A stretch of DNA of 64,000 nucleotides. Source: Pedobacter frigidisoli. Lineage in GTDB: Bacteria; Bacteroidota; Bacteroidia; Sphingobacteriales; Sphingobacteriaceae. The notes under the pieces are model-generated. The model did no database searches. It saw only the letters and a program-made list of their open reading frames with translations, and was not told where the DNA came from. The position numbers and the translations under genes are program-made. Below, piece after piece: positions 1 through 64,000 of the stretch; within the stretch, counting starts at the first letter, position 1; each line of letters starts with the position of its first letter. The stretch lies in contig NZ_SJSN01000003.1 in assembly GCF_004331675.1 (NCBI RefSeq), positions 1-64,000 of the forward strand, written 5' to 3'.

Positions 1-636
1 TAAAATATGGGTTCGCTGATCTGGAACCACAACAAATTCTTCGTAGATATCACTCTCACGATCACCAATTATGGTCATCATTGTCGTTTCCGCAATCCGA
101 TCCTTGCTCAGTTCAGCACTCCTGATCCATCGATAGGACTCCTTCTCCTGAATAGGCAACCGGCCATAATTACGCTCCCTTTTATCTTTTTGGTTCCACT
201 GTCTATTATAGATAATTACCGAGGACAGCCCCTGTATAGATGAACTTTCAGCATTTACAACCAGCATCGGATGGCAAAAGAAACCTGGAATGGTTTTATT
301 TCCCGTTGGACCGATGTTTGGATCGAGCTCACCCAGTTTATTCTTGATGCCGCGATAGTTAAATTCTGTAGTATCCTGAATACACAAAACATGTTTGTTA
401 GCATTAGTGGAGGCACTACAAAGACGGTAGCCGCCTTCCAGGATATCATCGTGATCTAGTCGAGTATTTGATAGCATACGGTAAAAAGCAGTTTTTAGGG
501 TATGAGTCTTGGCTAACTGATTGATAACTGCTGTTCCCGAAGATAATAAATCTGATAGACAACTTTCCAATCTGGCAGCAATACGATTATCTGATAAAAA
601 ACCCTTGTAAATACCTGAATAGCAATGATCTAACAT
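1..636 (-). CDS. IS4-family transposase, N-terminal part (cut by window edge)
   Basis: Reading the minus strand from an ATG at 636 gives 212 codons without a stop up to base 1, so the gene continues beyond the window. Two hallmarks of IS4/Tn5-type DDE transposases are visible: IQDTTEF around residue 88 (first catalytic Asp in a DTT motif) and IGDRESDIYEE around residue 192 (second Asp). The catalytic Glu would lie outside the window. The reading frame is intact over the visible part. It would cut and paste its own insertion sequence. The element end should lie between 637 and about 730, but I could not fix the terminal inverted repeat without the other end. Confidence 0.85.
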   Translation of the reverse strand, partial: MLDHCYSGIYKGFLSDNRIAARLESCLSDLLSSGTAVINQLAKTHTLKTAFYRMLSNTRLDHDDILEGGYRLCSASTNANKHVLCIQDTTEFNYRGIKNKLGELDPNIGPTGNKTIPGFFCHPMLVVNAESSSIQGLSSVIIYNRQWNQKDKRERNYGRLPIQEKESYRWIRSAELSKDRIAETTMMTIIGDRESDIYEEFVVVPDQRTHIL

Positions 637-756
637 CACTAAATATACGAAAAATAAACCGTAATTAACTGATAATCAACGCATTAATTAATTATATCTG
701 CTAAATAAATGTGTGTAAAGATTAGCTCTTAAGGAGAGGGGATGAAAGGGTGAGGT

Positions 757-1617
757 TTATTTAATCTGTTTCAATAGATAACTGCCATAACCACTTTTCA
801 CCAATGGTGTAGCAATTGCCCTAAGCTGTTCTGCATCAATGAAGCCCATTCTATAAGCGATCTCTTCAATGCATCCAATTTTTAGGCCCTGGCGTTCTTC
901 GATGATCTGTACAAATTGACCTGCCTGCATCAATGAAGTGAAAGTTCCGGTATCCAACCAAGCCGTGCCACGACTCAGCACCCCAACCTTTAATCGACCT
1001 CTTTCCAAATAAACACGGTTTACATCTGTAATTTCATATTCACCACGAGGTGAAGGTTTAATATTTTTGGCGATTTCTACCACTTCATTATCATAGAAAT
1101 ACAATCCTGGAACCGCATAATCTGATTTAGGATTTTCAGGTTTCTCTTCTATCGAAATCGCTTTTTTATCTGCATCGAATTCCACAACACCATAACGTTC
1201 TGGATCAGATACCTGATAAGCAAATACGACTCCTCCATCAGGATCTGAGCTAGCTTGTAATAATTTTGCCATCCCATCGCCATGAAAGATATTATCGCCC
1301 AATACCAATGCTACCTTATCGGTTCCAATAAAATCTGCACCAATTACGAATGCCTGTGCTAAACCATTTGGCTCGGCCTGTACTGCATAACTAAATTTAC
1401 AACCTAGCGAAGTTCCATCACCTAATAATTTTTCGAAATTAGGAAGATCGTGAGGAGTAGAAATAATCAGGATTTCTTTAATCCCTGCCAGCATTAATGT
1501 TGATAGCGGATAATAGATCATCGGCTTATCGTATACTGGCATCATTTGTTTGCTACAAGCAAGCGTTAATGGATGCAAACGGGTCCCGCTGCCACCAGCT
1601 AAAATTATACCTTTCAT
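757..1617 (-). CDS. rfbA: Glucose-1-phosphate thymidylyltransferase RfbA/RmlA
   Basis: Catalyses glucose-1-phosphate + dTTP to dTDP-glucose, first step of dTDP-L-rhamnose synthesis in the cytoplasm. The N-terminus carries the nucleotidyltransferase signature [11 protein letters not shown] (residues 6-16), followed by KPMIYYPLS (31-39) and the metal/sugar site LGDNIFHG (106-113). The 286-aa length is normal for RmlA. It is the last gene of the minus-strand run rfbB-rfbC-rfbD-rfbA, 56 bases after rfbD, so the four genes are probably co-transcribed. All four enzymes of the pathway are present and intact. Confidence 0.97.
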
Positions 1618-1673
1618 ATATTGTTTATTTGATTATCATTCAAATTTTTTAATTGTATACACCCAATAAATTT

Positions 1674-2534
1674 CTATTGTGCCTTGATTTTAGAAATACA
1701 TTCTACCAAGCTGTCTCTCCAATAAGGGATGGAAATATTGAAAGTGCTTTTAATCTTTGATTTATCCATTACCGAGAATGCAGGACGAGTAGCTTTAGTA
1801 GGATAAACCGATTCTGGAATAGGATTTACCTTTACCAATGTATCACTAATATCGAAAATTGCCTTGGCAAAATCAAACCATGAAGTTACCCCCTCATTAC
1901 TGAAATGGTATAATCCGTATGCGGTAGATTCTGACTGTATAATATCATAAATCGCATTTGCTAAATCTATGGCATAAGTAGGCGTACCCACCTGATCGGC
2001 AATGATGTTCAGTTCATCTCTTTCAGCACCAAGTTTTAACATCGTTTTAACGAAGTTATTGGCATATTCAGAATATAACCAACTGGTACGAATGATAAAA
2101 TGTTCTTGTAGCAAGGCGATTACTGCCTTTTCTCCATCGAGTTTCGTTTGCCCATATACATTAATGGGCTGAGCGATATCATCTTCCAAAAGCAACTTCA
2201 CTTCATTTCCTTCGAAAACGAAATCGGTAGAAACATGAATCAAGGTTGCACCATTTGCCTTACAGGCAAGGGCGAGGTTAGCTGCCCCGGTTTCATTTAC
2301 GGCCTTGGCCAATTCCACTTCATCTTCTGCCTTATCCACGGCGGTGTAGGCTGCGCAGTTGACCACGAATGCAGGTTGCTCTTTTTCCAATAAGGCACTT
2401 AAACCTTCTTGATTGAGAATGTTGGCATCAGCTTCTGCTGGAAAGATAACCCCATCGATGTTTCTTCTCTCGGCAACCACTTTTAAACATTGGCCCAATT
2501 GTCCACCTGCACCAATTATTAATATTTTACCCAT
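1674..2534 (-). CDS. rfbD: dTDP-4-dehydrorhamnose reductase RfbD/RmlD
   Basis: NAD(P)H-dependent reductase that makes dTDP-L-rhamnose in the last pathway step. It is a short-chain dehydrogenase: the Rossmann glycine motif GAGGQLG is at residues 8-14, VSTDFVF at about 101-107, and the catalytic YxxxK is Y127-K131 (YGQTK). Length 286 aa is typical. The start overlaps the end of rfbC by 8 bases, which suggests translational coupling. Confidence 0.96.
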   Translation of the reverse strand: MGKILIIGAGGQLGQCLKVVAERRNIDGVIFPAEADANILNQEGLSALLEKEQPAFVVNCAAYTAVDKAEDEVELAKAVNETGAANLALACKANGATLIHVSTDFVFEGNEVKLLLEDDIAQPINVYGQTKLDGEKAVIALLQEHFIIRTSWLYSEYANNFVKTMLKLGAERDELNIIADQVGTPTYAIDLANAIYDIIQSESTAYGLYHFSNEGVTSWFDFAKAIFDISDTLVKVNPIPESVYPTKATRPAFSVMDKSKIKSTFNISIPYWRDSLVECISKIKAQ

Positions 2535-3075
2535 GTTGTAATGCTGCGAAAGGTTTTAGGATGAGGTCTTTGTCGGAAACAGATTGTTTATCTTGCGGAA
2601 TCAACCAATCGATATTCAAATCACGGTCATTATAAATGACACCAGTTTCTGAGGCTTTATTAAAGAAGTTATCGCATTTATATAGGAATTCTGCAGTTTC
2701 ACTTAATACGGAAAAGCCGTGTACGAAGCCACGAGGGATGTACAATTGAAGTTTATTCTCTGCACTTAAACGAACAGCTACATGTTTTCCATAGGTTGGT
2801 GAACCTGGTCTAACATCAACCGCTACATCCAATACCTCGCCTTTGGTTACCCGTACCAATTTGGCTTGCGTAAAGGCACCGGTTTGGGCGTGGAGCCCCC
2901 TGATGACACCATAAGAGGAATAGGATTGATTATCTTGAACGAATTCGCCTGATAAACCTGTTTTTTCCTCAAAAGTGGCTTTATTGAAACTTTCGAAGAA
3001 ATATCCCCTTGGGTCTTCAAAAACCCTAGGTTTGATGATGATACAGTCTTTTAAGCCTGTTTGTTCGATCTCCAT
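2527..3075 (-). CDS. rfbC: dTDP-4-dehydrorhamnose 3,5-epimerase RfbC/RmlC
   Basis: Cupin-fold epimerase acting at C3 and C5 of dTDP-4-keto-6-deoxyglucose. The catalytic His lies in IRGLHAQ (H62), where most homologues read RGLHYQ; the Tyr-to-Ala-type change next to the His is a mild oddity. DPRGYFFESF near residue 21 and the C-terminal YKCDNFFNK segment also fit the family. Length 182 aa is normal. It overlaps rfbB by one base and rfbD by eight. Confidence 0.95.
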   Translation of the reverse strand: MEIEQTGLKDCIIIKPRVFEDPRGYFFESFNKATFEEKTGLSGEFVQDNQSYSSYGVIRGLHAQTGAFTQAKLVRVTKGEVLDVAVDVRPGSPTYGKHVAVRLSAENKLQLYIPRGFVHGFSVLSETAEFLYKCDNFFNKASETGVIYNDRDLNIDWLIPQDKQSVSDKDLILKPFAALQHG

Positions 3076-4127
3076 TATTTATTGCTGTATTGTTGATCGT
3101 AATAAGATTGATAATTACCAGAGGTGACATTATTTAACCAATCTTCATTTTGCAGGTACCAATCTACAGTTTTCGCCAAACCTTCTTCAAATTGCAAACT
3201 TGGCACCCAATCCAATTGGTTTTGCAGCTTGCTTGAATCGATGGCATAACGTAAGTCATGACCAGCACGATCTGTTACATAAGTGATTAGCTTAGCTGAT
3301 TCACCTGCCTCACGCCCTAATTTCTGGTCCATGATATTACAAAGCAAATTGATCAGGTCGATATTTTTCCATTCGTTATGACCGCCAATATTATAAGTAT
3401 CTCCGGTTTTGGAATTATGAAAGATTACATCAATGGCACGGGCATGATCTTCTACCCAAAGCCAATCGCGAACATTCTCACCCTTACCATAAACTGGAAC
3501 AGGTTTATTATTCTTGATGTTATTAATGGCTAATGGAATCAATTTCTCAGGAAAATGATGTGAGCCGTAGTTGTTTGAACAGTTTGATATTACACAGTCC
3601 ATGCCATAAGTATCATGATAAGCCCTTACAAAATGATCAGAGCTTGCCTTAGAAGCTGAATATGGGCTATGTGGATCATAAGCAGTGGTTTCCGTAAACA
3701 TGCCCTCTTCACCCAACGCGCCATAAACCTCGTCGGTACTGACATGATAAAAACGTTTTTTATCATAATCGCCTTTCCAATATTCACGAGCGGCATTTAA
3801 TAAATTTACTGTACCGATCACATTAGTGATTACGAAAGCAGTAGGGTCTGAAATAGAACGATCTACATGGCTTTCGGCAGCGAGGTGAACTACGGCATCG
3901 AAATTCTCCGTCTTGAAAAGCTCAAACATGGCTTCCGCATCTGTAATGTCTTCCTTTACAAAACGATAATTGGGTTTATTTTCGATATCAGTTAAGTTAG
4001 CCAAGTTACCAGCATAAGTTAACTTATCAAGATTTACGATTTCGTATTGTGGGTAGTTGTTTACAAAACGACGTACAACGTGTGAGCCAATAAAGCCCGC
4101 ACCACCTGTTATGAGAATTTTTTTCAC
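3075..4127 (-). CDS. rfbB: dTDP-glucose 4,6-dehydratase RfbB/RmlB
   Basis: Converts dTDP-glucose to dTDP-4-keto-6-deoxyglucose using bound NAD+. Extended SDR protein: GGAGFIGSH at residues 8-16, the catalytic Thr-Asp-Glu in HVSTDEVYG (T131, D132, E133) and YxxxK at Y156-K160 (YSASK). Length 350 aa is typical. First gene of the rhamnose operon; the promoter should lie upstream of 4127, but I found no clear TAnnTTTG box there. Confidence 0.97.
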   Translation of the reverse strand: MKKILITGGAGFIGSHVVRRFVNNYPQYEIVNLDKLTYAGNLANLTDIENKPNYRFVKEDITDAEAMFELFKTENFDAVVHLAAESHVDRSISDPTAFVITNVIGTVNLLNAAREYWKGDYDKKRFYHVSTDEVYGALGEEGMFTETTAYDPHSPYSASKASSDHFVRAYHDTYGMDCVISNCSNNYGSHHFPEKLIPLAINNIKNNKPVPVYGKGENVRDWLWVEDHARAIDVIFHNSKTGDTYNIGGHNEWKNIDLINLLCNIMDQKLGREAGESAKLITYVTDRAGHDLRYAIDSSKLQNQLDWVPSLQFEEGLAKTVDWYLQNEDWLNNVTSGNYQSYYDQQYSNK

Positions 4128-4895
4128 AGTTTATTAAATGATTTTCAATTGGCTAAAATAACACACATATTACAATTTACCAATGTTTTTTAATGAAATG
4201 GCTAAAAAAGGCTATACCCAACCAATTATTTAATACGATTGAATACTAATGGGCAGATCAAAGAAGCGGAAAAGTAGATGAATATGAACTTGTATACAAA
4301 TTAATAAAAGCTAAGAAATGCCAGATTACGTTGTACAATACTTTACACCTAGCTTTGCTTTTCAGTTATTGATTTCTGCGAGTTGAAGATCATCGAGGGA
4401 TAGAGATTGAGTAACCCACATAACCTACATTGGGTGAGCATACCTTTTAATTGGCAGATAATTTGTTAAACGTTTAGCGAGCCACTAACCATGGGTTTAG
4501 CTTCAATAGTCATTGGATGAATACTGCAACATACCTATACTCATCTGATGATTTTCATTAAACAGTAGATATACTCTATTATCGACTATTCCCTAAACAA
4601 AATATTTATGTGTACCTGAGATCATGTTTCACGAGTACTTATTAGACATTGATGAATTACATTCAAATCAATATACCTCGCTTAGTTTATTAAAAATACT
4701 TTAATGATTCCCTGGGGACAACACTGAACTGCTCCTTTTCATCTGAAAAATCCACAGCGATAATGAAAGTGAATTAGATCTTCATCTGGTAAAAATTAAA
4801 TTCACTACAGAAGAGCATTCGCACTAAAGGGAATATATTAGATACCTAAGTTTTCCAATTTCGTTTCCGATCAGCGTACTTTATCAGTGAACAAC
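4128..4895. other. Gene-poor stretch between rfb operon and mobilization remnant
   Basis: About 770 bases with no open frame that resembles a protein and no recognised RNA or clear terminator. It separates the rhamnose operon from the degenerate mobilization genes and may contain the junction of the integrated element, but I could not see an attachment-site repeat. Confidence 0.4.
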
Positions 4896-5076
4896 TTAAT
4901 TGAATAATTTGTGGCTAAGAAGCATTTCACTCGGCTTAACGGCTAGAACACTGACCATATCCCATAATAGCTCAACTTTCAGCTTAAGCACAAATTTATC
5001 ATTACCATTAAACACGAGGACAAAATTGTCAACTAAATCAATTACAAAATTATTATAATGAAAGGATCTGCAGTTA

Positions 5077-6137
5077 TCATCGACCTCTCTTTCTAATTTC
5101 TTTTTCAGTACCAGGCGCTTGACCTTTTGATCTATATTGGTCATATTGATCCTGGAAGGTTCGCTCATCATAGAATATTACCCTATCCCCAAGTATCAAC
5201 CCCTCTGGATTTTCTAAAGGTTTGACCATCCTCCCGAAGTCAACTATCTCTTTCCCATCATGTACCCTTTTGGTACCGTGATTGATTAGTGTGAACCCGG
5301 TGACATCCTTACCGGAACTGTGATAAACGATATCTAAATTTCCCATCGTCGATAGTAGACTACCGAGATCGGATTTAAATTTTTTCTTAAGTAAAGATGC
5401 CAGAAAGAAGGATGACGAAACGGTTTGCCGGATACAATCCGTAAAGCCGCCTCAAAAACTTGTTGGAGTGCTGAAGTAGCCTCCACGAGGGGATGATACA
5501 TTTTTATGCAATCATTAATTATATTGAGATCTATTGAGTGAAGTGTCCTGTTATGCTTCACTATATGCAACGCAGAATCTTTGATGTAACCAGAATAGCC
5601 CATGTTCTTTAAAAGAATTTTAAACTGATCCAAGCTTGTAAAACCGTAAGTAAGTGCGTTATTGGCATCTACCTTAGCCTGTGCAACCGGATCAAAACCG
5701 ATGAGTTCATGTAGTGTCACAGAGCCCCTAAATTTTTCATAACTTGATGGTACCGACTTTCTATCCTTACAAACTCTCACAGAAATGATATGGACATGGT
5801 TGTTCGGGTTGTCATTATGAAAATAAATCAGATAAGGATTATCGGCGTATCCCATTTTTTTTAACCAAAGATGGGCTATATCAGTCAGCTCATGTTTACT
5901 GAGGGAAGTTCCCTTAGCCATAATGCTTACATGTAGCTGCTTATTTCTGACCTTTGGATTAAGTGTTCCGATCATTTGCAGATAGGACTTGAAATCTGCA
6001 GCCCTGGGTTTTTCTAAGACGGATAGGCTCTGAAAGTTTATGACAGACATGAGCTCAGCCTTGCCCGAAGCTACTTTATCGGCATTATACTTTACAGCCG
6101 GAAACCTGCTATTGGATGAAAGAAACTGGACGATCAT
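5077..6137 (-). pseudogene. Relaxase/mobilization nuclease (MobB-type), frameshifted
   Basis: The first 267-aa frame (6137 to 5334) is a Bacteroidota relaxase of the Pfam Relaxase type: the HUH-like metal site is in HNDNPNNHVHII near residue 107, after a Tyr-containing N-terminus. The frame then ends in a non-homologous tail. The adjacent frame continues the expected C-terminal part: ASLLKKKFKSDLGSLLS runs directly into MGNLDIVYHSSGKD and FTLINHGTKRVHDG, ending at 5077. Joining the two frames needs a one-base correction near 5395-5405. A relaxase nicks oriT and leads the strand during conjugative mobilization; this copy is probably inactive. Confidence 0.75.
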
Positions 6138-6170
6138 TGTTTTTACAGCCTGATAAATAAATATTAGATA

Positions 6171-6561
6171 TTAATTATGCTCCATTAGCTTGATCAGCTT
6201 TTTCATGCATTTCCCAATATTGCTTTGGCATTCAATACATTTCATCACCAGTTTTATTAATTCATCCAACTGGTATGGGTTAGCAGTGATTATAAAAGGC
6301 TTTAGGATGAATTCTCGTATGGAACGTGTTGAGGGCACTTGATTCAATTGCAATTCTGTCCAGCCATTCTATTAACTGTGCTGAATCGATGATAAGATGC
6401 GCCCTCCTGTCAAATAATATCCGTCGGAGATATTCAGACATCGTAACGCCTAACTTGGTGATATCTGTTTTTATTTCTCTATGTTCTTCATCGGTGAGGC
6501 AGCAGATTGCTTTTCGGTTACGCAGTTCATTCCCTTTATATGATTTTTTCATAGGACCCAT
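6171..6561 (-). pseudogene. MobC-like mobilization accessory protein, frameshifted
   Basis: The upstream frame (6561 to 6280) has a basic N-terminus and a ribbon-helix-helix-like segment, DEEHREIKTDITKLGVTMSEYLRRILFD, as in MobC proteins that help the relaxase at oriT. It then runs into an unrelated tail. The overlapping frame 6353 to 6171 supplies a C-terminus of the usual type (DELIKLVMKCIECQSNIGK, then a KKLIKLM end). The best explanation is a frameshift between 6280 and 6353. The order mobC then relaxase on one strand is the normal arrangement, and both genes are broken. Confidence 0.65.
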
Positions 6562-7020
6562 CTTTTTTTAATGCCTACAAACTATAAAGAAGAAAAACTT
6601 AGAGCAAATTATGGACTAAATTGTGCTAAAATAAGCCATAACTTAGCCGATTTTGAGCTACTGGAGTAGCACTTGATAAGCAAAAGGAGTTTTCGCATTG
6701 ATTCACCCAGATAACAACTTTTCGAAAAAGAAAAAAAGTAAAAATAAATCGTGATCCTCCGCTGATTTTTGGGAATTTTCATGAAAGGAAAAAATTGTAA
6801 ATCTGACAGCAGCCCACTATAGAATGGAGTTAGTCGCACCCGTTGCATTACTGCTAATCGTCTGGTATTGTTAATCTAGAAGATCCCGGAAGATCCTAAT
6901 GATAGATCCTAAGTTTTCGAAAACCATAAAACAGATAGAATATTTAGCATAAAGAAAACTAAAGCGACCAGCAATTAATCAGCAGCATGGTAAGCCTTTA
7001 CAGTAACTTACTATAGCCAT
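6562..7020. other. Noncoding stretch upstream of mobC, possible oriT remnant
   Basis: No convincing gene. It holds three direct copies of AGATCC at 6881, 6891 and 6904 and a perfect 12-base palindrome GTTTTCGAAAAC at 6913-6924. Iterated short repeats next to a palindrome upstream of mobC are what an origin of transfer could look like, but no nick site could be identified. Confidence 0.3.
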
Positions 7021-7596
7021 TTAAATCGACATTGCAGCCACGGAACTTTCCAACTCTCTATACCATTCTTCTCCATATTTGCGGATCAGTGGCCCTTTTA
7101 AAAAGCTATATATTGGAACCTTAAGCTCCCTTCCGAAAGTACAGGCATCGTGGCAAATATGCCATCGGTCGTAATTTAAGACTTCAAATTCTGGATATTT
7201 GGTAATTCTAATAGGATATAAATGGCAAGAGATGGGTTTTTGCCAATCTACAATACCTTGTTCGTAAGCCTTTTCGATAGCGCATTTAGTAATGCCGCCC
7301 TCGAATAAGACATAAGCACATTCCTTATTTTTATCCACGCAGGGAGTAGTCAAGTCGCCGTCTTCATCCACTACATAAACACCTTGGTCTTCAATTGCTT
7401 TGATGCCCTTTTCATTTAACAAATGTTTTATTTTTGGATAAATCTCTTCCAGCACAGCTTTCTCATCATTATCCAATGGTGCACCAGAATCACCCTCCAC
7501 ACAACAGATCCCCTTGCACTTACTTAAATTACAAACGAAGTTCTCCTTTAATACATCTTCGTGCACCAGCACTTGTTCTACTTCTATCATCATCAT
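7021..7596 (-). CDS. DUF3109 family (YkgJ-like) Cys-rich protein
   Basis: 191-aa cytosolic protein with many Cys residues: CNLSKCKGICC near residue 22, TPCVDKNKEC near 84, and CHLYPIRITKYP, ICHDAC further on. This pattern is that of the DUF3109/YkgJ group, thought to bind a metal or Fe-S cluster; the function is not established. It is coupled to the upstream DUF3108 gene by an ATGA overlap of start and stop. Three ATG codons occur in a row at the start (7596, 7593, 7590). Confidence 0.85.
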   Translation of the reverse strand: MMMIEVEQVLVHEDVLKENFVCNLSKCKGICCVEGDSGAPLDNDEKAVLEEIYPKIKHLLNEKGIKAIEDQGVYVVDEDGDLTTPCVDKNKECAYVLFEGGITKCAIEKAYEQGIVDWQKPISCHLYPIRITKYPEFEVLNYDRWHICHDACTFGRELKVPIYSFLKGPLIRKYGEEWYRELESSVAAMSI

Positions 7597-8366
7597 TCTT
7601 TTGCTAAGGCATATTTTAGTCCGGCAGCTGATTTTAATTCCATGGTTACTGCACCTACCAGAATCTCTACCTGCGCTTTAACAGGAACACGATTGCCATC
7701 ATCGGTTACCCAAAGATACAACCTACTATCCTTTTTAAAAATCCGCCCAGGTTTAATCGAAGGACTGAATTTTAGGCAACGAATATTACCCAATTTATTT
7801 TTCACGGTTTCCTTACCCACGTATTCTACTTCCAAGGCTGATATTTCATCACCCAGGAAATAATTTAATTTAAACTTATCGCCTATTTTAATTTTACTAA
7901 TATCCAAGCTTCTTGCAAAGTAATATGCAGAAACCAAATCAAAGGTTTGGGTGGTTGGCGTGGTGAATGTTCCCCTGTTCGAGACTACTTTTTTAGCATC
8001 TTGTGTAAATCTCGCCTTATCTTGACGCTTATAGCTCGCTTCTCGGATGTTCTCTTGGTAGAAATAAGGCAGCAGATCTGTTTTATCTATGTATGAATCG
8101 TAGTGATCCCTAATTTTATAGAATACATCAAAAGTACCCGAGGTTTGGGCATCGACAGTTAGTTTCCAGATGGGCCTATTATCAAATTTAAGGTCAGAAT
8201 TACTTACCTTAATCGTAGCCTCCGCAGCGGTGATGAAACCATACCTCAACTTATATTGCAGCACCTCCCCTTGTTGAAATACAGGATCCTTTTTTAATGG
8301 CAGCTCTTGGGCCATGGTTGATCGGCCAATAACGATACCCATCAACATTAAAAATATATGTTTCAT
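7593..8366 (-). CDS. DUF3108 domain protein, exported
   Basis: I chose the ATG at 8366 because it begins directly with a signal peptide (MKHIFLMLMGIVIGRSTMAQ); an upstream in-frame TTG at 8420 would only add a Thr/Lys/His-rich low-complexity leader. The body has the DUF3108 pattern of a periplasmic beta protein (FQQGEVLQYKLRYGFITAAEA near the start, then VFYKIRDHYDSYID). Function in the envelope is unknown. Its stop overlaps the start of the DUF3109 gene by four bases. The 5' region contains repeated TGTTTTG/TTTGTG-like steps. Confidence 0.85.
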   Translation of the reverse strand: MKHIFLMLMGIVIGRSTMAQELPLKKDPVFQQGEVLQYKLRYGFITAAEATIKVSNSDLKFDNRPIWKLTVDAQTSGTFDVFYKIRDHYDSYIDKTDLLPYFYQENIREASYKRQDKARFTQDAKKVVSNRGTFTTPTTQTFDLVSAYYFARSLDISKIKIGDKFKLNYFLGDEISALEVEYVGKETVKNKLGNIRCLKFSPSIKPGRIFKKDSRLYLWVTDDGNRVPVKAQVEILVGAVTMELKSAAGLKYALAKE

Positions 8367-8781
8367 TTGCTTGTGTGTTTTGTTTGTGTGTTTTGTTTGT
8401 GTGAGACTACAACGACCCAATAACGTTTAATCTGTTGTAATCATTTTGAAATATATACAAAAAGCAAACCAAATGTATAAACATAGATTACATAATTAAT
8501 TTGTAACCATTTATTTTATGTGTTGAATATCTTTATTATTGATTACCCATCTAGCTAAGCCCACGTAGCAAATCTCCGTTGTATTTCAATTCGCCTAACA
8601 TCTCGCCTCATCAATTCGGTTAATAGCTCCCTCTCTTTTAGGAGAGGGCGGAGGTGAGGTTTTTCAGTCGGTGTTTTTTGTGTTTTCACACTTTTATATT
8701 TTTTTAATCGTGTTCAAGCTAACTTCGTTGGTCTTTTTGACATCAAAAGAAAAAAGCCTGTCTGGCCAAGAGTCCAAATTC
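8367..8781. other. Intergenic region with a REP-like hairpin
   Basis: 415 bases without a gene. It contains the REP-like element annotated separately (8629-8660) and otherwise AT-rich sequence in which I see nothing specific. Confidence 0.5.
8629..8660. repeat. REP-like hairpin element (CCCTCTC/GAGAGGG family)
   Basis: Inverted arms CCCTCTC (8629-8635) and GAGAGGG (8642-8648) followed by the tail GGAGGTGAGG and a T run. The same architecture recurs at 57620-57655, in decayed form near 731-755, and inside the tandem array at 56.7-57.5 kb. Confidence 0.6.
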
Positions 8782-9300
8782 CTATAAATCTTTCCTCTTA
8801 TAAACCGGAACAGTAGAACATGGTTCACCAAACATGATGCTTTTCACTACAGGCGTTAAAAGATTCGTAATTTCTACATAAGCTGAAACAGGAACATCGA
8901 TATCGCCACAGCCTTTCACTACCACACGTTCATTGGCATAAACCTGTGGATCAATTTTGCTAAGCGCCTTGGTAGCCAGAACAGCTTCCAAAGTATCTAA
9001 ACCACCAAAAACCACTTCATTGGCATAAGATTTCATTTTGTTAGCCAAAAGCATATATGCCCAGGTGGGTACAATCGCATCAGCCGAACAAATGATAGCC
9101 ACATTTTGATCTTGGTATTGTGCCCAATCGTGTGTTTTAATAAACTCCCTAAAGTCTTTCTCCCTAAGCATTAAGCCATGAAAAAGATTTTCCTTAATAT
9201 CATAAACCACCCTTTCACCCTGATGATAATAATCTTCGAGATTTAAGGTGATTAAACCGCTATTAGCTACTTTGTTGATAATGTTTTCTTGGATCTCCAT
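8782..9300 (-). CDS. DUF2480 family protein
   Basis: 172-aa soluble protein of a family found in Bacteroidota (recognised from NSGLITLNLEDYYHQGERVVYDI near the N-terminus and SADAIVPTWAYMLLANKM in the middle). No known activity. No signal peptide or membrane segment. It lies downstream of the PpiD-like gene but is separated from it by an intrinsic terminator, so it likely has its own promoter or depends on read-through. Confidence 0.85.
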   Translation of the reverse strand: MEIQENIINKVANSGLITLNLEDYYHQGERVVYDIKENLFHGLMLREKDFREFIKTHDWAQYQDQNVAIICSADAIVPTWAYMLLANKMKSYANEVVFGGLDTLEAVLATKALSKIDPQVYANERVVVKGCGDIDVPVSAYVEITNLLTPVVKSIMFGEPCSTVPVYKRKDL

Positions 9301-9316
9301 GGCCTATAAATAAAAA

Positions 9317-9341
9317 AACCGTTCCGATAATCGGAACGGTT
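9317..9341 (-). terminator. Intrinsic terminator of the PpiD-like gene
   Basis: Perfect 11-bp stem (AACCGTTCCGA / TCGGAACGGTT) with a 3-base loop; on the minus strand it is followed by a run of seven T. It sits 22 bases after the stop of the PpiD-like gene. Confidence 0.9.
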
Positions 9342-9362
9342 ACAAAATTACGTATTTTCTAA

Positions 9363-11450
9363 TTAATAGAATTTCACACGATTGTCTTTTATCTTGGCAT
9401 TATCTTGTAAAGCCTGGAAAGCCGATTGCAATGAACGTTGACCTAAAGACAACAACATGCTTTCTTTTTGCTTGAACATATTCGCAATTGGAGCAGGATT
9501 GGTAAATCCATCTACCGAGAATACATATACACCGCGATCACCTTGAACTGGAGCAGAAACCTTACCTGGTTGCGCACCAAATACGCTTCCCACTAATGCA
9601 TTTTCTTGCGCTACACCTGGAATTACAGGATTAGCAAATACAATGTTCTGAACAGGATTAACCGGGCGAGCAACTTTAGCGGCAATTTGATCTAAGCTAC
9701 CTTTACCTGCAGCAGTCAATTTATCCTTTAACATTTTAGCCTTAACAGCATTAATTACCATTGGCTTAATTTCATTCTTAACATCAGCCAAGGTTAAAGT
9801 ACCCCTTGGACTAATATTAGTTAAGTGTGCCACCACATAAGCATCTGTCATGCTGTAAATTTCAGGTAAAACATCACCTTTATCAGCAGCATAAGCATCT
9901 TGAATTAATTTACGTGGGTTATCTAAACCTGGGGCAAAACCTTGAGTTGCTGCAATTTTATCTGCAACAGCAACCTTGAAGCCTTTTTGAGAAGCTACCT
10001 TTGAGAAATCGCTGCCCTTAACCTCATTTAAGAAGCTGCTTGCCGCTTTGTAGGCCGCATCTTTGGTTTTGCTGCTTGCGCTTAATGCTTTCTCTACATA
10101 AGCCAACTTAGCCACCTTTAATGAACCAATTTGTTTCTCTATTTTAATGATGTGGTAACCGAATTGAGATTTTACAATTTTCAAATCGCCTACTTTACCA
10201 TCGAAAGCTGCATTTTCGAACTCAGGTACCATAGCACCACGAGCAAAAGTACCCAATTCACCGCCTTTATCTTTAGATCCATCTACGCTATATTGTTTTG
10301 CCAATTCAGCGAAGTTTCCGCCCTTGGCTATTAATCCTTTTAACGAATCTGCTAATTTGATCGCTTTATCTTCTCCGCCTAATTTAGCTGGATCTAATAA
10401 AATGTGACTTGCCTTAACCGAATCTGGAGAAAAACGAGTTTCTACAACCCTTACGATCTTGTAAGAATTCCCACTTAATTTTGGTCCGTAAAAACTTCCA
10501 GCCGGCATATTGAATACTGCTGAGTCTAATGCTGGATCGCCTAGTTTACCTTTTGATAAGTAAGTAAAAGGAACCTTAACATCAGAGTTAATCGCTGCGA
10601 ATAATGAATCGTTTTTGGCAACCTTAAAGTCTGCGGCAATTTTATCAACCTGAGTTTTGATGGCTAATGAATCTGCCTTGGTTGCGCTAACACTAAAAGT
10701 AACGTATTCGAAAGCACGTGTTTCTTGTGGATTATTAAAACGTGTTTTGTTTTGATCGTAATAATCGCTGTAGTCCGCATCGCTCAATTTAACGGAAGCA
10801 TCAGGAATTGAAGTGTAATCCAAGCTTACATATTTAAAGTTAGCCAACTTGTTACGATTAGTATATTCATCTGTAGCTTCTAATGAAGTTACATAAACAG
10901 AATTTTTAATTAAATTGGTGTATTTAGTTTGTAACGCCTGATTGGCAATTTCCTGTTGCAACATGTTAGATTGCTGTAAAGCTTGAGGTTCCTTAGATTT
11001 TAAGAAATTCATTAAGCCAGCACGATCTATTTGACCAGTTTGAGGATTAGAGAAATATTGTTTAATTAATGGACTTGGGTTTTGACCTTGTAAAAGATCT
11101 AACAATTCATCTTCAGAAACGGTTAATCCTAAACGATCATATTCCTTAGTTAATAAAACCTTACCCAATTCAGCATTCCAAGCTTGATCTACAGCCATAG
11201 CAGTCATTTGTGCATTCGCACTCCCGCCATATTGTTGTTTCATTTGGTTTACGCCTTGTTCCACTTTCGGACCGAACTCATCAATATTGATATCATTACC
11301 ATCAATAGATCCCACTACTTTTTGATTTGCCGACCAAAAAGGCTTACCCACGTTAATTGCATCACCTACTAAAAATGCAACAATTGCAAAACCGATAGCA
11401 AAGACTAGGATATAGCCCGCACGATTACGCAAAAATGTCATTAATCCCAT
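9363..11450 (-). CDS. PpiD/SurA-like peptidylprolyl isomerase, membrane-anchored
   Basis: 695-aa foldase expected at the periplasmic face of the inner membrane, helping outer-membrane and secreted proteins fold. After a short cytoplasmic start comes one transmembrane helix (about residues 12-30, GYILVFAIGFAIVAFLVGDA), a SurA_N-like helical region (TSLEATDEYTNRN), then a parvulin domain around residues 340-440 with VKASHILLDP, GGNFAELAKQYSVDGSKDKGG-type and FGYHIIKIE motifs. A second, degenerate PPIase-like half follows. Length and order match Bacteroidota PpiD homologues. Confidence 0.93.
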   Translation of the reverse strand: MGLMTFLRNRAGYILVFAIGFAIVAFLVGDAINVGKPFWSANQKVVGSIDGNDINIDEFGPKVEQGVNQMKQQYGGSANAQMTAMAVDQAWNAELGKVLLTKEYDRLGLTVSEDELLDLLQGQNPSPLIKQYFSNPQTGQIDRAGLMNFLKSKEPQALQQSNMLQQEIANQALQTKYTNLIKNSVYVTSLEATDEYTNRNKLANFKYVSLDYTSIPDASVKLSDADYSDYYDQNKTRFNNPQETRAFEYVTFSVSATKADSLAIKTQVDKIAADFKVAKNDSLFAAINSDVKVPFTYLSKGKLGDPALDSAVFNMPAGSFYGPKLSGNSYKIVRVVETRFSPDSVKASHILLDPAKLGGEDKAIKLADSLKGLIAKGGNFAELAKQYSVDGSKDKGGELGTFARGAMVPEFENAAFDGKVGDLKIVKSQFGYHIIKIEKQIGSLKVAKLAYVEKALSASSKTKDAAYKAASSFLNEVKGSDFSKVASQKGFKVAVADKIAATQGFAPGLDNPRKLIQDAYAADKGDVLPEIYSMTDAYVVAHLTNISPRGTLTLADVKNEIKPMVINAVKAKMLKDKLTAAGKGSLDQIAAKVARPVNPVQNIVFANPVIPGVAQENALVGSVFGAQPGKVSAPVQGDRGVYVFSVDGFTNPAPIANMFKQKESMLLSLGQRSLQSAFQALQDNAKIKDNRVKFY

Positions 11451-11735
11451 ATTGTAATTATAAATTTATTTAGTTTTTTTTAAGAGGGCGCAAGATACAA
11501 ATTTGCCTCAAAAAAGAAAACACAAAATTTTATTTATCAAGTGTTTAATTTTTAAGCAAATAGAAGCCTGTTTTAGAAGATAATGATTGAATTTTGAATG
11601 ATAGAATTAGTGAATGATCAGGATAGGAAAGATTAAATTATTAAATAGTCGTGGTGTAATTCATTCATTTAAAATTCCTACAATCAATTATCTGAGAACA
11701 CATTCACTCATTCAAAACCACTCATTCACTCATTA

Positions 11736-12308
11736 TTACGGTGCTATCCCCTCTTTCATGTTCAGCTCACCACTGCCCGTTTCCATTTCATAGGTACTGA
11801 AATCTTGTGGGGCCTTAAAGTTAATTCCATCTCCCACATTTCCATCAATGCCTTTAACGTAAACCCGCTGGGTAGAATAAAAGATCTTTTTCTGTTCATC
11901 CCAAATCAGTTCCTGCGAAGAAAAGGTATCGCCCTTACTATTCTTCACCACCACATTTTTTTTGAATTCTGTTTTGAGTTCCTGATCCTTACGAATGGCA
12001 TAATCGCAAACAAGGTTGCCGTCAACAGTACCATTTTCATTGTAGAAATCGATATTTACCCCTTTGATCATTTCCTGATAAGTACTGCCACTTACCGGAG
12101 TAACCTTATCTAAAATTGGGGCGTAACCTTTTGCTTTCACCCTCGCAGAATCGCTATAAATAATATCCACTCCAAGGGTACGGTCGCTGCTAAGAGTAAC
12201 TTTTTTACCAGTTACGGCATCGGCTTTTTTTAAATCGTCGTCGCTACACGATGCCAGAAAAAGTGGCAGGGCAAGAAACAGGCCATATAAAAATACCTTT
12301 GCATTCAT
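11736..12308 (-). CDS. lptC: LPS export periplasmic protein LptC, lipoprotein form
   Basis: 190 aa. The N-terminus is a lipoprotein signal with lipobox LFLASC (lipidated Cys21). The rest follows the LptC/LptA-type beta-jellyroll pattern of Bacteroidota (SSDRTLGVDIIYSDSARVKAKG near residue 40, SKGDTFSSQELIWDEQKKIFYST near 125). LptC passes LPS from the LptB2FG transporter to the LptA bridge. It shares one base with the upstream outer-membrane protein gene and lies in the set coaX-OMP-lptC. Confidence 0.88.
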   Translation of the reverse strand: MNAKVFLYGLFLALPLFLASCSDDDLKKADAVTGKKVTLSSDRTLGVDIIYSDSARVKAKGYAPILDKVTPVSGSTYQEMIKGVNIDFYNENGTVDGNLVCDYAIRKDQELKTEFKKNVVVKNSKGDTFSSQELIWDEQKKIFYSTQRVYVKGIDGNVGDGINFKAPQDFSTYEMETGSGELNMKEGIAP

Positions 12309-13600
12309 TAATCTACCCTGTACTTACGGAACCAGGTATCGTTAAGTGTAAAGCCCAAATGGAAATTAACATATTGCTCCTTAACCAAATTGTTGGTTAA
12401 AGTACCCCTCTGTCCTACTTCGGCTGTGAAGTTAATTTTATAAAATGCAGTGCCGCCAGTTGCAGTAGGCAATGGAAAACCAAAACCTAAGGAAGCACCC
12501 ATTTGCTTAATATCTTGATTACCGATCTGGATATAGGTTTTATCGTAGTTAACACCTAAGCGGTAATCAATACGTTTCATATAACTGTTGTAAGAAAAAG
12601 CATCTGGTGTCCATTGGCCGCCTAAAGATGCGCCCCAACTATCTTGCAAGCCTTGGTTTACATTGTTAATACTAGTTTGAGACCACTTGCCCATTCTAAA
12701 ATCGGCACCAATTAACCATTTATCATTCTGCTGAATAGAGATACCAAAATTATGTGTTAAGGGAAGCTTCAAACTTGATTTACCATTATCAACTGCACTT
12801 AAGGTATCTAAGGCCAATCCCTCATTTCCTGCTGCGTCTCTTAAATAACGGGTAGCATAAAAGGTTTGTGTGGAGTTAATGGTACCAGAATTCGTTCCAG
12901 AATACCCTAAGGTAACAATGGTTTTCTTACCAACATTAAAGTCGTACTGAATGCCATAAGAAAAATTTACACCGCCTACACTGTTCTTGTTCTGCAATTT
13001 TGCATTGTAGGCTCCTACCGAACTGTATTCCGTTGAACGGGTAGTTTCAAGGTTCCCGAAAATGTATTCCAAGTTTCCACCAATTCTTAAGTGATCGCCA
13101 AAACGATAGCCATAACCTAAATATGCTTTAGATAAACCACCCTCACCTTCATAAAGCTGCTGTGCCGTTGTAGTATCGATCTTTACTGTATTTCTATAAG
13201 AATAACCCAAATCAGAATAAGGCAGAATACCAAAACTCAAAGCCGATCTTCTGGTAACTGGTGCCGCAAAAGCCAAGTGGCTAAAAGTAGAATTGAAACT
13301 GGTTTCCTTTAAGCTGTTTCTTTGTAAACTGGTTAAACCTGCGCTCATACCAATATCGATAGTGGTTAAACTGATACCAGAGTACGATGCAGGGTTCTGC
13401 ATATTGATATAATTGAAACCTGTAACCTTATTAACTGCGGTAGAGATGCCACCCATTGCCCTTAATTGAGGTAACAGTGATCCCTTTATATTTCCAAGTC
13501 CATACCTAGAATATGGTGATGATGTGGTAACCTGCGCTTGAGCACCTAAACCACAAACTAGCACGAGTATGGCTGCAATATAATTTATTCTTTTGTACAT
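12308..13600 (-). CDS. Outer-membrane beta-barrel protein of unknown function
   Basis: 430 aa from the ATG at 13600, chosen because it begins with a signal peptide (MYKRINYIAAILVLVCGLGAQA); the longer frame to 13621 would run into coaX. The mature part starts SPYSRYGLGN and shows alternating beta-strand patterns, GxNxxY and YRLGVNYD segments and an aromatic C-terminus, as in FadL/OmpP1-like Bacteroidota barrels. Substrate unknown. It sits tightly between coaX (1-base gap) and lptC (1-base overlap). Confidence 0.8.
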   Translation of the reverse strand: MYKRINYIAAILVLVCGLGAQAQVTTSSPYSRYGLGNIKGSLLPQLRAMGGISTAVNKVTGFNYINMQNPASYSGISLTTIDIGMSAGLTSLQRNSLKETSFNSTFSHLAFAAPVTRRSALSFGILPYSDLGYSYRNTVKIDTTTAQQLYEGEGGLSKAYLGYGYRFGDHLRIGGNLEYIFGNLETTRSTEYSSVGAYNAKLQNKNSVGGVNFSYGIQYDFNVGKKTIVTLGYSGTNSGTINSTQTFYATRYLRDAAGNEGLALDTLSAVDNGKSSLKLPLTHNFGISIQQNDKWLIGADFRMGKWSQTSINNVNQGLQDSWGASLGGQWTPDAFSYNSYMKRIDYRLGVNYDKTYIQIGNQDIKQMGASLGFGFPLPTATGGTAFYKINFTAEVGQRGTLTNNLVKEQYVNFHLGFTLNDTWFRKYRVD

Positions 13601-13601
13601 T

Positions 13602-14336
13602 TTAATCTGCAATAGCTTCATTTAATCCTTTTAATACTAAGTAGGGATCTTTTATAATTTGAGGCGCAAAGATGCTGTTTTGTAATTGCTTATACAAAAA
13701 ATTAGCATCGCCCCCCGTTATAATCACCTTTAAAGCACTTTCTTTATTATTATTTATGGCAATAAAGCCGTCAATTTCATTTATTATACCTTGCAAAACC
13801 CCATTCTTTATGGCAGATTGGGTATCAGTTCCATCAACAATTCCCTCTTTCTCCTCCCAGATTACCATTGGCAGTCTGCCCGTAAATTCGTGTACAGCCT
13901 TAAAACGCATGGAAATTCCTGGACTTATACTTCCCCCAAAATATTCTTTCTTTTGATTTAATAAATCATAAGTGATACAAGTCCCAGCATCCACAATAAA
14001 ACTGGCACTTTCTGGATACAATCCATTGGCACCGAGTAGGGCTGCCCACCTATCTAATCCTAAAGTAGCGGGTGTTTTATATTTATTTTGCACTCCATTG
14101 GTCAACAAGGTTGAGAAACGGGTATAGTTTGTATGCTTCTTTAAAAATTCTTCCAGCTGACCAATTTCTTGGTTGACACTACTGATGATTGATTTCTTAG
14201 GAGAAAACTTTTCGATCAATTGGGCCAAATCTAAAGTACCCAACTTGGTTAAGCGCTGATGATGAATGATTTCCCGATGCTTAAAAACCGCAATCTTCGC
14301 TGAGGAGTTCCCTATATCAATGCTTAATCTATGCAC
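13602..14336 (-). CDS. coaX: Type III pantothenate kinase
   Basis: Phosphorylates pantothenate with ATP, first step of coenzyme A synthesis. ASKHA-fold protein: phosphate-1 motif DIGNSSAK at residues 6-13, TLGLDRWAALLGA, then DAGTCITYD and FGGSISPG in the middle, and ITGGDANFL near the C-terminus. 244 aa matches CoaX. First gene of the coaX-OMP-lptC run. Confidence 0.95.
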   Translation of the reverse strand: MHRLSIDIGNSSAKIAVFKHREIIHHQRLTKLGTLDLAQLIEKFSPKKSIISSVNQEIGQLEEFLKKHTNYTRFSTLLTNGVQNKYKTPATLGLDRWAALLGANGLYPESASFIVDAGTCITYDLLNQKKEYFGGSISPGISMRFKAVHEFTGRLPMVIWEEKEGIVDGTDTQSAIKNGVLQGIINEIDGFIAINNNKESALKVIITGGDANFLYKQLQNSIFAPQIIKDPYLVLKGLNEAIAD

Positions 14337-14494
14337 GTAAAAATCTCAATCTGCTAATTATTAAATCATTAGAAATTTGTGATGATCATTTTTTCGATCA
14401 ACGAGTTAAAGTCTGAAAAAACTTCAACATCAAAATCATGCCACAAAGCTATTAATCTTTGTCAAGTTTCGCTCTAGTTTTTTGTTAAAAAAGG

Positions 14495-15475
14495 TTAAAC
14501 AAACAGAAAGTACTGCACCGAAAGCACGAATAAAAGGAATAAGGTTTCGTAAAACCAGCGTTTCTCGGCATTGCTAAAATAATAGGCCAACAACACCGCT
14601 CCAGGTGGAACGCAAAGTAGAAAATGCCAAGTTCTAAAATCGGGCTTGAGGTAAAAACTCGCTCCAGCTACAATGAACATAAAAAATAACATTTGAAACC
14701 CTTTTCTTGTGCTAATAAAACTCCTGAAAAAGTTCTCCCTTAACTGCAACGAGGCCAAAATGATAATCACCGCTACCGGAATGAGTACCAAGTAATCATT
14801 ATAATTAATTTTAAATACCGATGGAAATTTATTGCTTAGTGGTTTCCAAATCTGATAAAATGAACTTAAATTATCTTTCCAATAATAAAATACGGCAAGG
14901 AAGAAGAAAACCGTAATAAAGCCCACTAAGCCTGCAACCCATTCTCTCCAATTAAAAGATCTGAAGAGCAAAAGCGCTAAAAAGATCATCACGATCATGG
15001 CCATAAACGGGAAATAGATCAACGTCCCCACGCCAATAATCATCCCGATATCGAAAACCGTAGTGATGGAATTTGGAGTTTTACCGAGCTTTAAGAATTT
15101 ATCAATTACCCAAATGAGTAGGAAGTTACAAATCAGCGCCGGACTTAAAATCATAAATGGCATAAATAAGCTTGTGCCTGTAACAAACATTAATGCCGGT
15201 AGAAAACTAGGCTTGGCCAATAAATTATGATTATTGACTACCCTATTAAAAATGAGTGCTTGTATAAAAACCAAAACGGCCGCTAGAAAGATATTGGTTG
15301 ATGGAGAAAATGCGTTATCGAGATCTATATTAATCAATAGCCTGGCAAAAGGCTCCAAAAAATCGAAATTCAGCTGGGCATGTGTTTCATTAAAGATGGC
15401 AATACGCATAAAAAACGTGTAAGCCAGCAGTAATAAGAGGTTAATTGGATTTAGCTTTCGAAACTGATTAATCAT
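14495..15475 (-). CDS. DUF6427 family integral membrane protein
   Basis: 326 aa with about nine hydrophobic helices, beginning MINQFRKLNPINLLLLLAY and containing the conserved-looking NETHAQLNFDFLEP loop. This matches the DUF6427 family of Bacteroidota inner-membrane proteins of unknown function. It is upstream of coaX on the same strand with a 158-base gap. Confidence 0.8.
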   Translation of the reverse strand: MINQFRKLNPINLLLLLAYTFFMRIAIFNETHAQLNFDFLEPFARLLINIDLDNAFSPSTNIFLAAVLVFIQALIFNRVVNNHNLLAKPSFLPALMFVTGTSLFMPFMILSPALICNFLLIWVIDKFLKLGKTPNSITTVFDIGMIIGVGTLIYFPFMAMIVMIFLALLLFRSFNWREWVAGLVGFITVFFFLAVFYYWKDNLSSFYQIWKPLSNKFPSVFKINYNDYLVLIPVAVIIILASLQLRENFFRSFISTRKGFQMLFFMFIVAGASFYLKPDFRTWHFLLCVPPGAVLLAYYFSNAEKRWFYETLFLLFVLSVQYFLFV

Positions 15476-15656
15476 GCCTTTTTAAAGAGTAGGCAAAGTA
15501 AGGAAAATAAATTCAGAGTAGAGTCAGAAAGAATACTTATGCGACATAAAGCGATTTGAGCCGATACTATTAATAAGTCCTCACAGGGAATGTTAGTTTG
15601 AAATACATTATTAATGTTTGACAATAACCCTTATAAATACTTTGCTGAAAAATATT

Positions 15657-16058
15657 TTATTTGGTTTTTAATAGATCGAGTTTTTCTCTCTCACTTGCAA
15701 GAAGTCGTTCGTAAAGCTCGACAATTTTCTCAATTGTATTGAAAGAGGGCTGATAATTCAAAGAACTCGCTATAAGCGTTGAGCTGTCACTACTGGTATT
15801 ATGAAATGTATTTGAAATAATATTGAAAACAGCCTCATCAGAATACCCTTTAATTGCTTCACTTGATACTCCTAATACTTCGGCTATCTTTTCCAAAGTG
15901 GTATCCTCAACTTGTTCGTTCTGTTCTAACTTACTAATTGCCTGCTGACTGATTCCCAATGCTATTGCAAGCTCTTCTTGTTTCATGCCACGCAATTCAC
16001 GAATTCTGCTAATTTTTCTACCAAGGTGCATTTTACTTGTTTTTTCTGAGGTTTCCAT
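15657..16058 (-). CDS. XRE-family transcriptional regulator
   Basis: 133 aa from the ATG at 16058; a longer frame up to 16166 has a composition unlike a protein start. A Cro/C1-type helix-turn-helix spans about residues 12-65 (KISRIRELRGMKQEELAIALGIS then QQAISKLEQNEQ). The C-terminal half is a helical region, possibly for dimerisation. It is divergent from the sigma/Cas12f-like operon with a 256-base shared intergenic region, so it may control itself and that operon, but no operator repeat was clear. Confidence 0.88.
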   Translation of the reverse strand: METSEKTSKMHLGRKISRIRELRGMKQEELAIALGISQQAISKLEQNEQVEDTTLEKIAEVLGVSSEAIKGYSDEAVFNIISNTFHNTSSDSSTLIASSLNYQPSFNTIEKIVELYERLLASEREKLDLLKTK

Positions 16059-16314
16059 GTCGTAAATATATTTAAAATTTTTTGGCAGTGAAAAACAAAC
16101 GGACGCTTGTATTATACAACCTGATGTGGTTCGGTACATGCCTTTTATATCCGAAATTGCAATCACAATTAATTATGAAGATATGAAAAAGAAACAATAA
16201 AACCTAGTGAGTGCACAGAATCGCCACTTTGTTTGTTTTTTCAAGGTAGTGTCATAGAATATCCTAAGCAGAAAATAAACCGAGAATAATTTAAATAATT
16301 TGTAAGGAAAGGTG

Positions 16315-17163
16315 ATGTTCACTAAACCTGAATTTAAACAAGATCCAATGAGTCCATCGATGCATCCCTCTTCCGCCGAACACAAAGAAAACTTCATCCA
16401 GTTCCAAAAAGGAAATGAAAAAGGCCTTGAATTTTTTTACAAACTCCTGTACCCCTCATTATATTATAGTGGATTAAGGTATATCAAGGATGATGTGAAT
16501 GCAGACTGTATTGTCAATGAGGCATTTTTAAGGCTGTGGCTTGCCAGAAAAAAAATTACAGATGCAAGCCAAGTCAGGACTTTTGTTTCTAAACTGACCT
16601 CGGATGGATGTAAAGCGTATTTTAAGACTTCTAGTAATCGTTTCAACCGCAATATGCTGAGATTGGACGAGATAGAGAATTATCAGGATTTTATGGTTGG
16701 ATGTGATGGCACTTACGAAGTTGACAATGAAATTCTTTGCGATCCAAAAGAGGAGATGAATATAAGAAGACAATGGGAAGAGGTCGAGGTAACCCTCTCA
16801 ACCCTGACCACAGTGCAACAACTCTTTATTCGCCTATGTATCAAGTACTCGTTCGATTATGGCCGGATCGCATGGCATATAGGAGGAATTTCCGATTATC
16901 AGGTAGCAGTTAAAGTGGAAAGAGCACTCAATCGCTTAAAATCAATCATAACAGAGACCAAAAAACTCAATGTTACAGGAAAAACGGACAGGTTCAAGTT
17001 CGAGGGTGATATATCAAAGGAGCAGCAGGCTATTCTAAGAATGCGTTATGAGCTCCAATACAGCTTTGAAGAAATTGCCCATGAACTGAATCTCAACCAG
17101 CGGCATATTCAACAGGCCTTTGTCAATGCATCATTAAAAATAAAGAAAACCAAAATCATGTGA
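16315..17163 (+). CDS. ECF-like sigma factor linked to Cas12f-like protein
   Basis: 282 aa from the ATG at 16315, with a purine-rich AAGGAAAGG just upstream; a GTG directly before it is also in frame. A sigma2-like domain spans about residues 27-110 (FIQFQKGNEKGLEFFYKLLYP, YIKDDVNADCIVNEAFLRLW). A first sigma4-like helix set spans 160-213 (LSTLTTVQQLFIRLCIKYSF) and a second, more canonical one 233-278 (SKEQQAILRMRYELQYSFEEIAHELNLNQ, written here in part). Usual ECF factors have one sigma4. The next gene starts one base after its stop, so both are almost certainly co-translated. I infer it recruits RNA polymerase when bound to the dead Cas12f-guide complex. Confidence 0.85.
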   Translation: MFTKPEFKQDPMSPSMHPSSAEHKENFIQFQKGNEKGLEFFYKLLYPSLYYSGLRYIKDDVNADCIVNEAFLRLWLARKKITDASQVRTFVSKLTSDGCKAYFKTSSNRFNRNMLRLDEIENYQDFMVGCDGTYEVDNEILCDPKEEMNIRRQWEEVEVTLSTLTTVQQLFIRLCIKYSFDYGRIAWHIGGISDYQVAVKVERALNRLKSIITETKKLNVTGKTDRFKFEGDISKEQQAILRMRYELQYSFEEIAHELNLNQRHIQQAFVNASLKIKKTKIM

Positions 17164-17164
17164 T

Positions 17165-18262
17165 ATGAAAAGCAATGTACTAGTGATTACCCGTAAGATT
17201 CAATTGCTAATCGATTCAGAGGACAGGGAATTCATCATACAGGCAAAGGAACAGCTCTACAACTGGCAAAGGATATGTTTTCGATCTGCAAATATGATAA
17301 TGAGCCATCAATTTATACAGGAGCAGGTAGCGGATTTTTTTTACCTCACCCAAGAAATAAAGATGAAGATTGCCGATCAAAAAAAAGATGAAAATGGTAT
17401 CTTGGTCTCCTCACGACAAAACACAACCTACAGGCTACTGTCCAATCATTTTAAGGGAAAGATTCCAACTAACATCCTCAGTAATCTGAATAATACCCTG
17501 ATCTCCTATTTCAATAAGGAAAAAGATGGTTATTGGAAAGGTGAAAAATCCTTAAGGAACTACAAGCGGAATATTCCATTACCATTCGGCCCAGAGGTAC
17601 TTTCCAAGTTCACATTTACCACGGACAATAAGAACCTTTGTTTTAGGCTGTTTCAAATTCCTTTTAGAACTTATCTGGGAAAGGATAAGTCCGATAAGAT
17701 GCAGATGTTGAAACGGATTATGTCAGGAGATTTGAAGCTTCGCACCAGCCAGTTACAGCTTGATAAGGGAAAGGTGTTCCTGCTGGCAGCTGTTGACATA
17801 GAAAAAGATCAACATTCGCTCGACGCTGCGGTCATTGCGGAAGCTGCGCTCTCAATTGAGCACCCTGTAACGATCAGGATCGGAATTCGCGAACAGACCA
17901 TCGGGTCTAAGGAAGAGTTTCTGCATCGTAGGCTTGCGATCCAGGCCGCTATCCATAGGGTGAAAATAGGGGCAGCTTTCAACCGTGGTGGTCATGGGAA
18001 GAAAAGGAAAATGAAAGGCCTTGAGGACTATAAGCACATGGAGAAACGATACGTAGAGCAAAAACTACATCTCTACAGTCGGATGGTGATCGACTTTTGC
18101 ATAAAATACGGGGCTGGAACAATACTTCTGGTCAATCAGCAACAAAGGGAAGAGATAGCGAAAGGAGATGCATTTCTCTTAAAAAACTGGAGTTATTACA
18201 GCTTGAAGGAAAAAATTAGCTACAAGGCTGAAAAAGCTGGGATCCAGGTCATCGAAGAATAG
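17165..18262 (+). CDS. Nuclease-dead Cas12f/TnpB-like protein (dCas12f)
   Basis: 365 aa. The second half matches the RuvC part of Cas12f/TnpB: KKRKMKGLEDYKHMEKRYVE (279-298), KLHLYSRMVIDFCIKYGAGTI (300-320) and LLKNWSYYSLKEKISYKAEK (338-357) followed by AGIQVIEE. The strand that should read GIDLGI reads TIRIGI, with Arg238 in place of the RuvC-I Asp. The RuvC-II segment IVLENL-type reads ILLVNQ, with Val323 in place of Glu. The chain stops at 365, before the RuvC-III Asp and CxxC zinc finger. So it should bind RNA and DNA but not cut. The first 200 residues would form the WED/REC lobe. It follows the sigma gene by one base and precedes a guide-RNA-like segment. No TnpA transposase lies next to it. 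Confidence 0.82.
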   Translation: MKSNVLVITRKIQLLIDSEDREFIIQAKEQLYNWQRICFRSANMIMSHQFIQEQVADFFYLTQEIKMKIADQKKDENGILVSSRQNTTYRLLSNHFKGKIPTNILSNLNNTLISYFNKEKDGYWKGEKSLRNYKRNIPLPFGPEVLSKFTFTTDNKNLCFRLFQIPFRTYLGKDKSDKMQMLKRIMSGDLKLRTSQLQLDKGKVFLLAAVDIEKDQHSLDAAVIAEAALSIEHPVTIRIGIREQTIGSKEEFLHRRLAIQAAIHRVKIGAAFNRGGHGKKRKMKGLEDYKHMEKRYVEQKLHLYSRMVIDFCIKYGAGTILLVNQQQREEIAKGDAFLLKNWSYYSLKEKISYKAEKAGIQVIEE

Positions 18263-18335
18263 CGTTAAGAGTTTGTTTTGTTTGGGAAGTTAGCGATGTT
18301 GACAGACGGACTCCAATTTAACTTATTAAACTTTG

Positions 18336-18484
18336 CACGCATTGAGGAATGCTCATTTAATGCGATCGTAACAAAAGTGAATTTACAGAGAGACTGCTTG
18401 CACAGTCGTAGGGTGAAACAATTTTGTTTTCACTAATCCTTACTATACTTTAAGGAAATGCAATGGCGGGCTTCATGTTAAATA
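18336..18484 (+). ncRNA. Candidate guide RNA of the dCas12f-sigma system
   Basis: Ordered hairpins lie 75-220 bases after the Cas12f-like gene. (1) GCATT/AATGC stem with GAGG loop at 18339-18352 (an alternative CGCATT/AATGCG pairing extends to 18364). (2) GACTG/CAGTC at 18392-18407 with loop CTTGCA; the string CTGCTTGCA is, from memory, also in the loop stem of the Un1Cas12f1 tracrRNA. (3) GTGAAACA/TGTTTTCAC at 18413-18433. (4) TCCTT/AAGGA at 18437-18456, which looks like a repeat/anti-repeat hairpin fused in cis. The scaffold ends GGAAATGCAAT at 18464, close to the Cas12f repeat end GGAATGCAAC. The next 20 bases, 18465-18484, would be the guide, starting GGCGGGCTTC. The 5' end and guide length are estimates. 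Confidence 0.65.
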
Positions 18485-18796
18485 ACGATGTTAAGGCCTT
18501 GGAAATGATTTGAAAGGAAATCCATTTAAAAATGTTTAGGGTAAAAAACGCTCATGGAGCAATTACAAGTTAGTTAGGCGATGATAGAACCAAATTTCCT
18601 AGCAAGCTGAAATAGATGTCTATCTTTTAAGGAAAACCATACTGATCTTGTCCGAGCAACGGTAGTTTGGAGCGATTTACGACTTGAAATTTGGCCAAAC
18701 CATGGTTTTCTCCAGGGGCAGTAGCATAGAGAAAGCTAGGCAGTTCAAGACCTTGGCCTTATAGCTCACTGCGCTCAAACCATTGCCTTAAGACTC
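18485..18796. other. Noncoding region after the candidate guide RNA
   Basis: About 310 bases with no gene. It contains a 9-base inverted repeat GAAAACCAT (18632-18640) / ATGGTTTTC (18702-18710) and the palindrome AAACCATGGTTT around 18697-18708. No second scaffold copy and no T-rich terminator on the plus strand were found, so the guide RNA 3' end is undefined. Confidence 0.4.
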
Positions 18797-18824
18797 AAAA
18801 AAAGCAGCTCACCAATGGCAGCTG
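18797..18824 (-). terminator. Probable terminator of the minus-strand glycosyltransferase
   Basis: On the minus strand a CAGCT...AGCTG stem (18824 to 18805) is followed by C and seven T. It lies about 60 bases after the stop of the gene at 18885-19874. The loop is fairly long, so the fold may be extended by GCTCA/TGAGC pairing. Confidence 0.65.
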
Positions 18825-18884
18825 AGCAGGAGCCTTTGCTATCAAAACCAGAATTAAGTGGGAGCCCCAGGCCCCGACACCTGG

Positions 18885-19874
18885 CTAGGCTCTTGAATAT
18901 CTCTTGACCATATCATCAATGATCTGCGCGGTTTCGTCAGGAAAATCGAATTCATGTTCTTGCGGTTTTTCCACCCAATCTTTAACTATTGGAAGCCACT
19001 TTCTGGTACTGCCCCAGATTACAGGCAGGCCAAATTGCTTCAATGCAAAGGCGTTACACTGCTGCTCAAACTGGAATCGCATGGGTGCAACCAACAATTT
19101 TTTCTTTAGATAAAGTGCCTCGGCGGGCCCCTCGAAACCTCCACCAGTGAATAATCCCTCGCAGGTGGCCAGGCTCTTATTAAATTTCTCGTTGTTAACT
19201 GGCTCTACAAAAACGTTTCCGTCCTCATAGGCCACTTTACTGTGTTTGGAAAAAACTTCCCATTTCACATTGGGAATTTGTGTAAAAAGCTTTACCAACC
19301 TTTTATCATCAACGGCAGGCAGATAAACCGTATAGTGTCCGAGGTTTTCGGTTTTCATTGCCCGAATTTCTGCCCTGATTACCGGGGTATGAATAAAGGT
19401 ATCGTACCGAACGAAATGAAAGCCGATGTGGTATTTTGTAGGTGCGTAGCGACTTAAAATGAGCTTTCCCCAATCCAGCGTCCGCGGGCGAGGAACTTTT
19501 TTGGATTTAAAGGCCGCTTGGTGACTCAAGGAAACACAATCTATTCCCTGAAGCTTACAGGCCCATGCACTAACGGGCTCAAAATCGTTCACAATAAGAT
19601 CGTAATCCTTGAGCGGCAGCTGCTTCATATCTTTTCTAAAACGGAAAAGATTCATGCTTAACCAAGTTGCAAAATGATCTACCCCACCCTTTTTTCCAAA
19701 GATGAAACTGAAACCATGTAGCTGATATTTTACTGGCTGACTAAGTTTAACATCGGCCTGTGTACCGCTGACCAAAATATCTAGCTCACCATATTTTTGG
19801 AGCAATGGAATAATTTCGCGGGCACGGCTGATGTGGCCATTGCCTGTTCCCTGTATCGCGTAGAGTATCTTCAT
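18885..19874 (-). CDS. Glycosyltransferase family protein (MurG/GT28-like)
   Basis: 329 aa, GT-B fold. The N-terminus MKILYAIQGTGNGHISRAREI has the GxGHxxR signature of the GT28/MurG-like group, and the C-terminal half contains LFTGGGFEGPAEALYLKKK and QFEQQCNA, the nucleotide-sugar site pattern. Substrate unknown; a lipid or surface glycan acceptor is plausible. Only 20 bases separate it from the LpxH-like gene upstream, so they likely form an operon. Confidence 0.85.
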   Translation of the reverse strand: MKILYAIQGTGNGHISRAREIIPLLQKYGELDILVSGTQADVKLSQPVKYQLHGFSFIFGKKGGVDHFATWLSMNLFRFRKDMKQLPLKDYDLIVNDFEPVSAWACKLQGIDCVSLSHQAAFKSKKVPRPRTLDWGKLILSRYAPTKYHIGFHFVRYDTFIHTPVIRAEIRAMKTENLGHYTVYLPAVDDKRLVKLFTQIPNVKWEVFSKHSKVAYEDGNVFVEPVNNEKFNKSLATCEGLFTGGGFEGPAEALYLKKKLLVAPMRFQFEQQCNAFALKQFGLPVIWGSTRKWLPIVKDWVEKPQEHEFDFPDETAQIIDDMVKRYSRA

Positions 19875-19894
19875 TTATGCCCGAATATCTAAAA

Positions 19895-20749
19895 TTATTG
19901 GGCAATTTCATACTTTATATGCTGCAAAAGAATATTTATATCAAGTTTACTTTTTAAATCATCTGTATCAGAAAGAATTCCCTCATCCAATTCATCCTTT
20001 GTAAAATCTAGGTGATCATATTTAAAGATCGTCCATTGCTGGTCTTCATACTCCAATGCCGTTAAGCTTTCTACCCAATCGCCACTGTTAAGGTAGGTAA
20101 CACTTCCAGCCTCGGTACTGATCTCTCTCTTTTCTGCTTGATGAATGTGCCCACAAACTACATATTGGTAACCTTTCTCTATGGCCAGTTCTGCAGCGGT
20201 TTGTTCAAAGCTGTTGATGAATTTTACGGCATCCTTAAATTTGGCCTTTATCTTTTTAGAAAAACTCATCTTCTCGCGACCAAAAGCAGTAAGTACCCAA
20301 TTAACAAAACTGTTAATCAAGATGAGTGTATCGTAACCAACAGCACCCATTTTGGCCAACCATTTGGAATGTTGCATGGTTACATCGAAAACATCGCCAT
20401 GAAAGAACCATGCTTTTTTTCCATCAAGATTTAGAATCAGTTTGTTTTGGAGGTGAAATCCACCCATTTCCATTCCGTCGAACTTTCTCAACATTTCATC
20501 ATGATTTCCAGTGAGGTAATGTACTTGAACACCTTCAGAAACAAACTTCATGAGCTTTCGAATCACCTTCATGTGGGATTCTGGAAAATAGCTTTTGCTG
20601 AACTGCCAGATATCGATAATGTCGCCATTAAGGATTAACGTTTTCGGCTTAATACTCTTTAGGTATTTTAAAAGCTCTTTTGCATGGCAACCATAGGTGC
20701 CCAAATGCACGTCGGATATTACGACTACATCGACATTTCTTTTACTCAT
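19895..20749 (-). CDS. LpxH-like metallophosphoesterase (UDP-2,3-diacylglucosamine diphosphatase type)
   Basis: 284 aa calcineurin-like phosphoesterase. Metal-site motifs appear in order: ISDVHLG (D13, H15), LNGDIIDIW, LTGNHDEML, FFHGDVFD and VCGHIHQAEKR. This is the LpxH-type arrangement. LpxH removes UMP from UDP-2,3-diacylglucosamine in lipid A synthesis, but Bacteroidota have several relatives, so the exact substrate is not certain. Pairs with the downstream glycosyltransferase. Confidence 0.85.
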   Translation of the reverse strand: MSKRNVDVVVISDVHLGTYGCHAKELLKYLKSIKPKTLILNGDIIDIWQFSKSYFPESHMKVIRKLMKFVSEGVQVHYLTGNHDEMLRKFDGMEMGGFHLQNKLILNLDGKKAWFFHGDVFDVTMQHSKWLAKMGAVGYDTLILINSFVNWVLTAFGREKMSFSKKIKAKFKDAVKFINSFEQTAAELAIEKGYQYVVCGHIHQAEKREISTEAGSVTYLNSGDWVESLTALEYEDQQWTIFKYDHLDFTKDELDEGILSDTDDLKSKLDINILLQHIKYEIAQ

Positions 20750-20820
20750 AAACGGGAATTTTTTGGGGCAAAGAATTTGATACCGCTCGAAATAAGCAGT
20801 TTAGATATAGTAAGGGCGTT

Positions 20821-20916
20821 TTACCACTCTTCTTCCTCATCGAGTTTAACCTCAAAAGGACTAAAGAAATAAAGTACAACGATTAACAGGCACACGGCGA
20901 AGAATGATTCTAACAT
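20821..20916 (-). CDS. Small single-pass membrane protein (31 aa)
   Basis: A short frame starts with ATG at 20916 and ends with TAA at 20821. The product begins MLESFFAVCLLIVVLYFF, a clear hydrophobic helix, and ends with an acidic tail KLDEEEEW. It sits 71 bases upstream of the LpxH-like gene on the same strand. The helix plus charged tail is typical of real microproteins, but no homologue can be named from the sequence alone. Confidence 0.4.
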   Translation of the reverse strand: MLESFFAVCLLIVVLYFFSPFEVKLDEEEEW

Positions 20917-21028
20917 CTCATCTGATTTACAATACAAAGGTAAGACGTTGTATATCAAACAAATGTTACGAGATTGTTAAATTTAATCATTTGATTAAGA
21001 AAAGATGTTAACATGACAAAGCAAAAAA

Positions 21029-21057
21029 AAACCCGTAAGCAAAATGCCCACGGGTTT
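21029..21057 (-). terminator. Intrinsic terminator of the YfhO gene
   Basis: Stem AAACCCGT / ACGGGTTT with a 13-base loop, followed on the minus strand by a run of eight T. It lies 20 bases past the YfhO stop. Confidence 0.85.
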
Positions 21058-21077
21058 CAGATTATTTCTGAAAGCAA

Positions 21078-23573
21078 TTAAGCTTTAACTGCTTTCTTTT
21101 TTTTCTTATTTTCTGAATAAAAACCGAAACCTAGGCCCACAACCAATAAAATTGAAGCACCTAGTGAAATTTTCTCTCCAGTATAGTAAGATGTTGGATG
21201 AAAAATAAACTCTAATTTGTGATTGCCACCTTCCAATTGGGCCGCACGTAAAACGTAATCTGCCCTGAAATATGGTTTCTCAACACCATCTACATACATT
21301 TTCCAACCTTTGTTGTAATAAATTTCCGAGAATACCGCAATTACATCCTTTGCAGAAGAATATTCATAGGTTAAGTGATCAGGCGTGTAAGTTGTTAACT
21401 TGATAAAGCCCTCAGTTCCTGTACCTAAACGTTTGGTATCGATTAAGCTTTTATAGCTTTCATCTACAATGGCTTCTTTTTTGGCATCGAAACTACTAAT
21501 GGCTTTCATTTCCTCATCAGCATTTTTAGCAAACTGTACACTTTGAACAAACCATGCGTTACCGGCTGCCGTTGAGTTACGTTGCATTTTATATGAACCA
21601 TTTTGAGGGTCTTGGGTGATGATGTATTTGGTATTTAACATATCCAAAACATCTTGGTTGATGCTTTTAGTCAATTGATTATCTACCAATTCCTGAAAAC
21701 GTTTCAATCTGGCCGAGTGGAAACCACCTACGGTCTTGTGGAAATATGATGTTTCGGCACTCTTAAATGGATCGCCCAACGATAAATCGAAAACCCTATA
21801 GTTTGGATCCTTATCAGCAGAGATTAATGGATCGATATCTCTTTCCTTGTAATGATTTGCTAGATCTGATTTGCTTACAAAGTTGTCGTTGTTTAAATAA
21901 CGACGATCAACTTGCCAAAGATCGATCAGGATAAACAAACCTAAAAGCCCGAAAGCCAATTGCATATTCATCTTTTTAGTAATGAACGCCCAAGTTAAAC
22001 CGAAACCAAGTGCCAAGAACAATAAAGTACGCAAAGCATCTGCACGAGCAAGTGCAACACGATCTGCAACGATACCATTTAGGATCTCAATTGCAGCACC
22101 TCTATTATTTTGCAGTGTTTGTGTTAAGGCATCTAACACCTGTGCTTGGTTGGCTTGTGTAAAGCTAAAAAATACAGTTGGCATAACGGCAATAATCAAG
22201 GCCAAACCACCGGTAATCCCTGCCGACCAAGTTAAGCGTTGTACCAGATATTTTTGATCGTGTTTACCCTCTTGTGCTTCTTTAATGGCCAACATGGCCA
22301 ACAAGGGAACCAGGAAACCAACTACCGCTAAGATTGATTCTACTGCCCTGAACTTATTATACATTGGCAAATAATCGAAGAAAATATCGGAGATAAAAGG
22401 AAGATTTTGTCCGAACGAAAGGAACAACAATAAAATACTTGTTCCTAAAATCCACCATTTCCAACGGTGTTTAACGATGAACAAACCAAATACAAAAAGT
22501 AAACAAATGATCGCACCAAAATAATACGGACCAGATGTTCCTGGTTTGTTGCCCCAATATTGATTGGTGCCCAAGTTTTGCGCAACATAACCAATCGCTT
22601 GTCGAGGATCTACACCTTGAAGATTCTTTTCTACCGCCTTGTAGGTATTGCTTTCAGGCTTGATCATCTCATCAATACTGCTAGCACCACCATACAAGTT
22701 TGGAATAAGAAAAGTAAAACTTTCGCCAACACCTTGGCTCCATTGATAGGCATACTCCTTATCTAAACCGTTAGCTGGCTCAGCTTTATCGGTTGTTAAG
22801 TTCGATTTGCCACGAATGGTTTCTTTGCCGTATTCGTAAGTAGTCCACAAAGTACCTGCATTTACCAAAACAGCCAAAAATAACCCTGCAACGATATACG
22901 CAATAGATTTACCAAAACTTGCCAATTGTTTCGCTTTAAAAGCGTGATAAAGCTCGATAGAAGCTAAAATAAATAAAGCGATGAAAAGGTAATAAGTCAT
23001 TTGGATGTGATTGGAACGGATTTCCAATGCCATGAATAAGGCAACCAAACTGGCACCAACCAAATATCTTCCTCGTAGTGTGAGAATAATCGCAGCAAGC
23101 AGCGGTGCAAAAAAACCAATTGCCAAGGCCTTGTTACTGTGCCCGGCGGCTATAATAATAAAATTGTATGATGTAAATGCAAACGCAATTGCACCCGCAG
23201 CGGCAAGCCATGGGTTAATTTTTAATACACAAAAAAGTAAATATGCACCTAGCAAGTATAATAAAACTGTCCCCACTGGATCAGGAAAAACACCTTTGAT
23301 AACATCGATACCATAAGTGGTAATGTTTAATGGATACTGCACCCAGATTTGATAAGCTGGCATCCCTCCGAACATTTGGTTAGTCCAAAGTGGACCTTTG
23401 CCAGTGGCGGCTTTCACATCCATAATTTCTTTTTGCATGGCTTTTGCCTGCAAAACATCGCCTTGTTGTGGCGCTTTACCCTGCAAAACAGGACTGAAGT
23501 AGGCAAAAGTGATGACTACAAAAAATGCAATTATGGCGAGATGAATGCCATTCTTGTTGAACCAGTTATTCAT
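21078..23573 (-). CDS. YfhO family membrane protein
   Basis: 831 aa polytopic protein with roughly twelve or more hydrophobic helices, a large loop after helix 1 (FGGMPAYQIWVQYP) and a soluble C-terminal domain before a final helix and KKKKKAVKA tail. This is the YfhO layout, a GT-C-like family connected with cell-surface glycosylation in other phyla. Donor and acceptor here are unknown. It stands alone between a terminator and a divergent lyase gene. Confidence 0.88.
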   Translation of the reverse strand: MNNWFNKNGIHLAIIAFFVVITFAYFSPVLQGKAPQQGDVLQAKAMQKEIMDVKAATGKGPLWTNQMFGGMPAYQIWVQYPLNITTYGIDVIKGVFPDPVGTVLLYLLGAYLLFCVLKINPWLAAAGAIAFAFTSYNFIIIAAGHSNKALAIGFFAPLLAAIILTLRGRYLVGASLVALFMALEIRSNHIQMTYYLFIALFILASIELYHAFKAKQLASFGKSIAYIVAGLFLAVLVNAGTLWTTYEYGKETIRGKSNLTTDKAEPANGLDKEYAYQWSQGVGESFTFLIPNLYGGASSIDEMIKPESNTYKAVEKNLQGVDPRQAIGYVAQNLGTNQYWGNKPGTSGPYYFGAIICLLFVFGLFIVKHRWKWWILGTSILLLFLSFGQNLPFISDIFFDYLPMYNKFRAVESILAVVGFLVPLLAMLAIKEAQEGKHDQKYLVQRLTWSAGITGGLALIIAVMPTVFFSFTQANQAQVLDALTQTLQNNRGAAIEILNGIVADRVALARADALRTLLFLALGFGLTWAFITKKMNMQLAFGLLGLFILIDLWQVDRRYLNNDNFVSKSDLANHYKERDIDPLISADKDPNYRVFDLSLGDPFKSAETSYFHKTVGGFHSARLKRFQELVDNQLTKSINQDVLDMLNTKYIITQDPQNGSYKMQRNSTAAGNAWFVQSVQFAKNADEEMKAISSFDAKKEAIVDESYKSLIDTKRLGTGTEGFIKLTTYTPDHLTYEYSSAKDVIAVFSEIYYNKGWKMYVDGVEKPYFRADYVLRAAQLEGGNHKLEFIFHPTSYYTGEKISLGASILLVVGLGFGFYSENKKKKKAVKA

Positions 23574-23601
23574 TAAGGTTTGTTTAAGTTTAAACGAACG
23601 T

Positions 23602-23609
23602 CAAAAATA
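23602..23609 (-). promoter_or_regulatory. -7 box of the YfhO gene
   Basis: TATTTTTG on the minus strand, 29-36 bases before the start codon, fits the Bacteroidota TAnnTTTG consensus. No good -33 TTTG partner was found. Confidence 0.4.
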
Positions 23610-23663
23610 AAAAATTGAGCGGGATAAAAAAGGAATAAATTAAATGTGAGCAGAATAAAAAAT

Positions 23664-23671
23664 TAGATTTG
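23664..23671 (+). promoter_or_regulatory. -7 box of the alginate-lyase-like gene
   Basis: TAGATTTG matches TAnnTTTG and lies 29 bases before the ATG at 23700. The -33 element is weak. Confidence 0.45.
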
Positions 23672-23699
23672 TGTTCTCGAATTTCAATTCAACCTATTT

Positions 23700-24785
23700 A
23701 TGATGAGAAAGTTTATCATTATTCCGCTACTAATTATCATCACCGCTAGCAGCTTTGCCCAAATCGTAAGTTTAAACGCAAGGGAAATTAAACAACTGAA
23801 AACCGAGATTAGCAATAACGTTGAAACGAAAAAACTCTACTCAGGATTTGAAAAAGCTGCATTAAGCTATCTTTCCGAAATACCAAATCCTATCGATACG
23901 ATTAGAACGGAGGGATTGTTGAAAGGAAATCCTAAAAAAGTGAAGACCCAATTGGCATTGGCAGATATGAACAAGATGTTCTCTTTGGCCTTACAGTACC
24001 GTTTGAAAGGTGACAAAAAATACCTCAATAAATGCATAGATTTTTTGCTTGCCTGGGCAGAAATTAATCGTCCAAATGGTGATCCCATTGATGATACCAA
24101 TCTGGATAAGGCCGTAGAAGCTTATGATCTGATCAAGAATGAGATTCCTGTTGCGGCTAAAAAAACAATCGAAAAATGGCTTACTGAAACGGCGTTAGCT
24201 GAAATTAACAGTAAACGAATGAAAACTGGCCGAGCAACCGCCATCAATAATTGGAATGCACACCGATTAAAGGAGGTTGGAGAAATCGGTTATGCGTTAA
24301 AGAATCAAGAATTTATCAATTGGACTATCGAAAACCTCAAAAGCCACATCAACATCAACCTCAACGCAGATGGAACCAGTCTCGATTTTAAGGAAAGAGA
24401 TGCCATGCATTACCATATTTATGATTTGGACCCCATGCTAAAACTTGCCATTATGATCAACAGGGATAAAGGACAGAATTTTTATATTTATGAATCTCCA
24501 AAAGGATCGTCGATTAAAAAATCTGTGGATTGGTTGATGCCGTACATCAAGGTAGAAAAGCAGCACGAAGAATATGTTAATACCACGGTGAAATTTGATC
24601 GAGACAGGGCAAAAAACAACGAGCCAGGTTTTGCACCTGGAACCTTGTTTGAGCCTGAATTGGCTATTCCTGTTTTAGAGTTGTCCATTTACTTTGATCC
24701 ATCACAAGAAAAATTATTGACAGATATAAATTCCAAAGGAGAAAACTGGCAAATGGTGATGGATAAGATTAAGCGTGCTCGTTAG
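23700..24785 (+). CDS. Alginate lyase family protein (PL5-like), secreted
   Basis: 361 aa with a signal peptide (MMRKFIIIPLLIIITASSFAQ). The fold signature is alpha/alpha toroid: LQYRLKGDKKYLNKCIDFLLAW (helix pair), then INNWNAHR (N184-H188, the Asn/His substrate and catalytic site of alginate lyases) and RDAMHYHIYDLDPM (about 238-251). It would cut uronic-acid polysaccharide by beta-elimination in the periplasm. It is a single gene, not in a visible SusCD locus. Confidence 0.82.
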   Translation: MMRKFIIIPLLIIITASSFAQIVSLNAREIKQLKTEISNNVETKKLYSGFEKAALSYLSEIPNPIDTIRTEGLLKGNPKKVKTQLALADMNKMFSLALQYRLKGDKKYLNKCIDFLLAWAEINRPNGDPIDDTNLDKAVEAYDLIKNEIPVAAKKTIEKWLTETALAEINSKRMKTGRATAINNWNAHRLKEVGEIGYALKNQEFINWTIENLKSHININLNADGTSLDFKERDAMHYHIYDLDPMLKLAIMINRDKGQNFYIYESPKGSSIKKSVDWLMPYIKVEKQHEEYVNTTVKFDRDRAKNNEPGFAPGTLFEPELAIPVLELSIYFDPSQEKLLTDINSKGENWQMVMDKIKRAR

Positions 24786-24803
24786 TAAATTTTCAAAATA
24801 AAT

Positions 24804-24829
24804 AAACTTTCAATAATATTTGAAAGTTT
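24804..24829 (+). promoter_or_regulatory. Palindromic operator upstream of GbsR-type regulator
   Basis: Perfect 10-bp inverted repeat AAACTTTCAA / TTGAAAGTTT with a 6-base spacer. It overlaps the -33 element (TTTG at 24819-24822) of the regulator's own promoter, so binding there would block RNA polymerase. Self-repression is the likely purpose. Confidence 0.7.
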
Positions 24830-24848
24830 AAAAATATAGTTATATTTG
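24819..24848 (+). promoter_or_regulatory. Bacteroidota-type promoter of the GbsR operon
   Basis: -33 TTTG at 24819-24822 and -7 TATATTTG at 24841-24848, 18 bases apart. The -7 box ends only 3 bases before the ATG at 24852, so the transcript would be nearly leaderless. Confidence 0.7.
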
Positions 24849-24851
24849 TGT

Positions 24852-25358
24852 ATGGAATTAGCAGCAGCAAAACTGAAATTTATCGAGGCTTGGGGGAAAT
24901 TGGGTTCAGAATGGGGCATTAACCGCACCATGGCTCAAGTGCATGCTTTACTTTTAATTTCTCCAGAAGCATTAACAACAGAGGAAATTATGGAGGCCTT
25001 GAGTATTTCTAGAGGTAATGCGAATATGACACTTCGCGACCTTATCGGTTGGGGATTAATCGAAAAACAACACAAAGCTGGAGAAAGAAAGGAATATTTC
25101 TTTGCCGATAAAGATGTGTGGAATATCGCCCGTCAGGTGGCAAAGGAGCGCAAGAAAAGAGAACTAGAACCTGTGCTTAAGGTTTTAAATGAATTATCAA
25201 ATGTTACTGGAGATGAAAAAGACCCAGCGTATAAAACATTCAAAAAGTCACTAACGGATATCAATAAACTGGCAGGCAATGTTGATAAAACCTTAGAAAC
25301 CATGTTAAAAGCTGAGGAAAGTTGGTTTTGGGGTTCGGTGCTGAAAGTATTTAAATAA
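24852..25358 (+). CDS. GbsR/MarR-family transcriptional regulator
   Basis: 168 aa winged-helix protein; ATG at 24852 preferred over the in-frame TTG at 24846. The start MELAAAKLKFIEAWGKLGSEWGI and the wHTH stretch LTTEEIMEALSISRGNANMTLRDL followed by WGLIEKQHKAGERKEYF are typical of the GbsR branch of MarR. The C-terminal helices would form a dimer. The perfect palindrome just upstream is its likely binding site. Downstream genes (DCC protein, TIGR01777 epimerase, SRPBCC protein) are in the same direction and probably under its control. Confidence 0.88.
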   Translation: MELAAAKLKFIEAWGKLGSEWGINRTMAQVHALLLISPEALTTEEIMEALSISRGNANMTLRDLIGWGLIEKQHKAGERKEYFFADKDVWNIARQVAKERKKRELEPVLKVLNELSNVTGDEKDPAYKTFKKSLTDINKLAGNVDKTLETMLKAEESWFWGSVLKVFK

Positions 25359-25393
25359 CCCCTCCCAAACCCTCCCCTGAAAGGGAGGACTTA

Positions 25394-25417
25394 AAAGCCT
25401 AAGCGGCTTTATTTTTT
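25394..25417 (+). terminator. Intrinsic terminator or attenuator after GbsR
   Basis: AAAGCC / GGCTTT stem with a 5-base loop followed by ATTTTTT. It lies between gbsR and the DCC gene, so downstream genes may be partly uncoupled. A short CCCTCCC/GGGAGG hairpin precedes it. Confidence 0.65.
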
Positions 25418-25454
25418 AATCTAAACTTTCATTTATTACTGAAACTACAAAATC

Positions 25455-26270
25455 ATGAAAACGCTTCAAAACCATGTTATTTTATTCGATAATGAATGCC
25501 CAATGTGTTATGCTTATACAAAAGCATTTATTAAGGTTGGTATGTTGCCGGGTAATGGTCGGGAGGCTTACCAAAATATGCCTATAGCTATTTGTCCATT
25601 GATAGATAAACAGCGAGCCGCTAACGAAATTGCCTTGGTAAATACAGCGAATGGCGAAGTGACTTATGGCATTTCAAGCTTATTCAAAATTATCGGAAAT
25701 GCGATGCCCGTTTTTAAACCACTTTTCCAATTCTCACCCTTTATTTGGATAATGACAAAGTTTTACGCCTTTATTTCTTATAACAGAAAGGTAATTATTC
25801 CGGCAGATGTTAAGGAAGATGGTGTACAACCGAGCTTCAAAATTCTTTATCGCATAGTCTATTTATTGCTTACTTGGCTAGCTACGGCGTATATCTTAAC
25901 GGTTTACGCCCATTTATTAACTGATTTTGTTCCGCTTGGCGGGAAGTATAGGGAATATTTAATTTGTGGCGGCCAAATGGTGTTCCAGGGAATTATTATA
26001 TTTTTCTACAAAAAGGAAAAACTTTGGGAATATTTGGGCAACATGATGACGATCTCTTTTGCTGGATCAATGTTGTTACTGCCTGTTATAATCCTTGCGA
26101 AATACTTCCATATCATGCCTGTTATATTCATTCTGTACTTTTTGCTTGTAGCTGGCTTGATGTTTTTGGAACATTTGCGCAGAAGTAAAATCTTAAAGCT
26201 CGGTTTGGCTATGAGCATAACTTGGGCCGTTTATCGATTAATTGTTTTGGGATTAATCTTTAGTTTATAG
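25455..26270 (+). CDS. DCC1-like thiol-disulfide oxidoreductase fused to a membrane domain
   Basis: 271 aa. The N-terminus FDNECPMCYAYTKAF carries a CxxC pair (C15, C18) at the thioredoxin-like active-site position of the DCC/DUF393 family. From about residue 135 on, five or six hydrophobic helices follow, so this is a longer, membrane-bound version of the usual ~130-aa DCC protein. The role is probably redox handling at the inner membrane; the partner is unknown. Five bases separate it from the TIGR01777 gene. Confidence 0.75.
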   Translation: MKTLQNHVILFDNECPMCYAYTKAFIKVGMLPGNGREAYQNMPIAICPLIDKQRAANEIALVNTANGEVTYGISSLFKIIGNAMPVFKPLFQFSPFIWIMTKFYAFISYNRKVIIPADVKEDGVQPSFKILYRIVYLLLTWLATAYILTVYAHLLTDFVPLGGKYREYLICGGQMVFQGIIIFFYKKEKLWEYLGNMMTISFAGSMLLLPVIILAKYFHIMPVIFILYFLLVAGLMFLEHLRRSKILKLGLAMSITWAVYRLIVLGLIFSL

Positions 26271-26275
26271 AAATC

Positions 26276-27202
26276 ATGATATACAAAAAAATTGTTCTTG
26301 CCGGAGGAAACGGATATTTGGGAGGATTATTGGCAAATCATTTTAGCCATTTAGCCGACGAAGTGATTATTTTAGCCAGAAAGCCTCATGCCCAAAAGGG
26401 AAACATCACCACAGTCCTTTGGGATGGAAAAACTGAGGACAGTTGGAAAGTGCTACTTAAAGATGCAGATTTACTCGTTAATCTTTGTGGCAAAAACGTA
26501 AACTGCAGGTACACTAAAAAGAATAAGGAAGAGATCATCAATTCTCGAATAGTTCCTACTCGCCTACTTGGAAAAGTTATAAGTGAAATTCAGAATCCAC
26601 CCAAGCTCTGGATTAACATTACTTCATCAACAATATATCGCCATGCTGAAGATCGCTGGCAAGATGAAAAAAATGGTGAAATTGGAACTGGTTTTTCTGT
26701 TGAGGTTTGCAAAGCCTGGGAAAGTAGTTTTTTTGAAAGCGAAACTCCTCAAACTCGAAAAATAGCGTTACGTATGGGAATTGTATTGGGAAGAAAAGAT
26801 GGCGCCTTTCCAAGATTATTGAATTTAGTGAAATTTGGTTTGGGTGGGAAACAGGGTGATGGGAAACAATATGTAAACTGGGTACATGAAAAAGATGCGA
26901 TCCAAAGTATAGATTGGTTATTAAGAAATAATAACATTAATAGAATAGTCAACTGTACTTCTCCAAATGCAGTAACCAACAATACTTTAATGCAAAGTAT
27001 TAGAAAAGCTAAGGGAATGCCCTTTGGAATAGCTACTCCTGCTTGGCTTTTAACTATAGGCGCACTGATTATTGGTACAGAAACCGAGTTGATTTTAAAA
27101 AGCAGATGGGTAAAGCCAGCGGTTTTATTGGATAATGGATTTAAGTTTCAATATGAAAATATTGATGAGGCGGTTCATGGAATCTTGGATAAGGAGATTT
27201 AA
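26276..27202 (+). CDS. TIGR01777-type SDR epimerase
   Basis: 308 aa extended SDR. Rossmann motif LAGGNGYLGG at residues 8-17, NLCGKNVNCRYTKKNKEEI, then WINITSSTIYRH and RMGIVLGRKDGAFP; the C-terminal NCTSPNAVTN and PAWLLTIGA pieces are typical of the TIGR01777/YfcH family. Reaction unknown. Often found beside DCC and SRPBCC proteins, as here. Confidence 0.88.
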   Translation: MIYKKIVLAGGNGYLGGLLANHFSHLADEVIILARKPHAQKGNITTVLWDGKTEDSWKVLLKDADLLVNLCGKNVNCRYTKKNKEEIINSRIVPTRLLGKVISEIQNPPKLWINITSSTIYRHAEDRWQDEKNGEIGTGFSVEVCKAWESSFFESETPQTRKIALRMGIVLGRKDGAFPRLLNLVKFGLGGKQGDGKQYVNWVHEKDAIQSIDWLLRNNNINRIVNCTSPNAVTNNTLMQSIRKAKGMPFGIATPAWLLTIGALIIGTETELILKSRWVKPAVLLDNGFKFQYENIDEAVHGILDKEI

Positions 27203-27326
27203 TTGGAATCATCTTTTGCCAAGCTTATAAAATAGTTTATCAGTAAGCATCGCCACCTTAACGCTTAGCTCCCGCTAGGGATAAAGCACTGTAATAGTAC
27301 TAATCTATGCTTACATAACAATTAAT

Positions 27327-27779
27327 ATGTCAATCATAATTTTAAGAACGATAATTAATGCTCCGATAGAAGGTTGTTTCGATTTAGCCAGAAGCATCGA
27401 TCTGCATGTCCATTCTATGCAATCTTCAAATGAGAAAGCAATAGATGGAAAGACCTCCGGTTTGATTAACCTTAATGAAATGGTTACATGGAAAGCAAAA
27501 CATTTTGGATTGAACTTTACCATGTCTAGCAAGATTACAGCAATGGAAAAATCATCTTGTTTCACCGATGAGATGACAAAAGGCCCCTTTAAGAAACTTC
27601 ATCACCAGCATCTGTTTAGGGTAATAGATTCAGGAACAGAAATGACCGATATTTTTAAGTTTGAAGCTCCATTTGGCATACTCGGAAAACTTGTGGAAAA
27701 AATAATCCTTAAAAGCTACATGAAGAATTTACTAGTGGAAAGAAATAAGGTGATCAAAAAAGAGGCAGAAAAATTGTAA
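27327..27779 (+). CDS. SRPBCC family protein
   Basis: 150 aa. The pattern begins with INAPIEGCFDLARSIDLH, a usual SRPBCC strand-helix start, and continues with VTWKAKHFGLNFTMSSKI and TDIFKFEAPFGILGKL, as in the cyclase/SRPBCC relatives that follow TIGR01777 proteins. A helix-grip fold that binds a hydrophobic ligand is expected; the ligand is unknown. Last gene of the GbsR cluster, ending at a convergent terminator. Confidence 0.8.
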   Translation: MSIIILRTIINAPIEGCFDLARSIDLHVHSMQSSNEKAIDGKTSGLINLNEMVTWKAKHFGLNFTMSSKITAMEKSSCFTDEMTKGPFKKLHHQHLFRVIDSGTEMTDIFKFEAPFGILGKLVEKIILKSYMKNLLVERNKVIKKEAEKL

Positions 27780-27863
27780 GTAGTTCTTATAAAAAGCACT
27801 GCCCAAATGAGATTGCCGCGAAACGAAGAAAAATCTTTTCTCGCAATGACGAATGCAATAAAA

Positions 27864-27888
27864 AAGCCTCGATTTTTTATCGAGGCTT
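27864..27888. terminator. Bidirectional intrinsic terminator
   Basis: AAGCCTCGAT / ATCGAGGCTT stem with a 5-base T loop between the convergent SRPBCC (+) and DUF4834 (-) genes. A-rich on the left and T-rich on the right, so it can serve both directions. Confidence 0.8.
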
Positions 27889-27895
27889 ATGTTTT

Positions 27896-28150
27896 CTATT
27901 TAACTTCTTCGTAATCTACGAAGTCGCCGAGTTTATCGGTTTTACTTTGATCCGGTTTTGGAGGCATGTAATCTATTGATATAGCGCCTTCAGGTTTTGA
28001 TCGCTTTTGTTGTTGCTGTCCCTGCCAGCTTGCCTGCTGCTGCATTTTGCTGGCCAAGTTGCCAAATAGCATAGGTAATATCAATCGAATCAACATTCTG
28101 ATGAGCCAAAGTACCAAGATTGCTATGAAAATGAATTTTATAAATGCCAT
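27896..28150 (-). CDS. DUF4834 family small membrane protein
   Basis: 84 aa. One N-terminal hydrophobic helix (FIKFIFIAILVLWLIRMLIRLILP), then a Gln-rich linker (MQQQASWQGQQQQ) and the C-terminal KLGDFVDYEEVK that marks the DUF4834 family of Bacteroidota. Function unknown. Confidence 0.8.
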   Translation of the reverse strand: MAFIKFIFIAILVLWLIRMLIRLILPMLFGNLASKMQQQASWQGQQQQKRSKPEGAISIDYMPPKPDQSKTDKLGDFVDYEEVK

Positions 28151-28169
28151 TCTTAATTTACTGTTGTTA

Positions 28170-28177
28170 CAAATATA
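28170..28177 (-). promoter_or_regulatory. -7 box of the DUF4834 gene
   Basis: TATATTTG on the minus strand, 20-27 bases before the ATG; matches TAnnTTTG. Confidence 0.5.
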
Positions 28178-28264
28178 GACGTCGCAAAATTTATTTTGTT
28201 ACTTTTTGTGCCTTTAATTGCATTTTGATTACAAATACAATACGCAATATCGGGGTTAAAAGTT

Positions 28265-28462
28265 TTAATCTTCTACGATCTCAGCCACACGTCCAACCTG
28301 TCCATCCTCCAATCTAACCTTTATCCCTCTGGAATGAAATGCAGATGAGGTAAGTAAATTTTGAACAATGCCATAAGTAATGTTACCCGATCTTTGATCT
28401 TTCTTCAAGATAATGCCTACTTCCAACCCTGGATAAATATCTTTTCTGTTTTGCCCGTCCAT
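28265..28462 (-). CDS. YwbE family protein (DUF2196)
   Basis: 65 aa, complete for this family: MDGQNRKDIYPGLEVGIILK, KDQRSGNITYGIVQNLLT and HSRGIKVRLEDGQVGRV are the conserved blocks. A small beta-rich cytosolic protein of unknown function. It lies just after uvrB on the same strand (55 bases). Confidence 0.92.
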   Translation of the reverse strand: MDGQNRKDIYPGLEVGIILKKDQRSGNITYGIVQNLLTSSAFHSRGIKVRLEDGQVGRVAEIVED

Positions 28463-28488
28463 TGTTAATACTCTAGGTTTTAAATCGA

Positions 28489-28496
28489 CAAATATA
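28489..28496 (-). promoter_or_regulatory. -7 box of the YwbE gene
   Basis: TATATTTG on the minus strand, 27-34 bases before the YwbE ATG and within the gap after uvrB, so YwbE probably has its own start of transcription. Confidence 0.5.
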
Positions 28497-28517
28497 AATT
28501 TCTAAATCCTTTTCACC

Positions 28518-30560
28518 CTACTTGCCAAATTTTTCTGCAAACATTTTCTCTAGCGCAAACATTTCATCACGAAGTTTAGCAGCCTGTAAAAAGTCCATAT
28601 CTTTTGCCGCTTTCTGCATGTCTTTTTTAGTCTTATCCACTGCTTTTTGCAACTCACTCTTACCCATGTATTGCACAATCGGATCCGCAGCTATACTGAT
28701 TTCTGCATTCTCAATATATGCTCTGGCTTTATTATCGATTGCTTTTTGAGAGAAATCTAAAACAGAAGTTTGTTCCAATATCGCCTCACGAGATTTACCA
28801 ACTGTTTTCGGCGTAATGCCATGTTCCAAATTGTAAGCAATCTGAATATCTCTGCGTCGATTGGTTTCAGAAATGGTTTTCTCCATGCTGTCGGTAATTC
28901 CATCAGCATACATAATTACTCGACCTTTATCATTACGAGCCGCACGACCAATAGTCTGTATCAATGATTTTTCTGAACGCAAGAAACCCTCTTTATCGGC
29001 ATCTAAAATGGCAACCAAGGTTACTTCTGGCAAGTCTAATCCCTCACGAAGTAGGTTAATTCCAATTAATACATCAAACTCCCCTAAACGCAAACCACGC
29101 AATATTTCCACACGCTCCAAGGTTTTAATTTCGGAGTGGATATATCGCGTTTTAATGTTCAGGCGATCCATATACTTGGTTAATTCCTCGGCCATGCGCT
29201 TGGTTAAAGTGGTGACCAAAATACGGCCGCCATCTTTAATGGTGATGTCAATTTCATTCAACAAATCATCCACTTGATTAATTGCTGGTCTAATTTCAAT
29301 TACTGGATCTAATAAACCCGTTGGGCGAATTACCTGCTCTACCACAACACCCTCCGATTTTTCTAGCTCATATTCTGCCGGCGTTGCGCTAACGTAAATA
29401 GTTTGTGGTGCCAAAGCCTCAAACTCGTTGAAGTTTAGCGGCCTATTATCAAGCGCAGCTGGCAAACGAAAACCATATTCTACCAGCGATAACTTTCTAG
29501 ATCTATCGCCGCCATACATGGCCCTAATTTGTGGAACCGTAACATGACTTTCGTCAATTACCATTAAATAATCCTCTGGAAAATAATCCAATAAACAGAA
29601 AGGGCGCATCCCCGGACTTCTGCCATCAAAAAAGCGAGAGTAGTTTTCTATACCAGAACAATAACCTAATTCCTTCATCATTTCGATATCAAAATTGGTT
29701 CGTTCCTCTAAACGTTTTGCCTCTAATAAATGTCGATCGGCAATGAGTTGGTTTTTACGAATCTCCAATTCCTCTTGAATGCCCCAAATGGATGAATTAA
29801 AACGATCTTTCGGAGTAACGAATAAATTGGCTGGATAAACTGCCATATCCTCTAATTTTTCTATTGTCTTACCAGAAACTGGATCTATGGCTGAAAGTTC
29901 TTCAATATCATCTCCAAAAAATGAGATGCGATAAGCATGATCCAAATAGGCTGGGTAAATATCTACTGTATCGCCTTTAACACGAAAAGTTCCACGTTTA
30001 AATTCAGTTGTGGTTCTGGCGTACATTATTTCCACCAAACTATGCAAAAATGCATTCCTCGAAATCCTCAAACCCACACCAAATCGAAAAACCATTCGCG
30101 AAAAATCTTCCGGGTTTCCCATACCATAAATGCATGAGATCGATGAAACCACAATAACATCCCTACGACCGCTCATTAAGGCAGAAGTGGTGCGCAAGCG
30201 AAGCTTTTCTATCTCTTCGTTAATACTTAAATCTTTTTCGATATAAGTATTGCTCGATGCAATGAATGCCTCAGGCTGATAATAATCGTAATAGGAAACG
30301 AAATAATTTACCGAGTTTTCAGGAAAGAAATTCTTGAATTCTCCGTAAAGTTGCGCCGCTAAGGTTTTATTATGACTTAAAATAAGTGTCGGCTTTTGAG
30401 TTTGCTCAATAACGTTAGCTACTGTGAATGTTTTACCAGAGCCTGTTACACCCAATAAAGTTTGGTAATTTTCGTTGGCATTTACGCCATCTACCAATTG
30501 TTTTATAGCAGTAGGCTGATCTCCGGTAGGTTGATATTCTGATGTGATTTTGAATTTCAT
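28518..30560 (-). CDS. uvrB: Excinuclease ABC subunit UvrB
   Basis: 680 aa from the ATG at 30560 (a TTG two codons earlier is less likely). Helicase-fold subunit that takes damaged DNA from UvrA and positions UvrC. Walker A GVTGSGKT at residues 37-44, the DNA-clamping beta-hairpin region YYDYYQPEAF, DEAD-like IDESHVT, helicase motif VI QTIGRAARN, and the C-terminal UVR motif (DFLQAAKLRDEMFALE). Complete and normal length. Confidence 0.97.
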   Translation of the reverse strand: MKFKITSEYQPTGDQPTAIKQLVDGVNANENYQTLLGVTGSGKTFTVANVIEQTQKPTLILSHNKTLAAQLYGEFKNFFPENSVNYFVSYYDYYQPEAFIASSNTYIEKDLSINEEIEKLRLRTTSALMSGRRDVIVVSSISCIYGMGNPEDFSRMVFRFGVGLRISRNAFLHSLVEIMYARTTTEFKRGTFRVKGDTVDIYPAYLDHAYRISFFGDDIEELSAIDPVSGKTIEKLEDMAVYPANLFVTPKDRFNSSIWGIQEELEIRKNQLIADRHLLEAKRLEERTNFDIEMMKELGYCSGIENYSRFFDGRSPGMRPFCLLDYFPEDYLMVIDESHVTVPQIRAMYGGDRSRKLSLVEYGFRLPAALDNRPLNFNEFEALAPQTIYVSATPAEYELEKSEGVVVEQVIRPTGLLDPVIEIRPAINQVDDLLNEIDITIKDGGRILVTTLTKRMAEELTKYMDRLNIKTRYIHSEIKTLERVEILRGLRLGEFDVLIGINLLREGLDLPEVTLVAILDADKEGFLRSEKSLIQTIGRAARNDKGRVIMYADGITDSMEKTISETNRRRDIQIAYNLEHGITPKTVGKSREAILEQTSVLDFSQKAIDNKARAYIENAEISIAADPIVQYMGKSELQKAVDKTKKDMQKAAKDMDFLQAAKLRDEMFALEKMFAEKFGK

Positions 30561-30568
30561 GTGCAAAT

Positions 30569-30576
30569 CAAATATA
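30569..30576 (-). promoter_or_regulatory. -7 box of uvrB
   Basis: TATATTTG on the minus strand, only 9-16 bases before the ATG. The transcript would have just a few leader bases, unless an upstream start is also used. Confidence 0.5.
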
Positions 30577-30715
30577 CGATTAAGGCTGCAAAGACTAAAA
30601 CAGGAAAAAGTCAGGAAAGTTGAGTGGATGGAATTATTTTGGAAACAAACAGAATACTGATAGTAAAAGCAGTTTGTTGTGGCAAAATTTAAATATTATC
30701 AAGAGCAGATTTTAT

Positions 30716-30803
30716 GTAGATTCAAAATAAAAGTTATGCAAATTCAAAATAAAAGTTATGTAATTTCAAAATAGGACCTTTGTAAATGCAAAATAAAGAA
30801 GTA
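30716..30803. repeat. Four-copy tandem repeat, 22-bp period
   Basis: Four imperfect 22-base units start at 30716, 30738, 30760 and 30782. The shared core is TTCAAAATAAAAGTTAT; the last two units diverge at the 3' end. Two helical turns per unit places the cores on one face of the DNA, as for a series of protein sites. Lies between uvrB and the M1 peptidase gene. Confidence 0.7.
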
Positions 30804-30852
30804 TAAACAACGGAAAACAATTAAAAGAAAGCTCGAAATTTAAGCAATAAAA

Positions 30853-30883
30853 AATCCTCGCTGAAATAAATTCAGCGAGGATT
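30853..30883 (-). terminator. Intrinsic terminator of the M1 peptidase gene
   Basis: 13-bp perfect stem (AATCCTCGCTGAA / TTCAGCGAGGATT) with 5-base loop, followed by T on the minus strand; 32 bases after the stop codon. Confidence 0.9.
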
Positions 30884-30914
30884 AACTTCATCCTTAAAAA
30901 CTTTTGCAAGTTGA

Positions 30915-33287
30915 TTATTTACTTGCCGCTTTTTGCATTGGGTTTGTGCCAACAGATTGACCCCTCACCGCACCACCAGCTTTCAATTTAAAAGTTTTGA
31001 ATTTGCTTTCCTTTGCCTTGCCACCCCAAGTGTTGTTTGCGGTATCAATATCTGCCGTTTCGCGTAATGGATCTACAAGGATTGATTCTACTTCCTTATC
31101 CTTAACATAAAATTTAGAGGTTTTCAATTCATTGTGTCTCCAAATTTGAGCGGGGATTCTATCTATTTCCTTGGTGCCATCCTTGTAAGTAAATTCAACA
31201 ATAATTGGCATGACTAAACCTCCTCTATTGCTAAAACTTAGCTCGTACAGGAACTTGTTGTCGTACTTTCCTTGATCTGCAGCAGGCACAACCTCAATTG
31301 GCATAGCCATTTCTACTTTGGTTGCTGTTGCAGTATCAACCGTAACCAATCCCCTATCGTATTTGTAATAAAAATCTTGAGCCGCAGGGGTTTTATCTGC
31401 ATAGAAACTGATTTTCTTATCCTCACGGTTTCTAATTTTCGAGATATCCTCAAAAGCATTTACGGCAGGTTTATCAACCTTAATCATTCTCGATCTTGCT
31501 GCAGGAACCTCTTTAGGAAAATCAGCTTTGGCGAATTTTACACTATCTAAGGCAATATCACAGGGCTCAGTTCCGTAAAACCAACCTCTCCAAAACCAAT
31601 CTAAATCCTCACCACTTGCATCTTCCATGGTACGGAATAAATCTGCTGGTTCAGGATGTTTAAAAGCCCATCTTCTAGAATATTCCTTAAAAGCATAATC
31701 GAATAATTCTCTTCCCATAATGGTTTCACGAAGAATATTTAAACCTGTTGCAGGCTTAGAATAGGCATTCGGACCGAATCGAGCAATATTTTCAGAGTTA
31801 GTCATAATTGGCTCCAACTCATCTTTAGGCAATTTCATGTAATCAACAATGGTGTAAGCTGGTCCTTTTTTACTTGGGAATTTGTTATCCCAAAGTTCTT
31901 CTGTTAAATACTCCACAAAAGAGTTTAAACCCTCATCCATCCAAGTCCATTGGCGCTCATCACTATTTACAATCATTGGGAAAAAGTTATGCCCAACTTC
32001 GTGAATAATTACACCCAACATCCCGTTTTTAGTACTTTCACTATACGTTCCATCCACATCGGTTCTACCATAATTAAAGCAGATCATTGGATATTCCATT
32101 CCATTAGCCGCTTCTATACTTTGCGCCACTGGGTACGGATAAGGAATAGTGAAATCTGAATAGGTTTTGATGGTATGCGCAACTGCACGGGTAGAGTATT
32201 TGCTATATAAATTGTATGCTTCCTTACCATAAAAACTCATACACATCACGGTGTTGTTATTGGCTTGGATTTTTTGAGGCATGGCATCCCAAATGAATTT
32301 ACGAGAAGAAGTCCAGGCAAAATCGCGAACATTATTGGCATTGAAAACCCAAGTTTTCTTCGCTGTAGATTTCTTAGTTTCAGCAGTTTTTGCCTCGGCT
32401 AAAGTTTGAATTTCTACCGGAGCCGTAGCTACTTTCGCTGCATTGTATCTGCTTAATTGTGATGGATTTAAAACCGCACTATAGTTAATACATTCGCCTG
32501 TAGAACCTACCAAGTGATCGGCAGGAACAGTCATCTGCACCTTGAAATCGCCAAAGGTTAAGGCAAACTCACCTCTACCGGTAAATTGGTGGTTTTGCCA
32601 TCCCTGGAAATCGCTATACACACATAAACGGGGGTACCACTGCGTCATCGTGAACAAATAGTTTCCATCCGCTGGAAAGAATTCGTAACCTCCACGACCG
32701 CCAATGCTCATTCTATCGGTAATTTTATAATTCCAATCGATGTTGAAGATAAATTTTTGACCAGTTCTTAAAGCTACTGGTAAATCAACCCTCATCATGG
32801 TTTTGTTAACCGTATATTTCAGGTTCTTACCTGTTGCATCGGTTAACTTAATCACATTAATACCATAACCGTTATTGGCTTTCGCGCTCAATTGATCCAA
32901 ACTTTGGGTAGTGCCTGTCATCGGCATTTTGGTAGCATCCTGATAATTGGCACTTTTATCGGTGCTGTGCTCATTCTCATCCAGCTGCAACCAAATATAA
33001 GTTAATGGATCTGGAGAGTTATTGGTGTAGGTCACCGTTTCCGAACCTGTTAGGAGCAGATTTTTTTCATCAAGTTCGCACTTAATATTATAATCTGCAC
33101 GTTGCTGCCAATATTTAACGCCTGGTGCGCCACTCGCCGTACGTTGCTCGTTAGGCGTTGGCAAGATAGTACCCAATTGTTCGAACTTATTTCCATGGTT
33201 GCTCCCAGGATTGTTCTGAATATTTTGAGCCATGGCCAAACTACCTGAAAAAAGCAGGAGACCGATTAATGTAAACAGTTTATTCAT
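30915..33287 (-). CDS. M1 family metallopeptidase, secreted
   Basis: 790 aa with a signal peptide (MNKLFTLIGLLLFSGSLAMAQ). The zinc site is HEVGHNFFP plus Glu 18 residues later in WMDEGLNSFVEYL, the HExxH-x18-E gluzincin pattern. The exopeptidase GxMEN motif appears as NGMEYPMI. N-terminal beta domain as in M1 aminopeptidases. It would clip peptides in the periplasm or outside the cell. Followed upstream by HupE/UreJ and a divergent DUF6702 gene. Confidence 0.93.
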   Translation of the reverse strand: MNKLFTLIGLLLFSGSLAMAQNIQNNPGSNHGNKFEQLGTILPTPNEQRTASGAPGVKYWQQRADYNIKCELDEKNLLLTGSETVTYTNNSPDPLTYIWLQLDENEHSTDKSANYQDATKMPMTGTTQSLDQLSAKANNGYGINVIKLTDATGKNLKYTVNKTMMRVDLPVALRTGQKFIFNIDWNYKITDRMSIGGRGGYEFFPADGNYLFTMTQWYPRLCVYSDFQGWQNHQFTGRGEFALTFGDFKVQMTVPADHLVGSTGECINYSAVLNPSQLSRYNAAKVATAPVEIQTLAEAKTAETKKSTAKKTWVFNANNVRDFAWTSSRKFIWDAMPQKIQANNNTVMCMSFYGKEAYNLYSKYSTRAVAHTIKTYSDFTIPYPYPVAQSIEAANGMEYPMICFNYGRTDVDGTYSESTKNGMLGVIIHEVGHNFFPMIVNSDERQWTWMDEGLNSFVEYLTEELWDNKFPSKKGPAYTIVDYMKLPKDELEPIMTNSENIARFGPNAYSKPATGLNILRETIMGRELFDYAFKEYSRRWAFKHPEPADLFRTMEDASGEDLDWFWRGWFYGTEPCDIALDSVKFAKADFPKEVPAARSRMIKVDKPAVNAFEDISKIRNREDKKISFYADKTPAAQDFYYKYDRGLVTVDTATATKVEMAMPIEVVPAADQGKYDNKFLYELSFSNRGGLVMPIIVEFTYKDGTKEIDRIPAQIWRHNELKTSKFYVKDKEVESILVDPLRETADIDTANNTWGGKAKESKFKTFKLKAGGAVRGQSVGTNPMQKAASK

Positions 33288-33300
33288 AATTCTTAGTTAG

Positions 33301-33885
33301 TTAATAAGGGATTCTTTCTAAAGCCATTTTTAAAGCCAGGCTAAAAACGGCTGCTGATATAAACAAAACCCAACTGTGGCGTTTTATTTTAGTGTAATTA
33401 AAAACTAAATACGTGATGAACAAAATGATCATCACCATAAAAACTTGTCCGGCTTCTAGACCAACATTAAAACCAAAAAGACCCCATCCAATGTTTTGAT
33501 CTTTTGCCAACATCATTCTGATGGAATTTGCAAAGCCCATTCCGTGTATCAAGCCGAAGCCTAGTGCCAAAAAGTAATTAATCTTTACCGCATTCATGGA
33601 AAAATTCCGCCTGGATAAGTTACTTACCGCCGTGATTACAATGGTACACGGAATTAAAAACTCTATCCATTTACTATCAAACCTAATGATATCCAAAACA
33701 CTTAATAACAATGTTAATGAATGCCCGATGGTAAAAGCGGTAACCAAAATTAATACCTGTTTAAGATTTGTATAACTATAAATTGCCACGAGCGCTAAAA
33801 TAAAAAGCTGATGATCTAAAGCATCAGCACTTATGATGTGCTCCCACCCCAATTTGAAGTAAAATATAAAATCTTGAAAGGGCAT
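33301..33885 (-). CDS. HupE/UreJ family membrane protein
   Basis: 194 aa, six predicted helices. Conserved pieces are GWEHIISADALDHQLFI near the N-terminus, FTIGHSLTLLLS and GFGLIHGMGFANSIR, with His residues in membrane helices as in HupE/UreJ nickel-related or similar transport proteins. In Bacteroidota it often sits beside M1 peptidases; substrate not known. Confidence 0.85.
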   Translation of the reverse strand: MPFQDFIFYFKLGWEHIISADALDHQLFILALVAIYSYTNLKQVLILVTAFTIGHSLTLLLSVLDIIRFDSKWIEFLIPCTIVITAVSNLSRRNFSMNAVKINYFLALGFGLIHGMGFANSIRMMLAKDQNIGWGLFGFNVGLEAGQVFMVMIILFITYLVFNYTKIKRHSWVLFISAAVFSLALKMALERIPY

Positions 33886-33919
33886 TATAACAAATTAGCT
33901 TATTGTATTTCGCTTTTAG

Positions 33920-33927
33920 TACTTTTG
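33920..33927 (+). promoter_or_regulatory. -7 box of the DUF6702 gene
   Basis: TACTTTTG matches TAnnTTTG and lies 50 bases before the ATG at 33977. Confidence 0.4.
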
Positions 33928-33976
33928 AAAGCTTAAAATTAAAGTTTTAATTATTAAAAAGGCAAAACTGAATAGA

Positions 33977-34489
33977 ATGCAAGTGTTAAATACCAAATTT
34001 GTTACCATAATTTTAGCTTTAATCTTTTTTGGAGGTTCAAAAGGCGAGAAACATCCCTTGCATGTAAGCACTACCGAAGTTAACTTTAATGCAAAAGACA
34101 AAACGCTTGAGGTAAGCTGCAGAATCTTTTCTGATGATTTTGAAGCCATTCTAGCAAAAACCTACAAGCAAAAGACAGATCTATCCAATGCTGCCATGAA
34201 AGTTGCGATGGATAATTTGATAAAAAAATATATTACCACACACTTACAGCTTAAGACCAATGGAAAGCCCGTAACGATGGTCTATGTTGGTTTTGAGATC
34301 GATCATGAAGCTACAAATATCTATCTTGAGGTTGATAAAATTACTGCTGTAAAATCATTGGAGGTAAGCGATACCATTTTATACGACATGTTTGATGATC
34401 AGATGAGTATTGTGCACCTAGTTAAGGGAACGACCAGAAAGAGCACCAAAATCCTTTATCCCGACAAGACCTTTACCGCAAACTTTTAA
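33977..34489 (+). CDS. DUF6702 family protein, exported
   Basis: 170 aa with a hydrophobic signal segment (FVTIILALIFFGG) and the family start KHPLHVSTTEVNFNAKDKTLEVSCRIFSDDFE, here split across residues 25-57. Divergent from HupE/UreJ, a common pairing in this phylum. Function unknown; likely periplasmic. Confidence 0.8.
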   Translation: MQVLNTKFVTIILALIFFGGSKGEKHPLHVSTTEVNFNAKDKTLEVSCRIFSDDFEAILAKTYKQKTDLSNAAMKVAMDNLIKKYITTHLQLKTNGKPVTMVYVGFEIDHEATNIYLEVDKITAVKSLEVSDTILYDMFDDQMSIVHLVKGTTRKSTKILYPDKTFTANF

Positions 34490-34625
34490 TCGTAATTTTT
34501 GTACTAGATAACGGGACAACATTAAAATACTGTTAAGTTTAATATCCCGTTTTTACTTTGTGGTAACATCATTCGAAAAATATTTCTTGTATCTTTTTTT
34601 AAAGGCCCTATTGTTAAAATAAGTT

Positions 34626-35894
34626 ATGCATCTAATCATTTTCTCCAAACTATTAACGCCTCGAATAAAATACATATTCAACTTTATTTTTAAGGATATA
34701 CTAAAAGCCGAGGTAGAATTTACTGGCAATAGTCAATATTTTTTGCAGAGTGAAAATGTTAAGGTAAGTTATGGTGATGCGCCACTTGCCGATGAGCTTT
34801 TCTTCAAAAATAGTTCATTGCTTCTATCAAATAAGCTGGAGGATATCAGCCCGAAAACAACAACATTTGGCGAATATTCTGTTCCATTTCCAGTAAAAGA
34901 TTCTTTGCTACCTTTCGATGTTTTTGCCGCTTCCTTTTTCATTGTTAGCCGATATGAGGAATACATCCATCAGAAAAAAAATGAAGATGATTTTAGATTT
35001 TCGAAAAGTTATCAGCATAAATGGAAAGTATTAGATAGGCCAATTATTGATGAATGGGCGCTGATTTTAAAAAGCATTATCAAGAAAAAACATCTAAACT
35101 TTAAGTTTCCAGAAAAAACTTTTACGCATCAACCAACCATCAATTTAAGTGCAGTTCCCCATGCGCCAGATGGTTTTATCAACAGAACAAAATTTGCCTT
35201 TAGTACAGTTTTCTCCAAGGAAAACAATTACATCAGTTCCAAAATCGATCGCCTTACTGGCATGGCCGTAGATAATGAGAGCGTTTTAGATGAGGTGAAT
35301 AAAATGCTGGCCAACAAAAAGATTAAACCAATTTACTTTATCGATTTCCCAAATGTGCCACTAGATTATTTAAGTTCAAATGGCATCTCCAGGGCATTAG
35401 TAGATCAATCGGTTGGCCTCCTCCGCCCATGCGCCAGTAGTAAAGAAAAAGCCGGCCAGATTAGGGAGGGAATACTTAAAATAAAAAAAATCCATCCAGA
35501 GCAAGTGAATTTAATCAGTCAGCAATTGGAGGTTTTGAAATTCCCGATTTGCTATCTTAACCTCATTGGCGCTGGTATAACTTCAGATTATTCGATGGGT
35601 TATGCTGATCATGCTGGCTTTAGGGCGGGAACCTGTACTCCTTTTAACTGGTACGATTTACAACTGGAAAAGGTTACGCCACTCATCATAAATTCTTATT
35701 GCCTAACCGATCACCTTTTTGAACATAAGCCAATTGAAGCTGCCAGAAAAACCCTTAAACACTATATCAATGCCGTTAAAGTGGTAAATGGCTCATTTTA
35801 TAGCAGTTGGAGATTAAGGAGTTTATCCACTCACCTCAAATATAAAAAGCTTAAAACCATTTTTAACGAAATGTTGAATGATGCTGGGAATTAA
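34626..35894 (+). CDS. Polysaccharide deacetylase-like protein (DUF7033 region)
   Basis: 422 aa. N-terminal domain resembles DUF7033 (RIKYIFNFIFKDILKAEVEFT; FDVFAASFFIVSRYEEY). The C-terminal part has the layout of family 4 carbohydrate esterases seen in Bacteroidota, but the metal site is not clear: KPIYFIDFPN and MGYADHAGFRAGTCTPFNWYDL remain, while a classic DxD/HxxxH site is hard to point to. It could modify a surface polysaccharide. The active site is uncertain. Confidence 0.7.
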   Translation: MHLIIFSKLLTPRIKYIFNFIFKDILKAEVEFTGNSQYFLQSENVKVSYGDAPLADELFFKNSSLLLSNKLEDISPKTTTFGEYSVPFPVKDSLLPFDVFAASFFIVSRYEEYIHQKKNEDDFRFSKSYQHKWKVLDRPIIDEWALILKSIIKKKHLNFKFPEKTFTHQPTINLSAVPHAPDGFINRTKFAFSTVFSKENNYISSKIDRLTGMAVDNESVLDEVNKMLANKKIKPIYFIDFPNVPLDYLSSNGISRALVDQSVGLLRPCASSKEKAGQIREGILKIKKIHPEQVNLISQQLEVLKFPICYLNLIGAGITSDYSMGYADHAGFRAGTCTPFNWYDLQLEKVTPLIINSYCLTDHLFEHKPIEAARKTLKHYINAVKVVNGSFYSSWRLRSLSTHLKYKKLKTIFNEMLNDAGN

Positions 35895-35969
35895 TTTAAG
35901 TTTATAAACTTTGTAAGTGTAGAATTGTTAATTTTAGAGAACGGCGAATTAGAATCGTTATCCTGCAAA

Positions 35970-36623
35970 ATGAATACAACGACCTTTGATCTCAGCAAAA
36001 ACAAATCTATTGCCAACACTTTTATCGCCGAACTTAGGGATGAAAATATCCAGAAAGATTCGATGCGCTTTCGCAAGAATTTGGAAAGATTGGGCGAGTT
36101 TTTTGCCTACGAGATTAGCAAATCCTTGAAATATGTTAGTCAGGAGGTTACCACGCCGCTTGGAGTTTCCAACTGTGAGGTTTTAGAGCAGCAGCCTGTT
36201 TTAGCCACCATTCTTCGGGCAGGATTACCGCTTCAACAGGGCTTACTGAACATTTTCGACAAAGCGGAGTGCTGCTTTATTTCGGCCTTTCGTAAAACGA
36301 AAAAGAATGGTGATTTTATCATCCAAATGGATTATGTTTCTACTCCAGATTTGGACGGTCGGATTTTAATTATGGCCGATCCTATGCTGGCCACAGGGCA
36401 AAGTATGGTGATGTGCTGTAAGGAAATGATTGCTCGATATAAAATAACCGAACTACATATTGTAGCTGCAATAGCTAGTACGGAGGGCGTTGCGCATGTG
36501 CGGGCGAACTTGCCAAAAGCTAAGCTTTGGTTGGGTGCAATTGATGAGGAAATGACGAGTAAATCTTACATCGTTCCTGGATTGGGCGATGCTGGAGATT
36601 TGGCTTATGGAGAGAAAGTATAG
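35970..36623 (+). CDS. upp: Uracil phosphoribosyltransferase
   Basis: 217 aa from the ATG at 35970, which aligns with normal Upp starts; an upstream frame start adds 15 residues without support. Salvages uracil with PRPP to UMP. The PRPP loop is MADPMLATGQSM, and the uracil-binding tail is PGLGDAGDLAYG. ILRAGLPLQQG is also typical. Confidence 0.93.
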   Translation: MNTTTFDLSKNKSIANTFIAELRDENIQKDSMRFRKNLERLGEFFAYEISKSLKYVSQEVTTPLGVSNCEVLEQQPVLATILRAGLPLQQGLLNIFDKAECCFISAFRKTKKNGDFIIQMDYVSTPDLDGRILIMADPMLATGQSMVMCCKEMIARYKITELHIVAAIASTEGVAHVRANLPKAKLWLGAIDEEMTSKSYIVPGLGDAGDLAYGEKV

Positions 36624-36689
36624 ATTAGGATGAGTTGGATTTAAGGATAAGGCAGGATTTGGGAGGAAAAAATAAACAGTGTTGAATAG

Positions 36690-37007
36690 ATGAATATTCT
36701 TTTTGTATGTAGCCGGAATAAATGGAGAAGTGCTACGGCCGAAACCATGTACAGGAACCATCCCGAACATGATGTTCGTTCTGCCGGAACGGAACCGTCT
36801 GCCAAAGTAAAAATTACTGCAAAACATATTGTTTGGTCCGATCTGATTTTTGTAATGGAGAAGAAACATAAGCAAAGGATCTCCGAAAAATTTGGGGAAG
36901 AAGCCATCAGAAAGGAAATAATAGTTTTGGATATTCCTGATGATTATCAATATATGGATGAAGAGTTGATTGAAGAAATCGACACTAAGGTTTCTCCGTA
37001 TTTATAG
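36690..37007 (+). CDS. Low-molecular-weight protein tyrosine phosphatase-like
   Basis: 105 aa, shorter than the usual ~150 aa. The phosphate loop C-x5-R-S is present: CSRNKWRS with Cys7 and Arg13. The Asp-Pro general-acid loop of standard LMW-PTPs is not seen; a DIPDDYQYMD segment near the C-terminus may serve. Probably a compact PTP or arsenate-reductase-like enzyme. Confidence 0.78.
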   Translation: MNILFVCSRNKWRSATAETMYRNHPEHDVRSAGTEPSAKVKITAKHIVWSDLIFVMEKKHKQRISEKFGEEAIRKEIIVLDIPDDYQYMDEELIEEIDTKVSPYL

Positions 37008-37055
37008 TCTGACGAATTCCCTACCTTTACTTGCAAACAATCAGCCTTATCAATT

Positions 37056-37757
37056 TTGCAACATCAAAACAAAAAACACATCTTCTTCGATCTCGATCAT
37101 ACCATTTGGGATTTTGATCGCAATGCAGAAGAAACCCTCAATGAGCTTTATCATATTCATAAACTGGAAGAACTTGGCCTAAAATCATGTGCCGATTTCA
37201 TCACCCGATATACGGAGAACAACCACCAGCTTTGGGCAGATTATCACCTGGGAAAAATTACCAAGGATTTTTTAAGGGCCGAACGCTTCAGCAAAACATT
37301 TATTCAATTGGGTGTTCATCCAGATGTAGTTCCTCATCAATTTGAGGATGATTATGTAAACATCTCTCCTACAAAAACCAATCTATTTGAAGATGCCGAA
37401 AATGTTTTAAGCTACCTCAAGGAAAAATATACACTTCACATTATCTCCAATGGCTTTAAGGAAACGACATTGACCAAAATGGATTTATCGAAGCTAAATC
37501 CTTACTTCCAACACGTCATTATCTCTGAGGATGTTGGCGTAAACAAACCTAATCCGATCATTTTTGAATATGCTCTGGATAAGGCAAAAGCGTCAAAGCA
37601 GGAAAGTATTATGATTGGTGATAGCTTAGAGGCCGATATTTATGGTGCGCTCCATTTTGGAATGGATGCAATTTTCTTCAACCCTACTGAAAAGGAAAAA
37701 CCTGCAGATGTGGACAAGCAAATTACGGCTTTAAAGGAATTATTACTTCTATTTTAA
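37056..37757 (+). CDS. yjjG: YjjG-type noncanonical pyrimidine nucleotidase (HAD)
   Basis: 233 aa HAD hydrolase. Motif I is FFDLDHTIWDFD (Asp12 nucleophile, Asp14), motif II IISNGFKE, motif III/IV NKPNPIIFEYAL and IMIGDSLEADIYGA. It fits the YjjG family, which hydrolyses damaged or noncanonical nucleotides. The only plausible start is TTG at 37056: no in-frame ATG occurs between the previous stop (37005) and motif I. Confidence 0.87.
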   Translation: MQHQNKKHIFFDLDHTIWDFDRNAEETLNELYHIHKLEELGLKSCADFITRYTENNHQLWADYHLGKITKDFLRAERFSKTFIQLGVHPDVVPHQFEDDYVNISPTKTNLFEDAENVLSYLKEKYTLHIISNGFKETTLTKMDLSKLNPYFQHVIISEDVGVNKPNPIIFEYALDKAKASKQESIMIGDSLEADIYGALHFGMDAIFFNPTEKEKPADVDKQITALKELLLLF

Positions 37758-37781
37758 GCTGATAGTACTATCTTTATTATT

Positions 37782-38300
37782 ATGACAACTGCAAAAGTAA
37801 GAGCCTCAATACACCAAATTGTTGATGCATATAAAGCAAAGCTTTCTTCTTACCCTGATGAGGTTTTTCAGGTTACCCCGCCTATTAATGGCTGGAGCTA
37901 CAGCGAAGTGTATTCCCATATTTTCGATTCTAGCTTACTTTCCTTAATCGCTCTACAAAATAGCATCAACGGAAAAGGTGAAGATAAGCCCACTCATTTT
38001 GCAGTAAAACTGATTTTATTTTTTGGCTCCTTGCCTCCAGCAAAAAAATATAAAGTTCCGAAAAGGTTAGCAGATCGGGTAAAGAAAATCACCAAAACCG
38101 AAGCCTTGGATTTTATTTTAGAATTTGAGGATGACTTAAAAAATACCTATCCAGAGATTGCCAAAGCAGATCATCATGCCAAAACCAAACATCCTCGTTT
38201 AGGTTATTTGAACGCAAAACAATGGCTTAGATTTATAGAAATTCACTTGAAACATCACCTGAAACAATTGAATAGAATCGAAAATAGCTTTCGGGCTTAA
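37782..38300 (+). CDS. DinB family protein
   Basis: 172 aa four-helix protein of the DinB/YfiT metal-dependent group: NGWSYSEVYSHIFDSS gives the first His, and FIEIHLKHHLKQLNRIE holds the other metal His residues near the C-terminus. Some relatives are bacillithiol-type transferases; the substrate here is unknown. Confidence 0.82.
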   Translation: MTTAKVRASIHQIVDAYKAKLSSYPDEVFQVTPPINGWSYSEVYSHIFDSSLLSLIALQNSINGKGEDKPTHFAVKLILFFGSLPPAKKYKVPKRLADRVKKITKTEALDFILEFEDDLKNTYPEIAKADHHAKTKHPRLGYLNAKQWLRFIEIHLKHHLKQLNRIENSFRA

Positions 38301-38339
38301 GATTATTTTACCATATTTGATTAAATCACAAGCGCTTAC

Positions 38340-39032
38340 ATGAAACACTTTTTCTATATTCTGATTATCATTGTCTTTACTTCTTGCAACAGTGAGAAAA
38401 AGGAATCAGCTCAAGCAGTTATTGCAACACCAACTGGATTGCAGGGATTACAGAAATCTACTGTAGCTGCGCCAGTAAAGGAAAACGCAAAAAGTAGCCT
38501 TATTTTTAATCCGCCACACGGCCAGGCTGGCCACACTTGCGATCTTGCTGTTGGTGCACCGCTCAACCGAACAGTAGTGGCTCAACCTCAACAAAACACT
38601 ACAAGTCAACCCGCAACAACAAATGTTCCTGTGCAAGCAGTTACGAATACAAGTGGACAAAAGCTTAACCCGAAACATGGCGAACCGAATCATCGATGTG
38701 ATATTGCTGTTGGAGCACCGTTAAATTCTAAACCAGTGCAAGTAGCCCAAACGAACATAGCACAACCAACCGTAATTAATCAACCTGTTGTTGCGAAAGT
38801 TGGCAAAGGGCTGAATCCCCCACATGGGCAGCCAAACCACAGATGTGATATTGCCGTTGGAGCACCACTAAATGCTAAACCAGTGCAAGCTGCAAAATCA
38901 GTTGCAGCTCCATCGCCAATGGCTACACCTGAGGCAAAAACCTTGGAAGCAAAAAATGGAGTAATGCTTAACCCGAAACATGGCGAACCGAATCACCGAT
39001 GCGATATCGCTGTTGGCGCTCCACTAAGCTAA
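38340..39032 (+). CDS. Lipoprotein with four HxCDIAVGAPL repeats
   Basis: 230 aa. The N-terminus is a lipoprotein signal with lipobox FTSC (Cys about residue 17). The rest is low-complexity Ala/Gln/Thr/Val linker with four copies of a motif of the form NPPHGQxxHxCDIAVGAPL, at roughly residues 57, 112, 157 and 209. Each repeat holds two His and one Cys. Motifs of this type are seen in other Bacteroidota proteins, but I do not know their function; metal or haem binding is possible. Confidence 0.8.
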   Translation: MKHFFYILIIIVFTSCNSEKKESAQAVIATPTGLQGLQKSTVAAPVKENAKSSLIFNPPHGQAGHTCDLAVGAPLNRTVVAQPQQNTTSQPATTNVPVQAVTNTSGQKLNPKHGEPNHRCDIAVGAPLNSKPVQVAQTNIAQPTVINQPVVAKVGKGLNPPHGQPNHRCDIAVGAPLNAKPVQAAKSVAAPSPMATPEAKTLEAKNGVMLNPKHGEPNHRCDIAVGAPLS

Positions 39033-39064
39033 TTAACGGACATTTTTTTACATCTTTGCAGCCA

Positions 39065-40393
39065 ATGAAATTACCTACCATAAAAGGTTTTGATGAAGAG
39101 GCATTTAACAAGTATTTAAAAAATACGGGTTGGTTGATGCTAGCCCGAGTTGGAAGCTTGGTAATTAAGATTCTTGTTGGCTTTGCAATAACAAATTACC
39201 TTGGCAAAGAACTTAATGGAATTTTAAATTATCCAACGGCTTTTACAACCTTTTTTATTGCAGCTGCTGCCTTAGGATTAGATGGCTTTACTACACGTGA
39301 ACTTTTAAAAACGCCCGAAAATAAAGATCGGTTACTAGGAACAGCATTCTGGTTAAAAATCATCGGCGGCTTAGCTATTATTCCTCTGATTTATTTTGCA
39401 TATACCTTATGGAATAGCTTTAAACCTATTGAAACACCACTATTATACATCTTAATTATTGGCTTAACCGGAATCTCTCAAGCATTCTATATTACCGATA
39501 GTTATTTCCAATCCAAAGTACAAGCCAAATATGTAATGCGGGTACAGGTTTTTGGAAATATTCTTTCTGCGATTATTAAATTAGTTTTCATTCTTCTAAA
39601 ATTGAATATTGAATGGTTTGTATTTGCACTATTGCTTGATACTATAATATTAGCCATAGGTTATATTTATTTCTATCAAATTAAAGTAGGCAGTATTTTC
39701 CAATGGGTATTCGATTCCAAATTGGCCAAATACCTTATAAAAAATTCCTGGCCATTAGCTTTATCTGCTGTTTTGGTTTCTATTTATATGAAAATAGATC
39801 AATTAATGGTCGAAAACTATTTGGGAACGGGTGCATTGGGCATATATTCTACGGTAGTTCAATTAAGCGAAAGTTGGTATTTTATTCCTGTAGCTATAGT
39901 TACTTCTGTATTTCCTGCAATAATGAATGCCAAGAGAGATGATGCTTTAAGATATGCCAAGCGATTACAAAATATGTATGATATCATGGTTTGGATAAGC
40001 CTCAGCGTTGCATTATTTATGACATTTGCTTCTCCTATCATTTATCATTTGGTTTACAAACCTGAATTTTGGGGCGGAGCACATGTTTTGACTGTTCATG
40101 TTTGGGCAGGAATATTTGTGTTTTTAGGAAGCGCTAGCGGACAATACCTCATTGCCGAGGGATATACAAAGTTGTCTATGCTCAGAACGGGTACAGGAGC
40201 AATTGTAAATATTCTACTAAACATAATTTGGATTCCAAAATATGGCATAATGGGAGCTGCACTTGCTACATTAGTTGCATACTTTACTGCTACATTTTTT
40301 ATTTTATTAATTCCTAAAACTCGTCAACAAGGGATAATGATGTTAAAATCATTATTTTTGATCACCGCATTTCAAAAAATATTTAAAAGTTGA
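39065..40393 (+). CDS. Polysaccharide flippase (Wzx/MATE-like)
   Basis: 442 aa from the ATG at 39065; the longer frame overlaps the lipoprotein gene. Twelve or more hydrophobic helices, starting with YLKNTGWLMLARVGSLVIKI and continuing with MKIDQLMVENYLGTGALGIYS, the usual Wzx signature region. It would move lipid-linked glycan units across the inner membrane. Heads a run of methyltransferase and glycosyltransferase genes. Confidence 0.88.
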   Translation: MKLPTIKGFDEEAFNKYLKNTGWLMLARVGSLVIKILVGFAITNYLGKELNGILNYPTAFTTFFIAAAALGLDGFTTRELLKTPENKDRLLGTAFWLKIIGGLAIIPLIYFAYTLWNSFKPIETPLLYILIIGLTGISQAFYITDSYFQSKVQAKYVMRVQVFGNILSAIIKLVFILLKLNIEWFVFALLLDTIILAIGYIYFYQIKVGSIFQWVFDSKLAKYLIKNSWPLALSAVLVSIYMKIDQLMVENYLGTGALGIYSTVVQLSESWYFIPVAIVTSVFPAIMNAKRDDALRYAKRLQNMYDIMVWISLSVALFMTFASPIIYHLVYKPEFWGGAHVLTVHVWAGIFVFLGSASGQYLIAEGYTKLSMLRTGTGAIVNILLNIIWIPKYGIMGAALATLVAYFTATFFILLIPKTRQQGIMMLKSLFLITAFQKIFKS

Positions 40394-41037
40394 GCACACT
40401 AAAAGCACTAACAACACTAATAGCTAAGCCAAGCAGGCTTAAGGCATTACTATCATACGGACATAAAGGCTACCTAAATAGTATTGGTTGGTTGACAGCA
40501 TTCGATAAAAAACAAGCTGTAGATGGTAAAGGCAAAGCATTGCCTTGGGTAACTTATTCTTTTATCGATTTTATTAAGGAAAGGATAAACAAAACACAGC
40601 ATATTTTCGAGTATGGCTCTGGTAACTCGACCATTTTCTATGCTGAACGAGCAGCAACGGTTACTTCGGTTGAACATGATAAGAATTGGTTCGATAAGGT
40701 GAAAAATAGCAGTCCTGCAAATGCAGAAATGATATTTTGCGAATTGGAAAGAGATGGAGAATATGCTAAAAAAGCTGCCTTATTAAATAAGAAATTCGAC
40801 ATTATTATTGTTGATGGGCGAGACAGGGTAAGGTGTTGCAAATACAGCATTGAGGCCTTATCTAGCAATGGCGTAATCATTTTGGATGATAGTGAACGTG
40901 AGGTTTATCATCCTGCTCGAATATTATTAAAGGAACAGGGTTTTAAGGAAATCAGTTTCAGTGGAATTTCTCCCGGACTGTTTTATGAGAAAGCAACCTC
41001 TGTTTTTTACAAGGCAGATAACTGTTTGGGCATTTAA
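40390..41037 (+). CDS. SAM-dependent methyltransferase
   Basis: 215 aa. The SAM motif is FEYGSGNSTIFYAERA, with VTSVEHD as the ribose-binding acid and IIIVDGRDRVRC and GVIILDDSER downstream. It starts with a TTG that overlaps the flippase stop (TTGA), a sign of translational coupling; there is no nearby ATG. Target probably a glycan or lipid intermediate. Confidence 0.83.
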   Translation: MSTLKALTTLIAKPSRLKALLSYGHKGYLNSIGWLTAFDKKQAVDGKGKALPWVTYSFIDFIKERINKTQHIFEYGSGNSTIFYAERAATVTSVEHDKNWFDKVKNSSPANAEMIFCELERDGEYAKKAALLNKKFDIIIVDGRDRVRCCKYSIEALSSNGVIILDDSEREVYHPARILLKEQGFKEISFSGISPGLFYEKATSVFYKADNCLGI

Positions 41038-41054
41038 CATTTAGGTTTTAACAG

Positions 41055-41816
41055 ATGATTGATCAAAACTTAAAAACGGCATACGATAATTTTTACACCA
41101 ATAGTGATGTTGCTTGGCGCATGCTTGGTGCGAAATATAAGGCACAAAACATTGTGGATGTTTGCAAGGAAATAAAACCTAAAAAAGTATTGGAAGTTGG
41201 CGCTGGAGACGGTAGCATTCTCCATTTCCTAAACGACTGGCACTTCGCACCAGAACTTTATGCTATTGAGATTGCTGAAAGTGGTGTTGATATTATTAAA
41301 GAGAGAAAATTAGCTCGATTGAAAGAAGCTAAAGTTTTTGATGGTTATAAAATTCCTTACGAAGACGACAGCTTTGATCTCGTTATTCTTGCCCATGTAC
41401 TAGAGCACGTAGAACATGAACGAATGCTAATTCGCGAGCTCAAAAGAGTAGCCAAATACATCGTTGTAGAAGTACCAAAAGATTATCGTTTCGGTGTGGA
41501 TGAACGAATGAAGCATTTCTTGGATTACGGACACATCAACATGTACACGCCCACTTCCTTAAGATTTTTACTACAAAGTGAAGGACTCGAAATCCTGGAA
41601 GATAAGGTTTCGATGACCGCTCCAGAAACCGTAAAATTTAATGAGTTTGTAAATAGAAAAGCACCCAAAACCTTTGCCAAAAACTTAAGGATTGAGTTGG
41701 AATATAGAATCAAAAAAACGCTTGGTAATTTATTGGGACGGAAAAAGCAAGAACAATATGCCAATGCCTATACTGTTTTAACCCAAAAATCAGATCAAAA
41801 TCTGCATATATTTTAA
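41055..41816 (+). CDS. Class I SAM-dependent methyltransferase
   Basis: 253 aa. Motif I is KVLEVGAGDGSILHFLND, and the Methyltransf_11-type block DDSFDLVILAHVLEHVEHE is clear. 17 bases after the preceding methyltransferase gene. Acceptor unknown. Confidence 0.88.
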   Translation: MIDQNLKTAYDNFYTNSDVAWRMLGAKYKAQNIVDVCKEIKPKKVLEVGAGDGSILHFLNDWHFAPELYAIEIAESGVDIIKERKLARLKEAKVFDGYKIPYEDDSFDLVILAHVLEHVEHERMLIRELKRVAKYIVVEVPKDYRFGVDERMKHFLDYGHINMYTPTSLRFLLQSEGLEILEDKVSMTAPETVKFNEFVNRKAPKTFAKNLRIELEYRIKKTLGNLLGRKKQEQYANAYTVLTQKSDQNLHIF

Positions 41817-41872
41817 AATAAAATAAGTTCTAAGCTTATATGAAACTTACATTAGGTTTTATTTACGATTCG

Positions 41873-41953
41873 TCATTGCGAGGCACGAAGCAATCCTAAA
41901 GCGTATGTATATAGGTTTTTATCGTTGTAAAATTGCTTCGTGCCTCGCAATGA
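41873..41953. repeat. Foldback element with 22-bp perfect inverted arms
   Basis: Arms at 41873-41894 and 41932-41953 are perfect reverse complements (core GCGAGGCACGAAGC) with a 37-base spacer. Part of the same arm (CTCGCAATGACGA) is also visible near 27840. Likely a dispersed noncoding repeat. Confidence 0.8.
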
Positions 41954-42043
41954 TGGTGTCCTTAATTATTTGTTTATGAATTATGAAAAAAGTCTTTCCT
42001 TAAATGGTAAAAAACCTTAAGTGGTAAACAACAAAGAATCATC

Positions 42044-42958
42044 ATGCAAAACCTTGCCCCAATTGCCCTTTTCGTTTATAATCGTCCGCAACATACGGAG
42101 CGAACAATAAAATTTTTGCAACAAAACAACCTTGCGGAAGAGAGCAAGCTTTTTATATTTTCTGATGGTGCAAAAACTGCTAGTGACGATGAAAAAGTAG
42201 CCGAGGTTAGGGCAATCATTAATAAGGTAGATGGCTTTAAATCTATCAAGATTATTGAGCGTAAAGAAAACGCTGGCTTAGCTAATTCTGTGATCGCTGG
42301 TGTTTCCCAATTAATTAATGATTATGGCCAGATAATAGTTTTTGAGGATGATTTAATCACATCACCACACACACTATCTTATTTCAATAATGCCCTGAAC
42401 CATTACAAGGATGAGCAAAAAGTGATGCACATTGGCGCTTACATGTATCCGCTAAAAGCTGATGATTTACCACAATCATTTTTTTATAGAGCGGCCACAA
42501 GTTGGGGCTGGGCTACATGGGATCGAGCTTGGAAAAACTTTGAGCCCGATATCGACATCTTGATAAAACAGTTCGATAAAAAGAAAAAGTCTGCATTTTC
42601 CATCGAGAACAAAATGAATTTCTGGAAGCAGATGCAGGAATTCAAAAAAGGCAAAAACAATAGTTGGGCCATTCGTTGGTATGCCTCTATCTTTTTAAAA
42701 GGGGGTTTAACGCTTAATCCAGCGCAATCTTTAGTCAACAATATTGGGCACGATGGAACTGGTGTCCATTCTGGAATCAATGACATCTACAATGTGATCA
42801 TTAATCCAAAACCAATTACCGAATTTCCAAGGGTAATAGAGGAAAACAAAAAGGCTTATCAAACCATTAAAAGCTTCTTAACCACACGTAAGGGAAGCAT
42901 GGCTACACGAATAAAGCGTTTTGTGAGAGAAAAATTAGCTCAATATTTTTCAAAGTAG
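42044..42958 (+). CDS. Glycosyltransferase (GT-A fold)
   Basis: 304 aa. Start APIALFVYNRPQHTERTIKFL is typical of GT-A proteins; IIVFEDDLITSPH gives the metal-binding EDD and SWGWATWDRAWKNF is the conserved acceptor region of this subgroup. Sugar unknown. The noncoding foldback repeat lies upstream. Confidence 0.85.
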   Translation: MQNLAPIALFVYNRPQHTERTIKFLQQNNLAEESKLFIFSDGAKTASDDEKVAEVRAIINKVDGFKSIKIIERKENAGLANSVIAGVSQLINDYGQIIVFEDDLITSPHTLSYFNNALNHYKDEQKVMHIGAYMYPLKADDLPQSFFYRAATSWGWATWDRAWKNFEPDIDILIKQFDKKKKSAFSIENKMNFWKQMQEFKKGKNNSWAIRWYASIFLKGGLTLNPAQSLVNNIGHDGTGVHSGINDIYNVIINPKPITEFPRVIEENKKAYQTIKSFLTTRKGSMATRIKRFVREKLAQYFSK

Positions 42959-43000
42959 TTCCATAATTCTTTGTATTTTGGCTTATCTAAGCTATTAATT

Positions 43001-44449
43001 ATGAGGTCTATTTTCATTTTACTATTATTCATTTCGGCTAATATTTATGCCCAGCCAGCACCTAAACCTTATGGAGCGTTACCATCGAAAAGGCAATTGG
43101 CTTGGCATGATGTTGAGGTTTATGGCCTAATCCATTTCACGCCCACCACATTCGAAAATAAGGAATGGGGCTTTGGAGATGCTGATCCTAAGACGTTCAA
43201 TCCATCAGATTTTAATGCTGAGCAAATCATTAACGCCGCTAAGGCAGGAGGATTGAAAGGAATCATTCTTGTAGCTAAACACCACGATGGCTTTGCCCTT
43301 TGGCCAACTAAGACTACTGAATATAACATCACAAAAAGCCCTTTTAGAAATGGCAATGGAGATTTAGTTAAGGAAATCGAGCAGGGAACCCGCAAAAATG
43401 GATTGAAGTTTGGGGTTTATTGCTCTCCATGGGATAGAAATAATGCAACTTATGGTACGGATAAATATTTAGCGATTTATCAAGCGCAGCTTAAGGAATT
43501 GTATAGCAATTACGGAGAACTTTTTATGAGCTGGCACGATGGTGCAAACGGTGGCGATGGTTTTTATGGCGGTGCAAAAGAGAAACGCTCTATCGATAAT
43601 ACCACTTATTACGATTGGAATAATACTTGGGCAATCACCAGAAAAATGCAACCAATGGCCAATATTTTTAGCGATATAGGTTTAGATATTCGTTGGGTGG
43701 GTAATGAAAATGGCAATGCTGCAGAAACTTCTTGGGCAACTTTTACGCCGCTTCCTCCGGAGGGAAAAAACGTTGCCGTTCCTGGTCAGGCCAACTACCC
43801 ACAAAGTCCCGAGGGAATTAGGAATGGCAAATTTTGGATGCCTGCAGAATGTGATGTTCCGCTGCGTAAAGGTTGGTTTTACCATCCAACAGAAAAACCA
43901 AAAACACCGGAAATGCTTTTCGATTTGTATTTGAAAAGTGTAGGACGAGGTGCAGGATTGGATTTAGGTCTTGCGCCGGATACAAGAGGTCAGCTGCATG
44001 ATGATGATGTTGCTGCCCTGAAAACTTTTGGCGACATGGTTAAGCACACCTTTGCAGATAACCTAGCAAAAGATGCACAAATCACAGCAACAAACTCCCG
44101 AGGTAAAAATTATAACGTTGTTAGCCTATTGGATCATAATAAACAAAGTTACTGGGCGACTACAGATAAGGCTCATGAAGCTAGTTTAGAGATTGATTTA
44201 AAAACGCCTAAAACTTTCGATATCATCAGCCTGCAAGAATACATTCCATTGGGACAAAGAATAGAAGTGTATAACATTGAGATTTATGAAAATAATAGCT
44301 GGAAGAAAATTTACGATGGAACGAGCATCGGCGCAAAACGATTAATCAAACTAGAAAATCCGGTTACCACCTCAAAAGTGAGATTGAACATCACCAAATC
44401 TCCAGTTTGCATTACCTTAAGTGAGATTGGACTTTACAAAAAAAGTTAA
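43001..44449 (+). CDS. Alpha-L-fucosidase, GH29, secreted
   Basis: 482 aa from the ATG at 43001, beginning with a signal peptide (MRSIFILLLFISANIYAQ); the longer frame starts with TTG. GH29 motifs: WHDVEVYGLIHFTPTTFENKEWG, KHHDGFALW, VYCSPWDRN and a LFMSWHDGANGG stretch for the nucleophile Asp. A discoidin-like C-terminal domain (SLLDHNKQSYWATTD) follows. It removes fucose from glycans. The last 33 bases overlap the convergent methyltransferase. Confidence 0.92.
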   Translation: MRSIFILLLFISANIYAQPAPKPYGALPSKRQLAWHDVEVYGLIHFTPTTFENKEWGFGDADPKTFNPSDFNAEQIINAAKAGGLKGIILVAKHHDGFALWPTKTTEYNITKSPFRNGNGDLVKEIEQGTRKNGLKFGVYCSPWDRNNATYGTDKYLAIYQAQLKELYSNYGELFMSWHDGANGGDGFYGGAKEKRSIDNTTYYDWNNTWAITRKMQPMANIFSDIGLDIRWVGNENGNAAETSWATFTPLPPEGKNVAVPGQANYPQSPEGIRNGKFWMPAECDVPLRKGWFYHPTEKPKTPEMLFDLYLKSVGRGAGLDLGLAPDTRGQLHDDDVAALKTFGDMVKHTFADNLAKDAQITATNSRGKNYNVVSLLDHNKQSYWATTDKAHEASLEIDLKTPKTFDIISLQEYIPLGQRIEVYNIEIYENNSWKKIYDGTSIGAKRLIKLENPVTTSKVRLNITKSPVCITLSEIGLYKKS

Positions 44450-45199
44450 TAGTGGCTTCTTCGCTTCCAGAATGATATACGGAGATAATGCTTGGCTTTC
44501 GAAAGGAATAATTTTAGTGAAAATTTTTCCTGTTAGCCAAACTGCTTTTTTAAATAGTTTTACGCCAACTGGTTTTTGAGCTTCGTTCTCCAGCCAAACA
44601 CTAAACCGACCAAAGTAACTCGATTTAACTTCTTTCAAGCCGGCTTTTTCGCAAATCGACTGGAGTAAGGCAGGGTTCATGCTATCGATATTATGCTTAT
44701 CGTAATTTTCCTTATCGAAGTTTTTTTGAAACCATCCATTAACGGCCTTGAAATTCGGAAGCGTAATAAATAAGGTTCCACCTGGTTTTACAAAGGCAAT
44801 ATGGCGATTGATGATATCCGTTGTATCATTAAAATGCTCAATCAACCCGCAGCTTAGCACTAGATCATATTGTTGGGCTGGCTCATAATTAAACAAATCT
44901 GTTTCGATAATATGGATATCACTTTCGGTTAATTCATTAATTTTCAAAAGCTCATTAACCACTGGTGGATGAACAAAATAATCTAGAAGTGTAACATCCA
45001 ACTGGAAATATTTCTTTAAAAAAACAGCATAATAACCCGGAAAACCTCCTAACTCAATGGCCGTTTTAACGTTACCCTTTTGTATAACATCCGCCAGTTG
45101 GCGATAAAATAAATAGTTTGATGGTAGCTGAACTGCAAGTCCTTTTTTACTTTCCCAATAATTTACCCAAAAAGCCCTGTCGGTTAATAAGTTTGCCAT
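44417..45199 (-). CDS. Class I SAM-dependent methyltransferase
   Basis: 260 aa. Motif I AIELGGFPGYYAVFLKKYF and the LVLSCGLIEHFNDTTDIINR block identify the fold. The C-terminus overlaps the fucosidase gene end by 33 bases on the opposite strand. Probably a surface-glycan or lipid modifier. Confidence 0.85.
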   Translation of the reverse strand: MANLLTDRAFWVNYWESKKGLAVQLPSNYLFYRQLADVIQKGNVKTAIELGGFPGYYAVFLKKYFQLDVTLLDYFVHPPVVNELLKINELTESDIHIIETDLFNYEPAQQYDLVLSCGLIEHFNDTTDIINRHIAFVKPGGTLFITLPNFKAVNGWFQKNFDKENYDKHNIDSMNPALLQSICEKAGLKEVKSSYFGRFSVWLENEAQKPVGVKLFKKAVWLTGKIFTKIIPFESQALSPYIILEAKKPLLTFFVKSNLT

Positions 45200-45359
45200 G
45201 TTTTAAATAATTCCAACCCCAAAGAAACGGAAAAAGCTTAACTGTTTAAAGTGTAAAATTGTTTAAACTGCAAAATGGTTGAGTATATAAAAAATAAATC
45301 GGCTAACTGTAAGACATCGCCATACAATTAACCGATTTAAACAATTACCAGTTAAACCT

Positions 45360-48300
45360 TTACTTCAAATCTTTCAATATCTCAGCCACTGCTCTTTCCA
45401 ACTGGGGATCTTTATCAGCCAAGCGATCTTCGAAAGTATTCTTCACAAAAATATCTGGCTTAACGCCCTCACTCTCGAGGTTTTTGCCGTCCATGGTATA
45501 ACATCCCCACGATGGCAAGCGGTAAGAAGAGCCATCAACCAAACCTTTTGCAGAAGTAAAAATGATCCAGCGATAGGTTTCTGTTCCGATGATTTTACCT
45601 AATTTTAATTGTTTAAAGCCAGCGGCGGTCATTTCTGCATCACTTAGCGATTGCTCATTTACCAGCAACACAATTGGTTTAGCCGCCGGACCGAAATTAC
45701 TTTGGGGAGCCATTTTACCTCCACGATATTTCCATTGCAAATAAGGTCGTTGCGAAAGAAATTTTAAGACCTCATCATGCACATTCCCTCCAGTATTATA
45801 GCGAAGATCTAGGATAATTGCTTCCTTATTTTCTTCCTGTTCTACCATATCTAAAAGAAACGTTTCCAATTCTCCTCCAGTCATATTTTTCATATAAGAG
45901 TAAGCGATTCGATTATTCCCCCATTTATCTACATTTTTCTTATTCTTGGCAATCCATTCATCGTAAAGATTTCCCCTGAGTGCGGCCGAGCTTTCGGGAT
46001 GGACATTTACATAAATCGGCTTGCCACTCCTAGCAAAAGTTAATGTCATTTCCTTATCTAGTGATGGCTTGCTGAAATAATAATCGCGATCTATCTTTTC
46101 ATCAACCTTTATCCCATTTACCCCAGTTAAAATATCACCAGCTAAAATATTTGTTCCTGTACGACTAGCATTACTTTTTGTTGCAATACGTTCTACTTTA
46201 AGTGAATTTTCCTTATCAAAGATGATTCCCGTTTCATTGGTGATGTAAGTAAGATTTTTCTTCTCTTCAGCTCCAAGACTGTTAAAGCCCATGTGCGAGG
46301 AATTTAATTCGCCCAACATATCATTCAATAAAATCCTTAAATCACTCCGGTTGTTCACATAAGGTAAATAAGCAGCGTATCGGGTTTTCATTTTATCCCA
46401 ATCTACACCGTGGAATTTTTCATCGTAGAAATTCTCATCAAGGCCAACCCATGTTTCGTAAAACATCTGGTTAAATTCCGCATTCAGGTTTCTAGTGAAC
46501 TTGTATCCATGATCAATCTTATCTAGTTTGTTGCCCTCCAAAGTATATTTATTAATTACACCTCTCGATAAGACAAAAAATTTATCACCAGCCGAAATAA
46601 TAGAATAATCTTCACCCTCGGAAACTTTCTCTGTTTTATTTGCTTCGAAAGGCTCGATTGTGGTACGATAAAGTCCTGGTGCACCGCCCTCATGGTTTGA
46701 AGAGAAAAAAACATAGGTTTTATCGCCCTTCGCAAAAGCATCCGTACCATACTGACCACCAAAATTTGGCCCAACAAGTTCGATCCTATCTAAAATATCT
46801 TGTGTATTAATGGTAATTACATTCGCTGGTTTTGGTGTAGGCTTAACGTCCGTTTTCTTGGCAGTATCAGCTTTTGCTTTCTTAGTTTTGCTTTCTGTAA
46901 CCACTGGTTTAACTTCTGCAGATTTGGTTTCCTTAAATAAATCATCAAACTTATCAGAGCGATAAGGTTCGTCGTAATTATTCAGCGCCATACGATAAAT
47001 ATGAGCGTTACTCATTCCAGTTGGGTAAGATGGCTTGGTGCGGGCGCTGGTAAAGAAAATATATTTTCCATCAGGCGACCATGCTGGACCGGTTTCCGTA
47101 ACACCAGTATTGGTTAAGTTAATGGTTTTATTTCCCTTGATGTTATGCACCATAATATCCTGCTCGAAGTTTCTATAAACCGTAAACAATACATACTCAT
47201 CGTTTGGAGAAAAGCTTGGAGTCGCACTCTGTAACGCCCAAAATTCATCAGTTACCAAGGTTTTGCTCTCCAATGTTTTTAAATCCATCAGCTTCAACTC
47301 GTTTCTACCACTCAAATAAACTGCCATTGTTTTGGTTTTATTTAAGGTGATATCGCGATCGTTGGCCTTATCCTTTGTCAACTGTTTTATGGTTCCCTTG
47401 CCATCGCCGGTAATGGTAAACCAATTTTGATAGCCACTTGCGGTTTGGCTAAATAAAATCGTTTTGTTATCTGCCAGCCATTTGCATTCCATGGCACGTT
47501 CCCCGCTATTGGTAATCTTGCGAATAAATTTTCCATCAGCATCACTCACAAAAATCTCACCTCGGGAAACAAAAGCAATTTTCTTACCATCTGTTGAGGC
47601 ATCAAAAGCAGAGATATTCGCTCTAACATCGTACTCTTGTTCTTTACTTAAAACCTGATTTCTGGAAGTGCTAATGCTTACTTTTTCCGTTTTTTTCGAT
47701 GCAACATCATACGTGTATAGTTGATAATCTTTTTCGAATACTACAGTAGTTCCATTTGCAGCCACAAACGGACGTTTAATAGAAGTATCGAAATTGGTTA
47801 AACTGGTTTTTTTGCCTCCAATAAAAGTGTAAAGGTTATACTCATCATTTCCCTCATCAGAAACAAAAAATATATTTCCTTTCTGATCAACGCTTGTCCA
47901 GAAATCCTTACCAATATAATCGGTGTAACGTTTATAAGCTTTTGTTTTAGGATTATAAGATTGAATATCAGGATTGTAAGCACCTTTGTAATGCTTACGA
48001 TTTGCAAAACGCATGCTCTCCCAAGTATCACTAAAAAAAAGTTCGCCATTTGGAGATTCTGCAACATGATGGGTAGTGTTGAAATAGTTATCAAACAATC
48101 GAACAGCCGTACCGCCATTGATACCAACCTTGTAACTAGAAAAAGAATTATAACGCCCTGAGGTAAAATAAATGGTTTTCGAGTCCCAACTCCAGTTATC
48201 CACATCGTCTGAGGCATCGTTAAAAGTTAACTGCTTAATATCTCCGCCAGTTAAAGGCATCAAATAAACATCATAGTTACCAAACTGGTTAGATGAAAAA

Positions 48301-48545
48301 GCCAGCCATTTACCATCGGGAGAAATTTTTGGATTGACTTCCTCCCCCTGCATGGCCGTAATTCTGGAAGCAACGCCACCCTTTACAGGAACTTTCCAAA
48401 TATCGCCATCATAACTAAATACTATGGTTTGCGCATCTGGCGTTAAAGCTGGATATGCAGCAAAATAGGTTTGATTTTGAGCAAAGGAATGAAAAGGCAG
48501 CAACAATGCCATTGCTGCAAGCGATTTTAATAGGGTTTTGATCAT
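45360..48545 (-). CDS. Tricorn-type S41 protease, secreted
   Basis: 1061 aa from the ATG at 48545, which starts a signal peptide (MIKTLLKSLAAMALLLPFHSFAQ); an upstream extension is unlikely. Domains: two WD40/TolB-like beta-propellers (YPALTPDAQTIVFSYDGDIW; WSPDGKYIFFTSA) up to about residue 680, a C1/PDZ region (GDILTGVNGIKVDE) and an S41 peptidase with DLRYNTGGN and NEQSLSDAEMTAAG (nucleophile Ser). A large peptide-degrading protease of the periplasm. Confidence 0.93.
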   Translation of the reverse strand: MIKTLLKSLAAMALLLPFHSFAQNQTYFAAYPALTPDAQTIVFSYDGDIWKVPVKGGVASRITAMQGEEVNPKISPDGKWLAFSSNQFGNYDVYLMPLTGGDIKQLTFNDASDDVDNWSWDSKTIYFTSGRYNSFSSYKVGINGGTAVRLFDNYFNTTHHVAESPNGELFFSDTWESMRFANRKHYKGAYNPDIQSYNPKTKAYKRYTDYIGKDFWTSVDQKGNIFFVSDEGNDEYNLYTFIGGKKTSLTNFDTSIKRPFVAANGTTVVFEKDYQLYTYDVASKKTEKVSISTSRNQVLSKEQEYDVRANISAFDASTDGKKIAFVSRGEIFVSDADGKFIRKITNSGERAMECKWLADNKTILFSQTASGYQNWFTITGDGKGTIKQLTKDKANDRDITLNKTKTMAVYLSGRNELKLMDLKTLESKTLVTDEFWALQSATPSFSPNDEYVLFTVYRNFEQDIMVHNIKGNKTINLTNTGVTETGPAWSPDGKYIFFTSARTKPSYPTGMSNAHIYRMALNNYDEPYRSDKFDDLFKETKSAEVKPVVTESKTKKAKADTAKKTDVKPTPKPANVITINTQDILDRIELVGPNFGGQYGTDAFAKGDKTYVFFSSNHEGGAPGLYRTTIEPFEANKTEKVSEGEDYSIISAGDKFFVLSRGVINKYTLEGNKLDKIDHGYKFTRNLNAEFNQMFYETWVGLDENFYDEKFHGVDWDKMKTRYAAYLPYVNNRSDLRILLNDMLGELNSSHMGFNSLGAEEKKNLTYITNETGIIFDKENSLKVERIATKSNASRTGTNILAGDILTGVNGIKVDEKIDRDYYFSKPSLDKEMTLTFARSGKPIYVNVHPESSAALRGNLYDEWIAKNKKNVDKWGNNRIAYSYMKNMTGGELETFLLDMVEQEENKEAIILDLRYNTGGNVHDEVLKFLSQRPYLQWKYRGGKMAPQSNFGPAAKPIVLLVNEQSLSDAEMTAAGFKQLKLGKIIGTETYRWIIFTSAKGLVDGSSYRLPSWGCYTMDGKNLESEGVKPDIFVKNTFEDRLADKDPQLERAVAEILKDLK

Positions 48546-48614
48546 GATTTTGTTTGTTTGGCTTTGGATGGATGAAAATACGTAACAGATTTTATATTCG
48601 TAAACAATAAAATG

Positions 48615-48622
48615 TATTTTTG
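48615..48622 (+). promoter_or_regulatory. -7 box of the GT4 gene
   Basis: TATTTTTG lies 8-15 bases before the TTG start at 48630, so the mRNA start would fall at or next to the start codon. This would make a leaderless message. Confidence 0.5.
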
Positions 48623-48629
48623 AATTGAT

Positions 48630-49901
48630 TTGAAAGTAGTACACCTAAATACATACGATGGAAACGGCGGCGCCGGCCGAGCTTGTTTACGCTTAAGCGA
48701 TGCGCTGAAAGCCAGCGGCATTGATTCAAAAGTTTTGGTGTATTACAAATTTGGGCAAAATCCAAAAATTGATACGTTTAGCAAATCTCCTTTTCAAAAA
48801 GCTAAAGCAGTTTTTAATATTTTATCAGAAAGATATTATGCCAAATGGCTGAGTAAATCTATTAAAACGCCTTTCAGTTTACAATGGTTTGGCCGCTCGA
48901 TAAAAAACCATCCTGAAGTGAAGAGTGCAGATATTATTCATCTTCATTGGGTTAATCATGGTTTCTTAACTCCTAAATTTTTAGCAGAGCTGGATGAACT
49001 GGAGAAACCTATCGTTTGGACTTTTCATGATAGCAATGCCTTTACCGGTGGCTGCCATGTACGTTATGGTTGCGAAAATTTTCATCAGCAATGTGGCAAT
49101 TGTCCTATTTTAAAAATTAGTGGCAACAATGATATTTCACACAAAACTTGGTTGCGTAAGCAGAAAGCTTATCAAGAATTAAACTTTCATATTGTTGCGC
49201 CAAGCAATTGGATGGCTAAATCAATTAAGTTTAGTAGTTTATTGGGTACTAGGACAACAACAGTTATTCCGAACACGATAGAAACAAATATTTTTAAGCC
49301 TTACGTAAAATCAGAGGCTAAGAAAATTTTAAAGGTCAATCCTGATAAATTTGTGTTGATGAGTGGTTTCATGCCCTCAAAAAATGATAAACATAAAGGC
49401 ACTTCATATTTAATTGAGGCTTTGGAAATCTTATCTCGTAGGGCTGGAATTAAAAAGGAAAATATAGAACTGGTTATTTTTGGGAATAAGGAAAACGCAG
49501 AAATGCCCGAATTTCCATTCAAGACAACTTTTTTAGGAACGATAAACAAAGATGACCATTTGGCGAAATGTTATTCTGCTGCTGATGCTTTTATCACGCC
49601 ATCGTTAGAAGATAACCTGCCTAATACTGTAATGGAAAGTTTGGCCTGTGCCACACCTGTTATCGCTTTTACTACCGGCGGCATTCCTGATATGGTGAAG
49701 CACATGCAAAACGGTTATTTAGCCGAATATGAAAATGCTGAAGATTTGGCAAATGGCATTGAGTGGTTGTATCATCGCCCAAACAAGGAAGAAGTACAAA
49801 AAGCGGCTAGATTGAGCATTTTAACTGATTTTTCGGAGGAAGTTATTGCAGCAGAGCATATCCATTTGTATGAAACATTAATTGATTTACAGCCAAAATA
49901 A
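48630..49901 (+). CDS. Glycosyltransferase family 4
   Basis: 423 aa. MKVVHLNTYDGNGGAGRACL is the natural GT4 N-terminus and begins at a TTG codon. GT-B features: IHLHWVNHGF, WTFHDSNAFTGGCH, HIVAPSNWMA, then the donor site SGFMPSKNDKHKG and LEDNLPNTVMESLACATPVI. Cys-rich CHVRYGCENFHQQCGNC matches a subgroup of GT4 enzymes. Donor sugar unknown. Confidence 0.92.
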   Translation: MKVVHLNTYDGNGGAGRACLRLSDALKASGIDSKVLVYYKFGQNPKIDTFSKSPFQKAKAVFNILSERYYAKWLSKSIKTPFSLQWFGRSIKNHPEVKSADIIHLHWVNHGFLTPKFLAELDELEKPIVWTFHDSNAFTGGCHVRYGCENFHQQCGNCPILKISGNNDISHKTWLRKQKAYQELNFHIVAPSNWMAKSIKFSSLLGTRTTTVIPNTIETNIFKPYVKSEAKKILKVNPDKFVLMSGFMPSKNDKHKGTSYLIEALEILSRRAGIKKENIELVIFGNKENAEMPEFPFKTTFLGTINKDDHLAKCYSAADAFITPSLEDNLPNTVMESLACATPVIAFTTGGIPDMVKHMQNGYLAEYENAEDLANGIEWLYHRPNKEEVQKAARLSILTDFSEEVIAAEHIHLYETLIDLQPK

Positions 49902-49908
49902 TTGCTTT

Positions 49909-51000
49909 ATGGAACTCTCAAAAAACCATCTTGATAACATTAAGGCATTGAAATCGGCGATTCTTCAAAGTCGTTATAGAGCAGCAACACTCGTTAATAA
50001 AGAACTTTTAACACTTTACTTTGCGGTTGGTAAGTTCATTTCAAATAAAATTAATGAGGAGAAATGGGGAGCAAAAGTTATTGAAAATCTCTCTGCTGAT
50101 TTGCAACTCGAACTGCCGGGATTAAGAGGTTTTTCGGCAACAAATATCAAAAGAATGCGGCTCTTTTTTGAGTCTTGGGAGAAGCATTCTCTAATTAGAC
50201 CGTCAGTGTCGGTCCAATTGCAAGTAATTGATTTAGAGGCGATTGAATTTAGACCGACAGTGTCGGCCCAAATAGAAAAAACATTTTTCGGTCTAAGCTT
50301 TTCACACCATTTAGAAATCATTCAAGGCACTCAAAAAATAGACGAAAGGATATTCTATATCCAAAAAACAGCTACTGAATTTTGGAGTTTAAGCACATTA
50401 AAAAACCACCTTAACAACCAAACTTTTCAGAAAACAGGCAGTTTACCAAACAATTTTTCAAAAACAATAACGAACGACGAAATAAGACAGAAAGCTTTAC
50501 AATCTTTTAAGGATGAGTATCTGTTAGATTTTATCAACATCGAAGATAATGACGAAAAAGATGAGCGAGTTTTAGAGAGCGAGATCGTGCAAAACATTAA
50601 GAAGTTTTTAATGTCTTTAGGATCAGACTTTGCTTTCATTGGCAATCAATACCGGCTAATTGTAGAAGATGAAGAGTATTTTTTAGATCTACTGTTTTTT
50701 AACCGTCGCTTACAATGTTTGGTTGTTTTCGAACTGAAAACAGGTAAGTTTAAACCTGAATATATGGGCAAGATGAATTTCTATTTATCTGCCTTGGATG
50801 AATACATAAAGCAACCACATGAACAGCCTTCAATAGGAATTATACTTTGTAAGGAAAAGAAAAACAAAGTAGTAGAGTTTTCATTCAGGGATTTCAATAA
50901 GGCAATGGGTGTTTCCACCTATAAAACAAGCACTATTTTACCCGCAGCATACAAAGGTGTTTTACCCGATGTTGAAACCCTTAAAAAATTAATGGATTAA
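49909..51000 (+). CDS. YhcG/DUF1016 family PD-(D/E)XK nuclease
   Basis: 363 aa from the ATG at 49909. N-terminal DUF1016 wHTH region (LYFAVGKFISNKINEEKWGAKVIENLS) and C-terminal nuclease core: YFLDLLFFNRRLQCLVVFELKTGKFKPE (Asp plus ExK, here split across 280-305). An Asn/Ser-rich middle part contains two copies of RPxVSxQ. Such proteins are linked to DNA defence and junction processing in other bacteria. It sits between two glycosyltransferase genes, 7 bases after the first and 1 base before the second, as an insert in a glycan operon. Confidence 0.9.
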   Translation: MELSKNHLDNIKALKSAILQSRYRAATLVNKELLTLYFAVGKFISNKINEEKWGAKVIENLSADLQLELPGLRGFSATNIKRMRLFFESWEKHSLIRPSVSVQLQVIDLEAIEFRPTVSAQIEKTFFGLSFSHHLEIIQGTQKIDERIFYIQKTATEFWSLSTLKNHLNNQTFQKTGSLPNNFSKTITNDEIRQKALQSFKDEYLLDFINIEDNDEKDERVLESEIVQNIKKFLMSLGSDFAFIGNQYRLIVEDEEYFLDLLFFNRRLQCLVVFELKTGKFKPEYMGKMNFYLSALDEYIKQPHEQPSIGIILCKEKKNKVVEFSFRDFNKAMGVSTYKTSTILPAAYKGVLPDVETLKKLMD

Positions 51001-51001
51001 T

Positions 51002-51748
51002 ATGCCAAAGCTCTCTGTCATCACCATCGTTTACAATAATGTTCGAGATATCGAGCGTACGATAAACTCCATTATCAACCAGACTTTTACCAGCATAGAG
51101 TATATCGTTATTGATGGGAAATCTACGGATGGCACGTTTGAAGTTATCGAAAAATATAAAGAAAGTATTTCTAAAATTGTATCAGAGCCTGATAAAGGAA
51201 TTTACGATGCGATGAATAAGGGCTTGGCGCTGGCCACTGGAGACTATGTTTTGTTCATGAACTCGGGTGATGAAATTTACGATGAACACACTGTAGAGGA
51301 TGTTTTTGATTCATCACCAGGTGCAGATATATATTATGGCGAAACTGAAATGTATAACGATAATTGGGAAAGTTTAGGTCGCAGGCGACACGAAGCACCA
51401 GAAATTTTCGATTGGACCAGCTTTAAATATGGCATGAATATCAGTCATCAAGCCATATATATTAAGAGAAGTATCATTGCGCCATACGATATGACTTACA
51501 AATACAGCTCCGATATCGATTGGATTATCAAGGCCACTAAAAAAGCATCGAGTATTATAAACGTTCATCGTTATGTTGCGAAGTACCTAGTTGGCGGCAT
51601 GAGCAAGAAAAAACATCGTGAAAGCCTAAAAGAAAGGTTTAAAATCTTCACAAAATATTATGGATTAATGCCTAATATCCTCAACCACATCATCATTGCG
51701 GGCAATTTAGTTTTTTACTTTGTTAAGCATAGAAGAACGAACGACTAG
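51002..51748 (+). CDS. Glycosyltransferase family 2
   Basis: 248 aa GT-A enzyme: KLSVITIVYNNVRDIERTINS at the start, SEPDKGIYDAMNKGLALATGDYVLFMNSGDEIYD in the centre (metal site NSGDE), and YSSDIDWIIKATKK. WcaA-like; acts on a surface glycan. It starts one base after the nuclease stop. Confidence 0.92.
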   Translation: MPKLSVITIVYNNVRDIERTINSIINQTFTSIEYIVIDGKSTDGTFEVIEKYKESISKIVSEPDKGIYDAMNKGLALATGDYVLFMNSGDEIYDEHTVEDVFDSSPGADIYYGETEMYNDNWESLGRRRHEAPEIFDWTSFKYGMNISHQAIYIKRSIIAPYDMTYKYSSDIDWIIKATKKASSIINVHRYVAKYLVGGMSKKKHRESLKERFKIFTKYYGLMPNILNHIIIAGNLVFYFVKHRRTND

Positions 51749-51751
51749 CCT

Positions 51752-52444
51752 ATGAATGAAGAACTTAAAGTGCTAATCTCTTACTATAAAGATGAAGAAT
51801 CATTAATCGAATCCCTGATTAAAGAAGACGTTATTGATCAGGATCATCAGGCTATACACTTACACTCCTTAGTGTTGAACAAAATTCAGCGTAAAATTAA
51901 TTTTCTAGAAAAGCTAACTAATCCTAATGCAGCTAAGCTTGAAGCAGTAAAGAACAGACTAGAATACCTTAACAAGTTAAGTAATAAGAATAATGCTTTC
52001 AACTATCATGAAGAAATTTCAAAACAAATCGATCATCAACTTGATTTATTGAATAGCTTTACGACTGGCTACTTTAACGATGGACAAGAGTTTGACGATG
52101 CTGTATTTGATTTAGCGGAAAATAGAATAGAAAGTTTCATCTTTAACCTCAACAAAAGTCGTGATCTTTCTTTAAAGTTTACCAAAACTGGTCATGAAAT
52201 TTTAGTTTTGCTTTCGAATTTTAAAAAATTGAAGAAAGAATACATTCTGGATATAGACAAGAGGAATATACTCAAATTAATTGGCTTTAGAGAAGACAAA
52301 CAAATGAATGCATTAATCCTAACCTATGATTTAGCAGGGTTTAGAGATGCTATTCCTTTGAAGCAAATTATCAGCAGAGTTATTTTTGATGTATTTAACT
52401 TTCAAAATCTAGATAACCAAACAACTCTTCAAATTTTTAAATAA
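51752..52444 (+). CDS. Hypothetical protein with coiled-coil tendency
   Basis: 230 aa, not recognised. Mostly helical and charged with Leu/Ile spacing that suggests coiled coil (NKIQRKINFLEKL; VKNRLEYLNKLSNKNN). No signal peptide or membrane helix. Three bases after the GT2 gene, so likely co-transcribed with the glycan cluster. Confidence 0.6.
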   Translation: MNEELKVLISYYKDEESLIESLIKEDVIDQDHQAIHLHSLVLNKIQRKINFLEKLTNPNAAKLEAVKNRLEYLNKLSNKNNAFNYHEEISKQIDHQLDLLNSFTTGYFNDGQEFDDAVFDLAENRIESFIFNLNKSRDLSLKFTKTGHEILVLLSNFKKLKKEYILDIDKRNILKLIGFREDKQMNALILTYDLAGFRDAIPLKQIISRVIFDVFNFQNLDNQTTLQIFK

Positions 52445-52515
52445 GAAATTTTCTAAAAACAAAATTTCCCTCGCCACTGTCTTTAAATATATCACCTATT
52501 AAAAATTTAAAGATT

Positions 52516-53076
52516 ATGGGACAATTAAGTAACCGCACCATTGCTGTACTTTCAGAAAGCGGATTTGAAGAAGTTGAATTAACCGAACCAGTAAAAAGGT
52601 TAAAAGAAGAGGGTGCAACCGTTCACATCATCTCCTCAAAAAGTGGAAAAATTAAAGCTTGGGATCATGACCATTGGTCGATAGAAGTTGAGGTAGATAA
52701 GACAATTACAGAAGCAAATGCCGAAGATTATCATGGCTTGCTCTTGCCGGGAGGTGTAATCAATCCAGATCAATTACGTATAAATGATGATGCCATTGCA
52801 TTTGTAAGATTATTTTTTGCCGATGGAAAACCAGTTGCAGCTATATGCCACGGACCGCAGACCTTAATTAATGCAGATGTTGTTCAAGGAAGAAAGTTGA
52901 CTTCCGTTAAGAATATTTCTCAAGATTTAATCAATGCGGGAGCGATTTGGAGTGATGAGGAGGTAGTGGTAGATCAAGGTTTGGTAACCAGCAGAACGCC
53001 AAAAGACTTACCTGCTTTTAACGATAAAATTGTAGAGGAATTTGCAGAGGGAGTACACGAGGGTCAGCATGCCTAA
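52516..53076 (+). CDS. DJ-1/PfpI family type 1 glutamine amidotransferase-like protein
   Basis: 186 aa. Start TIAVLSESGFEEVELTEPVKRL and the nucleophile elbow AAICHGPQTLINADVV (Cys) are the PfpI pattern, with GLLLPGGVINPDQLR before it. May act as a stress-linked hydrolase or glyoxalase-like enzyme. Stands alone with a terminator after it. Confidence 0.92.
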   Translation: MGQLSNRTIAVLSESGFEEVELTEPVKRLKEEGATVHIISSKSGKIKAWDHDHWSIEVEVDKTITEANAEDYHGLLLPGGVINPDQLRINDDAIAFVRLFFADGKPVAAICHGPQTLINADVVQGRKLTSVKNISQDLINAGAIWSDEEVVVDQGLVTSRTPKDLPAFNDKIVEEFAEGVHEGQHA

Positions 53077-53109
53077 GGGTTTTGGACGCTCTTTCTAGAT
53101 TTACTCAAG

Positions 53110-53137
53110 AAACGGTCGGCATTATTGCCGACCGTTT
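53110..53137. terminator. Terminator between convergent genes
   Basis: 11-bp perfect stem AAACGGTCGGC / GCCGACCGTTT with 6-base loop between the DJ-1-like (+) and 53142 (-) genes; short T/A runs on both sides. Confidence 0.75.
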
Positions 53138-53141
53138 TGCT

Positions 53142-54185
53142 TTACAGCTTAACCTGTCTAATTACATTTTTAATATTTAGCTCGATAATATCCGTCATGG
53201 TTTTACATCTGAGGTAATTATTATCTTTAAAATATTCACTCATGCCTTGTTTTAGCATCGCGATGTTTTCTGGAGTGGTTAGCGCTTCCTTATTCGAAAC
53301 ATCACGTAGATCGGTTAACCGGTGGCGTTCGCTACGAACCCGGTGAACAATAGACGATCTTTCCTCCTGCTGATATTGCAAAACTGTTTTTTCGGTTAAT
53401 TGCTCCATGCTCATTTTTACATAAGGCAAGTTCTCCTTAAAAAATTGAGGTAAATAGACTTTTAAATTTCCCTCGTAAAATTGCTGATCGAAATCAATTG
53501 CTCGGATTCGAAACTGAATATCATCAAAATCAGGCGTAATCTGCACCACAAAATTGTATGCCCGCATATCGCCGAGAAGCATAATTAAGCAACGTTCATT
53601 AAATTTAACAAACTCCTTAGCAATTCTGGTCGGATTAAATTCTGGAGTGTATAATTGTCCTTTTGTAAAAACATCGCCAGGAATCCCCGCAATATGTTCC
53701 TCTACCAAAGTATCGCCATCAACTAAATAATTTACCTGATTTGGTGACAAAATTTCTTCCATCTCCAATCCGTAAATACGAGAAGCATCTGCTTTTTTGA
53801 TGTAAAAATAATCATATACATCGTTCAGTCGGTTTACAATACGAATGCGAAACGGATGGGTATTGCCGAAAGTACAATATTCAATTTTATCGATGTACTT
53901 ATGCTCAACTATTCGAAGATTACCCGAGGCCTTTAAACTGGCGTAAATTTCCTTTAAGCCATTGTGCAGTTTATCAATAAGATCCTGTGCATAAATCGGC
54001 CCCTCCCAAAGTGAATCTTTACCAAACTTATCCATCAACGGAAAAGCCTCATTGAACTGCATTAAATCGCTATACTTGATCGGCAATTTAGCCTCCCGCT
54101 GGTAAGTTCGCAAATACTTCTGCAAAGCTGGCGTAACCGGAAAAATCGGTTTCTTTTTTGAAATTTTTACATCGTCGTTTTCCAT
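53142..54185 (-). CDS. Hypothetical protein with kinase-like motif
   Basis: 347 aa, not in a family I can name. A stretch LVEEHIAGIPGDVF is followed by LLGDMRAYNFVVQ and, 20 residues on, IRAIDFDQQFY. This order resembles the hinge, catalytic loop (HxD...N) and metal DFD/DFG motifs of aminoglycoside-phosphotransferase-like kinases, though the loop His is missing. Soluble, no signal peptide. Function is an inference. Confidence 0.6.
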   Translation of the reverse strand: MENDDVKISKKKPIFPVTPALQKYLRTYQREAKLPIKYSDLMQFNEAFPLMDKFGKDSLWEGPIYAQDLIDKLHNGLKEIYASLKASGNLRIVEHKYIDKIEYCTFGNTHPFRIRIVNRLNDVYDYFYIKKADASRIYGLEMEEILSPNQVNYLVDGDTLVEEHIAGIPGDVFTKGQLYTPEFNPTRIAKEFVKFNERCLIMLLGDMRAYNFVVQITPDFDDIQFRIRAIDFDQQFYEGNLKVYLPQFFKENLPYVKMSMEQLTEKTVLQYQQEERSSIVHRVRSERHRLTDLRDVSNKEALTTPENIAMLKQGMSEYFKDNNYLRCKTMTDIIELNIKNVIRQVKL

Positions 54186-54214
54186 TGATCAGCAATGTAG
54201 CATTTTAAAAATTT

Positions 54215-54304
54215 AACCGCAAAGAATTTAAGCAAGCGCAAAGAACACAAAGTTAAACGCTAAACTTCATTTTCTTTGCGAAAAACTTTGCGCCCTTTGC
54301 GGTT
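54215..54304. repeat. Foldback repeat with AACCGCAAAG arms
   Basis: Outer arms AACCGCAAAG (54215-54224) and CTTTGCGGTT (54295-54304) are inverted; inner GCGCAAAG and CTTTGCG copies add further pairing. A REP-like noncoding element between the 53142 and serine hydrolase genes. Confidence 0.75.
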
Positions 54305-54311
54305 AAAAACA

Positions 54312-55502
54312 TTAGTACTTTGGATAACTAAACGGCAACTCAGCTAAATACCTACTGATTTTTCTATATGGATAATTTCCTGCACCATGATCTGCAAATT
54401 GGACAATGATGGTATTCGTTTTTGGATCGATGTAAAGTCTTTGCCCGAGCATTCCCTCAGCAGCATAATCGCCATTTTCTCCCTCTTGCGGAATCCACCA
54501 CAAAAAGTGATGGGCAGATTTTTGCCAACCTTTTGCCGATGCAGGTTTTTCATTTCCTATACCGATGGACTGATTTACCCATGTTTCTGGTATAATCTGT
54601 TGATTATTGTATCTCCCATTATTTAAGTACAAACGCCCAATTTTAGCAAAATCTATTGCGGTAACCTGAAATCGACTTGCTGTATTTGCCAATCCATTTG
54701 GATGATCCAAGCCCCAAGTGGAATTGTATTCCGTTCCAATATTCTGCCAAATCTTTTCCTCAAAATATTTTGCAACTGATTTCCCTGTAGCTTTCTCCAT
54801 TACCCAACCCAATAAAATAGGATCAATACTCTTGTATTTCCAAACTGTTCCTGGTGTGTTTACGAGCTTAACTTTCATCAGCTCTGCTTCCATATCATGT
54901 GTATAGTAATACTTTGCTTCATCAGAAAAGAAAGCTTTCACAACTCCACCCAATGCATCTTGAAATTCCAATCCTGATTTCATATCCAAAAGATTTTTTA
55001 ACGTAATATTATTAAAAGCAGGATTAGATTTTAACTCGGGAATATATTGGGTTACTTGATCATTAAGGCTTTTAATGCTTCCATCAGCCAAAGCCTCTCC
55101 AAGCATAATGGAAACCAGACTTTTTGCTCCAGAAAATATTGTAGTTAATGTACTGTCGCTATAACCCGAACTATATTTTTCATATAATATACTATCATTC
55201 CTAATGACAAGAAAAGCATTTAATTTACCATTTTTAAAATAATCTTTAAATGGGATAGATTGATTATTACCATCTAAAACATGCAGAGTATCTATATCAT
55301 TTCTTAGTTTAGGCGAACGTATAAAATGAAATATGGAATTGCTTTTATGAGTGACATCTTGCGGAAATGCTTTGTAAGTTACCGAATCAGGCTGACGGTA
55401 ATAAAGAACCCGCATTAAATACGGTTGCCAAATAAATAACCCACCAAAGGTTAGGATAATTAGCAAGAAGAAATAAAAGATAATTTTTTTAAAGAATTTC
55501 AT
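54312..55502 (-). CDS. Serine hydrolase (beta-lactamase/PBP-like)
   Basis: 396 aa from the ATG at 55502. A signal-anchor helix (KIIFYFFLLIILTFGGLFIW) precedes the active-site SxxK SGAK (S124-K127, in TIFSGAKSLVS). WKYKSIDPILLGWVMEKATG and the C-terminal MLGQRLYIDP segment match class C-like family proteins (EstB type). Probably an envelope esterase or peptidase rather than an antibiotic enzyme. Confidence 0.9.
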   Translation of the reverse strand: MKFFKKIIFYFFLLIILTFGGLFIWQPYLMRVLYYRQPDSVTYKAFPQDVTHKSNSIFHFIRSPKLRNDIDTLHVLDGNNQSIPFKDYFKNGKLNAFLVIRNDSILYEKYSSGYSDSTLTTIFSGAKSLVSIMLGEALADGSIKSLNDQVTQYIPELKSNPAFNNITLKNLLDMKSGLEFQDALGGVVKAFFSDEAKYYYTHDMEAELMKVKLVNTPGTVWKYKSIDPILLGWVMEKATGKSVAKYFEEKIWQNIGTEYNSTWGLDHPNGLANTASRFQVTAIDFAKIGRLYLNNGRYNNQQIIPETWVNQSIGIGNEKPASAKGWQKSAHHFLWWIPQEGENGDYAAEGMLGQRLYIDPKTNTIIVQFADHGAGNYPYRKISRYLAELPFSYPKY

Positions 55503-55520
55503 TGACAAAACTTAGGCCAA

Positions 55521-55528
55521 CAAATATA
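55521..55528 (-). promoter_or_regulatory. -7 box of the serine hydrolase gene
   Basis: TATATTTG on the minus strand, 19-26 bases before the ATG. Confidence 0.5.
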
Positions 55529-55546
55529 AAATATAGCATGGAAATT

Positions 55547-56473
55547 TTAAGCCATACTATCAGAAAGATCCTGTCTTAATTCTTCAATTTTCGGAGCTTT
55601 TCTCTCTTGCTTATGTTTCCATCTTCTATGGCTCCATAGCCAATAAGCAGGTTTTTCTTGAATCATTTCCTCTAGGAAATGCGTATGCGCTTCGGTGATC
55701 TCAAATTCCGCAGTTTGATCTGGATGCAAACAAATTGGAACACAATCAACTTCGTAATAGCCGCGTTTTAAATAGTTAATTTTTAAATAAAAAACCGGAC
55801 GATTGGTTTTCTTTGCAATTTTTTCTATACCAAGCTGAACAGAAGTTTCTTGGTTTAGAAAGTTTGTCCAATAAATAGATTCTTCTTTTGCCGGCGCTTG
55901 GTCGCTCCCGAAAGTGAACATATTCGCCGAACCTTTACTTGATTGAATGGCTCTTAAAGTTTGGCGCATGGCAACCATATTGTTTCCAAACTTGCTTCTC
56001 ATGGTTAAAAACCAATTATCAAATTCTTCACTGCTTAAAGGCTTATAGATTGGGTAATGCTGACCAGAAAAATTTAATCCGATTGCCATGCAAACCCATT
56101 CATAATTACCATAATGCGAAGAGCAGAAAAGTACACTCTCGTTATTTTGAAGATAGGCCTCAACCAAATCGACATTCTTGAATTTTACACGCTTTGAAAG
56201 TTCCTTTTTGGAGATACTTTTCATTTTGATTACCTCTACAAATAGCGATGATAAGAATTTGTAATACTCTTTTTCGATAGCATTAAGCTCCGCAGCACTT
56301 TTATCTGGAAATGCATGGTATAAATTCTCCTTCACCACTTTTCTACGATATTTAAAAACGTAGAAAATTAATAAATAAAAGGCATCAGCTGATCTATATA
56401 ATAGAAATAGTGGCAAAAGAGAAAGTGCGTTTAATAAAAATATCCCTAAATAGGATAGGCTCTTATTAATCAT
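55547..56473 (-). CDS. LpxL/HtrB-like lysophospholipid acyltransferase
   Basis: 308 aa from the ATG at 56473, which starts a membrane helix (YLGIFLLNALSLLPLFLLY). The acyltransferase motif H-x4-E is SSHYGNYEW (H120, E125), as in lipid A secondary acyltransferases. FTFGSDQAPAKEES and KPAYWLWSHRRWKHK near the C-terminus are also conserved. It would add an acyl chain to lipid A. Confidence 0.92.
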   Translation of the reverse strand: MINKSLSYLGIFLLNALSLLPLFLLYRSADAFYLLIFYVFKYRRKVVKENLYHAFPDKSAAELNAIEKEYYKFLSSLFVEVIKMKSISKKELSKRVKFKNVDLVEAYLQNNESVLFCSSHYGNYEWVCMAIGLNFSGQHYPIYKPLSSEEFDNWFLTMRSKFGNNMVAMRQTLRAIQSSKGSANMFTFGSDQAPAKEESIYWTNFLNQETSVQLGIEKIAKKTNRPVFYLKINYLKRGYYEVDCVPICLHPDQTAEFEITEAHTHFLEEMIQEKPAYWLWSHRRWKHKQERKAPKIEELRQDLSDSMA

Positions 56474-56500
56474 AATAGGGGGTTGATTAGTTTGATGGCA

Positions 56501-56528
56501 CAAAATTAACGTCGAGAGAAAAATCAAA
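56501..56528 (-). promoter_or_regulatory. Promoter of the acyltransferase gene
   Basis: On the minus strand a -33 TTTG (56528-56525) and -7 TAATTTTG (56508-56501) are 16 bases apart, slightly short of the typical spacing. The box lies 28 bases before the ATG. Confidence 0.5.
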
Positions 56529-56685
56529 TGTCATCGAATTGTTTGTTTTTTATTCCCAAAAGTTTTATGAAATAGGTTTGACAGAAAATCAATCGAGTGA
56601 TTAAGTTTTAGTGCGATTTTAAAAAAATCTCGATAAGCTTTGACAACCTTAATAGCCTGGGAGGGAAAGAAAGTTGTCAAAGCTG

Positions 56686-57512
56686 AAAATGCCTCACTCT
56701 ATATAAGTTTCTGCTTCGGCAAATGAATACCCGTCCCTCTCCGAAAGCAGGGATACAAAAGGCAGTGATCTTCAGTAAGCAAAAAATGCATCTTGCTTAG
56801 CTGTTCTTAGGTTTCTTAGGTGGTGTAAAAAGCCTCACCCTATTAAAGTTTCTGCTCCGGCAGATTAGTATCCGTCCCTCTCCGAAAGAGAGGGATACAA
56901 AAGGGCAGTAATCTCAAACCCATAATCAAAAAAACTGCATCAAGCTTAGCTGTTTCTTAGGTGGTTAAAAAGCCTCACCCTATTAAAGTTTCTGCTCCGG
57001 CAAATTAGTAACAGTCCCTCTCCGAAAGAGAGGGATACAAAGGCAGTAATTTCAAACCATCAGCAAAAAACCCACACCAAGCTTAGCTGTTTCTTAGGTG
57101 GTGTAAAAAGCCTCACCCTATCAAAGTTTCTGCTTCGGCAAATTAGTAACAGTCCCTCTCCGAAAGAGAGGGATACAAAGGCAGTAATTTCAAACCATCA
57201 GCAAAAAACCCACACCAAGCTTAGCTGTTTCTTAGGTGGTGTAAAAAGCCTCACCCTATTAAAGTTTCTGCTTCGGCAAAATAGTATCCGTCCCTCTCCG
57301 AAAGAGAGGGAAACAAAAGGGCAGTAATCTCAAACCATCAGCAAAAAAACCACACCAAGCTTAGCTGTTTCTTAGGTGGTGTAAAAAGCCTCACCCTATT
57401 AAAGTTTCTGCTCCGGCAGATTAGTATCCGTCCCTCTCCGAAAGAGAGGGATACAAAAGGGCAGTAATCTCAAACCCATAATCAAAAAAACTGCATCAAG
57501 CTTAGGTATTCT
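56686..57512. repeat. Six-copy tandem array, unit about 139 bp
   Basis: The landmark AGCCTCACCC recurs at 56831, 56971, 57109, 57247 and 57387, a spacing of 138-140 bases, with a more diverged first copy near 56686. Every unit carries a hairpin CCCTCTC-CGAAA-GAGAGGG and an AAGCTTAGCTG segment near its end. The second and sixth units are almost identical, while the third and fourth form another close pair, so the copies have been shuffled or converted. No reading frame spans the array. It fills the gap between typA and the acyltransferase promoter. Confidence 0.88.
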
Positions 57513-57575
57513 CAAGTGCCTTTGGTTTTCAAGTCCTCCCTTCTGGGGAGGATTTAGATGGGGCTTCTAACGTAA

Positions 57576-57600
57576 AAAGCCCCGATTACATCGAGGCTTT
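57576..57600 (-). terminator. Intrinsic terminator after typA
   Basis: Stem AAAGCCCCGAT / ATCGAGGCTTT with one mismatch and a 3-base loop, followed by five T on the minus strand. Confidence 0.75.
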
Positions 57601-57619
57601 AAATTTATATTTTCCAACT

Positions 57620-57655
57620 CCCTCTCTTTCAGAGAGGGCTGGGGTGAGGCTTTTT
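57620..57655. repeat. REP-like hairpin element
   Basis: CCCTCTC (57620-57626) / GAGAGGG (57632-57638), then GGGGTGAGGC and a T run up to the typA stop. Same family as 8629-8660. Confidence 0.6.
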
Positions 57656-59459
57656 AAGCGAATTGCTTTCCTTTAACCTTACGTTCTTGTTCTGTTAAGA
57701 AGATTTTACGTAAACGCATGCTTTGCGGTGTAACCTCGATATACTCATCAGCTTGGATATACTCCATAGCCTCTTCTAACGAGAATTTAATTGCAGGTGC
57801 AATACGAGCATTATCATCTGTACCAGATGCACGCATGTTCGTTAATGCTTTACCTTTAACAATATTTACCACTAAATCATTATCGCGGATGTGCTCACCC
57901 ATAATCTGACCTTCGTAAACATCGGTTCCTGGATCTACAAAGAAACGACCTCTATCTTGTAATTTATCTATTGAATAAGCGGTAGTCATACCTTTATCCA
58001 TTGAAACTAAAACACCATTTAAACGACCTGGAATTGTTCCCTTCCAAGGCTCGTAAGCTTTGAAGCGGTGAGCCATAATCGCTTCGCCAGCAGTTGCAGT
58101 TAATACGTTATTACGTAAACCGATAATACCACGAGCCGGGATTTCGAATTCTAAGTGTTGTAAATCGCCTTTAGGCTCCATAATTAACAACTCACCTTTA
58201 CGTTGAGTTACCAATTCGATTACCTTACCAGAAACTTCACCCGGTACATCAACGATTAATGTTTCAATTGGCTCACATTTTTTACCATCAATTTCTTTAA
58301 TGATAACTTGTGGCTGACCAACCTGAATTTCATAACCTTCACGACGCATGGTTTCGATTAATACCGATAAATGGAGAATACCACGACCGTAAACTAACCA
58401 TGAATCTGGAGATGCAGTTTCAACAACTTTTAAAGCTAAGTTCTTTTCAGTTTCTTTAATCAAACGCTCCTTAATACGTTGAGAAGTAACTAATTTACCT
58501 TCCTTACCAAAAAATGGAGAGTTGTTAATGGTAAACAACATATTCATTGTTGGCTCATCGATGCTAATAACTGGCAATTGCTCTGGAGAATCGAAATCTG
58601 AAATGGTATCACCAATATCAAATCCATCAATACCTACAACAGCACAAATATCTCCTGAACTTACTTCTGTAGCACGGATTTTTCCTAAACCTTCGAAAGT
58701 ATAAAGTTCCTTTACTCTTGATTTTACAATTCTACCATCGCGTTTAATTAAAGTAACCGGTTGGTTTTCTTTAATAGTACCACGGTGAACACGTCCAATT
58801 GCAATACGACCTACGAAAGATGAATAATCTAACGAAGTAATTTGCATTTGTAAAGTACCATCATTAATTGGTGCAGGTGGAATGTTTGCCACAACAGCAT
58901 CTAATAATGCGAAAATATCAGTAGTTGGAACTTTCCAATCCGTACTCATCCATCCTTGTTTAGATGAACCGTAAATTACTGGGAAATCCAATTGCTCTTC
59001 AGTTGCTTCAAGGTTAAAGAACAATTCGAAAATTTGCTCGTAAACCTCTTCTGGGCGACAGTTTTCTTTATCCACTTTGTTTACCACCACAATCGGTTTT
59101 AAACCGAGGGCTAAAGCTTTTTGCGTTACGAAACGCGTTTGAGGCATTGCACCTTCAAAAGCATCGCAAAGCAAAAGTACACCATCTGCCATTTTCAAAA
59201 CACGCTCTACCTCACCGCCAAAATCCGCGTGACCAGGAGTGTCAATAATGTTAATCTTTACATCTTTGTATTGTACCGATACGTTTTTAGACACGATTGT
59301 GATACCACGCTCACGCTCTAAATCGTTATTATCCAATATCAAATCGCCCGTTTGTTCGTTGTCACGAAAAATAGAACAAGAATGTAAAATCTTATCAACC
59401 AATGTAGTTTTACCGTGGTCAACGTGTGCTATAATAGCTATATTTCTAATCTTTTGCAT
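57654..59459 (-). CDS. typA: Translational GTPase TypA/BipA
   Basis: 601 aa ribosome-binding GTPase. G1 AHVDHGKTT at residues 11-19, switch ERGITI, G3 DTPGHADF, G4 NKVDKENC; EF-Tu-like domain II and EF-G-like C-terminal domains follow, ending in the TypA-specific region (YIEVTPQSMRLRK). Helps ribosome assembly under stress. Single gene with its own promoter box. Confidence 0.97.
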   Translation of the reverse strand: MQKIRNIAIIAHVDHGKTTLVDKILHSCSIFRDNEQTGDLILDNNDLERERGITIVSKNVSVQYKDVKINIIDTPGHADFGGEVERVLKMADGVLLLCDAFEGAMPQTRFVTQKALALGLKPIVVVNKVDKENCRPEEVYEQIFELFFNLEATEEQLDFPVIYGSSKQGWMSTDWKVPTTDIFALLDAVVANIPPAPINDGTLQMQITSLDYSSFVGRIAIGRVHRGTIKENQPVTLIKRDGRIVKSRVKELYTFEGLGKIRATEVSSGDICAVVGIDGFDIGDTISDFDSPEQLPVISIDEPTMNMLFTINNSPFFGKEGKLVTSQRIKERLIKETEKNLALKVVETASPDSWLVYGRGILHLSVLIETMRREGYEIQVGQPQVIIKEIDGKKCEPIETLIVDVPGEVSGKVIELVTQRKGELLIMEPKGDLQHLEFEIPARGIIGLRNNVLTATAGEAIMAHRFKAYEPWKGTIPGRLNGVLVSMDKGMTTAYSIDKLQDRGRFFVDPGTDVYEGQIMGEHIRDNDLVVNIVKGKALTNMRASGTDDNARIAPAIKFSLEEAMEYIQADEYIEVTPQSMRLRKIFLTEQERKVKGKQFA

Positions 59460-59481
59460 AAAATGCGCCTCAAATTTGGCG

Positions 59482-59489
59482 CAAAGATA
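59482..59489 (-). promoter_or_regulatory. -7 box of typA
   Basis: TATCTTTG on the minus strand, 23-30 bases before the ATG; fits TAnnTTTG. Confidence 0.5.
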
Positions 59490-59739
59490 ATGTTTAGAAA
59501 TGGATTTTCTACTATAACCCTTACTATTTAATGCTATGATAATGTTGTAATTATCTCATTTTTAATTAGAAAAGCATGGACGTAATATTTGGTTTGGTTA
59601 AAGGCTACAGCTTATTTCGATTATGGGGTTGGCAGCCCTTGGGTAAGAAAATGAGTCAAACAAAACGCCTAACCCGATAAGCTTAGGCTCAAAAGTTGAT
59701 TTCGATAAAAAGAATGATGATCTTGTATTTTAAAAACAA

Positions 59740-60102
59740 ATGGAAATCAAAGAGCACATAGTCACCAACATTAAGATAGCCGAAATTATTTCAAATGAAA
59801 TAGTTATTAATTCCGTCGAAGATGGTTTAGATCTTTTGGGCAACCTTTATTATCAAGATTATGATAAGATTATTATTTATGAAAAGGGCATTTCTCCTGT
59901 TTTCTTTCATCTGAAAAGCGGTTTGGCAGGCGAAATTCTTCAAAAATTCTCCAACTTTAGGGTTCAACTAGCAATTGTTGGAGATTTCAAATCTCACACA
60001 AGCCAGAGCATTAAAGATTTTATTTACGAAAGCAATAAGGGCAAACAGGTTAATTTCTTACCAACCATCGCTGATGCTTTGATCAGGTTATCTACGCTTT
60101 AA
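59740..60102 (+). CDS. DUF4180 domain protein
   Basis: 120 aa soluble protein. INSVEDGLDLLGNLYYQDYDKIIIYEKGISPVFFHLKSGLAGEILQKF (residues 24-71) is the DUF4180 pattern. Function unknown. Confidence 0.85.
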   Translation: MEIKEHIVTNIKIAEIISNEIVINSVEDGLDLLGNLYYQDYDKIIIYEKGISPVFFHLKSGLAGEILQKFSNFRVQLAIVGDFKSHTSQSIKDFIYESNKGKQVNFLPTIADALIRLSTL

Positions 60103-60280
60103 GAAAAAGTTTTAATTTCTGGTAATGAGAACATAAATAATAACTTAATATGCCCGAACCAGAGAATGATTATGCAAAAAGGCAACCCTATTTACTAAAA
60201 AATATAAGTTTATCTTCAACAACTTTGTTGGGTTCCTATTATTCTTTCCCTACTATTAAGCATATTAACATCTATTGAAA

Positions 60281-60955
60281 ATGAACAAAAAATTTTTAAG
60301 GTTAACGGGTAGATTTACCGTCAGTTTTGTAGCACTTATAGCCTTATTCTTTATTTTGGCCTTTTGCTTTTCGAGGGTTACCATAAACCCTTATCCTACA
60401 AATAAAAAGGAAGTTACCATTTATGTAATGAGCAATGGCGTACACACCGATATTGTTGTGCCAGCAAAAAACACGCAAAAAGACTGGACCAATGAGATAA
60501 AATATAGCAATACACTTTCTGCAGATAGTACCTACCAATACCTCGCAATAGGCTGGGGAGATAAAAAATTCTACCTGGAAACCCCAGAATTTAAGGATCT
60601 AAAATTAAGTACTGCGTTAAGGGCAATTTCAGGCTTAAGCACCTCTGCTATGCATACCACCTATTATCGTGGAATTGTAGAAGATTCCCTCTGCAAAAAA
60701 ATGATGATCAGCAAAACGCAATATGAAATGCTGATCAGTTATATTTCTAAAAGTTTTGAGGTAGATGCTAAAGGACATATCCTAAAAGTTAACACTAACA
60801 TTCACTACGATTATGGAGATGCCTTTTACGAAGCGAAGGGAAGCTACAGCATCCTCAAAACCTGCAACACCTGGACAAATAGCGCCTTGAAAGCATGTGA
60901 GCAAAAAGCTTGCCTTTGGACAATCTTTGATACGCCTATTTTATCGAAATACTAA
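60281..60955 (+). CDS. TIGR02117/DUF2459 family protein
   Basis: 224 aa from the ATG at 60281. One N-terminal membrane helix (VSFVALIALFFILAFCFS), then VMSNGVHTDIVVPAKN and AIGWGDKKFYLETPEFKDL, and TCNTWTNSALKA near the end; the HTD and CNTW residues are conserved in TIGR02117. Likely a periplasmic enzyme; reaction unknown. Ends 6 bases from the convergent esterase. Confidence 0.85.
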   Translation: MNKKFLRLTGRFTVSFVALIALFFILAFCFSRVTINPYPTNKKEVTIYVMSNGVHTDIVVPAKNTQKDWTNEIKYSNTLSADSTYQYLAIGWGDKKFYLETPEFKDLKLSTALRAISGLSTSAMHTTYYRGIVEDSLCKKMMISKTQYEMLISYISKSFEVDAKGHILKVNTNIHYDYGDAFYEAKGSYSILKTCNTWTNSALKACEQKACLWTIFDTPILSKY

Positions 60956-60961
60956 TAAACT

Positions 60962-61771
60962 TTAAACCTCGAATGCCCAATCTAGAAACGCTGGCATTGC
61001 ACTTTCCCAAGTCGGAACATCGTGTTTACCCCCAACTTTTTCATAATAGAAAATGTTTTCTGGCCGCTTGTAACCCTTATTTAAAAGGGATTTAACGATA
61101 TCAATCGTATCATCAATAGAATCGATAATTAAATTTTTATTTCGATCGGCTTTTTCATCTTCAGTTCCCGTCATTAACCAAAACTTCATGTCTGTTTTGG
61201 TCGAAGTGGTATCGATAAGTGAATGCATAATTCGGTCTGCATCGGTGTATCCGTCAGCTAAATCTTTCTTACGCCACCAAAAAGCACCCGAGAAAACGCC
61301 AATTGCGTCAAAAACCGATGGATTATTCCATGCGATATCGAAAGCTGATAAACCGCCCAAAGAAAATCCAGCAAAAGCTACCTTGCCGGTAATCGGCATC
61401 GCAATCTTCTTTTTAACGAAAGGCAAAAGTTCCTTAATAATAAAATCGGAGTACAAATTTGCCTTTGCACCACGATCCTTAAAATCGGGAACGCCAGCTA
61501 CACCATATTCCATAATACGTTCTGCAGAGGCTTTTATGGCCACAACAATTAATCTATGGTTTCTTTTATTGTGATGTGCCTCTTCTAAAATCCGCTTAAA
61601 ATCCATCTTAGCCACATCCTGACCATCGTTTAATAGAAGAAGTTCTATTTTTTCATTTCCCAAAATGCCATCAGGCACATAAATATCCAATTCAACCTCA
61701 CGCTTTAAATAAGCAGACGGTATCTTAAAATTTGCTGTATTAACTTTTACTGATAAAACGGTAGTGTACAT
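60962..61771 (-). CDS. Esterase D-type alpha/beta hydrolase
   Basis: 269 aa. Nucleophile elbow FAGFSLGGLSAF (Ser), late Asp/His in EDEKADRNKNL and GGKHDVPTWE. Fits the putative esterase (Esterase_D) family. No signal peptide. Divergent from a second alpha/beta hydrolase, which suggests a common pathway with the ATP-grasp genes to the right. Confidence 0.85.
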   Translation of the reverse strand: MYTTVLSVKVNTANFKIPSAYLKREVELDIYVPDGILGNEKIELLLLNDGQDVAKMDFKRILEEAHHNKRNHRLIVVAIKASAERIMEYGVAGVPDFKDRGAKANLYSDFIIKELLPFVKKKIAMPITGKVAFAGFSLGGLSAFDIAWNNPSVFDAIGVFSGAFWWRKKDLADGYTDADRIMHSLIDTTSTKTDMKFWLMTGTEDEKADRNKNLIIDSIDDTIDIVKSLLNKGYKRPENIFYYEKVGGKHDVPTWESAMPAFLDWAFEV

Positions 61772-61818
61772 ATTATTTAAAATCTCCTATCACTTGGCTC
61801 TCGCCTCAGAATTCGTGG

Positions 61819-61826
61819 CAAAGGTA
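61819..61826 (-). promoter_or_regulatory. -7 box of the 60962 esterase gene
   Basis: TACCTTTG on the minus strand matches TAnnTTTG, 48-55 bases before the ATG. Confidence 0.45.
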
Positions 61827-61944
61827 CAAATCTTGATAAACTATTAATTATCAGCAGCCATTTTTTACACTACGCTTTTATTTTTGCTACAATAAGATTC
61901 TTTTTATAAAATTAATTTATATCTTAAAACATTCAATTTTATAT

Positions 61945-62652
61945 ATGGTTAAAGAAGAACATAAAAAGTGGTACAGCCCTAATTTAAGTGCTGAAATCGA
62001 CATGCTCACCTTTGGTCACGGTGGTATCCCTATTCTGCTGTTCCCAACGAGCATGGGCCGATATTTCGAAAATAAGGACTTCAAATTAATAGACTCTGTA
62101 GAAGGTTTTATTAATGAAGGAAAGATTAAGATCTATTGTCCTGATGGCATTGATAAATTAAGCTGGTACAACAAAAGCATACATCCCGCAGATAGAGTAA
62201 AAAATCACATTTGGTACGATAAGTATCTTCTGGAGGAAGTAGCACCTTTAGCCAGACATGAAACTGGGCATAGCAAAATCATTACCGCCGGCTGTAGTTT
62301 TGGAGGTTACCATGCCGCCAATTTTGCATTCCGCCATCCTTGGTTAGTCAGCCACATGTTCAGCATGAGCGGTGCGTTTGATATCAGCGGCCAATTGGAT
62401 GGCTTTTATAATGATGACGTTTATTTCAATAATCCGGTTGACAACCTGATGAATAACAGCAATCCCGAACTCCATTACATGAAAATTGTTTTGGGTACAA
62501 CCGATAGAGATATGTGTCGCCCAGATAATGAGCGCTTATCAGGCATTCTGGCGCAAAAAGGAATTAATCATTGGTTGGATATTCGTCAGAATGCGGATCA
62601 TGATTGGCCGATATGGCGAGAAATGTTTCCGAATTATATAGCACAATTGTAG
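61945..62652 (+). CDS. Esterase family alpha/beta hydrolase
   Basis: 235 aa. Nucleophile elbow TAGCSFGGYHAANFA (Ser), C-terminal His in NADHDWPIW. The GRYFENKDFKLIDS region resembles esterase families that act on small acyl or peptide esters. No signal peptide. First of three plus-strand genes followed by ATP-grasp and GCS2 genes. Confidence 0.85.
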   Translation: MVKEEHKKWYSPNLSAEIDMLTFGHGGIPILLFPTSMGRYFENKDFKLIDSVEGFINEGKIKIYCPDGIDKLSWYNKSIHPADRVKNHIWYDKYLLEEVAPLARHETGHSKIITAGCSFGGYHAANFAFRHPWLVSHMFSMSGAFDISGQLDGFYNDDVYFNNPVDNLMNNSNPELHYMKIVLGTTDRDMCRPDNERLSGILAQKGINHWLDIRQNADHDWPIWREMFPNYIAQL

Positions 62653-62763
62653 TTTCCAGTTTCCAGTTAGCAATATATCAATTCAAAAATATAACAATTC
62701 AGCAATTAACGAGTTAACCAATTTAAACAGTTAACCTCACAACAATTAAAAATTTAAGTACCA

Positions 62764-63813
62764 ATGAAGAAAATAGGGATTTTATTTGGCCAGGAACGAT
62801 CTTTTCCTGAAGCCGTTGTAGAGAGAATTAATCAGAAAGCAGAAAAAGGCATCACTGCCGAACCTGTTAAAATAGAGAAAATACTTCAAAACAGTCCGTT
62901 GGATTATGCGGTAATTATCGACCGTATTTCGCAGGATGTACCTTTTTACCGTGCATCGTTAAAAAATGCAGCCATTACCGGAACCGCTGTAATTAACAAT
63001 CCATTTTGGTGGAGTGCTGATGAAAAATTCTTTAACAATGCCTTGGCAGAACAAATTGGCGTTCCAGTTCCGAAAACAGCTTTAATTCCATCACGTCAAC
63101 ACCCGACAGGTACAACAGGAGAATCATTTTCGAATTTAAGTATGCCATTAGATTGGGATGCTATTTTTGAATATACAGGCTTTCCGGCTTACATGAAACC
63201 TTACGATGGTGGTGGATGGAGAGATGTTTACAAACTACATGATAAGGAAGATTTCTTTGATAAACACGCAGGGACAGAACAGTTGGTAATGCTTTTGCAA
63301 GAGGAAATCATCTTTGATGAATATTTTAGGTGTTACTGCATCGGCGGAAAACATGTTCGCATTATGCAATACGAGCCACGCAACCCTCATCACCTGCGTT
63401 ATGCGGTTGATGGTAAGGCACCAGATCCTAAATTGCTCAAAACGGTTGAAGAATATACCTTGAAATTATGCCAATATTTAGGTTACGATTTCAATACAGT
63501 AGAATTTGCGGTGCGAGATGGTATTCCAATTGCTATCGATTTCTGTAACCCGGCTCCTGATGCCGATATTAAAAGCGTTGGACAAGAAAATTTTGATTGG
63601 GTGGTTGAAACAACTGCAAACTATGCCATCGAAAGAGCCAAAGCGCAAAAACCTGGTCAGGATAATTTAACGTGGGGCGAATACATTAAATCATCGGTTG
63701 CAGGTAAACCGCTAATTGGCAAGGCAGCAACTAAACCAGAAGTACCAAAAGCAGAAAAAGCACCTGCAAAACCAAAAGCGGCACCAGCGAAAAAGGCTGC
63801 GCCAAAAAAGTAA
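62764..63813 (+). CDS. ATP-grasp ligase with basic C-terminal tail
   Basis: 349 aa. ATP-grasp layout: GILFGQERSFPEAVVERIN, KPYDGGGWRDVYKLHDKED (ATP Lys/Gly loop), QEEIIFDEYFRCYCIGG and the metal-site strand NTVEFAVRDGIPIAIDFCNPAPD. It would join a carboxylate to an amine using ATP; the substrates are unknown. The last ~30 residues are a Lys/Ala/Pro-rich tail (KAPAKPKAAPAKKAAPKK), unusual for the family and possibly a nucleic-acid or partner contact. 29 bases before the GCS2 gene. Confidence 0.88.
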   Translation: MKKIGILFGQERSFPEAVVERINQKAEKGITAEPVKIEKILQNSPLDYAVIIDRISQDVPFYRASLKNAAITGTAVINNPFWWSADEKFFNNALAEQIGVPVPKTALIPSRQHPTGTTGESFSNLSMPLDWDAIFEYTGFPAYMKPYDGGGWRDVYKLHDKEDFFDKHAGTEQLVMLLQEEIIFDEYFRCYCIGGKHVRIMQYEPRNPHHLRYAVDGKAPDPKLLKTVEEYTLKLCQYLGYDFNTVEFAVRDGIPIAIDFCNPAPDADIKSVGQENFDWVVETTANYAIERAKAQKPGQDNLTWGEYIKSSVAGKPLIGKAATKPEVPKAEKAPAKPKAAPAKKAAPKK

Positions 63814-63842
63814 AAGGGATTTAAAAATTAATACGTACTAGG

Positions 63843-64000
63843 ATGAATGAATTCACGCTTGGCATAGAGGAGGAGTATATGGTAGTTGATCCCGTTACCA
63901 GGGAACTTACCTCGCATGACCAAAAAATTGTTGAGGCCGCACAAAAGATACACAAGGACCAGGTTAAGGCAGAAATGCACCAAGCTGTTGTAGAGGTTGG
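63843..64000 (+). CDS. Carboxylate-amine ligase GCS2 (YbdK-like), N-terminal part
   Basis: The frame starts with ATG at 63843 and runs off the window after 52 codons. FTLGIEEEYMVVDPVTREL is the GCS2/YbdK glutamate-cysteine-ligase-type start, with EEE metal ligands. It forms amide bonds with glutamate-like substrates. Directly after the ATP-grasp gene. Confidence 0.85.
   Translation, partial: MNEFTLGIEEEYMVVDPVTRELTSHDQKIVEAAQKIHKDQVKAEMHQAVVEV

Follow-up and report, generated by a model that had tools for sequence, protein, structure and literature searches.

Can a sigma factor be brought to its site of action by a guide RNA, and if so, to which genes? The question is raised by a short locus in a stretch of 64,000 nucleotides of Pedobacter frigidisoli DNA (contig NZ_SJSN01000003.1, positions 1 to 64,000; hereafter the window), where a sequence-only reading had seen an ECF-like sigma factor gene, a Cas12f-like gene and a structured noncoding RNA in line on the plus strand, and had proposed an RNA-guided transcription system. 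All three parts are indeed present, and they are arranged as follows (window coordinates; genomes, contigs and loci of relatives are cited below by our G, C and L handles).

16315..17163, plus strand: ECF-like sigma factor gene, 282 aa (Pfam Sigma70_r4, NCBIfam sigma70-ECF, relative of 9n9q chain C, RpoE)
17165..18262, plus strand: nuclease-dead Cas12f homologue, 365 aa (match to 9n9c, fold, missing catalytic residues)
18390..18435, plus strand: guide RNA (gRNA) scaffold, hairpins 1 and 2 at 18392-18407 and 18412-18434 (covariance model R1, covariation, RNAfold)
18437..18456, plus strand: gRNA hairpin 3 (RNAfold of 18388-18464; outside the covariation count)
18457..18464, plus strand: Cas12f-repeat-like end AATGCAAT, immediately 5' of the guide (exact target matches of relatives start after CAAT, CAAC or CAGT)
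18465..18481, plus strand: predicted guide GGCGGGCTTCATGTTAA, about 16-17 nt (leader matches of homologous guides)

The sigma factor ORF, for which a GTG at 16312 offers an alternative start, exceeds the cut-offs of both the Pfam Sigma70_r4 and the NCBIfam sigma70-ECF models, in agreement with its initial description as ECF-like. The sole significant relative of its product in the PDB is chain C of 9n9q, "RpoE" (E 4e-34), and this entry is among four that contain dCas12f (9n9c, 9n9m, 9n9o and 9n9q). As had been claimed, a single base separates the sigma stop from the Cas12f-like ORF, which begins at 17165. Both genes bear the mark of purifying selection, with pN of 0.20-0.23 versus pS of 0.84-0.86 for the sigma factor (4 relatives) and 0.13-0.17 versus 0.82-0.91 for dCas12f (5 relatives), the synonymous sites being saturated in both cases. 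Among 399 genomes sampled from the family of the window, 95 contain a dCas12f match, fragments counted. In the 30 best-scoring loci of this search, our own included, a sigma relative (spanning 127-282 residues) lies directly upstream of dCas12f in every case, and a search of these loci for homologues without a sigma neighbour yielded none.

The identity of the second protein is evident both from its profile and from its predicted fold, although the Pfam model Cas12f1-like_TNB scores it at 14.1 bits, below the cut-off of 26.3. Residues 4-363 match 9n9c, "Nuclease-deactivated Cas12f" (E 4.5e-129), and a profile of 26 sequences matches the same entry with an E-value of 1.8e-163. The folds nearest to its AlphaFold2 model (mean pLDDT 77, pTM 0.56) are 9n9m, entitled "dCas12f-gRNA-DNA complex (partial R-Loop)" (TM 0.80, 52% identity), and 9n9c (TM 0.78, 49% identity). 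In the fold search dCas12f ranks best (E 1e-38), followed by Cas12f proteins from E 3e-21 down, and the first TnpB (8h1j) appears at E 1.7e-9. The nearest named homologues, among the 120 matches listed of 972, are those of Pedobacter.

Examination of the putative RuvC active site supports the earlier suggestion that the protein does not cut. Alignment with Cas12f of 9nzo places the catalytic Asp at A228 of the window protein; the place of the Glu, which was read from the strand pattern because the alignment is gapped there, is occupied by V323-N324. In 26 relatives, chosen among the same 120 listed matches, position 228 is Ser in 22, Ala in three and Glu in one, and position 324 is Asn in 25 and Gly in one, such that neither catalytic residue is kept in any of the 26. 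The length of the protein is 363-370 aa throughout, and the C-terminal RuvC-III/zinc part is missing. Since the protein stops where this part of the nucleases would begin, the short version is the form of the family rather than a broken gene.

The noncoding stretch 3' of the Cas12f-like gene codes for a predicted three-hairpin RNA with a guide-like end (18388-18481), and the end that had been proposed for the segment, 18484, was about right. In order to assess its conservation, scaffold units 3' of dCas12f were collected with a regular expression, which gave 46 matches in 23 of the 30 loci and no unit in the other seven; four units were dropped before the covariation count (two false, two without a 3' arm), leaving 42. 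Across these, a two-hairpin structure that we specified has 95.9% of its cells paired, and in 7 of its 13 pairs both partners have changed. Its covariation score of 0.331 compares with 0.145 when shuffled (0/500) and with at most 0.158 when the structure is slid. Compensated changes are evident in both hairpins of the window scaffold. Model R1, built from the 42 units, matches the window unit at 18390-18435 with 60.1 bits, this unit being one of the rows from which the model was built. In 20 genomes of the genus, R1 (which scored 150 of roughly 1100-2000 first-look candidates per genome) detected the scaffold in all 10 with dCas12f and in none of the 10 without it, and none of its 17 matches is more than about 1.3 kb away from a dCas12f gene. 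Held-out units were recovered in G365, G317, G094 and G013 (the last weakly, E 0.003), and at the second of the G194 copies. The position of the gRNA varies: it lies between the sigma and dCas12f genes in G317 and G094 and upstream of sigma in G365. Some relatives carry tandem units, seven in G302 and five in G212.

For the window unit (18388-18464), RNAfold predicts three hairpins followed by the unpaired end AATGCAAT (-17.5 kcal/mol, z -1.81). When 20 further bases are included, the best fold breaks hairpin 1 and pairs the guide with it (z -1.35); the L013 unit also folds differently, even alone. At about 18530-18600, 3' of the gRNA, a second, decayed-looking scaffold can be recognized by eye (TTTAGGGT...GCTCATGG...ATTACAA), which model R1 does not pick up.

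The guides of the relatives lead to a conserved DNA element. The first gRNA unit of several Pedobacter loci carries the guide GGCGG(A/G)CTTCATGTTA, and this string with a G in front occurs exactly in three of six genomes searched (G194, G209 and G251), at one site each; at the gRNA loci themselves, the preceding base is T in six of six, not G. With up to three mismatches allowed, the pattern shows no excess over the reversed control in the six genomes, and at up to two mismatches this guide has no site in G215, whose genome is a single contig. All three exact sites are on the coding strand and precede a TlpA-like gene together with SusC-size and SusD-size genes. They are embedded in a conserved leader, roughly 300 bases long, in which we distinguish sites A, B and C. 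The homologous guides match site A exactly in G194, G209 (over 14 nt) and G251, and a G precedes site A in all 27 leaders aligned (28 loci less L094, which matches over 39 bases).

Guides and leaders were then compared in ten genomes that have both gRNA units and leaders, using one dCas12f locus per genome though some have two. Seven of the 20 units, in five of the ten genomes, match a leader of their own genome exactly over 13-18 nt. These matches are all in sense orientation, from the first nucleotide of the guide, right after CAAT, CAAC or CAGT, and in the eight unit-leader pairs the base in front is G in seven and T in one (G338). The remaining 13 units have no match of at least 13 nt in the leaders found. 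The reverse-complement control gave no match of at least 13 and four matches of 11 each; two forward matches (11 and 12) were taken as chance because they do not start at the guide. In G251 one guide fits site A and another site C of the same leader, and in G212 two guides match variants of site B in the three leaders of that genome.

Two further sets of sites lie outside this leader. Another recurrent guide, GCTCTATTGTAATTCC, was searched for in four genomes. Its exact matches away from gRNA loci, one in G206 and one in G344, fall within a gene and were not retained as targets. In G281 a possible second leader type is seen at L209:1501 and L205:1501, where a G-flanked GCTCTATTGTAAATCC differs by one mismatch from a guide of that genome. 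A SusC-like start follows the L209 site at a distance of about 320 bases, and the L205 stretch examined shows no SusC.

Of the 21 genus genomes with dCas12f, 15 carry the leader, as do 6 of the 20 without it (one of these over only 39 bases), so that it has another role as well. Reading on along the same strand from 11 long leader loci leads to SusC in 10 and to sigma-dCas12f in one, that of G215; the leader also adjoins the sigma-dCas12f locus of G194 on C5. SusC and SusD domains are confirmed by Pfam in the operons of the window's own genome and of G215, and SusC/RagA by NCBIfam in the former. Similarity among the SusC proteins compared is only about 37-45%, apart from the pair of G194 and G215 (95%). 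The leader appears to be a structured element that precedes divergent susCD operons (L120:5346-5640; L074-L101). According to RNAalifold, the 27 leaders would fold into a long hairpin that starts 5' of sites A and B and carries both in its 3' arm, and site C is located further downstream. Of the 58 predicted pairs, 18 show double changes, a count that leans towards itself, as prediction and count share one alignment. In three leaders, promoter-like elements are no more frequent than in shuffled sequences (3 vs 3.1, 1 vs 2.8 and 1 vs 3.3); terminator-like counts are 3 vs 0.8, 6 vs 1.9 and 1 vs 0.9, two of these 10 lying on the opposite strand. An attenuator function of the leader is one idea. 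Five loci were scanned with Rfam, and no match reached the gathering threshold. In leaders before a SusC or TlpA gene (L120 at about 6050-6120, L069 and L070), the end of a short peptide, ..DR/WLYAL/IKPKNP.., looks conserved by eye.

In the genome of the window itself, the leader pattern with up to three mismatches has a single match, at G000:C2:169425 (reversed control, 0), followed by genes for SusC (1134 aa), SusD and a thioredoxin-like protein. Site A of this leader agrees with the window guide in 12 of 16 nt; the mismatches fall at positions 5-8, and two of them would be rG-dT/rU-dG wobbles. By score the site does not stand out, for about 115 equally good sites per genome are estimated, a figure extrapolated from two sites, the leader itself among them, in a scan of 184 kb. 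The guide fits 7 of the 27 leaders better, at 15 of 16, all in other genomes. Searched alone against its own genome with up to 3 of 15 mismatches, it gives 61 matches, the locus itself included, versus 81 for the reversed control. We discarded the other 60 as candidates: eight are preceded by G, and of these, seven fall in open reading frames longer than 200 codons and the last, on C59 with 3 mismatches, sits between two convergent genes; the best raw match (C12, 2 mismatches) has no G in front and by our reading lies in coding sequence. The susCD leader at G000:C2:169425 is the likely target by homology and position, its agreement with the guide being only 12 of 16 nt. Either the mismatches are tolerated, or a fitting leader has been lost from this genome or is missing from its assembly.

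Our reading of the locus builds on the three parts, their conserved linkage, the covariation of the scaffold and the exact guide-leader matches in relatives. Very probably, the sigma factor, the dead Cas12f and the predicted guide RNA act together: they would form a single complex, the guide would bring this complex to a G-flanked DNA site, and the sigma factor held there would recruit RNA polymerase, such that transcription starts. Complex formation, binding of the RNA, recruitment of the polymerase and initiation without an ordinary promoter are what we infer. By homology, the target would be the conserved leader 5' of susCD outer-membrane uptake genes. As the leader also lies upstream of the sigma-dCas12f genes in G215 and G194, the system may regulate itself in these two genomes.

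This reading has to be weighed against three others. Some homologues are named "transposase" or "IS605 OrfB family transposase" in the sources, and the NCBIfam TnpB and Cas12f2 models match the protein below their cut-offs, which might suggest a functional nuclease, Cas12f or TnpB, belonging to a transposon or a CRISPR system. We give this almost no credence, in view of the loss of the RuvC Asp and Glu in all 26 relatives, the missing C-terminal part at a conserved length and the sigma gene in all 30 loci. The same linkage bears on a second possibility, that dCas12f and its gRNA are an RNA-guided repressor, in effect a naturally occurring CRISPRi, that acts as a block to transcription inside the leader, the sigma gene being only a co-transcribed neighbour. 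Dead RNA-guided proteins that act as repressors are known, as described for TldR in PMC13418256, and sites A and B lie inside a seemingly transcribed leader, where a roadblock would work. Yet the gene directly upstream of dCas12f is that of a sigma factor in all 30 loci, related moreover to the RpoE chain deposited with dCas12f, and we regard repression as quite improbable. TldR resembles the window protein as a dead RNA-guided protein turned regulator, but the latter is nearest to Cas12f rather than TnpB and is sigma-linked, and activation is therefore expected instead of repression.

The third alternative concerns the window copy only, which may be drifting or inactive, with its proteins and scaffold conserved and its guide lacking a working target in its own genome. 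The partial fit of the own leader, the lack of another good site in this genome, the better fit of the guide to leaders of relatives and the decayed-looking second unit all point in this direction. On the other side, both genes are intact and under purifying selection, the scaffold stems carry compensated changes, two of the four mismatches are wobbles, and an assembly of 60 contigs may miss a leader. We consider drift possible but the weaker case, and retain RNA-guided activation as the preferred reading of the locus.

What the system would achieve at the leader can be suggested only tentatively. If the leader hairpin forms in RNA, ordinary transcripts would begin before it, and initiation directed from site A, B or C would omit its 5' half. 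A guided start inside the structured leader of many divergent susCD operons might thus produce transcripts without the 5' half of the hairpin, which would escape the effect of the leader. One sigma-dCas12f pair with several guides could then switch a set of operons, with guides and leaders changing together, and also itself via its own leader; we hold this model to be rather doubtful as a whole.

The architecture had been thought to be previously reported, with this copy as a further member, and this proved correct, since the PDB already contains dCas12f with an RpoE chain. Like the dCas12f-sigmaE system of these entries, the window locus combines a dead Cas12f of 365 aa (49-52% identical, with the same fold), a related sigma/RpoE protein and a gRNA; unlike it, the locus belongs to another species with another sequence, its guide and leader families are those reported here, and some of the relatives studied here have tandem gRNA units or a gRNA between or before the genes. 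With the CRISPR-Cas12f nucleases (Al3Cas12f, 9nzo; AsCas12f, 7wju/8dzj; Un1Cas12f1, 7c7l/7l48) the window protein shares the fold, the N-terminal/RuvC core and the repeat-like end before the guide, but it lacks their catalytic residues and C-terminal RuvC-III/zinc part and has no intact RuvC active site. The founding papers on the dCas12f-sigma system were not found in our literature search, the coverage of which excludes bioRxiv preprints and most subscription papers.

What the present study adds is the leader, its sites and the agreement between guides and leaders, although whether these are already in print lies outside the coverage of that search. Preprints from the Sternberg and Chang laboratories on dCas12f-sigmaE reportedly describe a 5'-G flank and susCD targets, with which the sites in the relatives agree, and an ordinary promoter is said not to be needed in that system. 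The leaders offer a natural regulon for a mechanism that is known, in the records examined, from structures. In the Pedobacter genomes the guides, sites and target genes can be read together, as in G212, where two guide variants match two leader variants. Such pairs make it testable which susCD operons are switched, how many mismatches are tolerated and why the sites sit in a structured leader.

Finally, genes for Cro/C1-type HTH proteins are divergent from the sigma-dCas12f genes (in the window and G215) and from the leader-susCD operons (in the window's own genome and G215). Two of them, at 15657-16166 of the window (minus strand) and L120:4857-5222 (minus strand), are confirmed by Pfam, and those at L122:3649-4008 (minus strand) and L121:7096-7479 (plus strand) were recognized by eye.
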